Assembly (NCBI GenBank): GCA_030601865.1
Contig: JAUWAW010000004.1
Coordinates: 1-45,683, forward strand
DNA: 45,683 bases
Reading direction: 5' to 3'
From: Candidatus Nealsoniibacteriota bacterium
GTDB taxonomy: Bacteria > Patescibacteriota > Minisyncoccia > Minisyncoccales > JAUWAW01
Shown here: positions 1 to 45,683 of the stretch, piece by piece
Position numbering within the stretch: position 1 is the stretch's first letter
How the letters are laid out: the number at the start of each line of letters is the position of its first letter
Position numbers and translations under genes: made by a program
The notes under the pieces: model-generated
Told to the model about the DNA's origin: nothing
The model's database searches: none
Seen by the model: the letters and a program-made list of their open reading frames with translations, nothing else

Positions 1-363
1 AAAACTATTCTCGTAATTGAAGACGATAAGTTCTTAAGAGAGTTAATTACCCAAAAACTCATTAAAGAGGGCTATGAAGTTACCGAAGCAATTGACGGAG
101 AAGAAGGATTGAAAAAAATTAAAGAGGGGAAACCAGATTTAATTCTGCTTGACCTTATTCTGCCCGGAGTAGACGGTTTTGAGGTCCTATCAAGAACCAA
201 AGAAGACCCCATACTTTCTCAAATTCCAGTCATTATTCTTTCTAATTTAGGCCAAAGAGATGATGTGGAAAAGGGACTCAAGTTGGGAGCGGTTGATTAC
301 TTAATCAAGGCCCACTTTACACCCGGGGAGATTATTGAGAAGATAAAAACAGCTTTAAAGTAA
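1..363 (+). CDS. Response regulator receiver (CheY-like) domain, 5' partial
   Basis: Frame open from base 1: KTILVIEDDKFLRELITQKL...LILLDLILPGVDGFEVL...IPVIILSN...GAVDYLIKAHF; typical REC motifs (DD, D, K). Confidence 0.9.
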   Translation, partial: KTILVIEDDKFLRELITQKLIKEGYEVTEAIDGEEGLKKIKEGKPDLILLDLILPGVDGFEVLSRTKEDPILSQIPVIILSNLGQRDDVEKGLKLGAVDYLIKAHFTPGEIIEKIKTALK

Positions 364-369
364 AGGAAT

Positions 370-1095
370 ATGCCAGAGCTCCCGGAAGTAGAAACCATCA
401 AAAAACAGTTGGCTGCAAAACTCATTGGTAAGAAATTGCAGGGGATGGAGATTGTTGATGTTCGCCGCAGAGCCAAGCTTTTAATTATTGATTTTGGAGA
501 TGGCTCCAGTTTAATTTTCCACTTGAAGTTAACGGGACAGCTGATATTTAATGGAAAACCTTCGAAATACACTCGTAAGGTTTTTAATTTTGATGATGGC
601 AGCCATCTGATTTTTAATAATGTGAGGAGGTTCGCTTGGTGGAAAAGAGTAAAAAATACAAAAAAAATAGAAGAAAAATTCGGACCAGAGGCCTTAACCG
701 TTGATTTAAAAACATTTAAAGCACTTTTATCAAAGAGACCTAATTCAAAAATCAAACCCTTGTTAATGAACCAGCAATTCATTGCTGGTATTGGCAATAT
801 CTATTCTGATGAAATTTTGTTTGAAGCAGGGGTGCAACCAATACGTCTTGTTAAAACATTAACTGAACAAGAAATCAAAAAACTTTTCCAAAGCATTGGA
901 AGAGTTCTCAAAGCAGCCATCAAACACCAAGGCTCCTCGGTCCAACATTATCTTGATGCTCACGGTCAGAAAGGCGGCTATGTCAAATACCACAAAGTGT
1001 ACCACAAAGAAAAATGCTCCAGATGCGGAGCAAAAATTACAAAAATTAAAATAGGCGGCCGCTCCGCCCATTATTGCCCTAATTGCCAAAAATAA
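370..1095 (+). CDS. mutM: Formamidopyrimidine-DNA glycosylase
   Basis: N-terminal MPELPEVETIKKQL, C-terminal zinc finger CSRCGAKITKIKIGGRSAHYCPNCQK. Confidence 0.95.
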   Translation: MPELPEVETIKKQLAAKLIGKKLQGMEIVDVRRRAKLLIIDFGDGSSLIFHLKLTGQLIFNGKPSKYTRKVFNFDDGSHLIFNNVRRFAWWKRVKNTKKIEEKFGPEALTVDLKTFKALLSKRPNSKIKPLLMNQQFIAGIGNIYSDEILFEAGVQPIRLVKTLTEQEIKKLFQSIGRVLKAAIKHQGSSVQHYLDAHGQKGGYVKYHKVYHKEKCSRCGAKITKIKIGGRSAHYCPNCQK

Positions 1096-1133
1096 AATGT
1101 TTATTTCTCACGATCGTGAGTTATTTCAACGAT

Positions 1134-1466
1134 ATGTCTTCTGCTAAAATTTTTGGCTGGATTCTGCTCTTGGCAGGTTTAGCCATCATCGTCTATCCTC
1201 TTTATTCCTCTTATAGCATTTTTACTGCCCAGAAACCAGCTCCAGAGATTTTTGAAATAGTTGAAGAGGAAAGCCCCCAACAAGGTGAGGGGCAAATGGA
1301 AGAAATGATTGAAGAACAACTAAAAGGAGTAATAGGAAAAATGCTCCCGGCTGATTCTATACCTAAACTTTTAAACCTAATGAGCTGGTCAATATTTGCC
1401 GGCATCTTAATCTTTGGCGGAAGCAAAATATCCGGCCTGGGAATTAGGTTGATAAGAAAAAGGTAG
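1134..1466 (+). CDS. Small membrane protein, two predicted TM segments
   Basis: ORF track 1083..1466; ATG at 1134 (MSSAKIFGWILLLAGLAIIVYPLY) is more likely than the TTG at 1083. Confidence 0.5.
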   Translation: MSSAKIFGWILLLAGLAIIVYPLYSSYSIFTAQKPAPEIFEIVEEESPQQGEGQMEEMIEEQLKGVIGKMLPADSIPKLLNLMSWSIFAGILIFGGSKISGLGIRLIRKR

Positions 1467-1491
1467 TTACAAACAGGGTTTTGAAACAATC

Positions 1492-1535
1492 AAAAAATTA
1501 CAGAATTGGCCGATCGTCCGATTTTGTAATTTTTT
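1492..1535. terminator. Bidirectional hairpin between convergent genes; also a CGATCG-core palindrome
   Basis: aaaaaattacagaattggccgatcgtccgattttgtaatttttt; A-run/T-run flanked stem between convergent ORFs. Confidence 0.7.
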
Positions 1536-1812
1536 ATTTTTGGATAGGCCAAAGGGAAACTTTCTTGGTCAGGGTTTTATAGACATTCTCTAAAAAATCG
1601 CCGCCAGCATAACCAATGACAAAGGCAAAAGGAGCTGACAGCTCAAAAGCAGCGGCACAAAGAGTGCCCACCATACCGGAAAGAAACATCATCACAAAAA
1701 AGTAGGGCAGGTTAAAACCAACATTTTTGTAAGAATACTGATGCTTGATGTAGCCGACCAGCCCCCTGACCACTCCCCCGCCAAAAGCAGCAATTAAAAT
1801 TAAAGGCGCCAT
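1534..1812 (-). CDS. Small glycine-rich membrane protein, unknown function
   Basis: 92-aa ORF with hydrophobic segments, flanked by a terminator-like hairpin. Confidence 0.5.
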   Translation of the reverse strand: MAPLILIAAFGGGVVRGLVGYIKHQYSYKNVGFNLPYFFVMMFLSGMVGTLCAAAFELSAPFAFVIGYAGGDFLENVYKTLTKKVSLWPIQK

Positions 1813-1846
1813 ATTATATTATTTTACTACATCTTTCCAAAATGAG

Positions 1847-1881
1847 AAAGTCCACAGCAATTCACAATGACTGTGGACTTT
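1847..1881 (-). terminator. Hairpin downstream of the secretin-like pseudogene
   Basis: aaagtccacag ... ctgtggacttt perfect 11-bp arms. Confidence 0.6.
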
Positions 1882-1894
1882 TACTTCCCTCTTT

Positions 1895-2478
1895 CTACAA
1901 AGAGAGAATCTTTGGAGTGACAAAGATAATCAGCTCTGTATTATGCTTCTCAACTTTTTTCCTTTGAAAGAAAAAGTTGATAACAGGAATACGGCTGAGA
2001 ACAGGCACTCCTCTTTTTACTTCTCGAGATATTTCCTGGTACAACCCGCCAATAACTACGGTTTCCCCGGATTTAACCCTGACCGTGGTTTTTGCGCTTC
2101 GCTTCTCTACAATGGGGAGTTCGCTGCTGTTAGAGGTCTGGTCCATATCAGAAACCTCTGCCTCTAACTCAAGGATGATTTCACCCTCCCGCGAGATGCG
2201 AGGCGTAACCTTGAGATAAAACCCCGCTTTTTATGGGCTTTGCCTCAAACCGAGAGTACCAGTAGTAGGGAGGAACTTTCAGCATATCTGGGCGTATTCT
2301 GGTAGAGGACGGGGTACTTTTCCTTACCCACACTTATTTCCGCCTCCTCTCCATTCCGCGTAACTATTTTAGGGCTTGCCTTAAGATTAAGCTTGCCCTG
2401 CTGCGCAACGAGGCCTATGGCAATGCCTACTATAAACAAGGCAGGCAGAATTTGCCAACCTCTTGCCTTGTTTCTCAT
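1895..2478 (-). pseudogene. Secretin-like (GspD/PilQ C-terminal domain) gene broken by frameshifts
   Basis: Frame 1: GKLNLKASPKIVTRNGEEAEISVGKEKYPVLYQ; other frames: PPYYWYSRFEAKPIKSG and FYLKVTPRISREGEIILELEAEVSD...VRVKSGETVVIGGLYQEISREVKRGVPVLSRIPVINFFFQ...ELIIFVTPKIL. Consecutive parts of one secretin fold lie in different frames. Confidence 0.65.
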
Positions 2479-2795
2479 TTCTCTCTCCCCTTTCTTTTGT
2501 ATTCAGACACGATTATGTCTACTGTTACTGGTTTGCCTCTTTCCGGCAGCAACAGAATCTTGCCCATTCTTTCTGCTGGTTCGCCTGCTGGAATATAAAT
2601 GTCAATCCTTAAGGACTGCTGCTTACCCGGCTGAATTCTAAATCGAGCAAGGTTTGTTCGCAGCCAGGGAACCAGAGATGCAACTTCCACTTCCAGCGGC
2701 TCAAAATCAAGGTTCGCAACCCTCATCGCTTTGGCTCTGAAAGCACCAGGAGACATTTTCAGTTCCAGTAAATTTGGCTCAGTAATCATGGTCAA
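2475..2795 (-). CDS. Small Ig-like/pilus-chaperone-like domain protein, unknown function
   Basis: 106-aa ORF with beta-rich pattern (NLDFEPLEVEVASLVPW...LRIDIYIPAGEP...KPVTVDIIVSEYK); immediately upstream of the secretin-like gene. Confidence 0.35.
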   Translation of the reverse strand: MTMITEPNLLELKMSPGAFRAKAMRVANLDFEPLEVEVASLVPWLRTNLARFRIQPGKQQSLRIDIYIPAGEPAERMGKILLLPERGKPVTVDIIVSEYKRKGREK

Positions 2796-2804
2796 AAACT
2801 CCTT

Positions 2805-3022
2805 CTAGCTTTTGCCAAGTTCTGGGCTGACCACAAAAGCGGTTTTAGCTCTCAATTTTCGGAAGCGATACCCGTAGTCAAAACTCACTTTAGCTACATA
2901 TTCTCCCGAGGGCAAAGGTCTTTCTATGATTCCCCAGAAATCTCGGCTGCCTTCAGGATAGACAAATGCCTCGCCCCTAACATTCCGACCACAACTATTG
3001 AAACAGAACTGAACTTTTTCAT
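2805..3022 (-). pseudogene. Frameshifted small beta-domain ORF
   Basis: MKKFSSVSIVVVGMLGARH in one frame; DEKVQFCFNSCGRNVRGEAFVYPEGSRDFWGIIERPLPSGEYVAKVSFDYGYRFRKLRAKTAFVVSPELGKS* in another frame without a start. Confidence 0.4.
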
Positions 3023-3046
3023 CACTTTACCTCCCTGGATTGATTA

Positions 3047-3458
3047 TTACGGGTTATTAGTAACCGTAACAGTGAGTGTGGCTTGGTAAGTACCAGGCGT
3101 ATCAAGAAGAACTATATCTACTTCTGCAGATACTGTGCACCCAGTAATGCCTTGGGGCACGTCTGTTGAAGTAACATTAGTAGCAGCTGTGTTGGTCAAC
3201 GTTGGAGTAAAAGCACTAATGCTGCTGTCTACTGTTGCGCCTGATGGCCAGTTAAAATTCCTACACTAAAAGTATCTGAGCCGCTGTAAGGGCCTGGCGT
3301 TGGTCCTGTAAGGCCAAAATATCCAGACCCGTAATAATCTCAATGTACCAAGGTGGTTCATCTGGAGAAGGCGCCTGCGACATTACCACAGCTCCTACAG
3401 CCAAACTGAAAACAACCAGGACAATCAGAATCATTCTTTGCTTTCGCATTTTTCTCAT
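3047..3458 (-). pseudogene. Secreted beta-rich protein split over three frames
   Basis: Frame a MRKMRKQRMILIVLVVFSLAVGAVVMSQAPSPDEPPWYIEIITG; frame b SGYFGLTGPTPGPYSGSDTFSVGIL; frame c NWPSGATVDSSISAFTPTLTNTAATNVTSTDVPQGITGCTVSAEVDIVLLDTPGTYQATLTVTVTNNP*. Confidence 0.55.
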
Positions 3459-3529
3459 CTCTTTTCCAAGTTTTTAACGAACATTCAAAAGTTATGATAA
3501 ACTTTACCTCAATTTAGGGATATTGTCAA

Positions 3530-3693
3530 CCCCCACACCTAATCTGGATATGCGAATTCATTAAATAAATGAATTCGCTCTTGTGCCGACCCCCACACCT
3601 ACTTTGTCCAAGGTGCCAAAGGCACCTAAATTGCTGGAAGCAGGACAAAGTAGGTGTGGGGGCTGAAGGCACTAATCCAGATTAGGTGTGGGG
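3530..3693. repeat. Nested inverted-repeat element, CCCCCACACC family
   Basis: Outer arms 3531-3549/3675-3693 (ccccacacctaatctggat), inner arms 3590-3609/3643-3662 (cccccacacctactttgtcc); inner hairpins 3552-3578 and 3611-3627. Confidence 0.85.
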
Positions 3694-3707
3694 TCGCTGT
3701 TTTCTTC

Positions 3708-4010
3708 TTAGAACCTACCCTTGTCCAGGTGTTTTATCTTTGCCGTTAGCTTAAAGTGCCTGATACCTCCTTTTTCTAAATTAAAGGTATATTCAGCGAT
3801 ATTGTAGAGGTCAATCTTTTGATGGGCGTCTAAGTCAGTTAAAGACAGAGCATAATATTCCACTTGCTCCAAGCCCGACCATTTAAGGGTAATGGATGCT
3901 TGTTTGAACTCGTTCTTGACTTCAAAATACCACTTCTTGTTTCTGCGGTCAAGTTTTCTAATATCTTGAGCATAATTGCCGGGGTAGAACGACCAATCAG
4001 AATGAGGCAA
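3708..4010 (-). pseudogene. C-terminal fragment of a secreted beta-domain protein
   Basis: Open frame extends upstream (GIAEPPAISSGISLYLPHSDWSFYPG...) to a TAG without a signal peptide or clear start. Confidence 0.4.
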
Positions 4011-4097
4011 ATAAAGGCTTATTCCTGAAGATATTGCTGGTGGTTCTGCTATACCCTACCCTTCCCAAAAAAAAACAAAATACCTTTCAGGGCCCAT

Positions 4098-4153
4098 TAG
4101 ATAAAAAAAATGGCGGGATAACTTATCAAACTTGAACTTGATAAGTTATCCCG
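4098..4153 (-). terminator. Intrinsic terminator of the 617-aa protein gene
   Basis: cgggataacttatcaa...ttgataagttatcccg (4114-4153), followed on the - strand by ccatttttttt. Confidence 0.7.
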
Positions 4154-4201
4154 ACCTTGTGGGGACGGTTTTGACTTTTGTCAAAATCGCCTTTTTTTCG
4201 G

Positions 4202-6055
4202 TTAACGCACGACAATCAGTTTCCGGATTGCCGAGAATTCACCGGCTTGGAGCTTGTAGAAGTAGATTCCGCTTCCTACTTGCTCGCCCGACTTATTCCT
4301 GCCGTCCCAGTAAGCTGCCCTTGACTTACTCACATAGGCACCGGGCTGTCTGTAACCCAGATCCAGAAGACAAATCAACTGACCACTTGCACTATAGATG
4401 GTTATACTTACTTCAACCCCATCAGCCAACCTATAGGGAATCCATGTCTCTGGATTGAGCGGGTTCGGATAGGGTGCGAGAGCCGCGAATGCAAGCGGAG
4501 CCGCAGGAGCTTTCTTGCCCTTTTTACGGATGATTACGACATCCTGACCCTCAATTGAGATTCCACCGAACTCTTCCTTCAAGTTCCCGGTCAGGGTTAG
4601 AACTAAGATATCGCCATCGCTCACCTCGCCCAAGACAGCAACAACTTCCTGGCTGTCAAACTTCAAGGTGAGATCCAGGTAGCCATCGAGCCCCTCAGTG
4701 GTACAAGCGCGAGGGTCAGGGTTCTCCGGATCCTGCTCGCCTTCGAAGGGCGTTGCCACGTCTTCGTAGGCCCAGCGAAGCGGCGATACTCCCTCTTCTA
4801 CTTCCAGGCCCAGGATAATTGATGCAGGATCAACTTGCGTCACATCGAAGTCCTCGGTGCCTAGAATAGCAGCAGGCAGGACTCCGCCGCTTTTCACATT
4901 GAGCGGATTGGGACAAGAGGTTGGTTTGATGTCAACCGGGACCTCGATATGATGCACTACAGTCACCTTCTCCAGCGTGAGCAGGGCCCACGCGGTGCAT
5001 AGGATTGGATCGCCCCAGTCGGTCGCACGCCAGAAGCCGTCCTCATTCTGTTGAGCCACGAGAACGCTGGCGAAGTCTTGTGACGGTGAAGCTGTTGGTT
5101 TTTGATTGAACCAATCTTCGAGGCCGGGAACACCATCCGTATCTATCTCGTCAACACCACTATACTGCAGGCCCTTCATCAGACAGTACATCGCCTGATA
5201 GCCTGATGGGTTTATATTATATCCCCATCCGGGATTCTGGTTTGCAGCCTGCCAATATTTCTCGATAAAAACTATTGCAGCATCAAATCGTGCATCATCA
5301 GGGCCGATGCCAACAAAGGTCATCTGAAAGATCAGGTTGCCCGTCTTCAGTTCGTTTTCCCAACCACCACCGGTCGTGTAGTAAGAGCCTCCCTCGTAAG
5401 GATGGCCAGCATTCTTGTTTTGGATTGCATCTATCCAGTTAGTGAGGCCCGCATCCACTGCGGAAGTATCAATGCCGACACCCTTGGCGTAGCCGAGCCC
5501 GAGTACAGCATACCCACTATTGGACTGGTCAGGCCAGTCACCGGGGCGGTATGCCCAGCCGCCATTGGCATTTTGGGAAGAAACGAAAAAGTCCACATTT
5601 CCTTGCAGGACATCCCCGTAAGTCTGTCCAGCAGTAGGGCCTGTGGTAACCAACTGGCTCAGATCTCCGTCATTGGCGATCGCCATCATCGCAATGCCAG
5701 TACAGTAGGTCTCAGTCCAGTCGCCATGGGCGAAGGATATCCCGGTATCAGGGGAGTAAGGATCGATTGTTGCCTGACCAAAGATATAGTCCAGCCCAGC
5801 TTGTATTTCATCATCGTATTTGCTAGTGGGCAGTTCACGGGCCCGATCCTGCAATTTGACCACAGCAAAGCCTGTTTTGGCAACTCGATCCCAGTCGCCC
5901 CAGGAACCGTCCGCATCATTTTGCTGCTTAACCAGCCAAACTACTCCTGCTTCAATGGCCGCCTCGATCTGTTCTTTGGTAGCAGCCATGGCCACTAAAC
6001 TCAGGCTAAATGTTAGGGTTAAAATCAAAACCGCGGCAAACAACTTCTTCAACAT
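4202..6055 (-). CDS. Secreted alpha/alpha-toroid (prenyltransferase/squalene-cyclase-like repeat) protein with C-terminal FlgD/T9SS-like domain
   Basis: Signal peptide MLKKLFAAVLILTLTFSLSLVAMA; WLVKQQNDADGSWGDW and NANGGWAYRPGD repeats; VDIKPTSCPNPLNVKSGGVLPAAILGTEDFDVTQVDPASI; C-terminal YPNPLNPETWIPYRLADGVEVSITIYSASGQ...AAYWDGRNKSGEQVGSGIYFYKLQAG. Confidence 0.8.
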   Translation of the reverse strand: MLKKLFAAVLILTLTFSLSLVAMAATKEQIEAAIEAGVVWLVKQQNDADGSWGDWDRVAKTGFAVVKLQDRARELPTSKYDDEIQAGLDYIFGQATIDPYSPDTGISFAHGDWTETYCTGIAMMAIANDGDLSQLVTTGPTAGQTYGDVLQGNVDFFVSSQNANGGWAYRPGDWPDQSNSGYAVLGLGYAKGVGIDTSAVDAGLTNWIDAIQNKNAGHPYEGGSYYTTGGGWENELKTGNLIFQMTFVGIGPDDARFDAAIVFIEKYWQAANQNPGWGYNINPSGYQAMYCLMKGLQYSGVDEIDTDGVPGLEDWFNQKPTASPSQDFASVLVAQQNEDGFWRATDWGDPILCTAWALLTLEKVTVVHHIEVPVDIKPTSCPNPLNVKSGGVLPAAILGTEDFDVTQVDPASIILGLEVEEGVSPLRWAYEDVATPFEGEQDPENPDPRACTTEGLDGYLDLTLKFDSQEVVAVLGEVSDGDILVLTLTGNLKEEFGGISIEGQDVVIIRKKGKKAPAAPLAFAALAPYPNPLNPETWIPYRLADGVEVSITIYSASGQLICLLDLGYRQPGAYVSKSRAAYWDGRNKSGEQVGSGIYFYKLQAGEFSAIRKLIVVR

Positions 6056-6287
6056 TCTGTTTCTCCTTCCCTTTTTTGGGAATTTTTTCCTTTTCGGAAA
6101 TTTGGGTACTTCAGTTTAGAACTATTTCGTTTCGAACAAGTTTAAGGTTAAGGTCTTGCCAGCTAAGCTGACGCTATGGTAAGAAAATCTCACCTGTTAA
6201 CAGGAGACGTTGCTTCAGAGCTTTTAATCACCCCCCTTGGGTAAAATAGGTTGTAAAGGTACAGTCTATAAGATACAATGTGCTTAC

Positions 6288-6314
6288 CTTATACCAAGCA
6301 AACATACTTGTCAA
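6288..6314 (-). promoter_or_regulatory. Promoter TTGACA-N15-TATAAG
   Basis: - strand ttgacaagtatgtttgcttggtataag upstream of the 617-aa ORF. Confidence 0.55.
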
Positions 6315-6525
6315 GGGGTGTTACCTATATATCTGGACCTGGACACAAAAAAGTCAAAAAACCTTTGCCACCAACTCGGCTTTTTCTTTTCTTTTATTCT
6401 AACCATTGTAGTATCTTTAGCCCTAATCAAATCTCCTCTTAGTTCTCCTGAGATTTTAACCAAAATAAAATAATTTCCCTTTTTTTCTCCGCTGGCGGAC
6501 CAAAATATAAATTTTTTGACAATAT

Positions 6526-6544
6526 ATTGATATCCGATATCAAT
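6526..6544. repeat. 19-bp palindrome attgatatccgatatcaat
   Basis: Perfect 9-bp arms around a single central base; same architecture as the ksgA element. Confidence 0.7.
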
Positions 6545-6554
6545 AGTCCTTTGT

Positions 6555-6626
6555 CGGAGCGGTGGGACTTGCACCCACGCTCTCCTCGTCCCGAACGAGG
6601 CGCCTTAGCTACTAGGCCACGCTCCG
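6555..6626 (-). tRNA. tRNA-Pro(CGG)
   Basis: CGGAGCG..CGCTCCG acceptor, anticodon stem/loop CCTCG-TTCGGGA-CGAGG, T arm GTGGG-TGCAAGT-CCCAC; no encoded CCA. Confidence 0.93.
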
Positions 6627-8126
6627 TTATGTTACCCAATATTTTTGCTTGGTCATTTCGTCGCGCTTTGACACGATTTTTTCTCGTTCTTGGCGGGCTT
6701 TCTGCGCCAATTCTTTTAATTCTTTGTCTGACAACTTACCTAATTTTTTGACTTCTTTTTCCAAAAAGTCCTTTGTGTTTTTCTTGGGGTCGTCTAACAC
6801 ATAACCAAGTAGGACATCAAGTATGTGTCCTACCTTGGGTCCCGGCCGAACGCCCAAAATCTTCATTATATCGTCCCCGGAAACCTTAAGCAAAGAAACA
6901 GAAATTGGGTCTTGAGCAACCCTTTCAATAACATATTTTAAATGCCGCAATTTGTAGGGCTCGGCTTTGGGCACGCCCGAGCCAATCCTGTCGGCCATTC
7001 TCACCTGTAATAGTTCTGCCATATTCTCCGGCCCCACACTGCGAACTAATCTTCTTACCGAGGCCTCGGAAACCTCGTCAACATTATAGTAAAAAAAGTG
7101 ATATCTGACCAGCTTGGCAATTTTTTCAATGTCTTTTTTGGGAAATCTTAAGCGATTCAGGATTTGCGCAGTCATTTTGGCGCCGACAATTTCATGGTTA
7201 TAAAAAGTGGCCTCTGGTCCTTCTCCCCTTTTTGTCCTGGGCTTGCCAATATCATGCAAAAGCGCGGCCAGCCGCACATACTTGTTAAAGCTCTTTTTGG
7301 CAGCAAACTTCAAAGACAAAATATTATGTTCGTAACACTCATAGATATGGTGTTTATTTTGGGTAACGCCATAGCCCTCTTTCAGCTCAGGAATAATATA
7401 TTTTAAAAGTCCGGTTTTGCGCAGAAGTTCTATGCCTTCATCAGCCCTGTCTGACATAATAATCTTTAAAAACTCGTCTCTCTGTCTCTCTTTAGAAATA
7501 GCTTGCAGCCAAAGAGCATTTTTTTTAATGGCCTGGTTAGTTTTTGGCTCAATCTTCCAGCCTTCGCCGAGTGTGGTAGTGAATCTGACTGCCCGAAGCA
7601 GGCGCAGGGCATCTTCGGAAAACCTGTCTTCCGCCTTGCCCACTGCCCGAATAATTTTGTCTTTGAGGTCTTCTTGTCCTTTGAATAGGTCAATTACTTT
7701 AGGTTTACCCTGAGCGAAGCGAAGGGCCATTGCGTTGACAGTAAAATCCCTGCGTGCTAAATCCTCTTCAACTGTCTTTGCCCACTCAACCTTATCAGGA
7801 TGTCTTTTATCTGTATATTTTTCATCAATTCTATAAGGAGTTATCTCAATTTCTTTTAATTTTGGCTCTTCGCTTTCGGTTAAAACCGTGACTGTGCCGA
7901 ATTTGTTATCAATAAAACTTTTGGGGAAAATCTTGCTGATTTGTTCCGGTTTGGCATTAGTTGCCACATCCCAGTCCAATGGCTCAACACCTCGCAAAAC
8001 ATCACGAACACACCCGCCAACAATATAGGCCTCAAAGCCATTCTTTTCCAGTTCCTGGATAACAAATTTTACTTCTTTGGGGATGTCCATTGCCTTCATC
8101 TTACCCCAAAAATTGATTTTTTTCAA
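6627..8126 (-). CDS. cca: CCA-adding enzyme / tRNA nucleotidyltransferase with HD domain
   Basis: YIVGGCVRDVLRG, DWDVATNA, RRDFTVNAMAL, EDALRLLRAVRF, HDIGKPRT. Confidence 0.92.
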   Translation of the reverse strand: MKKINFWGKMKAMDIPKEVKFVIQELEKNGFEAYIVGGCVRDVLRGVEPLDWDVATNAKPEQISKIFPKSFIDNKFGTVTVLTESEEPKLKEIEITPYRIDEKYTDKRHPDKVEWAKTVEEDLARRDFTVNAMALRFAQGKPKVIDLFKGQEDLKDKIIRAVGKAEDRFSEDALRLLRAVRFTTTLGEGWKIEPKTNQAIKKNALWLQAISKERQRDEFLKIIMSDRADEGIELLRKTGLLKYIIPELKEGYGVTQNKHHIYECYEHNILSLKFAAKKSFNKYVRLAALLHDIGKPRTKRGEGPEATFYNHEIVGAKMTAQILNRLRFPKKDIEKIAKLVRYHFFYYNVDEVSEASVRRLVRSVGPENMAELLQVRMADRIGSGVPKAEPYKLRHLKYVIERVAQDPISVSLLKVSGDDIMKILGVRPGPKVGHILDVLLGYVLDDPKKNTKDFLEKEVKKLGKLSDKELKELAQKARQEREKIVSKRDEMTKQKYWVT

Positions 8127-8148
8127 TTATTTGGTAGAATAATAATAA

Positions 8149-8222
8149 GCCCCTGTAGCTCAATTGGATAGAGCGTACGGTTTCGGCCCGTAAGGTTGTG
8201 CGTTCGAGTCGTGCCAGGGGCA
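8149..8222 (+). tRNA. tRNA-Arg(TCG)
   Basis: GCCCCTG..CAGGGGC acceptor; anticodon loop TTTCGGC; T loop TTCGAGT. Confidence 0.93.
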
Positions 8223-8258
8223 CAAAGTTAATTTTCGATTTACAATTTACAATTTTCA

Positions 8259-8705
8259 ATGAATTTACAATTTTCAATTTTCAAAATTAAAATAATAAAG
8301 AAAGTATTTCCAATTATTCTGCTGGTTTGTCTATTTCTCCTGCCGATATTTGCTTTTGCTTATGAGGGCTTGGTGCCCTGCGGCGGTCCGGGAGAACCAG
8401 AATGTCAATTCTGTCATATCTTTGTCATGTTAGGTAATATCCTTGATTTTCTTTTATTTACTATTGTTCCTTCGGTGGCAGTCCTGATGCTGACTATAGG
8501 TGGAGCCATGATGATTTTTGCCGGAGGAAGACCGGCCATGGTAGGCAAAGGTAGAACTATAATCACCGCTGTCATTACTGGTCTGGTCATAATCTACTGC
8601 GCCTGGCTGATTGTCAACACATTCTTTACAATCATTGGCTTCGCAAACTTTGAGGGCGCGGGCTGGAGCCCGGCAAGATGGTTTGAAATAGACTGTCCAA
8701 TATAA
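8259..8705 (+). CDS. TrbC/VirB2-like pilin-type membrane protein
   Basis: Signal-like N-terminus and hydrophobic segments LDFLLFTIVPSVAVLMLTIGGAMMIFAGGR...TAVITGLVIIYCAWLIVNTFF. Confidence 0.6.
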   Translation: MNLQFSIFKIKIIKKVFPIILLVCLFLLPIFAFAYEGLVPCGGPGEPECQFCHIFVMLGNILDFLLFTIVPSVAVLMLTIGGAMMIFAGGRPAMVGKGRTIITAVITGLVIIYCAWLIVNTFFTIIGFANFEGAGWSPARWFEIDCPI

Positions 8706-8710
8706 TAATT

Positions 8711-8783
8711 GCCCCCATAGCTTAATTGGAAAAGCAGTTGCCTCTTAAGCAATTGAGTTCAGGTTCGAGTCCTGATGGGGGCA
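8711..8783 (+). tRNA. tRNA-Lys(CTT)
   Basis: GCCCCCA..TGGGGGC acceptor; anticodon loop CTCTTAA; T loop TTCGAGT. Confidence 0.93.
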
Positions 8784-8798
8784 CAAATTTTTTAATCT

Positions 8799-10049
8799 AT
8801 GAAATTTATTGCTGATCTTCATATTCATTCAAAATACTCACGCGCCACCAGCAAGGATATGGATTTGGAAAATCTGGATAAATGGGCCAAGATTAAAGGG
8901 ATAAAGGTTTTGGGCGCAGGCGACTTCACCCACCCAGAATGGTTCAAAGGACTAAAAGAGAAATTATCTCCGGCTGAAACCGGGCTTTTTAAAATAAAAA
9001 ACGCTGAAGAAAATGAAACCCGTTTTATGCTCACCAGCGAAATCAGTTGTATTTATTCAAAGAACGGCGCCACCAGAAAAATCCACATTTTAATCTTTGC
9101 TCCTTCTTTTGAAATCGTTGAAAAAATCAACACGCAATTGAGCTGGATTGGCAATCTCAAATCAGACGGCCGACCTATTTTGGGTTTGGACGCCAAAGAA
9201 TTAGCAAAAATTGTCTTGAACATTTCCGAGGAATGCTTGGTGGTCCCCGGGCATATCTGGACCCCGTGGTTCAGTTTGTTCGGCTCGCGCTCTGGTTTTG
9301 ATTCAATTGAGGAATGCTTTGAAGAATACTCAAAATATATTTATGCTGGGGAAACCGGTCTCAGTTCGGACCCTGCTATGAACTGGCGCTGGTCTGCATT
9401 AGATAAAATCACTTTAATCTCAAACAGTGACGCCCACTCTCCACGCAAATTAGGCCGGGAAGCCAATGTTTTTGATACCGAGCTCAGTTATCCGGCGATT
9501 GTTAAAGCCATCAGAGAAAAAGACCCTCAAAAATTTCTTTACACCATTGAATTTTTTCCTCAAGAAGGCAAATACCATTATGATGGCCACAGGAATTGCC
9601 AGGTTTGCGTATCTCCTCAAGAATCAAAAAAATACAATAATACCTGCCCTAATTGCGGCAGGCCTTTGACTCTTGGAGTTTTGCATAGGGTAGATGAATT
9701 GGCTGACAGAGAAAAAAACTTCAAACCAGAAAACGCAATTCCTTTCCGTAATTTAATCCCTTTAGAAGAAATCATTGCTGAGGCCTTGGGTGTAGGCACT
9801 CAAGCCAAACAGGTAGAAACAGAATACAAAAACTTAATTAAAAAATTGGGCAATGAGTTTAAGGTTCTCTTAGAGACACCTGAAGAAGATTTAGAATCTG
9901 CTGCTTTGCCAGAAATCGCTGAAGGCATTATCAAAGTCAGACAAGGAAAAGTCCAGATTGAACCAGGATATGACGGCGTTTTTGGGAAAATAAAAATCTT
10001 CTCTCAGGGAGAAGAAAAAAACCTAATCCGCCAAAAAACCCTTTTTTAG
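8799..10049 (+). CDS. PHP-domain protein, endonuclease Q-like
   Basis: MKFIADLHIHSKYSRATSKDM, GAGDFTHPEW, VPGHIWTPWFSLFGSRSGFDS, SNSDAHSP, zinc motif CQVC...CPNCGRPL. Confidence 0.8.
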   Translation: MKFIADLHIHSKYSRATSKDMDLENLDKWAKIKGIKVLGAGDFTHPEWFKGLKEKLSPAETGLFKIKNAEENETRFMLTSEISCIYSKNGATRKIHILIFAPSFEIVEKINTQLSWIGNLKSDGRPILGLDAKELAKIVLNISEECLVVPGHIWTPWFSLFGSRSGFDSIEECFEEYSKYIYAGETGLSSDPAMNWRWSALDKITLISNSDAHSPRKLGREANVFDTELSYPAIVKAIREKDPQKFLYTIEFFPQEGKYHYDGHRNCQVCVSPQESKKYNNTCPNCGRPLTLGVLHRVDELADREKNFKPENAIPFRNLIPLEEIIAEALGVGTQAKQVETEYKNLIKKLGNEFKVLLETPEEDLESAALPEIAEGIIKVRQGKVQIEPGYDGVFGKIKIFSQGEEKNLIRQKTLF

Positions 10050-10053
10050 ATGT

Positions 10054-10935
10054 TTAACTTACGATGTTAAACAGTTTTGTGGAGTTTTGGAAGGTAATTT
10101 CAGCGATTTTTTCAAAAGTTTCGTTTTTGAGTTGAGCAATTCTTTGAGCGATGTATTTTACATACAAAGGTTCGTTTCTGCCTTCTGCTTCTGGAGGTAT
10201 TAGATAGGGACAATCGGTCTCAATTAAAATTCTTTCCAAAGGGGTTTTTTTAATTATTTCGTCTAAATCCAGTTTGAAAATTATACCGTTAAAGCCAAGG
10301 TAGAGTCCCATATCTAAATATTTCTGTGCCTGCCCCCAGTCCCCTGTAAAACAATGAATGACCCCTGTTTGCGGTTTTAATAATTTTAATAAATCCTCAT
10401 GAGCTTTGCGGCAGTGGAAGATTACGGGTAAATTTAATTCTTTTGCCAGTTCTAACTCTCTCAAAAAAACTTCTCTCTGTTTTTCTTTGAATAATGCTAA
10501 TTTCGTTTTAGTTTTGGGCTTAGACCAATAATCCAGGCCAATCTCGCCAATGGCTACTACTTTTTTAGAAGTTGCTAAGTTCTTGTATTTTTGATAATCA
10601 AAATCCTTTTCAAAACGACTCCCTTCTGCCGGGTCTATCTTCATTTTCAAAAGCCCGGTGTCCAAATTTATCGGGTGCAGGCCAATGGCGGCATAGACCC
10701 CCACACCACAACGAGCACCTATTTCTTTTTTTTGCGCAAAGCGCAGTGCTCGTTTGGTGTGGGGGTAAACGCCCTTCTCGTATTTTTCTGCCAGGTCAAC
10801 TGCCTTTTTTGAGGTCTGATAGTTTGAGCCCACATTAATCATCCAGACGTTATTGTCCAAACTTCGTTTAACAACCTCATCTCTGTCTTTATCAAAAGCC
10901 CTAAAATTCAAATGAGCATGAGTATCAATGAGCAT
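10054..10935 (-). CDS. tatD: TatD family deoxyribonuclease
   Basis: MLIDTHAHLNFRAFDKDRDE; AAIGLHPINLD; VAIGEIGLDYW; LPVIFHCRKA; ILIETDCPYL; interrupted by an in-frame insertion. Confidence 0.92.
   Translation of the reverse strand: MLIDTHAHLNFRAFDKDRDEVVKRSLDNNVWMINVGSNYQTSKKAVDLAEKYEKGVYPHTKRALRFAQKKEIGARCGVGVYAAIGLHPINLDTGLLKMKIDPAEGSRFEKDFDYQKYKNLATSKKVVAIGEIGLDYWSKPKTKTKLALFKEKQREVFLRELELAKELNLPVIFHCRKAHEDLLKLLKPQTGVIHCFTGDWGQAQKYLDMGLYLGFNGIIFKLDLDEIIKKTPLERILIETDCPYLIPPEAEGRNEPLYVKYIAQRIAQLKNETFEKIAEITFQNSTKLFNIVS
10698..10765. repeat. CCCCCACACC-family inverted-repeat element inserted in frame in tatD
   Basis: cccccacaccacaacgagcac ... gtgctcgtttggtgtggggg; encodes YPHTKRALRFAQKKEIGARCGVG. 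Confidence 0.85.
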
Positions 10936-10968
10936 AATATATAAATAATAGCATCTCAAAATAAAAAT

Positions 10969-11012
10969 GGGAAACAAAAGTTTAAAACCTTAGTTCAAAA
11001 CCTTTGTTTCCC
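10969..11012 (-). terminator. Intrinsic terminator of the 11.1-11.4 kb unit
   Basis: - strand gggaaacaaag...cttttgtttccc then atttttatttt. Confidence 0.75.
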
Positions 11013-11076
11013 TTGTCCCTATTGGGACTTAGAGACCTGAGATCTCCTTATACGAGCAAGATGGACAGTATCTTCG

Positions 11077-11271
11077 TCAAACTCCTCCTTTCTCCTTTTC
11101 CGCCACCTCATCCTTACAGTCGGGATAAGTGGCTTTTGGAATTACTTTACCATCATTCCCTGAATGCAGCATCATAGCCAAACCACCGGGAAGACCTCTG
11201 AAACAATCTGTTCCATTATAGAACAGACAGCCAGCACATCTTATATCTACCCTCGGTCGTTCTTCAGCCAT
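11077..11271 (-). CDS. Small Cys-rich protein (64 aa)
   Basis: MAEERPRVDIRCAGCLFYNGTDCFRGLPGG...YPDCKDEVAEKEKGGV; ATG overlaps the upstream stop (ATGGCTGA), suggesting translational coupling. Confidence 0.6.
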   Translation of the reverse strand: MAEERPRVDIRCAGCLFYNGTDCFRGLPGGLAMMLHSGNDGKVIPKATYPDCKDEVAEKEKGGV

Positions 11272-11407
11272 TTTTTTCTTTCCTTTCCCTTTTGTAAAAA
11301 TTATTCGGTTTATCATTTTTATGGCGCCCACAATTCTTACAAAGAACTCTCTTCCTCTTGTTTGAACTATCGCACCATTCACAAATCCAACATCCATTAA
11401 AGTTCAC
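11264..11407 (-). CDS. RanBP2-type zinc-finger small protein
   Basis: GTG start preceded by gaggaggcaaaa SD; WICEWCDSSNKRKRVLCKNC fits W-x-C-x2-C-x3-N-x6-C-x2-C. ORF track start at 11455 abuts the attenuator U-tract. Confidence 0.65.
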   Translation of the reverse strand: MNFNGCWICEWCDSSNKRKRVLCKNCGRHKNDKPNNFYKRERKEKNG

Positions 11408-11460
11408 TTTTGCCTCCTCTTTTGAGTTGGGAAAGAACTGTTGAGAAAAAACCATAAAAA

Positions 11461-11490
11461 AAACAAAAACTCCTTTTTTGTAAAAGGAGT
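11461..11490 (-). terminator. Attenuator terminator hairpin, Phe/aromatic leader
   Basis: - strand actccttttacaaaaaaggagt + tttttgtttttttt. Confidence 0.8.
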
Positions 11491-11517
11491 CAGTTGGAAT
11501 TTTCTAAATTGCTTGGC

Positions 11518-11601
11518 TTATTGTTCTAAAAAACTCAAGCTAACCCCTTTCATAAAGAAAGTAAAGAGATAAAACCATTTGGGGTTAGTTTGGTTTTCCA
11601 T
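11518..11601 (-). promoter_or_regulatory. Phe/aromatic leader peptide ORF (attenuator)
   Basis: MENQTNPKWFYLFTFFMKGVSLSFLEQ*; antiterminator gaaaggggttag : ctgactcctttt. Confidence 0.8.
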
Positions 11602-11612
11602 ACTGTTTTAAG

Positions 11613-11639
11613 ATTATACCAAGCCAAAACCTTTGTCAA
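11613..11639 (-). promoter_or_regulatory. Promoter TTGACA-N15-TATAAT
   Basis: - strand ttgacaaaggttttggcttggtataat. Confidence 0.75.
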
Positions 11640-11660
11640 GCCCTTCTGCAAAATAAATGA

Positions 11661-11703
11661 GCGGAGTTGAAACCTTGGGGTTGCCAAGATTAATCAACTC
11701 CGC
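11661..11703 (-). terminator. Terminator of the LeuA-domain-like unit
   Basis: gcggagttga...tcaactccgc arms; T-rich tract tcatttattttg on the - strand. Confidence 0.7.
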
Positions 11704-11726
11704 CTTAGGGAAGGATTACTCCCCCT

Positions 11727-12194
11727 TTATCCACAGGGAAGACCATTTGGTAAGCACCACCAACCTTTAGTAACATCTTCTGGTTTATTATACCAAAGGC
11801 GAAGTTTGTTTCCTGTCCTTTCTTGCTCTAGATGGGGAGAATCCGAGCAAGGGTAGTACATTATGCCCTCCAGCACACTCTCCAAGGCATTTAAGTAAGC
11901 AGAGACTATTGCTTCGATAACATCCTCAGATTCTCCTTGTCCCTCAAAAAGTTCGTCAATTATAAACGAGGTCTTGACAATCTCCGCCGAGGACCCTCTG
12001 AAGATGTATCTACAATCAAAACCATCCAACAGACCGAGAGCTTTATTAACCGCCTTCAGAGAGGCCTCTATGAGAGTGCCGCCGCTAGCAATATTCTGAA
12101 CCTCTCTGTTCCCCACCGCAATATTGACCATTACAGAGCTAGACAAGGGTGCATCGCTCTTGCCGGTTATCTGGCAGAAATTCAATTCAAACAT
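11727..12194 (-). CDS. Stand-alone LeuA allosteric (2-isopropylmalate synthase regulatory/dimer) domain-like protein
   Basis: VMVNIAVGNREVQNIASGGTLIEASLKAVNKALGLLDGFDCRYIFRGSSAEIVKTSFIIDELFEGQGESEDVIEAIVSAYLNALE follows the LeuA_dimer pattern; strong SD gggagg before ATG. Confidence 0.6.
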   Translation of the reverse strand: MFELNFCQITGKSDAPLSSSVMVNIAVGNREVQNIASGGTLIEASLKAVNKALGLLDGFDCRYIFRGSSAEIVKTSFIIDELFEGQGESEDVIEAIVSAYLNALESVLEGIMYYPCSDSPHLEQERTGNKLRLWYNKPEDVTKGWWCLPNGLPCG

Positions 12195-12221
12195 AGTTTG
12201 CCTCCCATTGAGTTAAGAATG

Positions 12222-12252
12222 AACTAAAAACCCAGCCCTGCAAGAACTGGAT
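12222..12252 (-). terminator. Attenuator terminator hairpin, Leu leader
   Basis: - strand atccagttct-tgc-agggctgggt then tttttag. Confidence 0.75.
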
Positions 12253-12285
12253 CTGAAACACTTTTTATTAACTTCTATGATAACC

Positions 12286-12366
12286 TTACTCAAATCCAGC
12301 CCGTAATCTCATAAGGACCAAAAGCCCAAAAATAAGGAGCAGATTTTTTGCGTAAGTCATCATCAT
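12286..12366 (-). promoter_or_regulatory. Leu leader peptide ORF (attenuator)
   Basis: MMMTYAKNLLLIFGLLVLMRLRAGFE*; 7 Leu in 26 codons; 13-bp antiterminator gggctggatttga : tcagatccagttc. Confidence 0.85.
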
Positions 12367-12372
12367 TTTCAG

Positions 12373-12399
12373 GTTATACTAACCAAACACTCCTGTCAA
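12373..12399 (-). promoter_or_regulatory. Promoter TTGACA-N15-TATAAC
   Basis: - strand ttgacaggagtgtttggttagtataac; ATG begins 7 nt after the -10. Confidence 0.75.
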
Positions 12400-12428
12400 G
12401 TGTCGGGCTCGTCCTCGAGCAAAATAAA

Positions 12429-12468
12429 AAAGGGGATGGCGCCGCGGGCACGAACTACCACCCCCTTT
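12429..12468 (-). terminator. Terminator of the Trp-attenuated unit
   Basis: - strand aaagggggtgg...ccatcccctttttta. Confidence 0.7.
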
Positions 12469-12478
12469 GGCACGATTT

Positions 12479-12670
12479 TCATCGCGCCTTGTGAATCTCC
12501 GTCATCTTACATTTCAAACAGATGCTTTCTACTTCCCCATCTGAACCAATAGTAGGCACGAAATTATGCCTGCCTAGTTCATCAAATCGTGTGAAACGAT
12601 TACCACAGCGAGGACAAGAAAACTTCATTTCTGTTTTCCTTTCTGTTTTCTTTGCCAGTAATATAGACAT
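12479..12670 (-). CDS. Small zinc-ribbon/C2H2-like protein (63 aa)
   Basis: MSILLAKKTERKTEMKFSCPRCGNRFTRFDELGRHNFVPTIGSDGEVESICLKCKMTEIHKAR; SD agggag before ATG. Confidence 0.65.
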   Translation of the reverse strand: MSILLAKKTERKTEMKFSCPRCGNRFTRFDELGRHNFVPTIGSDGEVESICLKCKMTEIHKAR

Positions 12671-12702
12671 AATCAAACTCCCTATTCAAAAATTAATGTA
12701 CT

Positions 12703-12740
12703 AAAATAAAAACCCTCTCCGCAAAGTCCTTGGGAGAGGG
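12703..12740 (-). terminator. Attenuator terminator hairpin, Trp leader
   Basis: - strand ccctctcc-caaggactttgc-ggagaggg then tttttatttt. Confidence 0.8.
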
Positions 12741-12767
12741 AAACTAATAACGCGACTACTTACTAAC

Positions 12768-12848
12768 TCAACAACTCAAAATAGGACTTTGCAGAACTTC
12801 TCGCAAAGTCCACCACCATGCTTGGGTTGCTGATGTTTTAGTCATCAT
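12768..12848 (-). promoter_or_regulatory. Trp leader peptide ORF (attenuator)
   Basis: MMTKTSATQAWWWTLREVLQSPILSC*; three consecutive TGG codons; ggactttgc/gcaaagtcc/ggactttgc alternating arms. Confidence 0.87.
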
Positions 12849-12854
12849 TTTTAA

Positions 12855-12881
12855 CTTACATCACGCAAAAACACTTGTCAA
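12855..12881 (-). promoter_or_regulatory. Promoter TTGACA-N15-TGTAAG
   Basis: - strand ttgacaagtgtttttgcgtgatgtaag; ATG begins 7 nt after the -10. Confidence 0.65.
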
Positions 12882-14323
12882 GTACCCAACCTGGGGAAGA
12901 GTGGTTTTGATTTTTTTGTTTTTAATTGCGCCAGTATCTTTTCTGAAGTTTCTGGCAAAAATGGCTCAAGCATTTTGGCAATTTCAGATAAAGCAATCAG
13001 CAAATTATTAATTATTAATAATTGTTTATCGGATTTTTCCCACGGCCGCTCTCTCTCAATATATTTATCGCAAAAACTAATCATTTGCCAAATTGCAGCC
13101 AGCGCCTCATTAAATTTGAAGGACTCTAATGACTTCTTATATCCCTCCCAACGTTTTTCTATTTCTTTTTTAAGATTTGCGTTTTGAGTTGTGGTTTTGA
13201 GTTTTGAGTTTTGAGTTTTGAGTTGTTTTGCCATTGTCAACACCCTGGCCAGCAAATTCCCCAAGCCGGAAGCAAGGTCAGCATTATACCGTTCTTCAAA
13301 CTTCTCTCGGGTATAATCTCCGTCCTCAGTGGGCGAAATCTCTCGCAAGAGAAAATAGCGCACCGGGTCAGTGCCGTATTTCTCAACCAATTCAAAAGGG
13401 TCAACCACATTACCCAAACTCTTGGACATTTTTTGACCGCCAGAAGTCAAATAGCCGTGAACAAAAATCGTCTTGGGCAAAGCAAGTTTGGCTGAAAGCA
13501 ATAAAGCTATCCAATATACACAATGAAATCTGGATATTCCCTTTCCTATGACATGTAATTTATTCTTGTTTTTTTGCCAAAATTCTTGGAATTTTTTACT
13601 ATTTTTGGCATAGCCCAAGGCAGTAATATAGTTGGCAAGGGCCTCAATCCAGCACCACATTTTCTGCGAAGGGTCCCCGGGCACGTCAATACCCCAGCCA
13701 TGCGCCCGCTCATTGGAACGAGAAATACAAATATCTTGAAGGCCGGAATTGATAAAACTTATAATCTCGTTTTTACGGGTTTCTGGGATAATTTTTGCCT
13801 TATCGGTTTCAATGATTTTTTTAATCTGCTTTTCATATTTTGAGAGTTTGAAAAAATAATTCTCTTCTTCAACTAATTCGGGTTTTGTCTGGTGCTCTGG
13901 ACAAAGTCCATTTATTAACTCGCTTTCCTTATAAAATGCCTCGCAACCCACGCAATAAAGCCCTTTGTATTTCTTTTTATAAATATCTTTTTGGCAAACA
14001 CGCCAAAGTTTCTGGGCCCCTTCAATATGCCTTTTTTCAGTCGTTCTGATAAAGTCGTCGAAACTTAAATTAAGGATTTTTTTTAGTTGATAAAACTTTT
14101 TAGCAATTCTATCAACCCATTTTTTTACCGGAACTCCCTCCTTTTCAGCAGCTCGGACATTTTTAATGGAATTTTCATCCGTACCAGTCAAAAAGAAAAC
14201 ATCCTCACCCAAAATTCGGTGATACCGAGCAATGACATCTGCCTGAATTTTCTCTAAGGCATGGCCTGTGTGCGGCGGTGCATTAACATAATCTATGGCC
14301 GTTGAAACAAAAAACTTTTTCAT
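12878..14323 (-). CDS. metG: Methionyl-tRNA synthetase
   Basis: MKKFFVSTAIDYVNAPPHTGHALEKIQADVIARYHRI; KMSKSLGNVVDP; CVGCEAFY. Confidence 0.95.
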   Translation of the reverse strand: MKKFFVSTAIDYVNAPPHTGHALEKIQADVIARYHRILGEDVFFLTGTDENSIKNVRAAEKEGVPVKKWVDRIAKKFYQLKKILNLSFDDFIRTTEKRHIEGAQKLWRVCQKDIYKKKYKGLYCVGCEAFYKESELINGLCPEHQTKPELVEEENYFFKLSKYEKQIKKIIETDKAKIIPETRKNEIISFINSGLQDICISRSNERAHGWGIDVPGDPSQKMWCWIEALANYITALGYAKNSKKFQEFWQKNKNKLHVIGKGISRFHCVYWIALLLSAKLALPKTIFVHGYLTSGGQKMSKSLGNVVDPFELVEKYGTDPVRYFLLREISPTEDGDYTREKFEERYNADLASGLGNLLARVLTMAKQLKTQNSKLKTTTQNANLKKEIEKRWEGYKKSLESFKFNEALAAIWQMISFCDKYIERERPWEKSDKQLLIINNLLIALSEIAKMLEPFLPETSEKILAQLKTKKSKPLFPRLGT

Positions 14324-14437
14324 TAAATTCATTTTATCACATTTTTTGGTAATTTCCATATGCGCAGTTACTAAAAAATTGCGAAAGAAATTCGCCTTTT
14401 TATGCAAAAGGCGAAAACAGAGAAGCAAGTTTAGAAT

Positions 14438-15262
14438 TTACAATTGAGTGTTTACAATTACTACAAATTCTCCTTTAATTTTGTCCCCGCCTGCATCGCT
14501 ACGCGAGCAAGCGCTCGCTTGTGAAGTGTTGCGGGCGGGTTTTTCTATGCGTTTGATGACCTGCTCAATTGTGCCGCGGTAGATGGTCTCAAATTTCTTG
14601 GTCAATTCTCGGCAGACAACTATTTGCCAAGATTCTTCGCTCCGCTTCGCTTCACTCAGAATGACAGCAAGTTCATTCAATGTCTTTAAAATGCGGTGAG
14701 GGGATTCGTAGAAGATGACGGGATATTTTGAATGTACAACTTGCTCAAAAAACTTTTTGCGTTTTCTTTTGGCTGGCGGAAAGCCCAGGAATAAAAACTT
14801 GTCCATGGGAAAACCAGAGATACTGGCTGCTGCTGTCACGGCCGAAGGCCCAGGAACAGGCACAATCTTAATATCTGGATACGCGCTAAGACGGCGATCG
14901 CCTTGGTATGACGTATTTAAAGTATTTATAATTGCTTGGATTAGTTTGTTGCCCGGGTCGGAAATGCCGGGGGTGCCAGCGTCAGAAACCAGGGCCAAAT
15001 CCTTTCCCCCGCCCGCATCGCTACGCGAAGCGTTGCGGGCGGGTTGCTTTAAAAGGTCTAAAATATAATTTATTTTCTTTAATTTTGAGTGCTGATGATA
15101 AGAAAGCGTAGGAGTTGCTATTTTATAACGGTTTAACAATTTTCTGGTTACCCGAGTATCCTCGCACAAAATTAAATCAACCCCCCTGAGAATACGGAGG
15201 GCACGGAAGGATAGATCCTCAAGATTGCCTATGGGAGTTGAAACGATGTATAAAGTAGACAT
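14438..15262 (-). CDS. rsmI: 16S rRNA (cytidine1402-2'-O)-methyltransferase carrying four short palindromic insertions
   Basis: MSTLYIVSTPIGNLEDLSFRALRILRGVDLILCEDTRVTRKLL; LVSDAGTPGISDPG; VPGPSAVTAAASISG. Confidence 0.95.
   Translation of the reverse strand: MSTLYIVSTPIGNLEDLSFRALRILRGVDLILCEDTRVTRKLLNRYKIATPTLSYHQHSKLKKINYILDLLKQPARNASRSDAGGGKDLALVSDAGTPGISDPGNKLIQAIINTLNTSYQGDRRLSAYPDIKIVPVPGPSAVTAAASISGFPMDKFLFLGFPPAKRKRKKFFEQVVHSKYPVIFYESPHRILKTLNELAVILSEAKRSEESWQIVVCRELTKKFETIYRGTIEQVIKRIEKPARNTSQASACSRSDAGGDKIKGEFVVIVNTQL
14486..14539. repeat. In-frame palindromic element in rsmI (PARNTSQASACSRSDAGG type)
   Basis: cccgcctgcatcgctacgcgagcaagcgctcgcttgtgaagtgttgcgggcggg. Confidence 0.85.
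14631..14665. repeat. In-frame inverted-repeat element in rsmI (ILSEAKRSEES type)
   Basis: gattcttcgctccgcttcgcttcactcagaatga; attct/agaat ends. Confidence 0.65.
14879..14916. repeat. In-frame CGATCG-centred palindrome in rsmI (QGDRRLSAYP)
   Basis: atacgcgctaagacggcgatcgccttggtatgacgtat. Confidence 0.6.
15009..15044. repeat. In-frame 36-bp palindromic element in rsmI (PARNASRSDAGG type)
   Basis: cccgcccgcatcgctacgcgaagcgttgcgggcggg, 10-bp perfect arms. Confidence 0.85.
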
Positions 15263-16300
15263 TTACAAAACGACTGCTTTTTCTTTTTCTTCCTTGCGTT
15301 GCTTCAAGAAATCGCGTAAAAATTCAAACAGTATGCCTGCCAAAGGAATGGCCAGGACTGCTCCCAAAAAGCCCCAGAGTTTTCCGCCAACAAACAAAGC
15401 AACCAGGACTAAAACCGGAGGGATGCCAATAAATTTCTTGCTTAAAATCGGAGTAAGAATATTGCCTTCAATCTGCTGAATTAAAACAAAAACAATCAGA
15501 ACGAAAACTGCTTGCAGAGCCGAACTCAGAGAGACAATCAAGAAAATGAGAATGCCGGTGATAAACGGGCCAACAAAAGGAATAAAATTTAAAATACCAG
15601 CCAGCAAACCCAAAGAAAAGGGATACTTTACGTCAAAAAGCAGAAAAGCAATATAGGAAGCCACACCGACAAAAAGACAAGCCAATATTCTTGAAAGAAA
15701 CCAGCCACTCACCTTTCGCTGACACTTTCTCCACAGATTAAGGACATAGACCTCATATTTCTTTGGAGAAAAAAGAGATAGAGTCCTCTCGGCTGCTTTT
15801 TCTTCTAAAGAAAGATAGATAGCCACGGCAATAACAAAGATGGTTGAAAAGATGCCTCCGAAAATAGCAAAGAGGGCACTAAAGATACTGCCAGCCATTC
15901 CCTCCAGGGTCTTGCCAAAAGCATCTAAAAAACTTTCTACATTCTCAAAGGCCTGAAGCCCGAGCCCCTTCAGGGGAGGAGAAATCTTTTCAAAATATTG
16001 AGGAACCAGCTGAGAAAACTGTTGAATTTCTTGAATAAATAAAGGAAGTACTGCATAAACTGATAAACTGATAAATCCAAGGGCGGCCACATAAATAAAA
16101 ATAATTGCCAAGGTTCTCGGAAGCCGTTTTCTGTGTAAAAAATCAATGGCCGGGTTAAACAAAACAGAAATTATCAAAGCGAAAATAAACCAGATTAAAA
16201 TATCTCTGAGCAGAAAAACAAGATAAAAACAGACAATGGCTAACGCAATCTTGAGAATAGTAGACCAGGATATGTCTAAAAAACGGTCGCCGTTCATCAA
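15263..16300 (-). CDS. AI-2E family (PerM-like) transporter
   Basis: Multi-TM 345 aa; LVLVALFVGGKLWGFLGAVLAIPLAGIL signature. Confidence 0.85.
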   Translation of the reverse strand: MMNGDRFLDISWSTILKIALAIVCFYLVFLLRDILIWFIFALIISVLFNPAIDFLHRKRLPRTLAIIFIYVAALGFISLSVYAVLPLFIQEIQQFSQLVPQYFEKISPPLKGLGLQAFENVESFLDAFGKTLEGMAGSIFSALFAIFGGIFSTIFVIAVAIYLSLEEKAAERTLSLFSPKKYEVYVLNLWRKCQRKVSGWFLSRILACLFVGVASYIAFLLFDVKYPFSLGLLAGILNFIPFVGPFITGILIFLIVSLSSALQAVFVLIVFVLIQQIEGNILTPILSKKFIGIPPVLVLVALFVGGKLWGFLGAVLAIPLAGILFEFLRDFLKQRKEEKEKAVVL

Positions 16301-16301
16301 A

Positions 16302-17570
16302 TTAAAAAGTTCTCAATAACTGCTCAAGGCTTTTTTCGTTCTTAAGTGGGCCAACCAGGGCCAAATTTAATTTTTGGGCCTGGAAAATGTCTTGAGCAAT
16401 TTTTAAAATATCGTCTGGCTTTACTTTATTAATTTTAGCATAGATTTGTTCTAAAGTTAAAACCTCTTTTTTGAGTAGTTCTTGCAGGCCATAAAAAGAA
16501 GCCTGGGCATCAGAAGATTCTAAAAGCAAGACGGTTTTTCCCTTAATATAATCTTTGGCTTTTTTAAGTTCTGTTGGGGCAATCTTTCTTTGAGAAACTT
16601 TCTTGTATTCTCTTAAAATGGTGGAGATGGCTTTTTCCGCATTTTTATTGTCCACTCCAGCTTGGGTTACTAAAAATCCTGTGTCGGTATTACTATCAGA
16701 ACTGGTGGTTACATAATAAGCAATGCCCAGTTTTTCTCTCACCTCAATAAATAATCTGGAGCTCATCATGCCTCCTAATATGGTGGCTAAAATTTCTTGC
16801 GCGTATCTTTGGGGATGAAAAAGATTGTACCCTCTCACCCCTAAACAAAGATGGGTCTGGCCGGTTTTTCTCTGGTATAAAAGACAGCCAAGCCTTGTTT
16901 GCTTCTCAAGAACCAGCGGTTTTGCATTTGGTTCGCCCTGAGTGATTTTAGAAAAATATTTTTTTGCTTTTTTAAGCGCTGCTGCCGGCGCTATTTTCCC
17001 GGCTATACAAACCACTGTGTTTGAGGCAACATACTGCTTTTTCATATAGTCTAATAATTTTGGGTGTGAAATTCCGGCTACACTTTCTTTGCTGCCAACC
17101 ACATCCCAGCCAGCTGGCTGGTCGCCATATAAGAGCTTATTCCATAAAATGCCAACATAACTCATCGGGTTGTCAAAAATCATATTAATCTCCTCAATAA
17201 TGACTCCTTTTTCTTTTTTAATCTGTTTTTCTGGCAGTAAAGAATTCAAATAAATATCTGAAACCCAGTCCAAAGCCAAATCAAAATGGGGAAGAGCCAC
17301 TTTGGCAAAATAGCCGGTGTATTCTTCTGAAGTGAAAGCATTGTAAATGCCGCCAACCCTGTCTAAAGTTTCGGCAATGGCTGTAGTTGAGGGTCTTTTC
17401 TTTGTGCCCTTGAAAAACATATGCTCCAAAAAATGGGAAATGCCGCTTATTTCTTTTTTCTCATATTTGGAACCAGTGCCAACCAAAACCAAAACCGTCA
17501 CTGCCTGAGTGTTTTTTTGAGGAACAATAATAATTCTTAAACCATTGGCAAGCGTTGTTTTCTTGAACAT
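16302..17570 (-). CDS. M16 family zinc peptidase
   Basis: ISHFLEHMFFKGT (HxxEH-type), GGIYNAFTSEEYTGYFAKV. Confidence 0.95.
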   Translation of the reverse strand: MFKKTTLANGLRIIIVPQKNTQAVTVLVLVGTGSKYEKKEISGISHFLEHMFFKGTKKRPSTTAIAETLDRVGGIYNAFTSEEYTGYFAKVALPHFDLALDWVSDIYLNSLLPEKQIKKEKGVIIEEINMIFDNPMSYVGILWNKLLYGDQPAGWDVVGSKESVAGISHPKLLDYMKKQYVASNTVVCIAGKIAPAAALKKAKKYFSKITQGEPNAKPLVLEKQTRLGCLLYQRKTGQTHLCLGVRGYNLFHPQRYAQEILATILGGMMSSRLFIEVREKLGIAYYVTTSSDSNTDTGFLVTQAGVDNKNAEKAISTILREYKKVSQRKIAPTELKKAKDYIKGKTVLLLESSDAQASFYGLQELLKKEVLTLEQIYAKINKVKPDDILKIAQDIFQAQKLNLALVGPLKNEKSLEQLLRTF

Positions 17571-17571
17571 A

Positions 17572-18072
17572 TTATTTTTCTATATCCACAATAATCCTTA
17601 CCGGATTTTCCAAAGCATGAAGATAAAATTTTGCGTCTCTATTTAAGGCAATAGTATAGGCAGCAGATGAATCATCATAAGTTATTTCGCGCGTATAAGA
17701 GGCAACTACTTCATCATTAACTATAATTGGCTCCTCTGCTTTATTTCCTGTAAAATCTCTCCGCACCCCGCCTATAAACAATTTAATTAGTCTGGCGCTT
17801 GGCCAAAACTCTGCCGTGGTAAAAGGCACTACTTTGGCCTCTCCAAAATCAAAAACAATTCTGTAATAATCTTTATGGTCAGTATGTCTAATATCCTCTA
17901 AAATCAATCCATCGGTCAGCTCGCCGACTTGCTGTTTATCAAAAGAATATTTGCCGGCCGGCTTAGCAGCTTCCTCGGCTGGTGCTTGTAATTGTTGATA
18001 CACCAAAACTCCAGCAACAATTACTGCCAAAATAATTAAAATCCAAATTCTAGAAAAACCTTTTTGAGGCAT
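17572..18072 (-). CDS. Membrane-anchored AMIN-like domain protein
   Basis: N-terminal TM; DYYRIVFDFGEAK...YTIALNRDAKFYLHALENPVRIIVDI. Confidence 0.6.
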   Translation of the reverse strand: MPQKGFSRIWILIILAVIVAGVLVYQQLQAPAEEAAKPAGKYSFDKQQVGELTDGLILEDIRHTDHKDYYRIVFDFGEAKVVPFTTAEFWPSARLIKLFIGGVRRDFTGNKAEEPIIVNDEVVASYTREITYDDSSAAYTIALNRDAKFYLHALENPVRIIVDIEK

Positions 18073-18117
18073 AAATTAACGAGAACGGTTCACATTATAT
18101 TCCATATTCTATATTTC

Positions 18118-18153
18118 TGGTTCAAATTATGACGATCGTCACGATTTGAACCA
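18118..18153. repeat. 36-bp CGATCG-core palindromic element
   Basis: tggttcaaattatgacgatcgtcacgatttgaacca. Confidence 0.8.
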
Positions 18154-18157
18154 CTTT

Positions 18158-18229
18158 TTATTCTAATCTTTCTCTTAAAATTTCCGGTAAATCTTTTATT
18201 TTTATTCTTTCTTGTTTCATTGTGTCGCG
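18158..18229 (-). pseudogene. Detached glyS 3'-end fragment
   Basis: RDTMKQERIKIKDLPEILRERLE*; about 40/43 nt identical to the glyS 3' region at 19242-19282. Confidence 0.75.
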
Positions 18230-18277
18230 CTATTCTTAGGGCTTTCTAACTTTTATAAGTTTTTTACCCTTTTCCAG

Positions 18278-18640
18278 TTATTTCTTATCTAAAGTGATTA
18301 ACTCCAGATTATAATCATAAGCAAGTGCAACATAGATAGCATCGGCACTTTTAAGCTCTGTTTAGATAATAATCCAGGCAGCAAGATTTGCTAAATGATT
18401 ATCTATGGGAACAAAAGAAAAATTAGGGAGCATCCTCAGGGCCATTGAAAATCCATAGGCAGTTTTTGGATCCTTCGTAGCTCTTGCCAATGCTGAAGTT
18501 ATTTCTGGAATAACAATCTCTGGAAGAAATATCTTTAGGTTTTCTTCTCTCACTAACTCCAAAAAAGCCCTACTTTTAGAAGAATAGGGCTCCTTCGGAC
18601 GTTGAGCATTAACAATTACACTGGCATCAAGACAGTACAT
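18278..18640 (-). pseudogene. PIN-domain (VapC-like) toxin with in-frame TAA
   Basis: MYCLDASVIVNAQRP...NLAAWIII*TELKSADAIYVALAYDYNLELITLDKK*; stop at 18362-18364, same frame continues through the conserved C-terminal motif. Confidence 0.75.
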
Positions 18641-18644
18641 AGAA

Positions 18645-18821
18645 TTATTGACGTTCTTCCTTAAGAATCTCAAAACTCTTCTTCTTTGTCTTCCATAAGC
18701 GATCAATCTTTCTGCCTATCTTTTCTAAATTTAGCCAGGCATTTCTATAACTATTAGGGTCTACTTTCAGTTGAATTCTCAACCTTTGATATTCTCTTGT
18801 AGGAGTAATTACATTTGTCAT
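18645..18821 (-). CDS. Putative antitoxin partner (58 aa, below ORF-track cutoff)
   Basis: MTNVITPTREYQRLRIQLKVDPNSYRNAWLNLEKIGRKIDRLWKTKKKSFEILKEERQ*, 4 nt before the PIN ATG. Confidence 0.6.
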   Translation of the reverse strand: MTNVITPTREYQRLRIQLKVDPNSYRNAWLNLEKIGRKIDRLWKTKKKSFEILKEERQ

Positions 18822-18917
18822 ATATTTTATATTACTCTTAAATTAAATTTATGTCAACCAAAAAACTTAGAAAATCCCTATTTTATATCTACTCCAAAAA
18901 GCGAAATGTTGGCCCCG

Positions 18918-19157
18918 TTACTCATTCTCACGTTTTTCCATTTTTTCTTCGATCTTTTTAATTCTGCAATCTAAATAACCCAAGCCGAAAATTACTGCGG
19001 TGATAAGAAGACCTAACCCTGCAAGCGTAAGATACCATTTGTAATGCCAGGTATTAGTATTGTCGCCCCAAATTATATGTGTAGCTCCAAGAAATGTAAA
19101 AATTATTGCCAATATCTTCAACCACTTACCTGGTTTTTTTAATTTGGCCTTGGGCAT
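18918..19157 (-). CDS. Small two-TM membrane protein
   Basis: MPKAKLKKPGKWLKILAIIFTFLGATHIIWG...WYLTLAGLGLLITAVIFGLGYLDCRIKKIEEKMEKRENE. Confidence 0.55.
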   Translation of the reverse strand: MPKAKLKKPGKWLKILAIIFTFLGATHIIWGDNTNTWHYKWYLTLAGLGLLITAVIFGLGYLDCRIKKIEEKMEKRENE

Positions 19158-19166
19158 AAATTTGGG

Positions 19167-19202
19167 CCAAAACTCTGCTGCTACATAGCAGCAGAGTTTT
19201 GG
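19167..19202. terminator. Perfect 16-bp-stem hairpin downstream of glyS
   Basis: ccaaaactctgctgct-acat-agcagcagagttttgg. Confidence 0.6.
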
Positions 19203-19207
19203 CGATT

Positions 19208-20536
19208 TTAGTTCTCTAATTTTTGTTTGAGGATTTTTATTAAATCTTTGATTTTTATTCTCTCTTGTTTCATTGTGTCGCGGTCGCGAAGAGTGAGGTC
19301 GTCTTGTTTTAAGCTTTCGAAATCTATTGTGAGACACAGAATGGTGCCAATCTCGTCTTGGCGGCGGTAGCGGCGGCCGATGGAGCCGAGTTCGTCATAT
19401 TGGCAAGTGAAATGGGGTTTTAATAATTGATAAACTTCTTTGGCTTTTTTAACTAATTTGGGTTTGTTGCGCACTAAGGGCAGAACAGCTACTTTTATGG
19501 GCGCTAATTTTTTATCAATTTTAAGAACCACTTCAACTTCTTTGGCTGCCTTGGTTGTCTTTGTCCTACCGCCTTTGATTTCTTGATAGGCCTCACATAA
19601 AAAAGCTAAAAAGCTTCTCCCTACTCCCCCAGAAGTTTCAATAATGTAAGGGAAATATTTCTCTTTTGTTGTTTCGTCATAATATTTCAAATCCTGCCCA
19701 CTGTGCTTTGCATGATTAGACAAATCCCAATCTCCTCGGTTATGGACGCCCTCAATCTCGCCCCAGCCAAAGGGAAAATGATATTCAATGTCTACCTGTC
19801 TTTGAGCATAATGAGCTCTCTTGCCTGCTGGAATTTCTATCGCTCTTAAATTTTCTTTTTTAATACCTAAATTTGTGTGCCATTTTATTCTTTCTTTTTT
19901 CCAATAATCAAAGAATTTGTTGGCTTCCTTTGGATGGCAAAACCATTGCATTTCCATTTGCTCAAACTCTCTAGCTCGAAAAATGAAATTTCCGGGCGTA
20001 ATCTCATTCCTAAATGCCTTGCCAATCTGAGCTATTCCAAAAGGAAGTTTCTGCCGCATGGAATTTAACACATTTTCAAAATTGACATAAATGCCCTGAC
20101 AGGTTTCAGCCCTTAAATAAGTAACTGCTGCTTCATCTTCTATCGGCCCAACAAAAGTTTTCATCATTAGATTAAATTTTCTTGGCTTTGTAAGTTCGCC
20201 TCCGCATTCAGGACACTGATTCTTTTCAAGTTCATCTTTCTTAAATCTCTTGTGACACTTTTTGCATTCAACCAATTCATCAGCAAATCCAGCCGTCAAA
20301 TGCCCCGAGGCCTGCCAAACTCTTGGGCTCATTAAAATAGCAGCATCCAAGCCAACTATATCTTCTTGTTTTTTTGTCATCTCAGCCCACCAGACCTTTT
20401 TGATATTATTTTTCATTTCCACCCCCAAGGGCCCAAAATCATAACAAGAACCAAAGCCGCCATAAATTTCTGACGACTGGAAGATAAAACCACGTCTTTT
20501 GCATAATGAGATTATTTTTTGCATTTGAATTGGCAT
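19208..20536 (-). CDS. glyS: Glycyl-tRNA synthetase (alpha2 type)
   Basis: GFIFQSSEIYGGFGSCYDFGPLGVEMKNNIKKVWW; IAQIGKAFRNEITPGNFIFRAREFEQMEMQWF. Confidence 0.95.
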   Translation of the reverse strand: MPIQMQKIISLCKRRGFIFQSSEIYGGFGSCYDFGPLGVEMKNNIKKVWWAEMTKKQEDIVGLDAAILMSPRVWQASGHLTAGFADELVECKKCHKRFKKDELEKNQCPECGGELTKPRKFNLMMKTFVGPIEDEAAVTYLRAETCQGIYVNFENVLNSMRQKLPFGIAQIGKAFRNEITPGNFIFRAREFEQMEMQWFCHPKEANKFFDYWKKERIKWHTNLGIKKENLRAIEIPAGKRAHYAQRQVDIEYHFPFGWGEIEGVHNRGDWDLSNHAKHSGQDLKYYDETTKEKYFPYIIETSGGVGRSFLAFLCEAYQEIKGGRTKTTKAAKEVEVVLKIDKKLAPIKVAVLPLVRNKPKLVKKAKEVYQLLKPHFTCQYDELGSIGRRYRRQDEIGTILCLTIDFESLKQDDLTLRDRDTMKQERIKIKDLIKILKQKLEN

Positions 20537-20539
20537 AAT

Positions 20540-22198
20540 TTATTGAACAACGCCTTGTTGTTCTTTTACCGTTTTGTCATCCGGCAAACTAGTGTCAATG
20601 GCAGGCATGTCGCTGGTCACGGTCTCTTCGGTCCACTGGTCCTCACCAGTAATCTGGGCTTCACCAATAATCTGCGCTGTCTTACCTCTCTGAATCGGGG
20701 TAGGCCTCAAAGAAATCTGGAAAGCACAGGACTGGGGCTCCATTATAGGGGTTTGTCCATCCCCTAAATCTCCAATCTCCCAGATTATCTCCCTTGAGTC
20801 AGAATCAAAGGTTAACCGTGTATCTTCAGGGAAAATTTGACCGGTTAGTGTTACATTAATGGGCAGAACAGCTTTCACTTTTACATTCTTAACATCGTTA
20901 CAACAGTTCTCCATCTGCCAGATAATAGTATAGGTTGTTGCCTTTCCTACTTTTGGAGGAATGGGACCCTGATTACCAAAAACCTCATCTTCAAAATAGC
21001 CTGCCTGGTAGAACTCTAATTTTGAATTTATTTTTGTTTCAAATTCTTCTTTAATTTCAGAAATAATGACCTTATTGCTTAAAAGAGCATTTTTCTTTGT
21101 AAAACCGCCCGGCTCTATCTCTTTTAGCTTGAGCCAGAATTCAACCTTCCCTTCCTCGCCCCTGTCTAAAAACTGAAGCTGAGCCACATTTCGCCAATCC
21201 CAGATAATTGATTTCTCCTCTCTATTAACTTGGCCGGATTCAACTCTTAAAGTGGGGAGGTCAAAAACGTCGTCGCTTAATTTGCTAATCAAAAAGAGGT
21301 GACGAAAGGGTTCTTCTCCCATATTTCTGAAGAAAATTTCATAATGGAGCCAGTCGCCGGGATTAGCTGTGTAATCTTCTTGGCCATTTATTCTTTGAAA
21401 AACAGAAAGTAAGGGCTTTATAATTTTAACTCCCCGGCTTGTTTCTTTTAACAAAACAAAGTCATTTTTTTGCCAAACTCCTAAAGAAGCTTGAAATATT
21501 TTTTGTTCGTTGAGCTCGCCTGACAACCTTCCTTTGACCTCAATCCTGCCGCCCTCTGCCTTATTCAAACCTCCCAGCTCCCATTCTGTTTCATCCAAAC
21601 CTGAAGGCCGACTCTCCTGGAACTCAAAACCTGAAGGATAGTTCAGTTTCACCCTGAGATCAGAAAGGGGGTAATCTAAACTGGAGAAATAATTTAAAGA
21701 GAAGTTAATTTCTCTGCCTGATTCTAATTTTGAAGGGAGGTCAAGTTCAAAGCTCAAAAGAACATGTTTTATCACTGTGGTCAGGGTTGTCTCCGACTCA
21801 TAAAAAGCTCTCAAGTTTTTTGGCCGATAAGAAAGCAGGACTTTTGCTTTTTTTACCTCGTTTTCTTCACCCAAAAGCCGAGCTCTAAATTGATAACTCT
21901 TTTCTTCTCCAGGATAAATATCTTCCAAAGGGATTTGCTCTCTCAAGGCGCCGCCTTCTCCTACCAAAGAATATTCTGGATATTCAAAAATCAGTTTGGC
22001 ATCTTCTAAAGTGATATGGCCATTGTTCTTATATTTTACTGTCCACTCTACCTCTTCCAATAATTGAACTTCTGAGGGCCCTAAAATCTCCAAACGTAAA
22101 AGACCTTTGGAGTAAATGTTTTTTTGCCAGTACCAATAGCCAACTATCCCGGCCATTACACTTAGAATTATAAGAAAGAGAATAAATTTGCCTTTCAT
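20540..22198 (-). CDS. Membrane-anchored protein with Ig-like/DUF11-like repeats
   Basis: N-terminal TM; repeated beta-domain patterns (VEWTVKYKNNGHITLEDAKLIFEYPEY; LHYEIFFRNMGEEPFRHLFLISKL; TTYTIIWQMENCCNDVKNVKVKAVLP). Confidence 0.6.
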   Translation of the reverse strand: MKGKFILFLIILSVMAGIVGYWYWQKNIYSKGLLRLEILGPSEVQLLEEVEWTVKYKNNGHITLEDAKLIFEYPEYSLVGEGGALREQIPLEDIYPGEEKSYQFRARLLGEENEVKKAKVLLSYRPKNLRAFYESETTLTTVIKHVLLSFELDLPSKLESGREINFSLNYFSSLDYPLSDLRVKLNYPSGFEFQESRPSGLDETEWELGGLNKAEGGRIEVKGRLSGELNEQKIFQASLGVWQKNDFVLLKETSRGVKIIKPLLSVFQRINGQEDYTANPGDWLHYEIFFRNMGEEPFRHLFLISKLSDDVFDLPTLRVESGQVNREEKSIIWDWRNVAQLQFLDRGEEGKVEFWLKLKEIEPGGFTKKNALLSNKVIISEIKEEFETKINSKLEFYQAGYFEDEVFGNQGPIPPKVGKATTYTIIWQMENCCNDVKNVKVKAVLPINVTLTGQIFPEDTRLTFDSDSREIIWEIGDLGDGQTPIMEPQSCAFQISLRPTPIQRGKTAQIIGEAQITGEDQWTEETVTSDMPAIDTSLPDDKTVKEQQGVVQ

Positions 22199-22710
22199 AT
22201 TATGATGGAATTAAGATAGTCCTCTAAAGAAATATTTGTCTCTTTGCTGATATGTTCGGGGTCATACCCCTGAATAGCCAAAAACTGCCAAAGAAAGTAG
22301 TGATACAATAATCCCAAGTTATTATCAGCCGTACTATTCAATCTGCGAAAAACCTCTTTAAATAATTGCCAAACTTTTTCATCTTTTTCCTGGCCTTTAA
22401 TTAGTTTATCAAAAACAGAGGCGATTTGATAGGCAATTTTGAATTTTTCTAAATTATTTCTGATAGGTTTAAACTTATCAACCAACAAAGCATCAGTCAA
22501 GGTTTTATAACCTTTACCCTGAACAAACTCAATCTCGCTCAGATAAAAAAGTTCCATTCCCCCTCTTAGTTTTGATTTAATCTTTCTGACGGACTTAGCC
22601 ATTATCTCCAGCCGACCGAAATCCTTGGTAAAAATCGTGAAAACTTGGTCCGCCTCCCTACGGTCTTCTTTTTTCAAAACTATCCCTTGAGTACGATAAT
22701 GTGTAAACAT
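22195..22710 (-). CDS. recO: DNA repair protein RecO
   Basis: MFTHYRTQGIVLKKEDRREADQVFTIFTKDFGRLEIMAKSVRKIKSKL. Confidence 0.85.
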   Translation of the reverse strand: MFTHYRTQGIVLKKEDRREADQVFTIFTKDFGRLEIMAKSVRKIKSKLRGGMELFYLSEIEFVQGKGYKTLTDALLVDKFKPIRNNLEKFKIAYQIASVFDKLIKGQEKDEKVWQLFKEVFRRLNSTADNNLGLLYHYFLWQFLAIQGYDPEHISKETNISLEDYLNSIII

Positions 22711-25466
22711 AATTTTTCTCCATCAATCTTGACTTGTTTTTCAAGGTCAAATTTTTTCTCTGTCTTCTTTGGCTTAATATCCTCTGTTTTAATTTTGGCT
22801 AATATCTTGGCCAATTTAGGCGAACAAGAATACCTGACTAAAATCTTATCTTTGGGTTTCAAGCCAAGTTGTTTTCTCATGGCTCGGATATAACGGACAA
22901 CTTCCCGCATTATGCCTTCTTCCTTTAATTCTGGAGTAATTTTAGCATCTAATTCTATTTCTTTTTTAATTTTACTATCAAAAATTATCTCCTTAACATT
23001 AACTTCTTCTTTGACTAAATCAAGCAAGTCCTTGTTAATTTTGAACTTTGCACTTTTAACTTTTAACTTTGATAAAGGCTGTCGCACTCTAATCTTTAAT
23101 TTAGCCCTTTCTGCTAAAGCCAAATTGACAAGTTCTCTTGTCTTTTCCATATTTTTGTCCAAAGATTCATCAATCAATCTTTTATTTGCCTTTGGCCAAT
23201 CCTCTAAATGCAAACTTCTTGAAACCTGAAACTTGCTGGACGCGAAGCGGACTCCCCGGAGGGTTGCACCTGAAACCCGTTGGTATATATTCTCGCTTAG
23301 AAAGGGAATGAAAGGCGCACCGAGTTTGCTAATAGTCAAAAGTACAAAGCCCAGAATATTGGAGGCATTTTTTAGTTTTTTATCTGTCTCCGGACGTTGA
23401 AATCTCTTCCGCGACCTTCGGATATACCACAAAGAAAGGTCATTAATGACGAAATCCTCAATAGACCTTGCCGCCCTGGTTACATCATAATTATCAAGAG
23501 AACTAGTAACATCTAAAATCAATTTATTTAATTTAGAAATCACCCATTTATCCAACAAGGTTTGAGATTTGATACCTGTTTCAGAATACTCCGATCGGAG
23601 TATTCTGAAACACTTTTGGGGAAGGTAAGTTTTGAAAAAGGTGTAGCAATTCCAGAACGTCATTATAAATCTCTTGAAGCAGTCCTCAACATCTCTAAAA
23701 GCAAAGAGCTTGGAGTCGCCCGGCTGGTTAAGAGTATAAAAATACCAGCGAATAGTATCAGCTCCGTATTTTTCAATAACCTGCCCAGGATCAACCACAT
23801 TGCCTTTTGACTTTGACATCTTCTCCCCTTTTTCATCTAAAACATGGCCTAAAGAGATAACATTTTTGTAAGCAGGGCCAAAGCCCAGCAAGGTTGAAAT
23901 CGCCAATAAAGTATAAAACCAGCCCCTGGTCTGGTCAATGGCCTCGCTGATATAGTCAGCAGGAAATAAAAATTCTTTTTTATTGAACGGCCAGTGGGCT
24001 TGGGCAAAGGGCATTGCCCCCGAATCAAACCAGCAATCAATTACCTCTGGCACTCGCTTCATCTTTCCTCCACACTTCTCGCATTTGAAAGTGATTTTAT
24101 CAATATATGGCCGGTGTGGGTCTCTGACTTTCTTGCCGCTTAACTTTTCTATTTCTTTAATGGATTCAATGACTTTAATGTTATCACATTGGCATTGCCA
24201 AATGGGCAGCGGTGTCCCCCAGTATCTTTCTCTTGAGAGTGCCCAATCTTTTATCTCTCTCAGCCATTCGCCAAACCGGCCTTCTTTCAAATATTTTGGC
24301 ACCCAATTAATTTTTTGGTTATTCTTGAGCAACTTATCCCTGAGTGCTGTCATCTTAATAAACCAGGTCTGGCGGGCATAGTAGATTAAGGGACTCTGGC
24401 AACGCCAGCAAAAAGGATAATCATGCTCAATCCACTCAGTTTTTTCCAAAAGACCTTGCTTTTTCAAATCAGCAATTATCTCCTTATCCGCATCTTTAAT
24501 AAATTTGCCTTTGTATCTTCCCTGCTCATCAACTGTATGGACAATGGGCAGACCCTCTTTTTTGGCTAATTCCAAATCATCTTCACCATAGGCAGGGGCT
24601 ATGTGAACAATACCAGTGCCCTCTTCCTCAGAAACAAAATCTGCTCCCACAATACGATGCGGTCCTTCATTAGGATACAATGGCTCATATTCCAGCCCAA
24701 TCCAATCTTTATACTTGCCTTTGGGATGCACAGCTAAAGCCACATTTGCTGGAAGTGTCCACGGAGTAGTAGTCCAAACAATCACATTCTTGATTCTTGC
24801 CTGCCCCGTAGGAAGCCGAAGGCTTTCCTTCGGGGATTCTTGATTCTTGATTCTAAATTTAACATAAATTGATTTCTCCCTGACCTTCTTATACCCCTGA
24901 GCAACTTCATGACTGGAAAGGGCAGTGCCGCAGCGCGGACACCAGGGCACCACTTTGTAATCCTGCACTAATAATCCTTTCTGCCAAATTTGTTTGATAA
25001 TCCACCAAACTGTCTCAATATAATCAGGAGTATAGGTGACATAGGGGTTTTCCATATCCAGCCAGAAGGCGATTCTTTCAGTTAACTTTTCCCAATCTTT
25101 TTTGTATTGCCAAACCGACTGCTGGCATTTTTTGTTAAAAGGAATGATGCCGTATTTTTCAATATCTTTTTTGGATTTAAGGCCCAATTTTTTCTCAATT
25201 TCCAATTCAACCGGCAGGCCATGAGTATCCCAGCCGGCCTTGCGCTCAACCCTAAAACCCTGCATTGTCTTGTAACGGCAGATAATATCTTTGAACACGC
25301 GAGCCAAAACATGATGAAGCCCGGGCTTGGCATTAGCCGTAGGCGGCCCTTCATAAAAGACAAATTGACGAGACCCTGGTCTCGCCTTGATACTCTTTTC
25401 AAATATCTTCTCTTGTTGCCAAAACCGGAGAATCTTTTTCTCGAGCTGGGGAAAATTATGCTTCAT
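22680..25466 (-). CDS. ileS: Isoleucyl-tRNA synthetase carrying three short insertions
   Basis: YEGPPTANAKPGLHHVLARVFKD; WDTHGLPVELEIEK; VWTTTPWTLPANVA; KMSKSKGNVVDP. Confidence 0.95.
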   Translation of the reverse strand: MKHNFPQLEKKILRFWQQEKIFEKSIKARPGSRQFVFYEGPPTANAKPGLHHVLARVFKDIICRYKTMQGFRVERKAGWDTHGLPVELEIEKKLGLKSKKDIEKYGIIPFNKKCQQSVWQYKKDWEKLTERIAFWLDMENPYVTYTPDYIETVWWIIKQIWQKGLLVQDYKVVPWCPRCGTALSSHEVAQGYKKVREKSIYVKFRIKNQESPKESLRLPTGQARIKNVIVWTTTPWTLPANVALAVHPKGKYKDWIGLEYEPLYPNEGPHRIVGADFVSEEEGTGIVHIAPAYGEDDLELAKKEGLPIVHTVDEQGRYKGKFIKDADKEIIADLKKQGLLEKTEWIEHDYPFCWRCQSPLIYYARQTWFIKMTALRDKLLKNNQKINWVPKYLKEGRFGEWLREIKDWALSRERYWGTPLPIWQCQCDNIKVIESIKEIEKLSGKKVRDPHRPYIDKITFKCEKCGGKMKRVPEVIDCWFDSGAMPFAQAHWPFNKKEFLFPADYISEAIDQTRGWFYTLLAISTLLGFGPAYKNVISLGHVLDEKGEKMSKSKGNVVDPGQVIEKYGADTIRWYFYTLNQPGDSKLFAFRDVEDCFKRFIMTFWNCYTFFKTYLPQKCFRILRSEYSETGIKSQTLLDKWVISKLNKLILDVTSSLDNYDVTRAARSIEDFVINDLSLWYIRRSRKRFQRPETDKKLKNASNILGFVLLTISKLGAPFIPFLSENIYQRVSGATLRGVRFASSKFQVSRSLHLEDWPKANKRLIDESLDKNMEKTRELVNLALAERAKLKIRVRQPLSKLKVKSAKFKINKDLLDLVKEEVNVKEIIFDSKIKKEIELDAKITPELKEEGIMREVVRYIRAMRKQLGLKPKDKILVRYSCSPKLAKILAKIKTEDIKPKKTEKKFDLEKQVKIDGEKLCLHIIVLKG
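23225..23276. repeat. In-frame insertion in ileS (ATLRGVRFASSKFQVS type) flanked by cctgaaac direct repeats
   Basis: cctgaaac-ttgctggacgcgaagcggactccccggagggttgca-cctgaaac. Confidence 0.65.
23577..23612. repeat. Perfect 36-bp CGATCG-core palindrome in ileS
   Basis: tgtttcagaatactccgatcggagtattctgaaaca. Confidence 0.9.
24786..24849. repeat. In-frame hairpin element in ileS (SLRLPTGQA type) flanked by 14-bp direct repeats
   Basis: attcttgattcttg at 24786-24799 and 24836-24849; hairpin ccccgtaggaagccgaaggctttccttcgggg 24804-24835. Confidence 0.8.
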
Positions 25467-26668
25467 GGCACAAAGATTCTAAATATTCTCTTGAGCTTGT
25501 TGAGGATTCCCTTTCCCCAAGAAGGTCCTTCTTCTTCCAGTTCCGCACCTTGTAAAACCAAGCCACAAACTGTAGAAAAAGAGGGGTCTTCTTGTAATCC
25601 GGCGAAATCCCCCTGTATCTTGCCAACTCTGGCCGGAAGTTTTAATTTGCTTTTGGCAAATTCAACAATACCGGGCAACTTGGCTCCCCCGCCGGTCAAA
25701 ACTATGCCCGCGGGAAGTAAACCTTGACGGGATATCTTTTTTAATTCTTTGTCTGTTTGCTCAAAAATTTCAGACATTCTGGCCTCAATAATCTTAACTA
25801 ATAGTTTTTGGGGAACAACTAAGGGTTTTTCTTCTTGAGGAATTTCAATTTTTTGTTTCTCTTTGCGAAGGACACAGGAGCCAAATTCTTTTTTTATTCT
25901 TTCGGCTATGTCAATATCGGTTTGCAAGCCAATGGCAATATCGCTGGTAATATGGCCCGAACCAATGGGTAAGACGACCGTATGAATTAAATCTCCTTCT
26001 TCAAATATTGCCAAATCAGAAGTTCCTGCTCCAATATCTAAAACAGCCACTCCCAATTCTTTTGCTCGGGGAGCAAGAACAGCCCTGGCTGAAGCCAAAG
26101 GAGAAGCAATTAAATCGTCAATCTGCAGCCCGGCATTGAGAAGTGTCTGGGTTAAGTTTTTATAATAAGGAGAGAAAGCACAAATAGCAAAAATCTCTAC
26201 TTCCAATTTTACTCCCTGCATTCCCAAAACTTCCTTTATCCCTCCCTCTCCATCAACAATAAATTCTCTGGGGGAAATATCCAGAATTTCTTTATTGGCA
26301 GGTAAGGGAAAGGTTTGAGCCGCCTGAAGAACCCTTTCTACGTCTTCTTGAGAAATCTTCTGGTCAGCCCGAGAAACTGCTACCTCCCCGTGGGCCGGTA
26401 TAATAAAGATATGGCTGCCTCCAATATTACAGCAGACTGAATTTATTCTTTTTTGGGAGGTTTTGTCCTCAACTTCCTCTAAAATAGAGGAAATTTTTTG
26501 TGAAACTTCCTCTGGGTTAATCACTACTCCCCTTCTTACTCCGGAACAGGGTTCCACCACTTGAGACAATATTTGTACTTCTGAAGAACCAGGCACTTTT
26601 GCAGCAACCAGGGCCTTTATGGCAGAGGTGCCGATATCAAGACCAGTTATGATACGTGGTTTGGGCAT
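25463..26668 (-). CDS. ftsA: Cell division protein FtsA
   Basis: IITGLDIGTSAIKALVA; VLDIGAGTSDLAIFEEGDLIHTVVLPIGSGHITSDIAIGL; GIVLTGGGAKLPG. Confidence 0.9.
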   Translation of the reverse strand: MPKPRIITGLDIGTSAIKALVAAKVPGSSEVQILSQVVEPCSGVRRGVVINPEEVSQKISSILEEVEDKTSQKRINSVCCNIGGSHIFIIPAHGEVAVSRADQKISQEDVERVLQAAQTFPLPANKEILDISPREFIVDGEGGIKEVLGMQGVKLEVEIFAICAFSPYYKNLTQTLLNAGLQIDDLIASPLASARAVLAPRAKELGVAVLDIGAGTSDLAIFEEGDLIHTVVLPIGSGHITSDIAIGLQTDIDIAERIKKEFGSCVLRKEKQKIEIPQEEKPLVVPQKLLVKIIEARMSEIFEQTDKELKKISRQGLLPAGIVLTGGGAKLPGIVEFAKSKLKLPARVGKIQGDFAGLQEDPSFSTVCGLVLQGAELEEEGPSWGKGILNKLKRIFRIFVP

Positions 26669-26796
26669 AGTTAATTAATTTTCAATTTACAATCAAATCT
26701 CAATTTTCAATGTTTTAATTTTCAAACAAGAATAAACAAGGTTTGAAAATTGAAAATTAGGTCATTGTAAATTCATTGTAAATTGGTACTTGAAAA

Positions 26797-27258
26797 TTAA
26801 AATCGTGGTTTAGGCTTGAAGATTTGCGATAAATAATATTCCTGTTTTTTCTCCATCTCTTTAGCCGCCTTCTCGTCTTTCTCATGGTCATATCCCAAAA
26901 GATGTAAAATTCCGTGGATTAAACAAGTAGCTAATTCTTTTTCAAAAGTAGAGGCGAATCTTTTTGCATTTTTCTTAACCTCTCGAAGGCAAATCACTAC
27001 TTCACCAAGACCTTCTGTATGCTTGGGGGGTGTTACAAATTTCTCCTTGCCAATCTTTTGCGCCGGGAAAGCTAAAACATCGGTTACTCGGTTTTTGCCC
27101 CGGTATCTTTTATTCAACTTTCTCATTCTGCCTTGACCAATAAAAGCAATGGACACCTCAAGCCCTTTCTTTTTTTCTCCTTCTAAAACCTTGGAGGCGG
27201 TTTTTCTCAAAAAATCCTCATCAACTTGACCGGTAGTTAAATTGCGAATCTCTATCAT
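26797..27258 (-). CDS. ybeY: Endoribonuclease YbeY
   Basis: LNKRYRGKNRVTDVLAFP; LATCLIHGILHLLGYDHEKDEK. Confidence 0.93.
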   Translation of the reverse strand: MIEIRNLTTGQVDEDFLRKTASKVLEGEKKKGLEVSIAFIGQGRMRKLNKRYRGKNRVTDVLAFPAQKIGKEKFVTPPKHTEGLGEVVICLREVKKNAKRFASTFEKELATCLIHGILHLLGYDHEKDEKAAKEMEKKQEYYLSQIFKPKPRF

Positions 27259-27324
27259 ATATTCGTATGGCGTATTCGTAACGCTATTTACATTATTTTA
27301 CCCCCTTAAAGCTGCGGGGGTCAA

Positions 27325-27350
27325 CCCCCACACCTCTGGAGGTGTGGGGG
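27325..27350. repeat. Minimal CCCCCACACC-family inverted repeat abutting the rpsU-like stop
   Basis: cccccacacctctggaggtgtggggg. Confidence 0.8.
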
Positions 27351-27587
27351 TCAACGACGCCTTTGGGTCGGCTTTAGCTTGCCAAGTTTCTTCAACTTTT
27401 TATACTCTTTCTTTAGTTCCTCTTTTCTCAAAGCTGCTTTTTTTTGAGCTCCGTGGCTTTTTGGTCTTTGCTTGTAGCGAATCTTTCGGGCTCTCCGCAA
27501 AATTCCACTTTTGCGAATTCTGATTCCAAAACGACGTACTAAAGTTTGAGAACTTTCCCTTCCTTGTTTTTTTATTTCTAATGGCAT
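27351..27587 (-). CDS. rpsU: 30S ribosomal protein S21-like
   Basis: MPLEIKKQGRESSQTLVRRFGIRIRKSGILRRARKIRYKQRPKS. Confidence 0.75.
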   Translation of the reverse strand: MPLEIKKQGRESSQTLVRRFGIRIRKSGILRRARKIRYKQRPKSHGAQKKAALRKEELKKEYKKLKKLGKLKPTQRRR

Positions 27588-27639
27588 AAATCCTACGAAT
27601 TACGAATTTGTACGAATATACGAATAAAGAGCGGTAATG

Positions 27640-29118
27640 TCAATATGCTTTGGCAAACACCACCCTTTGCTTTGAGGGCTTGCCGCAAAGAATACACTTG
27701 CCCTTTTCCGATTTCTGGGCAAAAGGAATGGCACGGATAGTAGCTTTTGTTTCCTTTTTTATTTCGGCCTCGCAGAGAGCTTTGCCGCACCAATGGGCAT
27801 AGACAAATCCCCGGTCTTTCTTAATGAAGTCTTTGAACTCTTTCCAAGAGTCAGTGGTGTGAGAATTTTCTTTCTGGAATCGGAGGGCTTTGGAAAAAAG
27901 GGATTTTTGCATCTTATCCAGTATTTTCTCTACGAAAACTGCGACCTTTTCTTCTTTGACTAATTCCTTCTCACCCGTGTCACGGCGAACAATTACCACT
28001 GACTTCTTAGCCAACTCTTTAGGCCCGATCTCTATGCGCAGAGGCACGCCTTTCTTTTCCCATTCAAAATGCTTGGCGCCAAAGGTAAGCTCTTCACGCT
28101 TCTCTACTGCCAAGTTGAGGTCAAGACTTTTAGCAATAGCATCTGCCTTGGTAAAAACTGCCTTCTGCTCCTTTTTATTAGCCCAAATCGGAATAATGAC
28201 AACGGAAAGAGGTGCTAATTTTGGAGGAAGCACCAGCCCCTTATCATCGCTGTGCGCCATAATAAGACCGCCGATTAATCTGGTGCTTACGCCCCAGCTG
28301 GTTTGCCAGACATATTTTTCTTGGCCGTCCTTATCAAGAAATTTAACCTCAAAAACCTTGGCAAAGTTCTGTCCCAGCATATGGGAGGTGCCCAGCTGTA
28401 AGGCCTTGCCATCTTGCATCATAGCTTCAAGGGTGTAGGTTGTAACTGCTCCGGGAAACTTTTCCGACTCAGTTTTTTCGCCGGCAATTACTGGGATAGC
28501 TAAATAACTCTCAACGAAGTTCCTGTAAAGCTCAAGGATTTCCCTGGCTTTCTTTTCTGCTTCTTTTTCAGTTGCGTGAGCAGTATGACCTTCCTGCCAG
28601 AGAAACTCTATGGTGCGCAGGAATAAACGAGGCCGCAGTTCCCAGCGAGCAATATTGGCCCATTGGTTAATAAGTAAGGGTAAATCGCGGTAGGATTTAA
28701 TCCATTTGGCAAAAACTTCGTAAATAATAGTTTCTGAAGTGGGGCGGACAATTAAGGGTTCTTTAAGTTTTTTCTTGCCTACTTGTGTAATAACCAAACA
28801 TTCAGGAGCAAAACCCTGGATATGTTGGGCTTCTTTTTTGAGTAAACTTTGCGGAATAAACAAAGGAAAGTAAGCATTTTTAGCACCGGTTTCTTTGATT
28901 TTTGCATCCAGGGTCTTTTGAATATTCTCCCAAATAGCAAAGCCGTAGGGCTTAATAATCATACACCCCTTAACCGGCGCATGCTCTGCCAACCCCGCTA
29001 CGTTAATCACATCCAAATACCACTGGTTATAATTTTTTTGACGTGTTGTTATCCCTTTGTCCATTTTTTTATGTTTTATCATATCATAATAGTGACGCCT
29101 AATCAAATTTCCCACCAA
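27640..29118 (-). CDS. proS: Prolyl-tRNA synthetase
   Basis: YNQWYLDVINVAGLAEHAPVKGCMIIKPYGFAIWENIQ; LIVRPTSETIIYEVFAKWIKSYRDLPLLINQWANIARWELRPRLFLRTIEFLWQEGHTAHAT. Confidence 0.95.
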   Translation of the reverse strand: MVGNLIRRHYYDMIKHKKMDKGITTRQKNYNQWYLDVINVAGLAEHAPVKGCMIIKPYGFAIWENIQKTLDAKIKETGAKNAYFPLFIPQSLLKKEAQHIQGFAPECLVITQVGKKKLKEPLIVRPTSETIIYEVFAKWIKSYRDLPLLINQWANIARWELRPRLFLRTIEFLWQEGHTAHATEKEAEKKAREILELYRNFVESYLAIPVIAGEKTESEKFPGAVTTYTLEAMMQDGKALQLGTSHMLGQNFAKVFEVKFLDKDGQEKYVWQTSWGVSTRLIGGLIMAHSDDKGLVLPPKLAPLSVVIIPIWANKKEQKAVFTKADAIAKSLDLNLAVEKREELTFGAKHFEWEKKGVPLRIEIGPKELAKKSVVIVRRDTGEKELVKEEKVAVFVEKILDKMQKSLFSKALRFQKENSHTTDSWKEFKDFIKKDRGFVYAHWCGKALCEAEIKKETKATIRAIPFAQKSEKGKCILCGKPSKQRVVFAKAY

Positions 29119-29187
29119 GGCCTGCGAATGGCACAGCCAGCTCGCAGGCCCTATTTATTTACAGAAAACAAAAAAGCCCATTGCTTG

Positions 29188-29220
29188 CCCCCACACCATA
29201 ACTCTGTTTGGTGTGTGGGG
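29188..29220 (-). repeat. CCCCCACACC-family inverted repeat, likely working as a terminator
   Basis: cccccacaccataactctgtttggtgtgtgggg; on the - strand followed by caagcaatgggctttttt. Confidence 0.65.
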
Positions 29221-29254
29221 CTGGGCGGTTTTCAGAAACAAATGGGGATAAACA

Positions 29255-29578
29255 TTATGCCTGGCTCACCTTTGCTTCAAGCATGCTCACTCTTTTTTCC
29301 AAGATAGCGAATTCGTCACGGCCGATTTTCTGTTTGAGGTCGTTTTTGATAAAAGCAATATCAACCTTAATCACCTCAATACCTTCTTTTACTCCCGTCA
29401 TATCTTTTTGAAGAAGATTTATTTTTTCAGTATTAAGCGATACTCCTTCAGCGACTTGCTTTATCTCGCCTTTCAAATCCTCAGCAACAACATCAAAATG
29501 CCGTTTAGTTTCTTCGGTCTTTTTATCAAAATGCTGTTTCGTCTCTTCTAAAATTTCTTGAATGTTATTCTCTGCCAT
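29255..29578 (-). CDS. Coiled-coil protein of unknown function
   Basis: 107 aa, heptad-rich (EETKQHFDKKTEETKRHFDVVAEDLKGEIKQVAEGV). Confidence 0.55.
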   Translation of the reverse strand: MAENNIQEILEETKQHFDKKTEETKRHFDVVAEDLKGEIKQVAEGVSLNTEKINLLQKDMTGVKEGIEVIKVDIAFIKNDLKQKIGRDEFAILEKRVSMLEAKVSQA

Positions 29579-29602
29579 ATTTTTACTATTGTATCATAGA
29601 AA

Positions 29603-29959
29603 TTAAAGTTTTTCCATTACTTCGGATTTTTCAATGACTCTTCCGGCCAAAAGATGCATATGAAGGTGGTCTATGATTTGGCCGCCCTCTCGGCCGACGT
29701 TAATCAGTAATTTATAACCTGTTAAATTGTTCTTTTTGGCTATTTTTTGAGCGGTAAGAATTAACCCACCCATTAAATCTTTATCTTTTTGCTCTAAATG
29801 ATTAACACTATCAATATGTTTTTTGGGCACAATCAGCAGATGAAAGGGGGCTTTGGGATGAATATCCTTGAAAGCTATAAACCCATCGTCTTCATAAACA
29901 ATGTCAGCTGAAGTTTGTTTATTAATAATTTGGCAAAAAAGGCAATTTTGCATTTTCAC
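29603..29959 (-). CDS. HIT family protein
   Basis: CLFCQIINKQTSADIVYEDDGFIAFKDIHPKAPFHLLIVPKKHI; HLHMHLLAGR. Confidence 0.95.
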   Translation of the reverse strand: MKMQNCLFCQIINKQTSADIVYEDDGFIAFKDIHPKAPFHLLIVPKKHIDSVNHLEQKDKDLMGGLILTAQKIAKKNNLTGYKLLINVGREGGQIIDHLHMHLLAGRVIEKSEVMEKL

Positions 29960-31263
29960 TTTTTAATTTTTAATTTTCTCTTCATCTCCCCCACTATTTT
30001 GTCCAATTTCACTGTTCGCTGTCTGCCAGTATCCATATCTCTGATAATTACCGTCTCCTCCAAAGCTTCTTTCTGACCCAGAATTAAAGTATATTTTACT
30101 TCAGATTTTTGAGCCCTACCCAATTGAGCCTTGAGAGAATCTCTTCCAAAAGATTCAATCATGCCAATCTTGGCTTTTCTAAAATCCTCAAAAAGCTTCA
30201 AACTCCTTCTTTTGGCTAAAGTGCCTATCTGAGCTAGAAAAACCTGAGGAGAAGAGGACCTGGGAAATCTTACAGCTCTGGCCCTCATACCCTCTATAAT
30301 CCTCTCTACTCCTCCGGCTACACCACAAACGGGGGTATCTTTGCCTCCTAAAAGTTTAACTAGCATATCAAATCTTCCTCCGCCAAGCAGAGCAATATGC
30401 TTCTCTTCTAAAGAATCTTCCTCAAAAATCTCAAAAACGGTCTTGGTATAATAATCCAGCCCTCGCACCAAGTAGGGATTCAAATGATAAGGAAGTTCAA
30501 GTGCGTCTAAAAATTCCAAAACTTCTTTAAAGTGGTTGTTGCACTCTTGGCATAAATGGTCGATTATTTGAGGGGCTCGGGCCACCACCCTCTGGCATTT
30601 TTCTTCTTTGCAATCCAGAACCCTGAGAGGGCTTTCTCGAAGCCGACGTCGACAATTAGTGCAGAGAGCTGCCTGGTGGGACTTAAGATAATTAACCAAA
30701 AGTTTTTTATAATAAGGACGGCATTGACTATCTCCAATACTATTTACCTCAACGATTACATCTTTAAATTTAAGGTCCTGTAAAATATTGTAACAAATTT
30801 GGATAATCTGAGCATCAATAACCGCACTCCCCTCTCCGAAAACCTCAAGGTCAAACTGATGAAACTGTCGATACCTTCCTGCCTGGGGCCGCTCGGCCCT
30901 AAAGACAGGTCCGAAAGTATAAAGCTTGAGAGGCTGGGGTAGAGTGAACATTCCATGCTCAATATAGGCTCTGACTATTCCGGCTGTAAACTCGGGCCGC
31001 AGGGCCAAAAAATCTCCTCCTTTGGTTTTCAGAGTATACATTTGTTTCTCCACAATATCGGTTGAGAGCCCAATTCCTTTTGAAAAAAGCTCTGCCTCTT
31101 CTAAAATAGGAGTATCAATCTTTTTAAAGCCGTAAAAGCTGACAATATCGCTGACAGTTTCATAAATCTTCTGGAAATATTTTTGCTCCTCTGGTAAAAT
31201 ATCGTGCATGCCCGTAGGGGCTTGGAATTTTGGTTTTTTCATCTTAATAAACGGGTGCTTCAA
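29956..31263 (-). CDS. hisS: Histidyl-tRNA synthetase
   Basis: PTGMHDILPEE; LRPEFTAGIVRAYIEHGM; FRAERPQAGRYRQFHQFDLEVFG; LVRGLDYYTKTVFE. Confidence 0.95.
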   Translation of the reverse strand: MKHPFIKMKKPKFQAPTGMHDILPEEQKYFQKIYETVSDIVSFYGFKKIDTPILEEAELFSKGIGLSTDIVEKQMYTLKTKGGDFLALRPEFTAGIVRAYIEHGMFTLPQPLKLYTFGPVFRAERPQAGRYRQFHQFDLEVFGEGSAVIDAQIIQICYNILQDLKFKDVIVEVNSIGDSQCRPYYKKLLVNYLKSHQAALCTNCRRRLRESPLRVLDCKEEKCQRVVARAPQIIDHLCQECNNHFKEVLEFLDALELPYHLNPYLVRGLDYYTKTVFEIFEEDSLEEKHIALLGGGRFDMLVKLLGGKDTPVCGVAGGVERIIEGMRARAVRFPRSSSPQVFLAQIGTLAKRRSLKLFEDFRKAKIGMIESFGRDSLKAQLGRAQKSEVKYTLILGQKEALEETVIIRDMDTGRQRTVKLDKIVGEMKRKLKIKK

Positions 31264-31816
31264 TCTTGGCCATAGCGCTTGGAGGCCAAAGTCGTAAAAA
31301 CACCCGGCCGATAATATTTTCTCTTGATAAAGCGCCCCAACGTCTGGAATCAGAAGAAGCTAAACGGTTATCTCCCAAAACAAAATATTCTTCTTCTGAG
31401 AGTTTGAGCTTCGTCTGGCCAGACGTTAATAAAGAAGAGGGCAAATAAGCTGATTCGTCTAAGTTAAAAGGAATTTGAAGAAAATCAGGAAAAGATTCAT
31501 CTGGCACGGGAGATATTATTATTTGGCCCTTATTTACCAAGACCATCTCGCCCGGCAAGCCAATAATTCTTTTAATATAGCGCTGAGAAAGGTCTTGGGG
31601 ATATTTAAAAACGATTACTTCCCCCCTTTGCGGCTCTCGGAACCGATAAGAAATCTCATCAATAATCAAATAATCACCGTTTTGAAAATTCGGTTCCATA
31701 GAAGCGCCCTTGACCAAAAACGGCTGAAAAACAAAATAACGGATAGGCACTATAATCACCAAAGCAATCAGGGCAATTTTTATCAGTTCCCAAAGAGAGA
31801 GTAAAAATTTCCTCAT
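31244..31816 (-). CDS. lepB: Signal peptidase I
   Basis: GASMEPNFQNGDYLIIDEISYRFREPQRGEVIVFKYP; YIKRIIGLPGE; EYFVLGDNRLASSDSRRWG. Confidence 0.95.
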   Translation of the reverse strand: MRKFLLSLWELIKIALIALVIIVPIRYFVFQPFLVKGASMEPNFQNGDYLIIDEISYRFREPQRGEVIVFKYPQDLSQRYIKRIIGLPGEMVLVNKGQIIISPVPDESFPDFLQIPFNLDESAYLPSSLLTSGQTKLKLSEEEYFVLGDNRLASSDSRRWGALSRENIIGRVFLRLWPPSAMAKIEAPVY

Positions 31817-31873
31817 AATCTATTATTGTACCAGATTTTTTTCTCTCTGCAAGAGATGGTATAATAATAAAGT

Positions 31874-32449
31874 ATGATTCTAATTGTTGGCCTGGGTAAT
31901 CCGGGCAGAAGATACAAAGATACTCGACATAACTTGGGTTTCCAAATTATTGATACTTTCAGAAAGGAAAATAACTTTCCTAAATTTAAACTTTCTAAAA
32001 AATTAGAGGCGGAAATTTCTGAAGACCTTTTGGACAAGAAAAAAATCATTTTAGCCAAACCCCAGACCTTTATGAACAGCTCTGGCCAGGCAGTGAAAAA
32101 ACTAATTTCAACTGTGTCAAAATCCTGCGATCGCAGGATTTTGACACAAAATCTTTGGGTAATTCACGACGACATTGATTTGCCTTTAGGAACAATAAAA
32201 ATTGCCAAAGGCCGGGGTTCAGCCGGGCATAAGGGGGCACAATCAATTATTGATTGTCTGGGAACAAAAGATTTTGTCAGATTTAGAATTGGCATAGCGC
32301 CAAGTTTTAGACCTCAAAATTTGGAAAAGTTTGTCCTTCAAGAATTTACAAAAACTGAAAACAAGGTTATAAAGGAAAGTATTAAAAAAGCAGTCCAAGC
32401 AATAGAACTCACCCTAGCGGAAGGAATAGGAAAAGCAATGACTATGTAA
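31874..32449 (+). CDS. pth: Peptidyl-tRNA hydrolase carrying a palindromic insertion
   Basis: MILIVGLGNPGRRYKDTRHNLGFQIID; KPQTFMNSSGQAV; VIHDDIDLPLGTIKIAKGRGSAGHKGAQSI. Confidence 0.95.
   Translation: MILIVGLGNPGRRYKDTRHNLGFQIIDTFRKENNFPKFKLSKKLEAEISEDLLDKKKIILAKPQTFMNSSGQAVKKLISTVSKSCDRRILTQNLWVIHDDIDLPLGTIKIAKGRGSAGHKGAQSIIDCLGTKDFVRFRIGIAPSFRPQNLEKFVLQEFTKTENKVIKESIKKAVQAIELTLAEGIGKAMTM
32113..32148. repeat. Perfect 36-bp CGATCG-core palindrome in pth
   Basis: tgtgtcaaaatcctgcgatcgcaggattttgacaca. Confidence 0.9.
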
Positions 32450-32451
32450 TT

Positions 32452-32530
32452 ATGGCAAAAGAATTTACTAAAAAAGGCCCAATAGGTGTTTTTGATTCTG
32501 GTTTTGGAAGATTGGATATTTCTAGAAGAT
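32452..32530 (+). pseudogene. murI: 5' remnant of glutamate racemase
   Basis: MAKEFTKKGPIGVFDSGFGRLDISRR*; PIGVFDSGFG is the MurI N-terminal signature. Confidence 0.65.
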
Positions 32531-32669
32531 AACTGGAGAAAGCCATTATTGAAAACATTGGACCAATTTTTGAAGAAATACAAAGAAAAATAAACTATGA
32601 GAAAAATAATTTTAGCTGAAAGAACACACATTTTGACTTTTTTACAATCTTTTGTTAAGATAAAGTAAT

Positions 32670-32864
32670 ATGGTTGAAGCAGTGGAACAAAATCAAAAAG
32701 TTATTTTAGACAAGGAATATCTAACAAGCTTAGAAAGAAAGGCCTCTTTCTTGGAGGAACTTTTGTCTTTTATAGAAGATAGACATTTGGGAAATCTAAT
32801 GGAAGAAACTGAAAAAGAAGAAAATATTCCTCTGGATAAAGCAGAGGGGGAACTTAAGCAGTAA
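32670..32864 (+). CDS. Putative antitoxin of a RelE-type module
   Basis: 64-aa acidic protein directly upstream of a RelE-like ORF. Confidence 0.6.
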   Translation: MVEAVEQNQKVILDKEYLTSLERKASFLEELLSFIEDRHLGNLMEETEKEENIPLDKAEGELKQ

Positions 32865-32872
32865 AGAAATAA

Positions 32873-33145
32873 ATGGAGGTTTTCTTTAAAAGAAGTTTTA
32901 TTAAGGATTTTAAAAAATTACCTAAAAACCTCAAACAGGAAGTTAGAAGAGTTTGTCTTTCTATCTTTCCAAAAATTGATAGTTTATTTGAATTTAAAGA
33001 CCATCCCCTTCGCAAGATTAGGGGATTTAGATTTTATTACAGGATAAAAATAGGAAATTTTAGGATTGGCTTTAAAAGGTCTAATCATCAGGTAATATTT
33101 ATGAGGGTCTTGCATAGAAAAGATATTTATAGACATTTCCCATAG
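32873..33145 (+). CDS. RelE/ParE-family toxin
   Basis: VFFKRSFIKDFKKLPKNLKQEVRRV...HPLRKIRGFRFYYRIKIGNFRIGFKRSNHQVIFMRVLHRKDIYRHFP. Confidence 0.85.
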   Translation: MEVFFKRSFIKDFKKLPKNLKQEVRRVCLSIFPKIDSLFEFKDHPLRKIRGFRFYYRIKIGNFRIGFKRSNHQVIFMRVLHRKDIYRHFP

Positions 33146-33193
33146 GTTACCTTTGGACTTTTTTTTATTTTCTGGTAGAATAAAGATGCAATT

Positions 33194-33463
33194 ATGCTAA
33201 CGGTTAAAGAAAAAAGCAAAATCATTGATAAGTATAAGCTTCATAAATTAGATACTGGGTCTCCGGAAGTTCAGGTTGCTTTATTAACTGAAGAAATTAA
33301 GAAATTACTCGCTCACCTGAAGAAACATCCCAAGGATTTTCATTCCAAGAGGGGTCTCTTGAAAATGGTCAATAGACGTAGGTCTCTCTTGAAATATTTA
33401 CAAAAAGAAAGCACCAGAAGATACAATAGCATTGTTAAAAAAATTGGACTTAAAAAATCATGA
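33194..33463 (+). CDS. rpsO: 30S ribosomal protein S15
   Basis: DTGSPEVQVALLTEEIKKLLAHLKKHPKDFHSKRGLLKMVNRRRSLLKYL. Confidence 0.97.
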   Translation: MLTVKEKSKIIDKYKLHKLDTGSPEVQVALLTEEIKKLLAHLKKHPKDFHSKRGLLKMVNRRRSLLKYLQKESTRRYNSIVKKIGLKKS

Positions 33464-33969
33464 CCACAATCAAACATAAAGAACAACGGGTGGCTGTCTT
33501 AATGGATGTGCAAAATCTCTATCATTCTGCTAAAAACCTTTATAGTTCTAAAGTAAATTTTGGAGAAATCTTAAAAGTGGCCGTAGCTTCAAGAAAGTTA
33601 ATCCGGGCTTTTGCCTATGTGGTACGTACCAAAACCGGCGAGGAAAAACCTTTTTTTGAGGCCCTGACCAAGTTGGGCATTGAAACCAGGGTCAAGGACT
33701 TGCAGGAATTTTATGGGGGTATGAAAAAAGCAGACTGGGATGTGGGCATTGTTATTGATGCTATTAAAACTGCCTCTTCGGGGGTGGATGTTATTGTTCT
33801 TGTTTCAGGGGATGGCGATTTTGTGCCCTTGGTGGAGTATTTAAAAAATCAGGGTAAAAGGGCAGAGGTTATTGCTTTTGGTAAAACAGCCTCCCTGCGC
33901 TTAAAAGAGACAGCCGATGAATTCATTGACTTGGAGAAAAATGTGGGAAAATATTTACTAAAAAAATGA
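33460..33969 (+). CDS. NYN domain (LabA/PIN-like) protein
   Basis: VAVLMDVQNLYHSA; GMKKADWDVGIVIDAIKTA; VDVIVLVSGDGDFVPLVEYLKNQGKRAEVIAFG. Confidence 0.88.
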   Translation: MTTIKHKEQRVAVLMDVQNLYHSAKNLYSSKVNFGEILKVAVASRKLIRAFAYVVRTKTGEEKPFFEALTKLGIETRVKDLQEFYGGMKKADWDVGIVIDAIKTASSGVDVIVLVSGDGDFVPLVEYLKNQGKRAEVIAFGKTASLRLKETADEFIDLEKNVGKYLLKK

Positions 33970-36071
33970 AATTCAAATTAGAACTTGGTGGCCGCGAATT
34001 AATCTTTGAAGTCCGTGATTGGGCAAGTCAAGCCAATGGCGAGGTATTGGTCAGATATGGTGATACCACGGTTTTGGCTACCTGCGTGATGTCAGAGCAG
34101 GAAAACGAAAACTTGGGTTTTTTTCCTCTCACTGTTAATTATGAAGAACGATACTATGCGGCGGGCAAAATTTTTGGTTCTCGCTATATTAAAAGAGAGG
34201 GGCGACCTTCAGATGAGGCAATTCTCAGCGCCCGACTAATTGACAGAGCCATCAGACCTCGTTTTCCCGAGCACCTAAAACGAGCAGTCCAGGTAATCGT
34301 CACCTGCCTTTCCTGGGATGGTGAAAACGACCCTGATGTCTTGGGTCTGCTGGGGGCGTCCTTGGCGCTTTCTATTTCAGATATCCCCTGGCAAGAACCT
34401 TTGGGTGTGGTAAGAATGGGTTATATGGATGGCAAATTTGTCCTCAATCCTACCTATGAAGAAAGGGAAAGGGGAGAGGTAGATTTAATTTTGGCTGGCA
34501 TTGAGAAAAAGGGCCAAATTCTAATCAATATGCTCGAGGTCAAGGCTGAAGAAACAAAAGAAGAAGTTTTTTTAGAAGGAGTCAAGAAGGCGGAAACCTC
34601 TCTAAGAAAACTGATTGTTTTTCAGGAGCAAATCAAAAAAAAGCTGGGCAAAGAAAAAATTCTTCTTGAGGCGCCTGTTCCAGATCCTGAATTAGAAAAA
34701 GAAATCAAAGAATTTTTAGGTAAGAGGCTGGAAGAAGCTCTTTATGAGAAAAAGAAAGAAAAATTAGAAAGGATGGCGGAAGTAAATAACCTTAAAGAAG
34801 AACTTGTCTATTTTATTGAAGGGAAATATCCAGAAATGGGAAAAACAAAATACGCCCAGAACTTCTTTGAAAAAGAGATTGAAAGATTGCTTCAGGAAAA
34901 TATCCTCAAGAAAGAACTCAGGCCCGATAGCCGGAAATTGGATGAAATACGTCCCCTTAACTGTGAAGTAGGGCTCTTGCCCAGAACTCATGGCTCAGCT
35001 CTTTTTTGCCGAGGTCAGACCAAAGCTCTTTCCATTCTTACTTTAGGAGCGCCAGGAGACCAGCAATTATTACAAGGAATGGAGATTGTGGGCAAAAAGC
35101 GATTTATGCACCACTATAATTTTCCTCCTTATTCGGTTGGCGAGGTAAAGGCCTTGCGCGCGCCTGCCAGAAGGGATATTGGCCACGGCATGTTGGTAGA
35201 AAAAGCCCTACTGCCTTTGATTCCCGGCTTTGAGGAGTTTCCTTATACCATCAGAGTTGTCTCTGAAATGCTCTCCTCTAATGGCTCAACCTCAATGGCC
35301 TCTGTCTCAAGCTCTTCTTTGGCCCTGATGGATGCTGGCGTGCCCATCAAGCGGCCGGCTGCGGGAATTGCACTTGGTCTAATTCAAGATGGAAAAGACG
35401 ATTATAAGATAATAACCGATATCCAGGGCCCAGAGGACCATCACGGCCACATGGATTTCAAGGTAGCTGGAACCAGGCAAGGAATTACTGCGCTTCAAAT
35501 GGATGTTAAGATTAATGGCATAACTCAAGAAATCTTTAGAAAGGCGCTAAACCAAGGGAAAAAAGCAAGAATAAAAATTTTAGATACAATGGAAAAGGTT
35601 CTGCCGGAGCCAAGGCCCAAGCTCTCTCCTTATGCCCCTTGTATTCTAACTTTACAGATTAAGCCGGAACAAATTGGAGAGGTAATAGGGCCGGGAGGCA
35701 AAGTAATTAGAGAAATTACTGAAAAATGCGGGGTGGAGATTGATATTGAAGAGAATGGCCTTGTTTTTATCACTGCGGAAACAGAAAAAGCAGGGCAAAA
35801 GGCCCTGGACTGGGTTAAAACCATAACCAGAGAAGTCAAAATAGGAGAGATTTTCCAGGGAAAAGTGAAAAGGATTCTAAACTTCGGAGCTATGGTTGAA
35901 ATTGCTCCCGGCCAAGAGGGCTTGATTCACATCTCAGAATTGGCTCCTTACCGAGTAGAAAGAGTAGGACAAGTTCTTAGAGTAGGACAAATTGTCCAAG
36001 TAAAAGTAATCTCTATTGATGAACAAGGTCGAATTAATCTTTCATTAAAACAAGCAAAAAAAAACTTATGA
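33966..36071 (+). CDS. pnp: Polyribonucleotide nucleotidyltransferase
   Basis: RPSDEAILSARLIDRAIRPRFPE; SNGSTSMASVSSSSLALMDAGVPI; KH and S1 domains at the C-terminus. Confidence 0.97.
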   Translation: MKFKLELGGRELIFEVRDWASQANGEVLVRYGDTTVLATCVMSEQENENLGFFPLTVNYEERYYAAGKIFGSRYIKREGRPSDEAILSARLIDRAIRPRFPEHLKRAVQVIVTCLSWDGENDPDVLGLLGASLALSISDIPWQEPLGVVRMGYMDGKFVLNPTYEERERGEVDLILAGIEKKGQILINMLEVKAEETKEEVFLEGVKKAETSLRKLIVFQEQIKKKLGKEKILLEAPVPDPELEKEIKEFLGKRLEEALYEKKKEKLERMAEVNNLKEELVYFIEGKYPEMGKTKYAQNFFEKEIERLLQENILKKELRPDSRKLDEIRPLNCEVGLLPRTHGSALFCRGQTKALSILTLGAPGDQQLLQGMEIVGKKRFMHHYNFPPYSVGEVKALRAPARRDIGHGMLVEKALLPLIPGFEEFPYTIRVVSEMLSSNGSTSMASVSSSSLALMDAGVPIKRPAAGIALGLIQDGKDDYKIITDIQGPEDHHGHMDFKVAGTRQGITALQMDVKINGITQEIFRKALNQGKKARIKILDTMEKVLPEPRPKLSPYAPCILTLQIKPEQIGEVIGPGGKVIREITEKCGVEIDIEENGLVFITAETEKAGQKALDWVKTITREVKIGEIFQGKVKRILNFGAMVEIAPGQEGLIHISELAPYRVERVGQVLRVGQIVQVKVISIDEQGRINLSLKQAKKNL

Positions 36072-36136
36072 ACGAAAGAACTGAAGAACGGAAGAACAAT
36101 TGTTCATGGGTTCTTAGGTTCGTAAGTTCTTAGCTT

Positions 36137-37174
36137 ATGAAAAATCAAAAAAAAGAATTCTTCAAGCGCGAAGATATCAAAACAATGCAAAAAGATATTA
36201 GTCAGCTCAGAGAACAAGAAGCTGAAAAAGAAAGGGAAAAAATAGCTGCTTTAAAGACAGCCGAAGAAACAAGGATTGAAAGGGAAAAGCAAGAAAAAAT
36301 AAAAAGGGGGGTTGAAGAAAAAGAAAGGCGGCCACCGGTACCTATTCCTCCAACTACCCTTCCAATTCCCCCGTCTATTTCAGTAGAAACAAAAAGACTA
36401 AAACCTGCTCCTTCTGAAAAAATCCTTATTCGGGTAGGAATCATGCTCATTATTGTTCTGATCTTTGTCAATATATTTCTTTTCTGGAATTGGTATTTAA
36501 GGGAAGAGGCGCTTCCAGGGCAAGTACCGCCTGAGGAAGTACTACCAGAGGAAGTATTGCCAGAGGAAGTGCCGCCTGAAGAGGTGCCGCCCGAGATAAT
36601 TATCCCGCTTTCTCTAATTCCGATTGAGGCCTCCAGTACCTTAGAAATCTCAGCCCCAGAAGAACTGTCTACTTTGTTTTCCCAAGTTCTTAAAACAGAG
36701 CTGACTGAAGGATATACTCGTATTTTAATTCAAGATATAGAAGAAAACAAAATTTTAGGCTTAAAAGAGTTTCTGGAGGGATTTGGTGTCAAGGTTCCAG
36801 AGGGTTTTTACGAAAAAGTAGGTCAGGACTTTACTTTATTTCTTTTTAAGCAGAAGCAGGGAAACAGATGGGGCTTGGTGACTAAAATTACTGAGAAAGA
36901 AAATCTGGCCTTTCTTTTGAAGAATTGGGAAGAGACAATGGAACAAGATTTTGGAAACCTTTTTACAGCAACAGGGAAAGAGGGGCCGGCGCTAACTCCC
37001 TATTTCAGGGCAGCTTCTTACAAAGGTGCATCTCTCCGTTACCAGACTTTTTCACGACAAGATTTAGGTATTTGTTATTCTTTATTTAATGACTATTTTG
37101 TTTTCACCAGCTCTTGGGAAAGCTTGTTAAAAACCATTGATCAACTGGCTTCACCCCCACACCAAAGCCAGTAA
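36137..37174 (+). CDS. Membrane protein with charged N-terminus and P-E-E-V repeat
   Basis: VGIMLIIVLIFVNIFLFWNWYL TM; PEEVLPEEVLPEEVPPEEVPPE; C-terminal PPHQSQ is encoded by the repeat element. Confidence 0.6.
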   Translation: MKNQKKEFFKREDIKTMQKDISQLREQEAEKEREKIAALKTAEETRIEREKQEKIKRGVEEKERRPPVPIPPTTLPIPPSISVETKRLKPAPSEKILIRVGIMLIIVLIFVNIFLFWNWYLREEALPGQVPPEEVLPEEVLPEEVPPEEVPPEIIIPLSLIPIEASSTLEISAPEELSTLFSQVLKTELTEGYTRILIQDIEENKILGLKEFLEGFGVKVPEGFYEKVGQDFTLFLFKQKQGNRWGLVTKITEKENLAFLLKNWEETMEQDFGNLFTATGKEGPALTPYFRAASYKGASLRYQTFSRQDLGICYSLFNDYFVFTSSWESLLKTIDQLASPPHQSQ

Positions 37175-37298
37175 TGACTATCTCACATCAACGAACAGAA
37201 GGCGAAGCCCCCACACCAAATTTTGGTAGTGGGGGCGAAGCCGCCTATCGGCTCTAAACTTTGTACTTATTCAATCTGTACCAGCTTTGGTGTGGGGG
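37154..37298. repeat. Nested CCCCCACACC-family inverted-repeat element
   Basis: Outer cccccacaccaaagc 37154-37168 / gctttggtgtggggg 37284-37298; inner cccccacaccaaattttggtagtggggg 37208-37235. Confidence 0.8.
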
Positions 37299-37308
37299 TC
37301 AATAACTT

Positions 37309-37689
37309 GTGGAAAAAACTGTGAAAAAAACCTTATTAAAAGAGTATAAACAAAAATTGGAGGAAGAAAAAACCTCTATTGAGGAGGAGCTTGAGACATT
37401 TGCTAAAAAAGATAAAAAATTAGAAGGCGATTGGGACACCAAATACCCCAAACTCAATGGAGGAACAGGAGGTCAATCTTTAGAAGAGGCGGCTGACGCA
37501 GTAGAAGAATACTCCAACCGTTTGCCAGTTGAGTTTAGTTTGGAACTTCGGCTGAGAGACATCAATTCCGCTTTGGAAAAAATAAAAAAAGGCAAATACG
37601 GGGTTTGCGAGAAATGCGGCAAGCCCATTCCCCAGGCACGGCTGAAGGTCTTCCCAGAAGCAAGAACCTGCAAAAAGTGCAAAGCCTAA
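37309..37689 (+). CDS. DksA/TraR-type zinc-finger protein
   Basis: LRDINSALEKIKKGKYGVCEKCGKPIPQARLKVFPEARTCKKCKA. Confidence 0.85.
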   Translation: MEKTVKKTLLKEYKQKLEEEKTSIEEELETFAKKDKKLEGDWDTKYPKLNGGTGGQSLEEAADAVEEYSNRLPVEFSLELRLRDINSALEKIKKGKYGVCEKCGKPIPQARLKVFPEARTCKKCKA

Positions 37690-37712
37690 GACTTGAAACT
37701 TGAAACTCAATA

Positions 37713-37749
37713 ATTGAAATTGGCGAGGACCGTCCTCGCCAATTTCAAT
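37713..37749 (+). terminator. Intrinsic terminator
   Basis: attgaaattggcgagga-ccg-tcctcgccaatttcaat then tttcatttttt. Confidence 0.75.
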
Positions 37750-37785
37750 TTTCATTTTTTATTATATCTGCTACTATAAAATAAC

Positions 37786-39312
37786 ATGCCCTCAAAGGTG
37801 TTCTCGGCGGCTACTGTTGGCTTAGAGGCTCAAATTATTGAAGTTGAAGTGGAGGTCTCTCACGGCCTCCGCCGTTTTTCTATTGTCGGCTTGCCTGACA
37901 AAGCAGTAGAGGAATCAAAAGAAAGGGTGGGGGCAGCTATTAAAAGCACTGGCTTAAAATCACCTCATAGTCAAACGGAGCGCGTTTTGGTCAGCTTAGC
38001 TCCAGCCGACCTAAAAAAAGAGGGCTCTTTATACGACCTGCCCATTGCTTTAGGTTATTTAACTGCCTCGGAGCAAATCAAATTTGATTCCCAAGACAAA
38101 ATTTTTATTGGAGAATTAGCTTTAGATGGAAAGTTACGACCAATTAAAGGAGCACTTTCTTTTGCTCTGGTAGCCAAAGAAAAATCTTGCCCAGAATTAA
38201 TTCTGCCTCAAGCCAATGCATCAGAAGCTGCCCTCATTAAAGGATTGAAAGTAATTGGTGTAAAAGACCTTGAACAAGTAATTAAATATTTAGAAGGGCA
38301 GATTCAAATCTCCCCCTTTAAAATAGAAACCGAACAATTTGTATCCTTAAAGAACTCTTCAATTGACCTAGGTTGGATTAAAGGGCAGCAGTTTGCTAAA
38401 AGAGCTTTGGAAATTGCTGCTGCTGGAAATCACAATCTTCTTATGGAAGGACCTCCAGGCACAGGGAAAACTTTATTGGCTAAAGCCATCCCCTCCATCC
38501 TGCCCCAGCTCTCTTTTGAAGAAATACTGGAGGTGACCAAAATTTACAGTGCCAGCGGCCTTTTATCAAAAGAAAAACCCTTAATCAGTCAAAGGCCTTT
38601 TCGCTCTCCCCATCACACCAGTTCTGAAGCAGCTCTCATTGGCGGTGGCAACCCCCCCAGGCCTGGAGAGATTACCTTAGCCCACCGCGGCGTTTTATTT
38701 TTAGATGAATTTCCAGAATTTCATCGAGATGTTTTAGAAAGTTTGAGACAGCCTTTAGAGGAAGGGACAATTACTGTGCTCCGTGCCAGACACCGCTTAA
38801 CTTTTCCAGCTAAATTTATGTTGGTGGCCGCCACCAATCCCTGCCCCTGTGGCTATCGTAATGACCCGGAAAGAGAATGCACCTGTTCTTCCTCCCAAGT
38901 GGCCAAATATCGTAGAAAACTATCAGGCCCTCTCATGGACAGAATAGATTTATTTGTAGATGTGCCTCAAATAAAATATGAAAAATTGGTCAACGTTGAC
39001 CCTGAACACTCAAGTTCAAAAATAAAAGACGGGGTTAAGAAAGCCCGGGAAATCCAGCGAGAACGGTTCTCGCTGGAAAAAGTCTTGGTCAATTCAGAAA
39101 TGATCATCCCTCAAATTAAAAAATACTGCCAAATTGATGCGAAATCCGGAGACCTTTTAAGAAAATTTGTTAATTCTGGCAAGCTTTCTGCTCGAGGATA
39201 CCACCGGGTTCTAAAAGTGGCCAGAACCATTGCCGATTTAGAAAATTCAGAGAATATTCTTTATGACCACCTCAGCGAGGCCTTGGCCTATAGAATACAA
39301 GAAAAAAAGTAA
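37786..39312 (+). CDS. YifB/ComM family Mg-chelatase-like AAA+ ATPase
   Basis: IVGLPDKAVEESKERVGAAIKS; MEGPPGTGKTLLAKAIPSILP; RPFRSPHHTSSEAALIGGG; AATNPCPCGY. Confidence 0.95.
   Translation: MPSKVFSAATVGLEAQIIEVEVEVSHGLRRFSIVGLPDKAVEESKERVGAAIKSTGLKSPHSQTERVLVSLAPADLKKEGSLYDLPIALGYLTASEQIKFDSQDKIFIGELALDGKLRPIKGALSFALVAKEKSCPELILPQANASEAALIKGLKVIGVKDLEQVIKYLEGQIQISPFKIETEQFVSLKNSSIDLGWIKGQQFAKRALEIAAAGNHNLLMEGPPGTGKTLLAKAIPSILPQLSFEEILEVTKIYSASGLLSKEKPLISQRPFRSPHHTSSEAALIGGGNPPRPGEITLAHRGVLFLDEFPEFHRDVLESLRQPLEEGTITVLRARHRLTFPAKFMLVAATNPCPCGYRNDPERECTCSSSQVAKYRRKLSGPLMDRIDLFVDVPQIKYEKLVNVDPEHSSSKIKDGVKKAREIQRERFSLEKVLVNSEMIIPQIKKYCQIDAKSGDLLRKFVNSGKLSARGYHRVLKVARTIADLENSENILYDHLSEALAYRIQEKK
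39053..39077. repeat. Perfect 25-bp palindrome in the yifB-like gene
   Basis: tccagcgagaac-g-gttctcgctgga. Confidence 0.7.
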
Positions 39313-39369
39313 AAAGGTCGGGAAGCTATCCCGACCAATTTATTTATTTTTAGGTTTTTATATTTTTAT

Positions 39370-40497
39370 TCATCTAGCAAAAGGGTTTCTGGCTCCGTGA
39401 ACGGCAAAATGAAGATGGCAGCCGGTTGACCTGCCCGCTCCCGGACTGCCCGGTTGGCCTCCCATCAGGGCAATAATCTGGCCTTGAGAAACTTGTTCTC
39501 CAGGACTAACTAAGGCAACGGCCAGGTGGCCGTAAAAAGTGACTACTCCATTGGGATGTAAAATGGTTAAATGATTGCCTGCTCCCTCATATGCCCAGCG
39601 AGAGCGAGAAGTAGTTAATCTTACTTTGAGAACTGTACCTCCGGCTGCAGCATAAACCGGCTCCCCACACTTGCCATGGCTAAAGTCAATGGCATTGTAC
39701 CAATGAAGCCCCTGAGTAATGCGGCAGGGAGAAGCAATGGGGCAGATAAAATAACTGGAGGCCAGGGGCGCCCATTGGGCAACGTATCTGATTGAAGGAG
39801 AAGGCATCACCCCATTGGGAATAATTAAAATATCGCCAATAAAGACATCACCTTCTTCTAAAAGCCCGTTGAAATTTATAATTTCTTCTGTTTTGCCCTT
39901 ATACCTTTTAGCAATTCCTATAACAGTGTCTCCTTTACTAACATGGTGGATCATTCCTGAAATAGGCAGAATAATCAGTTTTTGGCCTGCTCTGATGATT
40001 GAACTCTTTGTTAAATCGTTAGCCCAGAGGACAGTGTTCAAGGAGATGTCAAATTTATCTGCAATAGTCCAGAGAGTGTCTCCTGATTCTACAATATATT
40101 CAATAAGTTCTTTTTTCAGTTCTGAAGCGCTTTCGCTGCCTATCAAAGTACCCAAGACCTTAGAGCTCAAAAAGATTGGAGGGGGAGCAGCCCTAAGGCT
40201 TGTCCCCTCCACGATAACCAAGTCAGGAGATTCTAATAACAACACATCTTTTTGGCTGAGAAATAGGCTTTGTAGTAAAGAAATTTCTCTCTTGCCCGCC
40301 CAAGTTTCGCCTTGCGAAATTTGGGTGGGCAAGGTGCGAGGCGTTTCCGAACGAGGTCCTTCAGAAACCGAGGCCAAAAAAAGCCCGCTCTCAAGAGAGC
40401 AGGAAACAAAGCAAAGCAAAGCAAATAAAATTATGGAGATAACTCCAAAATAAAGAAAAGGGTCTTTCAGCTGAGGAATCTGAACCTTCAGTTTCAT
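39370..40497 (-). CDS. LysM and M23 (LytM) peptidase domain protein
   Basis: YIVESGDTLWTIADKFDISLNTVLWAND, IHHVSKGDTVIGIAKRYKG; GNHLTILHPNGVVTFYGHL...GCHLHFAVHG. Confidence 0.9.
   Translation of the reverse strand: MKLKVQIPQLKDPFLYFGVISIILFALLCFVSCSLESGLFLASVSEGPRSETPRTLPTQISQGETWAGKREISLLQSLFLSQKDVLLLESPDLVIVEGTSLRAAPPPIFLSSKVLGTLIGSESASELKKELIEYIVESGDTLWTIADKFDISLNTVLWANDLTKSSIIRAGQKLIILPISGMIHHVSKGDTVIGIAKRYKGKTEEIINFNGLLEEGDVFIGDILIIPNGVMPSPSIRYVAQWAPLASSYFICPIASPCRITQGLHWYNAIDFSHGKCGEPVYAAAGGTVLKVRLTTSRSRWAYEGAGNHLTILHPNGVVTFYGHLAVALVSPGEQVSQGQIIALMGGQPGSPGAGRSTGCHLHFAVHGARNPFAR
40291..40333. repeat. In-frame palindrome in the M23 peptidase gene
   Basis: cttgcccgcccaagtttcg-ccttg-cgaaatttgggtgggcaag; two mismatches, both pairable as wobbles. 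Confidence 0.75.
40342..40370. repeat. Second in-frame inverted repeat in the M23 gene (SEGPRSETP type)
   Basis: cgtttccgaacgaggtccttcagaaaccg; arms gtttc.gaa / ttc.gaaac. Confidence 0.55.
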
Positions 40498-40563
40498 GAT
40501 ATTTTGCTTCTTCCATCTTAAACAAAACCCTCAGAAAGGTCAAGTCGGCTTTTTCCACAACCT

Positions 40564-41427
40564 TTGATTATGCAACTCTTCTCAAAATCATTTATCAAAG
40601 CCTTTCTTAAAAAACATAAGGTGCGGCCTTCAAAAAGATTGGGTCAGAATTTTTTAATGGATTATTCTGTTCTTAAAAAAATTATGGCCGCTGCCAATCT
40701 TCAGAAAGAGGACATTGTTTTAGAAATCGGGCCTGGCATAGGAACCCTGACCCAAGAAATAGCCAAAAAGGCAAAAAAGGTTATTGCTGTGGAAAAAGAC
40801 CCAAGAATGATAGAAATTCTAAAAGAGATACTTAAGGGTCTAAAAAATGTAACAGTCGTTAAGGGTGATATCTTGGAGCTGTTGACATCCGATGTCAACA
40901 AGTTTGTTGACATCGGATGTCAACAAATCGAATATAAAATAGTTGCTAATTTACCTTACTATATTGTTGCTCCGGTGATTCGAAAGTTTCTGGAGGCGAA
41001 ATATCCGCCCAAGGAAATGGTTTTGATGGTGCAAAAAGAAGTGGCTCAGAGAATTTGCGCCCGCCCTCCAAAAATGAATCTCTTGGCAGTTTCAGTCCAG
41101 TTTTATGCCCAGCCTAAAATCATAAGTTATGTTTCTAAAAAATCATTCTGGCCCCAACCAAAAGTTGACGGCGCCATCATAAAAATAAGAATTAAGAATC
41201 AAGAATTAAGAATTAAGAATAATAAGGATCTATTTTTTAGGGTTGTTAAGGCAGGGTTTGCGCATCCCAGGAAGCAGTTAATCAATAATTTATCCAAGGG
41301 CCTAAAAATTGATAAACAAAAAGTAAGAACCTGGCTTTTGAAAAACAAAATCCAGCCCAGCCAGCGGGCCCAAACCCTAACTGTTGAAAACTGGGCTCAA
41401 CTAACCAAAAACTTTGTGGTAGAATAA
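40564..41427 (+). CDS. ksgA: 16S rRNA dimethyladenosine transferase carrying a palindromic insertion
   Basis: VRPSKRLGQNFLMDYSVLKKI; VLEIGPGIGTLTQEIAKKAKKVIAVEKD; IVANLPYYIVAPVIRKFLE. Confidence 0.95.
   Translation: MIMQLFSKSFIKAFLKKHKVRPSKRLGQNFLMDYSVLKKIMAAANLQKEDIVLEIGPGIGTLTQEIAKKAKKVIAVEKDPRMIEILKEILKGLKNVTVVKGDILELLTSDVNKFVDIGCQQIEYKIVANLPYYIVAPVIRKFLEAKYPPKEMVLMVQKEVAQRICARPPKMNLLAVSVQFYAQPKIISYVSKKSFWPQPKVDGAIIKIRIKNQELRIKNNKDLFFRVVKAGFAHPRKQLINNLSKGLKIDKQKVRTWLLKNKIQPSQRAQTLTVENWAQLTKNFVVE
40881..40924. repeat. Double palindrome inserted in ksgA
   Basis: gttgacatccgatgtcaac-aagttt-gttgacatcggatgtcaac; each half self-palindromic and complementary to the other. Confidence 0.9.
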
Positions 41428-41439
41428 AGTAGAATAAAT

Positions 41440-43401
41440 ATGATGTCGGGCATAATTAAAAAACTCAATAAAAAACATCTTGTTTTGTTTTTGCTTTTTG
41501 TCATCCTGGCTTCTTTAGTTCCTTTACAATTCGCCCAGGCCGATCTTGGAACCATATTTAAAGGAGCAATAAAAGATGCTATTCTTACTATTCTTCTCGG
41601 AGCGTCTGCTCCTTTGCTTGCTTTAACAATCTTGATTTTAGATATTGTGACAGGGGCCCTTACCCTTTTTGCCGGATATTTCTTATTAATTGTAATAAAT
41701 TCTAATGCGCTTATTCCCTTAATCCCCTCTAGTGGAGCAAAAGACCTGGTAACTGTAGGATTTACCTTTACCAAAAACTTAGCCAACATGGGCTTTATTT
41801 TAATTTTAGCTTGGGTTGCCTTTGCCACCATTTTACGGATAAAGACCTACCAAGTTAAAACCTTTTTGCCAAAATTATTGATTATTGCTCTTTTAATAAA
41901 CTTTATTCCAGTGATTACTGGCGTTATTATTGACATTGCCGATGTGATTACCAAGTATTTTGTAGATAAATCCACTGGATTTCTTGACCAGTTTGTAGCT
42001 ACTATCCCGTTTTTTCGAGTAGCGACTTCAGAAGTAACTCTCTGGGAGGAACTCAAAGATCTTTCACAATATGGATTTATTGTAGGCGTCATAACCAGAG
42101 CTGGAGCAGGATTAATTTTTAATGTCATCACTGGTTTTATCTATTTAATATACGCTACACTTTTGACTATGAGGATAGTGGCCATCTGGATTCTTATAAT
42201 CTTAGCCCCTCTTGCCTGGCTTGGCTATATTATCCCAGCTGGTAAAAAATACTGGAATATGTGGTGGAGCCAGTTTATTTCGTGGACAATTATCGCTATT
42301 CCTATGTTTTTCTTTCTTTATCTCTCGGGTTATCTTCTGGGTTCAGGCATATCGTGCGATGCAACAACCTCACCAGGATTCTTGTCACAAGCTATCTACC
42401 AACCCAGAGCCGACTTTTTCTGCGCCATCCTACCACTTGTGGCTAATATTCTATTATTAATTGTTGGCATTGGTTTAAGCATTAGTTTGGCTCCGATGGG
42501 CTCTAAGGCAATAACCAGCGGGATAAAGAAAGCAGGTGTATGGGCTGCAAAAACAGCTACAACAAAAGGTAAGTCCTGGGCAAGAGAAAGAGTTCCTGAG
42601 AGCTGGCAAAGATGGGGGGCAAGACAGGCCACAGCGCCTACTTGGGGAGAAGGTGTTCCTGGTCTAAAAGGTCAAGCCATACGGGCTGCGACCGGGCCGT
42701 TTGCCTTAGTGCGACGCAAGGTTGGGAGATTAATTGGGCCTGAAATAGCACAAGCCCAAAGGAAAGCAATTGCTGACGCTGAAAAATCCATCAAAGCAGA
42801 AGAAACAGTGCCAGGAATTGTTGAAAAAATTAAGGACACTCCTGATCAAGCATCCAAGATTGGTTATATCAATAAACTGGTAAAAGAAGGGGATATTGAT
42901 GATGCTTTAGATGCGGACTTAGAACCTAGTGTAATAAAACAAGCAAGAGAGCAAGCCAAACAGTATGACGCCCATAAAGAGATTGATAGCGCAGTGCCTT
43001 ATATGGCTCATCAAGAAATAGTGGAAGAAGCGCAGAGACGGCACCTTGCAAATGAACCAAGAGCAGCCATAGATGAAGTTTACGCTGATATGATTATCAA
43101 GAAGATAAAGCCAGATAGAGCTGGTCAGGTTTCAAAAAGGGTTTTTGCCTTTGATCCTGTAACCGGGGTCTTCCATCATCCACAGCCATTAGACGCTATG
43201 ATTAAAACCTGGAGCGGTCGTCATTTTTCAAAGTTCTTAAACGAGCATGGCACAGACGGCGCCGAGGCGATAGAAAGAAGAATTCAACAATTAGCTCAAG
43301 CAGCTAACCAAGCCCCGCTGGCTTGGCTCCAAGCCAATAATCCAAGATTCCTTAAATGGATGAGAAGCACACCGGGTCAAGGATTCTTCACTATCGTTTA
43401 A
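41440..43401 (+). CDS. Polytopic membrane protein, VirB6/TrbL-like
   Basis: 653 aa; multiple TM segments in the N-terminal half (GLIFNVITGFIYLIYATLLTMRIVAIWILIILAPLAWLGYIIP), long charged cytoplasmic C-terminus. Confidence 0.6.
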   Translation: MMSGIIKKLNKKHLVLFLLFVILASLVPLQFAQADLGTIFKGAIKDAILTILLGASAPLLALTILILDIVTGALTLFAGYFLLIVINSNALIPLIPSSGAKDLVTVGFTFTKNLANMGFILILAWVAFATILRIKTYQVKTFLPKLLIIALLINFIPVITGVIIDIADVITKYFVDKSTGFLDQFVATIPFFRVATSEVTLWEELKDLSQYGFIVGVITRAGAGLIFNVITGFIYLIYATLLTMRIVAIWILIILAPLAWLGYIIPAGKKYWNMWWSQFISWTIIAIPMFFFLYLSGYLLGSGISCDATTSPGFLSQAIYQPRADFFCAILPLVANILLLIVGIGLSISLAPMGSKAITSGIKKAGVWAAKTATTKGKSWARERVPESWQRWGARQATAPTWGEGVPGLKGQAIRAATGPFALVRRKVGRLIGPEIAQAQRKAIADAEKSIKAEETVPGIVEKIKDTPDQASKIGYINKLVKEGDIDDALDADLEPSVIKQAREQAKQYDAHKEIDSAVPYMAHQEIVEEAQRRHLANEPRAAIDEVYADMIIKKIKPDRAGQVSKRVFAFDPVTGVFHHPQPLDAMIKTWSGRHFSKFLNEHGTDGAEAIERRIQQLAQAANQAPLAWLQANNPRFLKWMRSTPGQGFFTIV

Positions 43402-43475
43402 TAGCCAAACAAATTTGACAAAAGTTTAAAAAGGGAGTATAATTAAAGACAAATGTAGGAGGGCCGAAAGAAAGG

Positions 43476-43808
43476 ATGAAAGAGATGATAAAAGATGTTT
43501 TAAGACATGGACTGCTGGGCGTACTCTTTTTCCCAAAGCTGCAAAGAGTTAGGCATGAGATCTCTGAGATTTATGGATGGGAATTAAATCAAGAAGAAAA
43601 AGAAAGGAGGAAGAAAGCAAAAGAAAAAGAGAAGCAAAAGAAGGAACAGTTGCTTGAGATAGCCCAGAAACGTCTTGAGCAATTAAAAGAAGGGGAAGGA
43701 TTAGAACCAACCCCAAAAAAAGGCGTACCTCTAGAAGAAAGAGGAAAACCCGGAATGGAAAAGGAAAGCAAAGAAGAACAAACAGGCAAAGGGGGAATGC
43801 CAAAATAA
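43476..43808 (+). CDS. Small charged protein of unknown function
   Basis: 110 aa, K/E-rich coiled coil; located after the TrbL-like ORF. Confidence 0.5.
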   Translation: MKEMIKDVLRHGLLGVLFFPKLQRVRHEISEIYGWELNQEEKERRKKAKEKEKQKKEQLLEIAQKRLEQLKEGEGLEPTPKKGVPLEERGKPGMEKESKEEQTGKGGMPK

Positions 43809-43811
43809 AAT

Positions 43812-43856
43812 AGGAGAATTGAGTATAACTCGACTGCGAGTATAACTCAATTCTCC
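43812..43856. terminator. Terminator hairpin built from two gagtataactc palindromes
   Basis: aggagaattgagtataactcgactgcgagtataactcaattctcct then tttctttttg. Confidence 0.7.
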
Positions 43857-43880
43857 TTTTCTTTTTGTAGAGTCCTGATA

Positions 43881-45041
43881 TTACTCTTTTGACGCCTGCG
43901 AAGCACGAGAAGCAATGGCAGATAACTGAGCTATTATGCCCTGTACATCAAGACCTTCTTTGCCTCCGCTCGTTAAGAACATCTGCTTATTCTTAGCCAA
44001 TGTTTCAACTACATCAAGCACATAAGCTTTCTCTCGGGACTCTTCCTCTGGAAAGCCCATATCCTTCAATCGCTCCATTGTCTTGAGGATGGGCTGTGTT
44101 CTCATTACAGCTTCTTTATCTGCCTCATATTGGGCGGATTCAAGTTCTCGTCTTGCTTTCTGAACAGCCGCCCTGGCTTTCTTCGTGTCCTCTGAAAGGC
44201 CAAAATCTGCAATCACCACCCTCATAATCTCTAAGGACTTCTCTTTTGCCTCTTTTCTAAAATCGTCTAAGTCCTTCTTAAGCCCTTGCCCTTCTTCATC
44301 TTCAATTCGCCCTTTAAAGGCGTCAAGCTTTCTCGCCTCCTCCTCCATGCTTTCTTTTAAGGACTTAACCTCGTCTTCCCCAGAAAGACCCTTGATTCTC
44401 TGCTCAAGTTTTTCAATCTCTTTTTTCAGAACTTCCGGAGCTTCCTTAATCCTGGCCAACAAATCTCCTCGTGCCAGGCCTCTATCCAGGGCCTGGTCAA
44501 GGCTTAAACCATTGAGATATCCTCGGATAATGGGCTCAAGATTATCTTCTATCCACTTTGGCCAATCCTCAAGTTCGTATATGACCTTCTCCGGGTTCTC
44601 TTCCAGAACTTTAACATAGGCCTTTGGGTCTTTAAGGGTAACGCTGTCGTCCCTAAAATCCAAATCAACTCCATTGCTGAAAATTGGCACTGGCTGTTCC
44701 CAGGTACGAGGTTTAGCTCGCACTGTTTCCACAAATGGTATAAGCCAATAGGGGCACTTTCGGGGCTCAAGGGCTTTTTGAAAAGCTCCAAATCGTTCAA
44801 TAATCCAGACCTCTGGTGACTGAACTATCTTAACCCCGCTCAGAGCAATTGCTGCTATTATTAGACCTATACCCCAAATGCCCAAATAAGCAGGCAGGGT
44901 ATCGGAAGGAATCAGACTCAGCTCCTTGTAAAAAATAAAACGAACAAGAAACAGATTGATCAAGATAACTCCTGCCGCTACCAGTAGCCCAACACCAGTT
45001 TTTATCAAGTTCCTCGGTTTCATTATCTCAGGCTGTGCCAT
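43881..45041 (-). CDS. SPFH/Band 7-like membrane protein
   Basis: Two N-terminal TMs; VKIVQSPEVWIIERFGAFQKALEPRKCPYWLIPFVETVRAKPRTWEQPVP...DSVTLKDPKAYVKV; C-terminal coiled coil. Confidence 0.7.
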   Translation of the reverse strand: MAQPEIMKPRNLIKTGVGLLVAAGVILINLFLVRFIFYKELSLIPSDTLPAYLGIWGIGLIIAAIALSGVKIVQSPEVWIIERFGAFQKALEPRKCPYWLIPFVETVRAKPRTWEQPVPIFSNGVDLDFRDDSVTLKDPKAYVKVLEENPEKVIYELEDWPKWIEDNLEPIIRGYLNGLSLDQALDRGLARGDLLARIKEAPEVLKKEIEKLEQRIKGLSGEDEVKSLKESMEEEARKLDAFKGRIEDEEGQGLKKDLDDFRKEAKEKSLEIMRVVIADFGLSEDTKKARAAVQKARRELESAQYEADKEAVMRTQPILKTMERLKDMGFPEEESREKAYVLDVVETLAKNKQMFLTSGGKEGLDVQGIIAQLSAIASRASQASKE

Positions 45042-45064
45042 CCTCTTTTACCCCCAATCTTGCG

Positions 45065-45100
45065 ATAGGCGAGGAACTAAATCTTTAGTTCCTTGCCTAT
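45065..45100 (-). terminator. Hairpin downstream of the 45.1-45.4 kb gene
   Basis: ataggcgaggaactaaa ... tttagttccttgcctat. Confidence 0.65.
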
Positions 45101-45102
45101 TT

Positions 45103-45393
45103 CTAAGGTTTCTGTACTACAACGACTTCAAAGGAAGCTTCCCTGTTATGGCTATAGCCCTTAATTTTTCTTTCTTCCCCATCGATAGCTGTAGCAATAA
45201 TGTGAGTTGGATCCTCGGAACCTTCTCTAAAAATCCATATGTTCCTCAAGCATCTGGCACAGCTCAGGTGATAAGAGGAAGCTCCACCACCAATTGTGAT
45301 CTTTCCGCCGTAGCATTCCTGGTGGGACATCTCCAAATCCTTAAAAGAGAATTCCTCGCTTGCATCCTTCTTCTTTACTTCAATCGTGAACAT
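45103..45393 (-). CDS. Small Cys-containing protein, unknown function
   Basis: ATG (MFTIEVKKKDASEEF...) preceded by aggaggtgaaaga; CARC motif; promoter ttgaca-N17-tatcat upstream. Confidence 0.6.
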   Translation of the reverse strand: MFTIEVKKKDASEEFSFKDLEMSHQECYGGKITIGGGASSYHLSCARCLRNIWIFREGSEDPTHIIATAIDGEERKIKGYSHNREASFEVVVVQKP

Positions 45394-45683
45394 TTCTTTC
45401 ACCTCCTCCTGTATTCAGTTGTGAAGTTACTTGATTCTAAAAACCCTCCATTTTCTTAACTCCTTTATGATACCACCTTGGACACAACTTGTCAACCGCA
45501 CACCTAAATTCTAATCCAAGGTGCAATTTTTCTTATTAAAAACCGGTCGTGGTGTAAAAAAAAACAAACGATTTGTTTTTAAAACGACCCGCGATTTATA
45601 GGGTGTTTTTTTTTTATTAATTTTGATAAAAAAAATTTTAATTTTAATATCAATTTGGAGGTAGATTTAAGAAAAATGATTTT

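Follow-up and report, generated by a model that had tools for sequence, protein, structure and literature searches.

Short hairpin elements in a patescibacterial genome (Candidatus Nealsoniibacteriota) are insertions that often lie inside genes while keeping the reading frame, and they share their termini with elements of about 300 bp whose only gene encodes a small GIY-YIG nuclease. The best reading of these data is that the hairpins are MITE-like derivatives of minimal transposons whose only protein is a GIY-YIG nuclease. Insertion is shown by the comparisons below, whereas catalysis of insertion by the GIY-YIG protein is inferred. The analysis began from the window, the complete 45,683-nt stretch examined, which is contig C4 of a 591-kb, 96% complete genome (G000). 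An earlier note on the window had described nested inverted repeats at 3530-3693 that share a 10-bp terminal motif, CCCCCACACC/GGTGTGGGGG, with private subterminal stems, and had named five loci for a MITE-like or hairpin-copied family. That description proved accurate when the sequence was read directly, with outer arms at 3530-3548 / 3675-3693 and inner arms at 3590-3609 / 3643-3662. All five loci are real, and because two of them (3530 and 37154) are nests, they comprise seven elements. These elements, together with the gene that carries one of them, are as follows.

3530-3693, no strand assigned: outer hairpin element with arms CCCCCACACCTAATCTGGAT / ATCCAGATTAGGTGTGGGG and two inner hairpins; one G is lost at the right tip, and the left flank is TCAA.
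3590-3662, minus strand: inner element (73 nt) of the 74-nt three-way-junction class, inserted in the loop of the outer element's second hairpin (GTGC[CTGA]AGGCAC); target duplication CCGA 3586-3589 / CTGA 3663-3666 (3 of 4).
10698-10765, plus strand: 68-nt element inserted in frame in the TatD-family DNase gene; flanks TAGA / TAAA.
10054-10977, minus strand: the TatD DNase gene carrying that element (PF01026, E 4.7e-73).
27325-27350, no strand assigned: 26-bp minimal palindrome CCCCCACACCTCTGGAGGTGTGGGGG between ybeY and proS; perfect duplication TCAA / TCAA.
29188-29220, no strand assigned: short degenerate element CCCCCACACCATAACTCTGTTTGGTGTGTGGGG; flanks CTTG / CTGG.
37154-37298, no strand assigned: outer element overlapping the 3′ end of ORF 36137-37174, with five private stem pairs beyond the motif; flanks TTCA / TCAA.
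37208-37235, no strand assigned: inner 28-bp element nested in 37154-37298, flanked by 5-bp direct repeats CGAAG.

The motif with up to one mismatch occurs 13 times in the window against 1.17 expected, a count reached in 0 of 100 shuffles. The note had proposed a genome-wide count of the pairs as a check, and G000, examined as stretches around the motifs, contains 55 exact copies (29 plus, 26 minus; reversed control 0 and 2) arranged as about 33 hairpins. Three size classes appear: minimal palindromes of 26-34 bp, a 65-74 nt class with two inner hairpins, and one 303-bp unit with an ORF. Apart from this unit, copies measure 24-165 nt and carry no transposase ORF. The note would have been contradicted by copies without arm complementarity beyond the motif; instead, private complementarity holds in nearly all copies, and in the 12 medium-sized copies it is far above that of re-dealt arms (0 of 500 shuffles). 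One short CCCCCACACC hairpin is carried inside a larger dispersed repeat of over 100 bp that also ends several contigs (C2 end, C8 start, C9:6368, C10:248 and C16 end). An Rfam scan of the window returned only tRNAs, so the hairpin is no known RNA family. A terminator function was set aside since many copies lie inside ORFs and the minimal ones lack a T-run. Two pattern hits in high-GC actinobacteria (loci L073 and L122) were set aside as likely chance because they had neither a private stem nor a duplication, and presence in phages was not examined.

The elements are insertions with a 4-bp target duplication. Over 145 distinct copies from G000, its relatives and a GTDB-wide pattern scan, 61 are flanked by an exact 4-bp direct repeat, against 7.7 after shuffling. 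Per-base identity is 0.69 at length 4 and 0.27-0.41 at lengths 2, 3 and 5-8. The commonest duplicated sites are TAAA, TATA, TTTA and CAAG (YNNR). The nest at 3530 is a true insertion, in that leaving out the inner copy restores a perfect GTGCC-TGAA-GGCAC hairpin in the outer element. Another empty site is found in genome G159, where a hairpin with duplicated CTCG interrupts the arm of a GIY-YIG unit whose sibling in genome G148 is uninterrupted.

Copies inside genes keep the frame. Fourteen G000 copies lie inside long ORFs, and in all of them core length + 4 is a multiple of 3 (lengths 26, 29, 65, 68 and 74). The copies were recognized by an open ORF, however, and seven share the length 74, so the 14 are not independent. 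The genes include UvrA (two copies), UvrC, TatD (in the window), HisD, two oxidoreductase subunits, FtsZ (two copies), a PilB-type ATPase and peptidase S11. Against PDB homologs the insert is an extra stretch at the element: HisD residues 166 to 194 align with neighboring residues 167 and 169 of 6an0, and UvrA and TatD break at their elements.

Twelve medium copies align as a single three-way junction, in which 93.9% of cells pair and 45 cells have changes on both sides. The covariation score is 0.343 against 0.119 shuffled (0 of 500), and slid versions fall to 0.08-0.16. Only 4 of about 341 paired cells are G-U, whereas RNA helices usually hold many more; it is therefore inferred that pairing matters at the DNA level, or that one arm is corrected from the other. 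The hairpin-copied part of the earlier proposal, in which arms are kept complementary by copying, fits this near-absence of G-U pairs but is not shown. A covariance model finds the 74-nt class in 39 of 196 genomes of the order.

The note had also suggested looking for a transposase with matching termini, and this gave an unexpected result. In G000 the only ORF found with such termini lies in the 303-bp unit C15:29994-30296, which encodes an intact 85-residue GIY-YIG protein of the UPF0213/Slx1-like kind (Pfam PF01541, 8.7e-14; PDB 1ZG2 'UPF0213', phmmer 2e-7). Structure prediction was not run, the sequence evidence for the fold being sufficient. The unit sits in the ATGA start-stop overlap of rplE and rplX, two genes named from their translated sequences, with duplication TGAA: rplE keeps its stop, and rplX starts at a GTG made of the unit's last G plus TG. 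No larger CCCCCACACC-bounded element with matching private arms was found in the loci examined, where pairs 0.5-4.5 kb apart were neighboring separate elements. The note's interpretation as a MITE-like family is supported by the conserved termini, the 4-bp target duplication, the dispersed and nested copies, and the copies inside genes, although the coding partner with the same ends is a GIY-YIG nuclease.

A search with this protein in 196 genomes of the order gave matches in 91. Of 70 loci examined, 40 have an inverted repeat (score >=11) directly bounding the ORF, against 1.2% of random placements in the same loci, and 27 reach a score >=13, against 0.07%. These were the best-scoring loci plus 40 picked by hand down the ranked list, so the sample is not random, and about 40% of the sampled ORFs have no detectable inverted repeat. 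The termini are C-rich but of several types (CCCCCACACC, CCCCGTTAG, CCCCGTAG, CCCCCCACCAC, CCCCGCAC and CTTCACCC). On the protein tree the TIR types need 9 changes against 25.1 shuffled, which is partly expected because TIR and ORF travel together. Exact 4-bp duplications flank 17 of 49 units against 1.9. The active site is invariant or nearly so, with Y16, R26, H30 and E62 in 55/55 and Y5 in 53/55. In three genomes (loci L191, L193 and L210), CCCCCACC-type elements lie next to the same flank AAAAGGTCGAA, suggesting a preferred target. GIY-YIG units with different TIRs are inserted at the same site, GGCAATCG|unit|AGGAAAGTCCGA, in genomes G030 (L190) and G036 (L215); this site looks like the 5′ part of the RNase P RNA gene, though a covariance-model scan did not call it. 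At L181, L188, L253, L045 and L054, GIY-YIG units or hairpins abut or lie close to tRNA genes, and in L181 and L188 the unit starts at the tRNA 5′ end.

Hairpins and GIY-YIG units are also linked across lineages. CCCCCACACC termini bound GIY-YIG ORFs in G000 and its relatives. Twenty genomes chosen only because they hold CCCCCACACC hairpins were also searched for the protein. Six lineage-diverse ones (Omnitrophota twice, Falkowbacteria, Nomurabacteria, Deltaproteobacteria and Brocadiaceae) have GIY-YIG ORFs bounded by CCCCCACACC repeats, again the only ORFs found with matching termini. Hairpins share subterminal bases with the GIY-YIG unit of their own genome (3.33 vs 2.27 nt, p=0.005, n=12). 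Within the order, genomes with the CCCCCACACC-type GIY-YIG clade are enriched for 74-nt hairpins (5/7 vs 34/189, p=0.004) and for short ones (p=0.02). Against the link, several hairpin-rich genomes (G076, G112, G003 and G038) show no CCCCCACACC-type GIY-YIG ORF at the sensitivity used, and in G076 the GIY-YIG unit has a different TIR. A second system runs in parallel: CCCCGTTAG...CTAACGGGG hairpins with private stems occur in 39 of 196 genomes of the order (reversed control in 1), including 27 copies in genome G037 and 2 in G000, with GIY-YIG units bearing that end.

GIY-YIG units repeatedly insert exactly at start codons and regenerate them. Twelve units lie at the start codon of an ORF of 29 codons (cut by a contig end) to 292 codons. 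Six of these (the CCCCCACACC units L180, L183, L185, L186 and L187, and the CCCCGTTAG unit L217) have ATGAA before the unit and TGAA after it, giving a GTG start. Two (L201 and L204) end in A and give ATG, while four of the CCCCGTAG type (L227, L240, L241 and L243) duplicate TATG whole. The unit's own ORF then sits just behind the target gene's original start region. It is inferred that this borrows translation signals while sparing the gene; the data do not separate targeting from survival of harmless insertions.

In the explanation favored here, with fairly good confidence, the hairpins are non-autonomous members of a mobile-element family. Its coding members are ~260-320 bp units consisting of terminal inverted repeats, a complementary subterminal stem and one ORF for a minimal Slx1-like (UPF0213) GIY-YIG nuclease. 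The comparisons establish insertion with 4-bp duplications at YNNR sites, dispersal and nesting, frame-keeping by in-gene copies, the same termini around GIY-YIG ORFs in at least seven lineages, and TIR types that follow the protein tree; that the nuclease is the recombination enzyme is an inference. Eukaryotic Slx1 is a structure-specific GIY-YIG nuclease, and the bacterial proteins are its minimal form (PMC1564403). A foldable element and a branched-DNA nuclease fit together. In the proposed scheme, the element would be extruded as a cruciform or single-stranded hairpin. The nuclease, like its relative Slx1, would recognize the branched DNA plus the C-rich tip, cut at the base, and make a staggered cut in a YNNR target, with joining and gap filling by host enzymes leaving the 4-bp duplication. 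Selection for foldable arms, or arm-to-arm copying, would explain why only the tip sequence is conserved while each stem is private. All of the evidence is comparative: no excision, transposition or cleavage was observed, and cutting of branched DNA, known for eukaryotic Slx1, was not assayed for these proteins. GIY-YIG enzymes are known to hydrolyze DNA, not to join strands, so joining must be assigned to host enzymes. Since TIR and ORF lie in one 300-bp unit, their co-descent alone does not prove that the protein acts on the TIR, and G000 has only one such ORF.

Other sources of the hairpins have been considered. MITEs of an unseen DDE transposase, with the GIY-YIG ORF as a captured passenger, would account for the TIRs and fixed-length duplication, which are the classical DDE signature, and the hairpins do look like ordinary MITEs. 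This is nevertheless unlikely: DDE_Tnp_1 (PF01609) is absent from G000 (other DDE families were not searched), GIY-YIG units in seven or more lineages are 257-317 bp with no room for another enzyme, at least seven TIR types all surround the same protein family, and the six hairpin-bearing genomes of other lineages carry a GIY-YIG, not a DDE gene, between matching termini. Movement as single strands by Y1 (RAYT/IS200-like) transposases is suggested by the REP-like hairpins with variable stems and by four Y1_Tnp ORFs of 253-278 aa in G000 (C14:19097, C14:26703, C17:12982 and C17:22379), whose own hairpins were not examined. Y1 chemistry leaves no target duplication, however, the Y1 genes lie at least 3.7 kb from any CCCCCACACC hairpin, and REPs are intergenic while at least 14 copies here lie inside genes, making this origin very unlikely.

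Least likely is that the short hairpins arise by quasi-palindrome repair or replication slippage with no enzyme of their own, and with a coincidental GIY-YIG link. Near-perfect arm complementarity with few G-U pairs fits arm-to-arm correction, but slippage does not produce an identical 10-bp tip at unrelated sites in several phyla, nor a fixed 4-bp duplication, and empty-site comparisons (HisD, UvrA, rplE/rplX and the nested cases) also argue against it. As the copies are hairpins inside core genes such as FtsZ and UvrA, they could instead be removed from RNA or skipped by ribosomes (intron- or byp-like). This too is very unlikely, because in all 14 cases the frame stays open and core+4 is a multiple of 3, which splicing or skipping would not require, although the copies were recognized by an open ORF and seven share the length 74.

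Several known systems are partly similar. Rickettsia palindromic elements (RPEs) are also short palindromes inserted in frame in unrelated protein genes (PMC10969869), but they are ~150 bp with conserved peptides and no known enzyme partner, while here the tip is conserved, the stem is private, a 4-bp duplication is present and a GIY-YIG partner shares the termini; no RPE sequence was compared. MITEs are likewise short and non-coding, with terminal inverted repeats, a target duplication and a coding relative with the same ends, but the partner found here is a GIY-YIG nuclease instead of a DDE transposase, and the stems covary. REP/RAYT elements share the dispersed hairpins with conserved tip and variable stem, and differ in the duplication, the position relative to Y1 genes and the frequent location inside genes. 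Prokaryotic Slx1-like proteins have been described as the minimal GIY-YIG form and proposed for DNA repair (PMC1564403), in a text that does not mention inverted repeats. GIY-YIG homing endonucleases also spread selfishly, but insert at one conserved homologous site, in or next to an intron or intein; here units of one clade lie at unrelated genes (rplX, epimerase, RNase H and nucleotidyltransferase) with TIR and duplication. A 2024 survey of CPR rRNA insertions found GIY-YIG ORFs in insertions matching no intron and judged them outside homing (PMC11270868). This family could explain that observation, and the rRNA cases may be the same kind of element, although they were not tested.

Transposons are classed by their enzyme, and a stand-alone GIY-YIG transposon with TIR and target duplication is not among the recognized classes, nor was one found in full-text literature searches, which did not cover preprints, so that prior description elsewhere cannot be excluded. 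Searches on palindrome-associated transposable elements and fungal mitochondrial hairpin elements gave no link. The hairpins alone would count as MITEs, and the novelty rests on the inferred GIY-YIG enzyme. A further reading, about as likely as not, is that an Slx1-like nuclease of about 85 residues is the sole recombination protein of a class of transposon. It would recognize a cruciform-forming element by its C-rich tips and insert it with a 4-bp duplication, the element being adapted to land in start codons, borrowing the target gene's start signal and rebuilding that gene's start codon with its own last base. Its hairpin derivatives would also add in-frame peptides to core proteins of many groundwater bacteria. 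Such a mechanism would give a function to UPF0213 proteins, which have been filed as DNA-repair nucleases, and would name the source of in-frame hairpin peptides in UvrA, FtsZ, HisD and other core proteins. At roughly 300 bp the coding unit would be among the smallest autonomous mobile elements known, if it is autonomous.

The window contains other palindromes. Two tandem 22-nt palindromes, TGTTGACATC(C/G)GATGTCAACA, lie at 40880-40926 with a diverged relative at 6525-6546, and are operator-like or another hairpin family. AT-rich long imperfect palindromes (AATTTTCAATTTACAAT) at 26675-26802 and 8233-8303 form a separate intergenic repeat.
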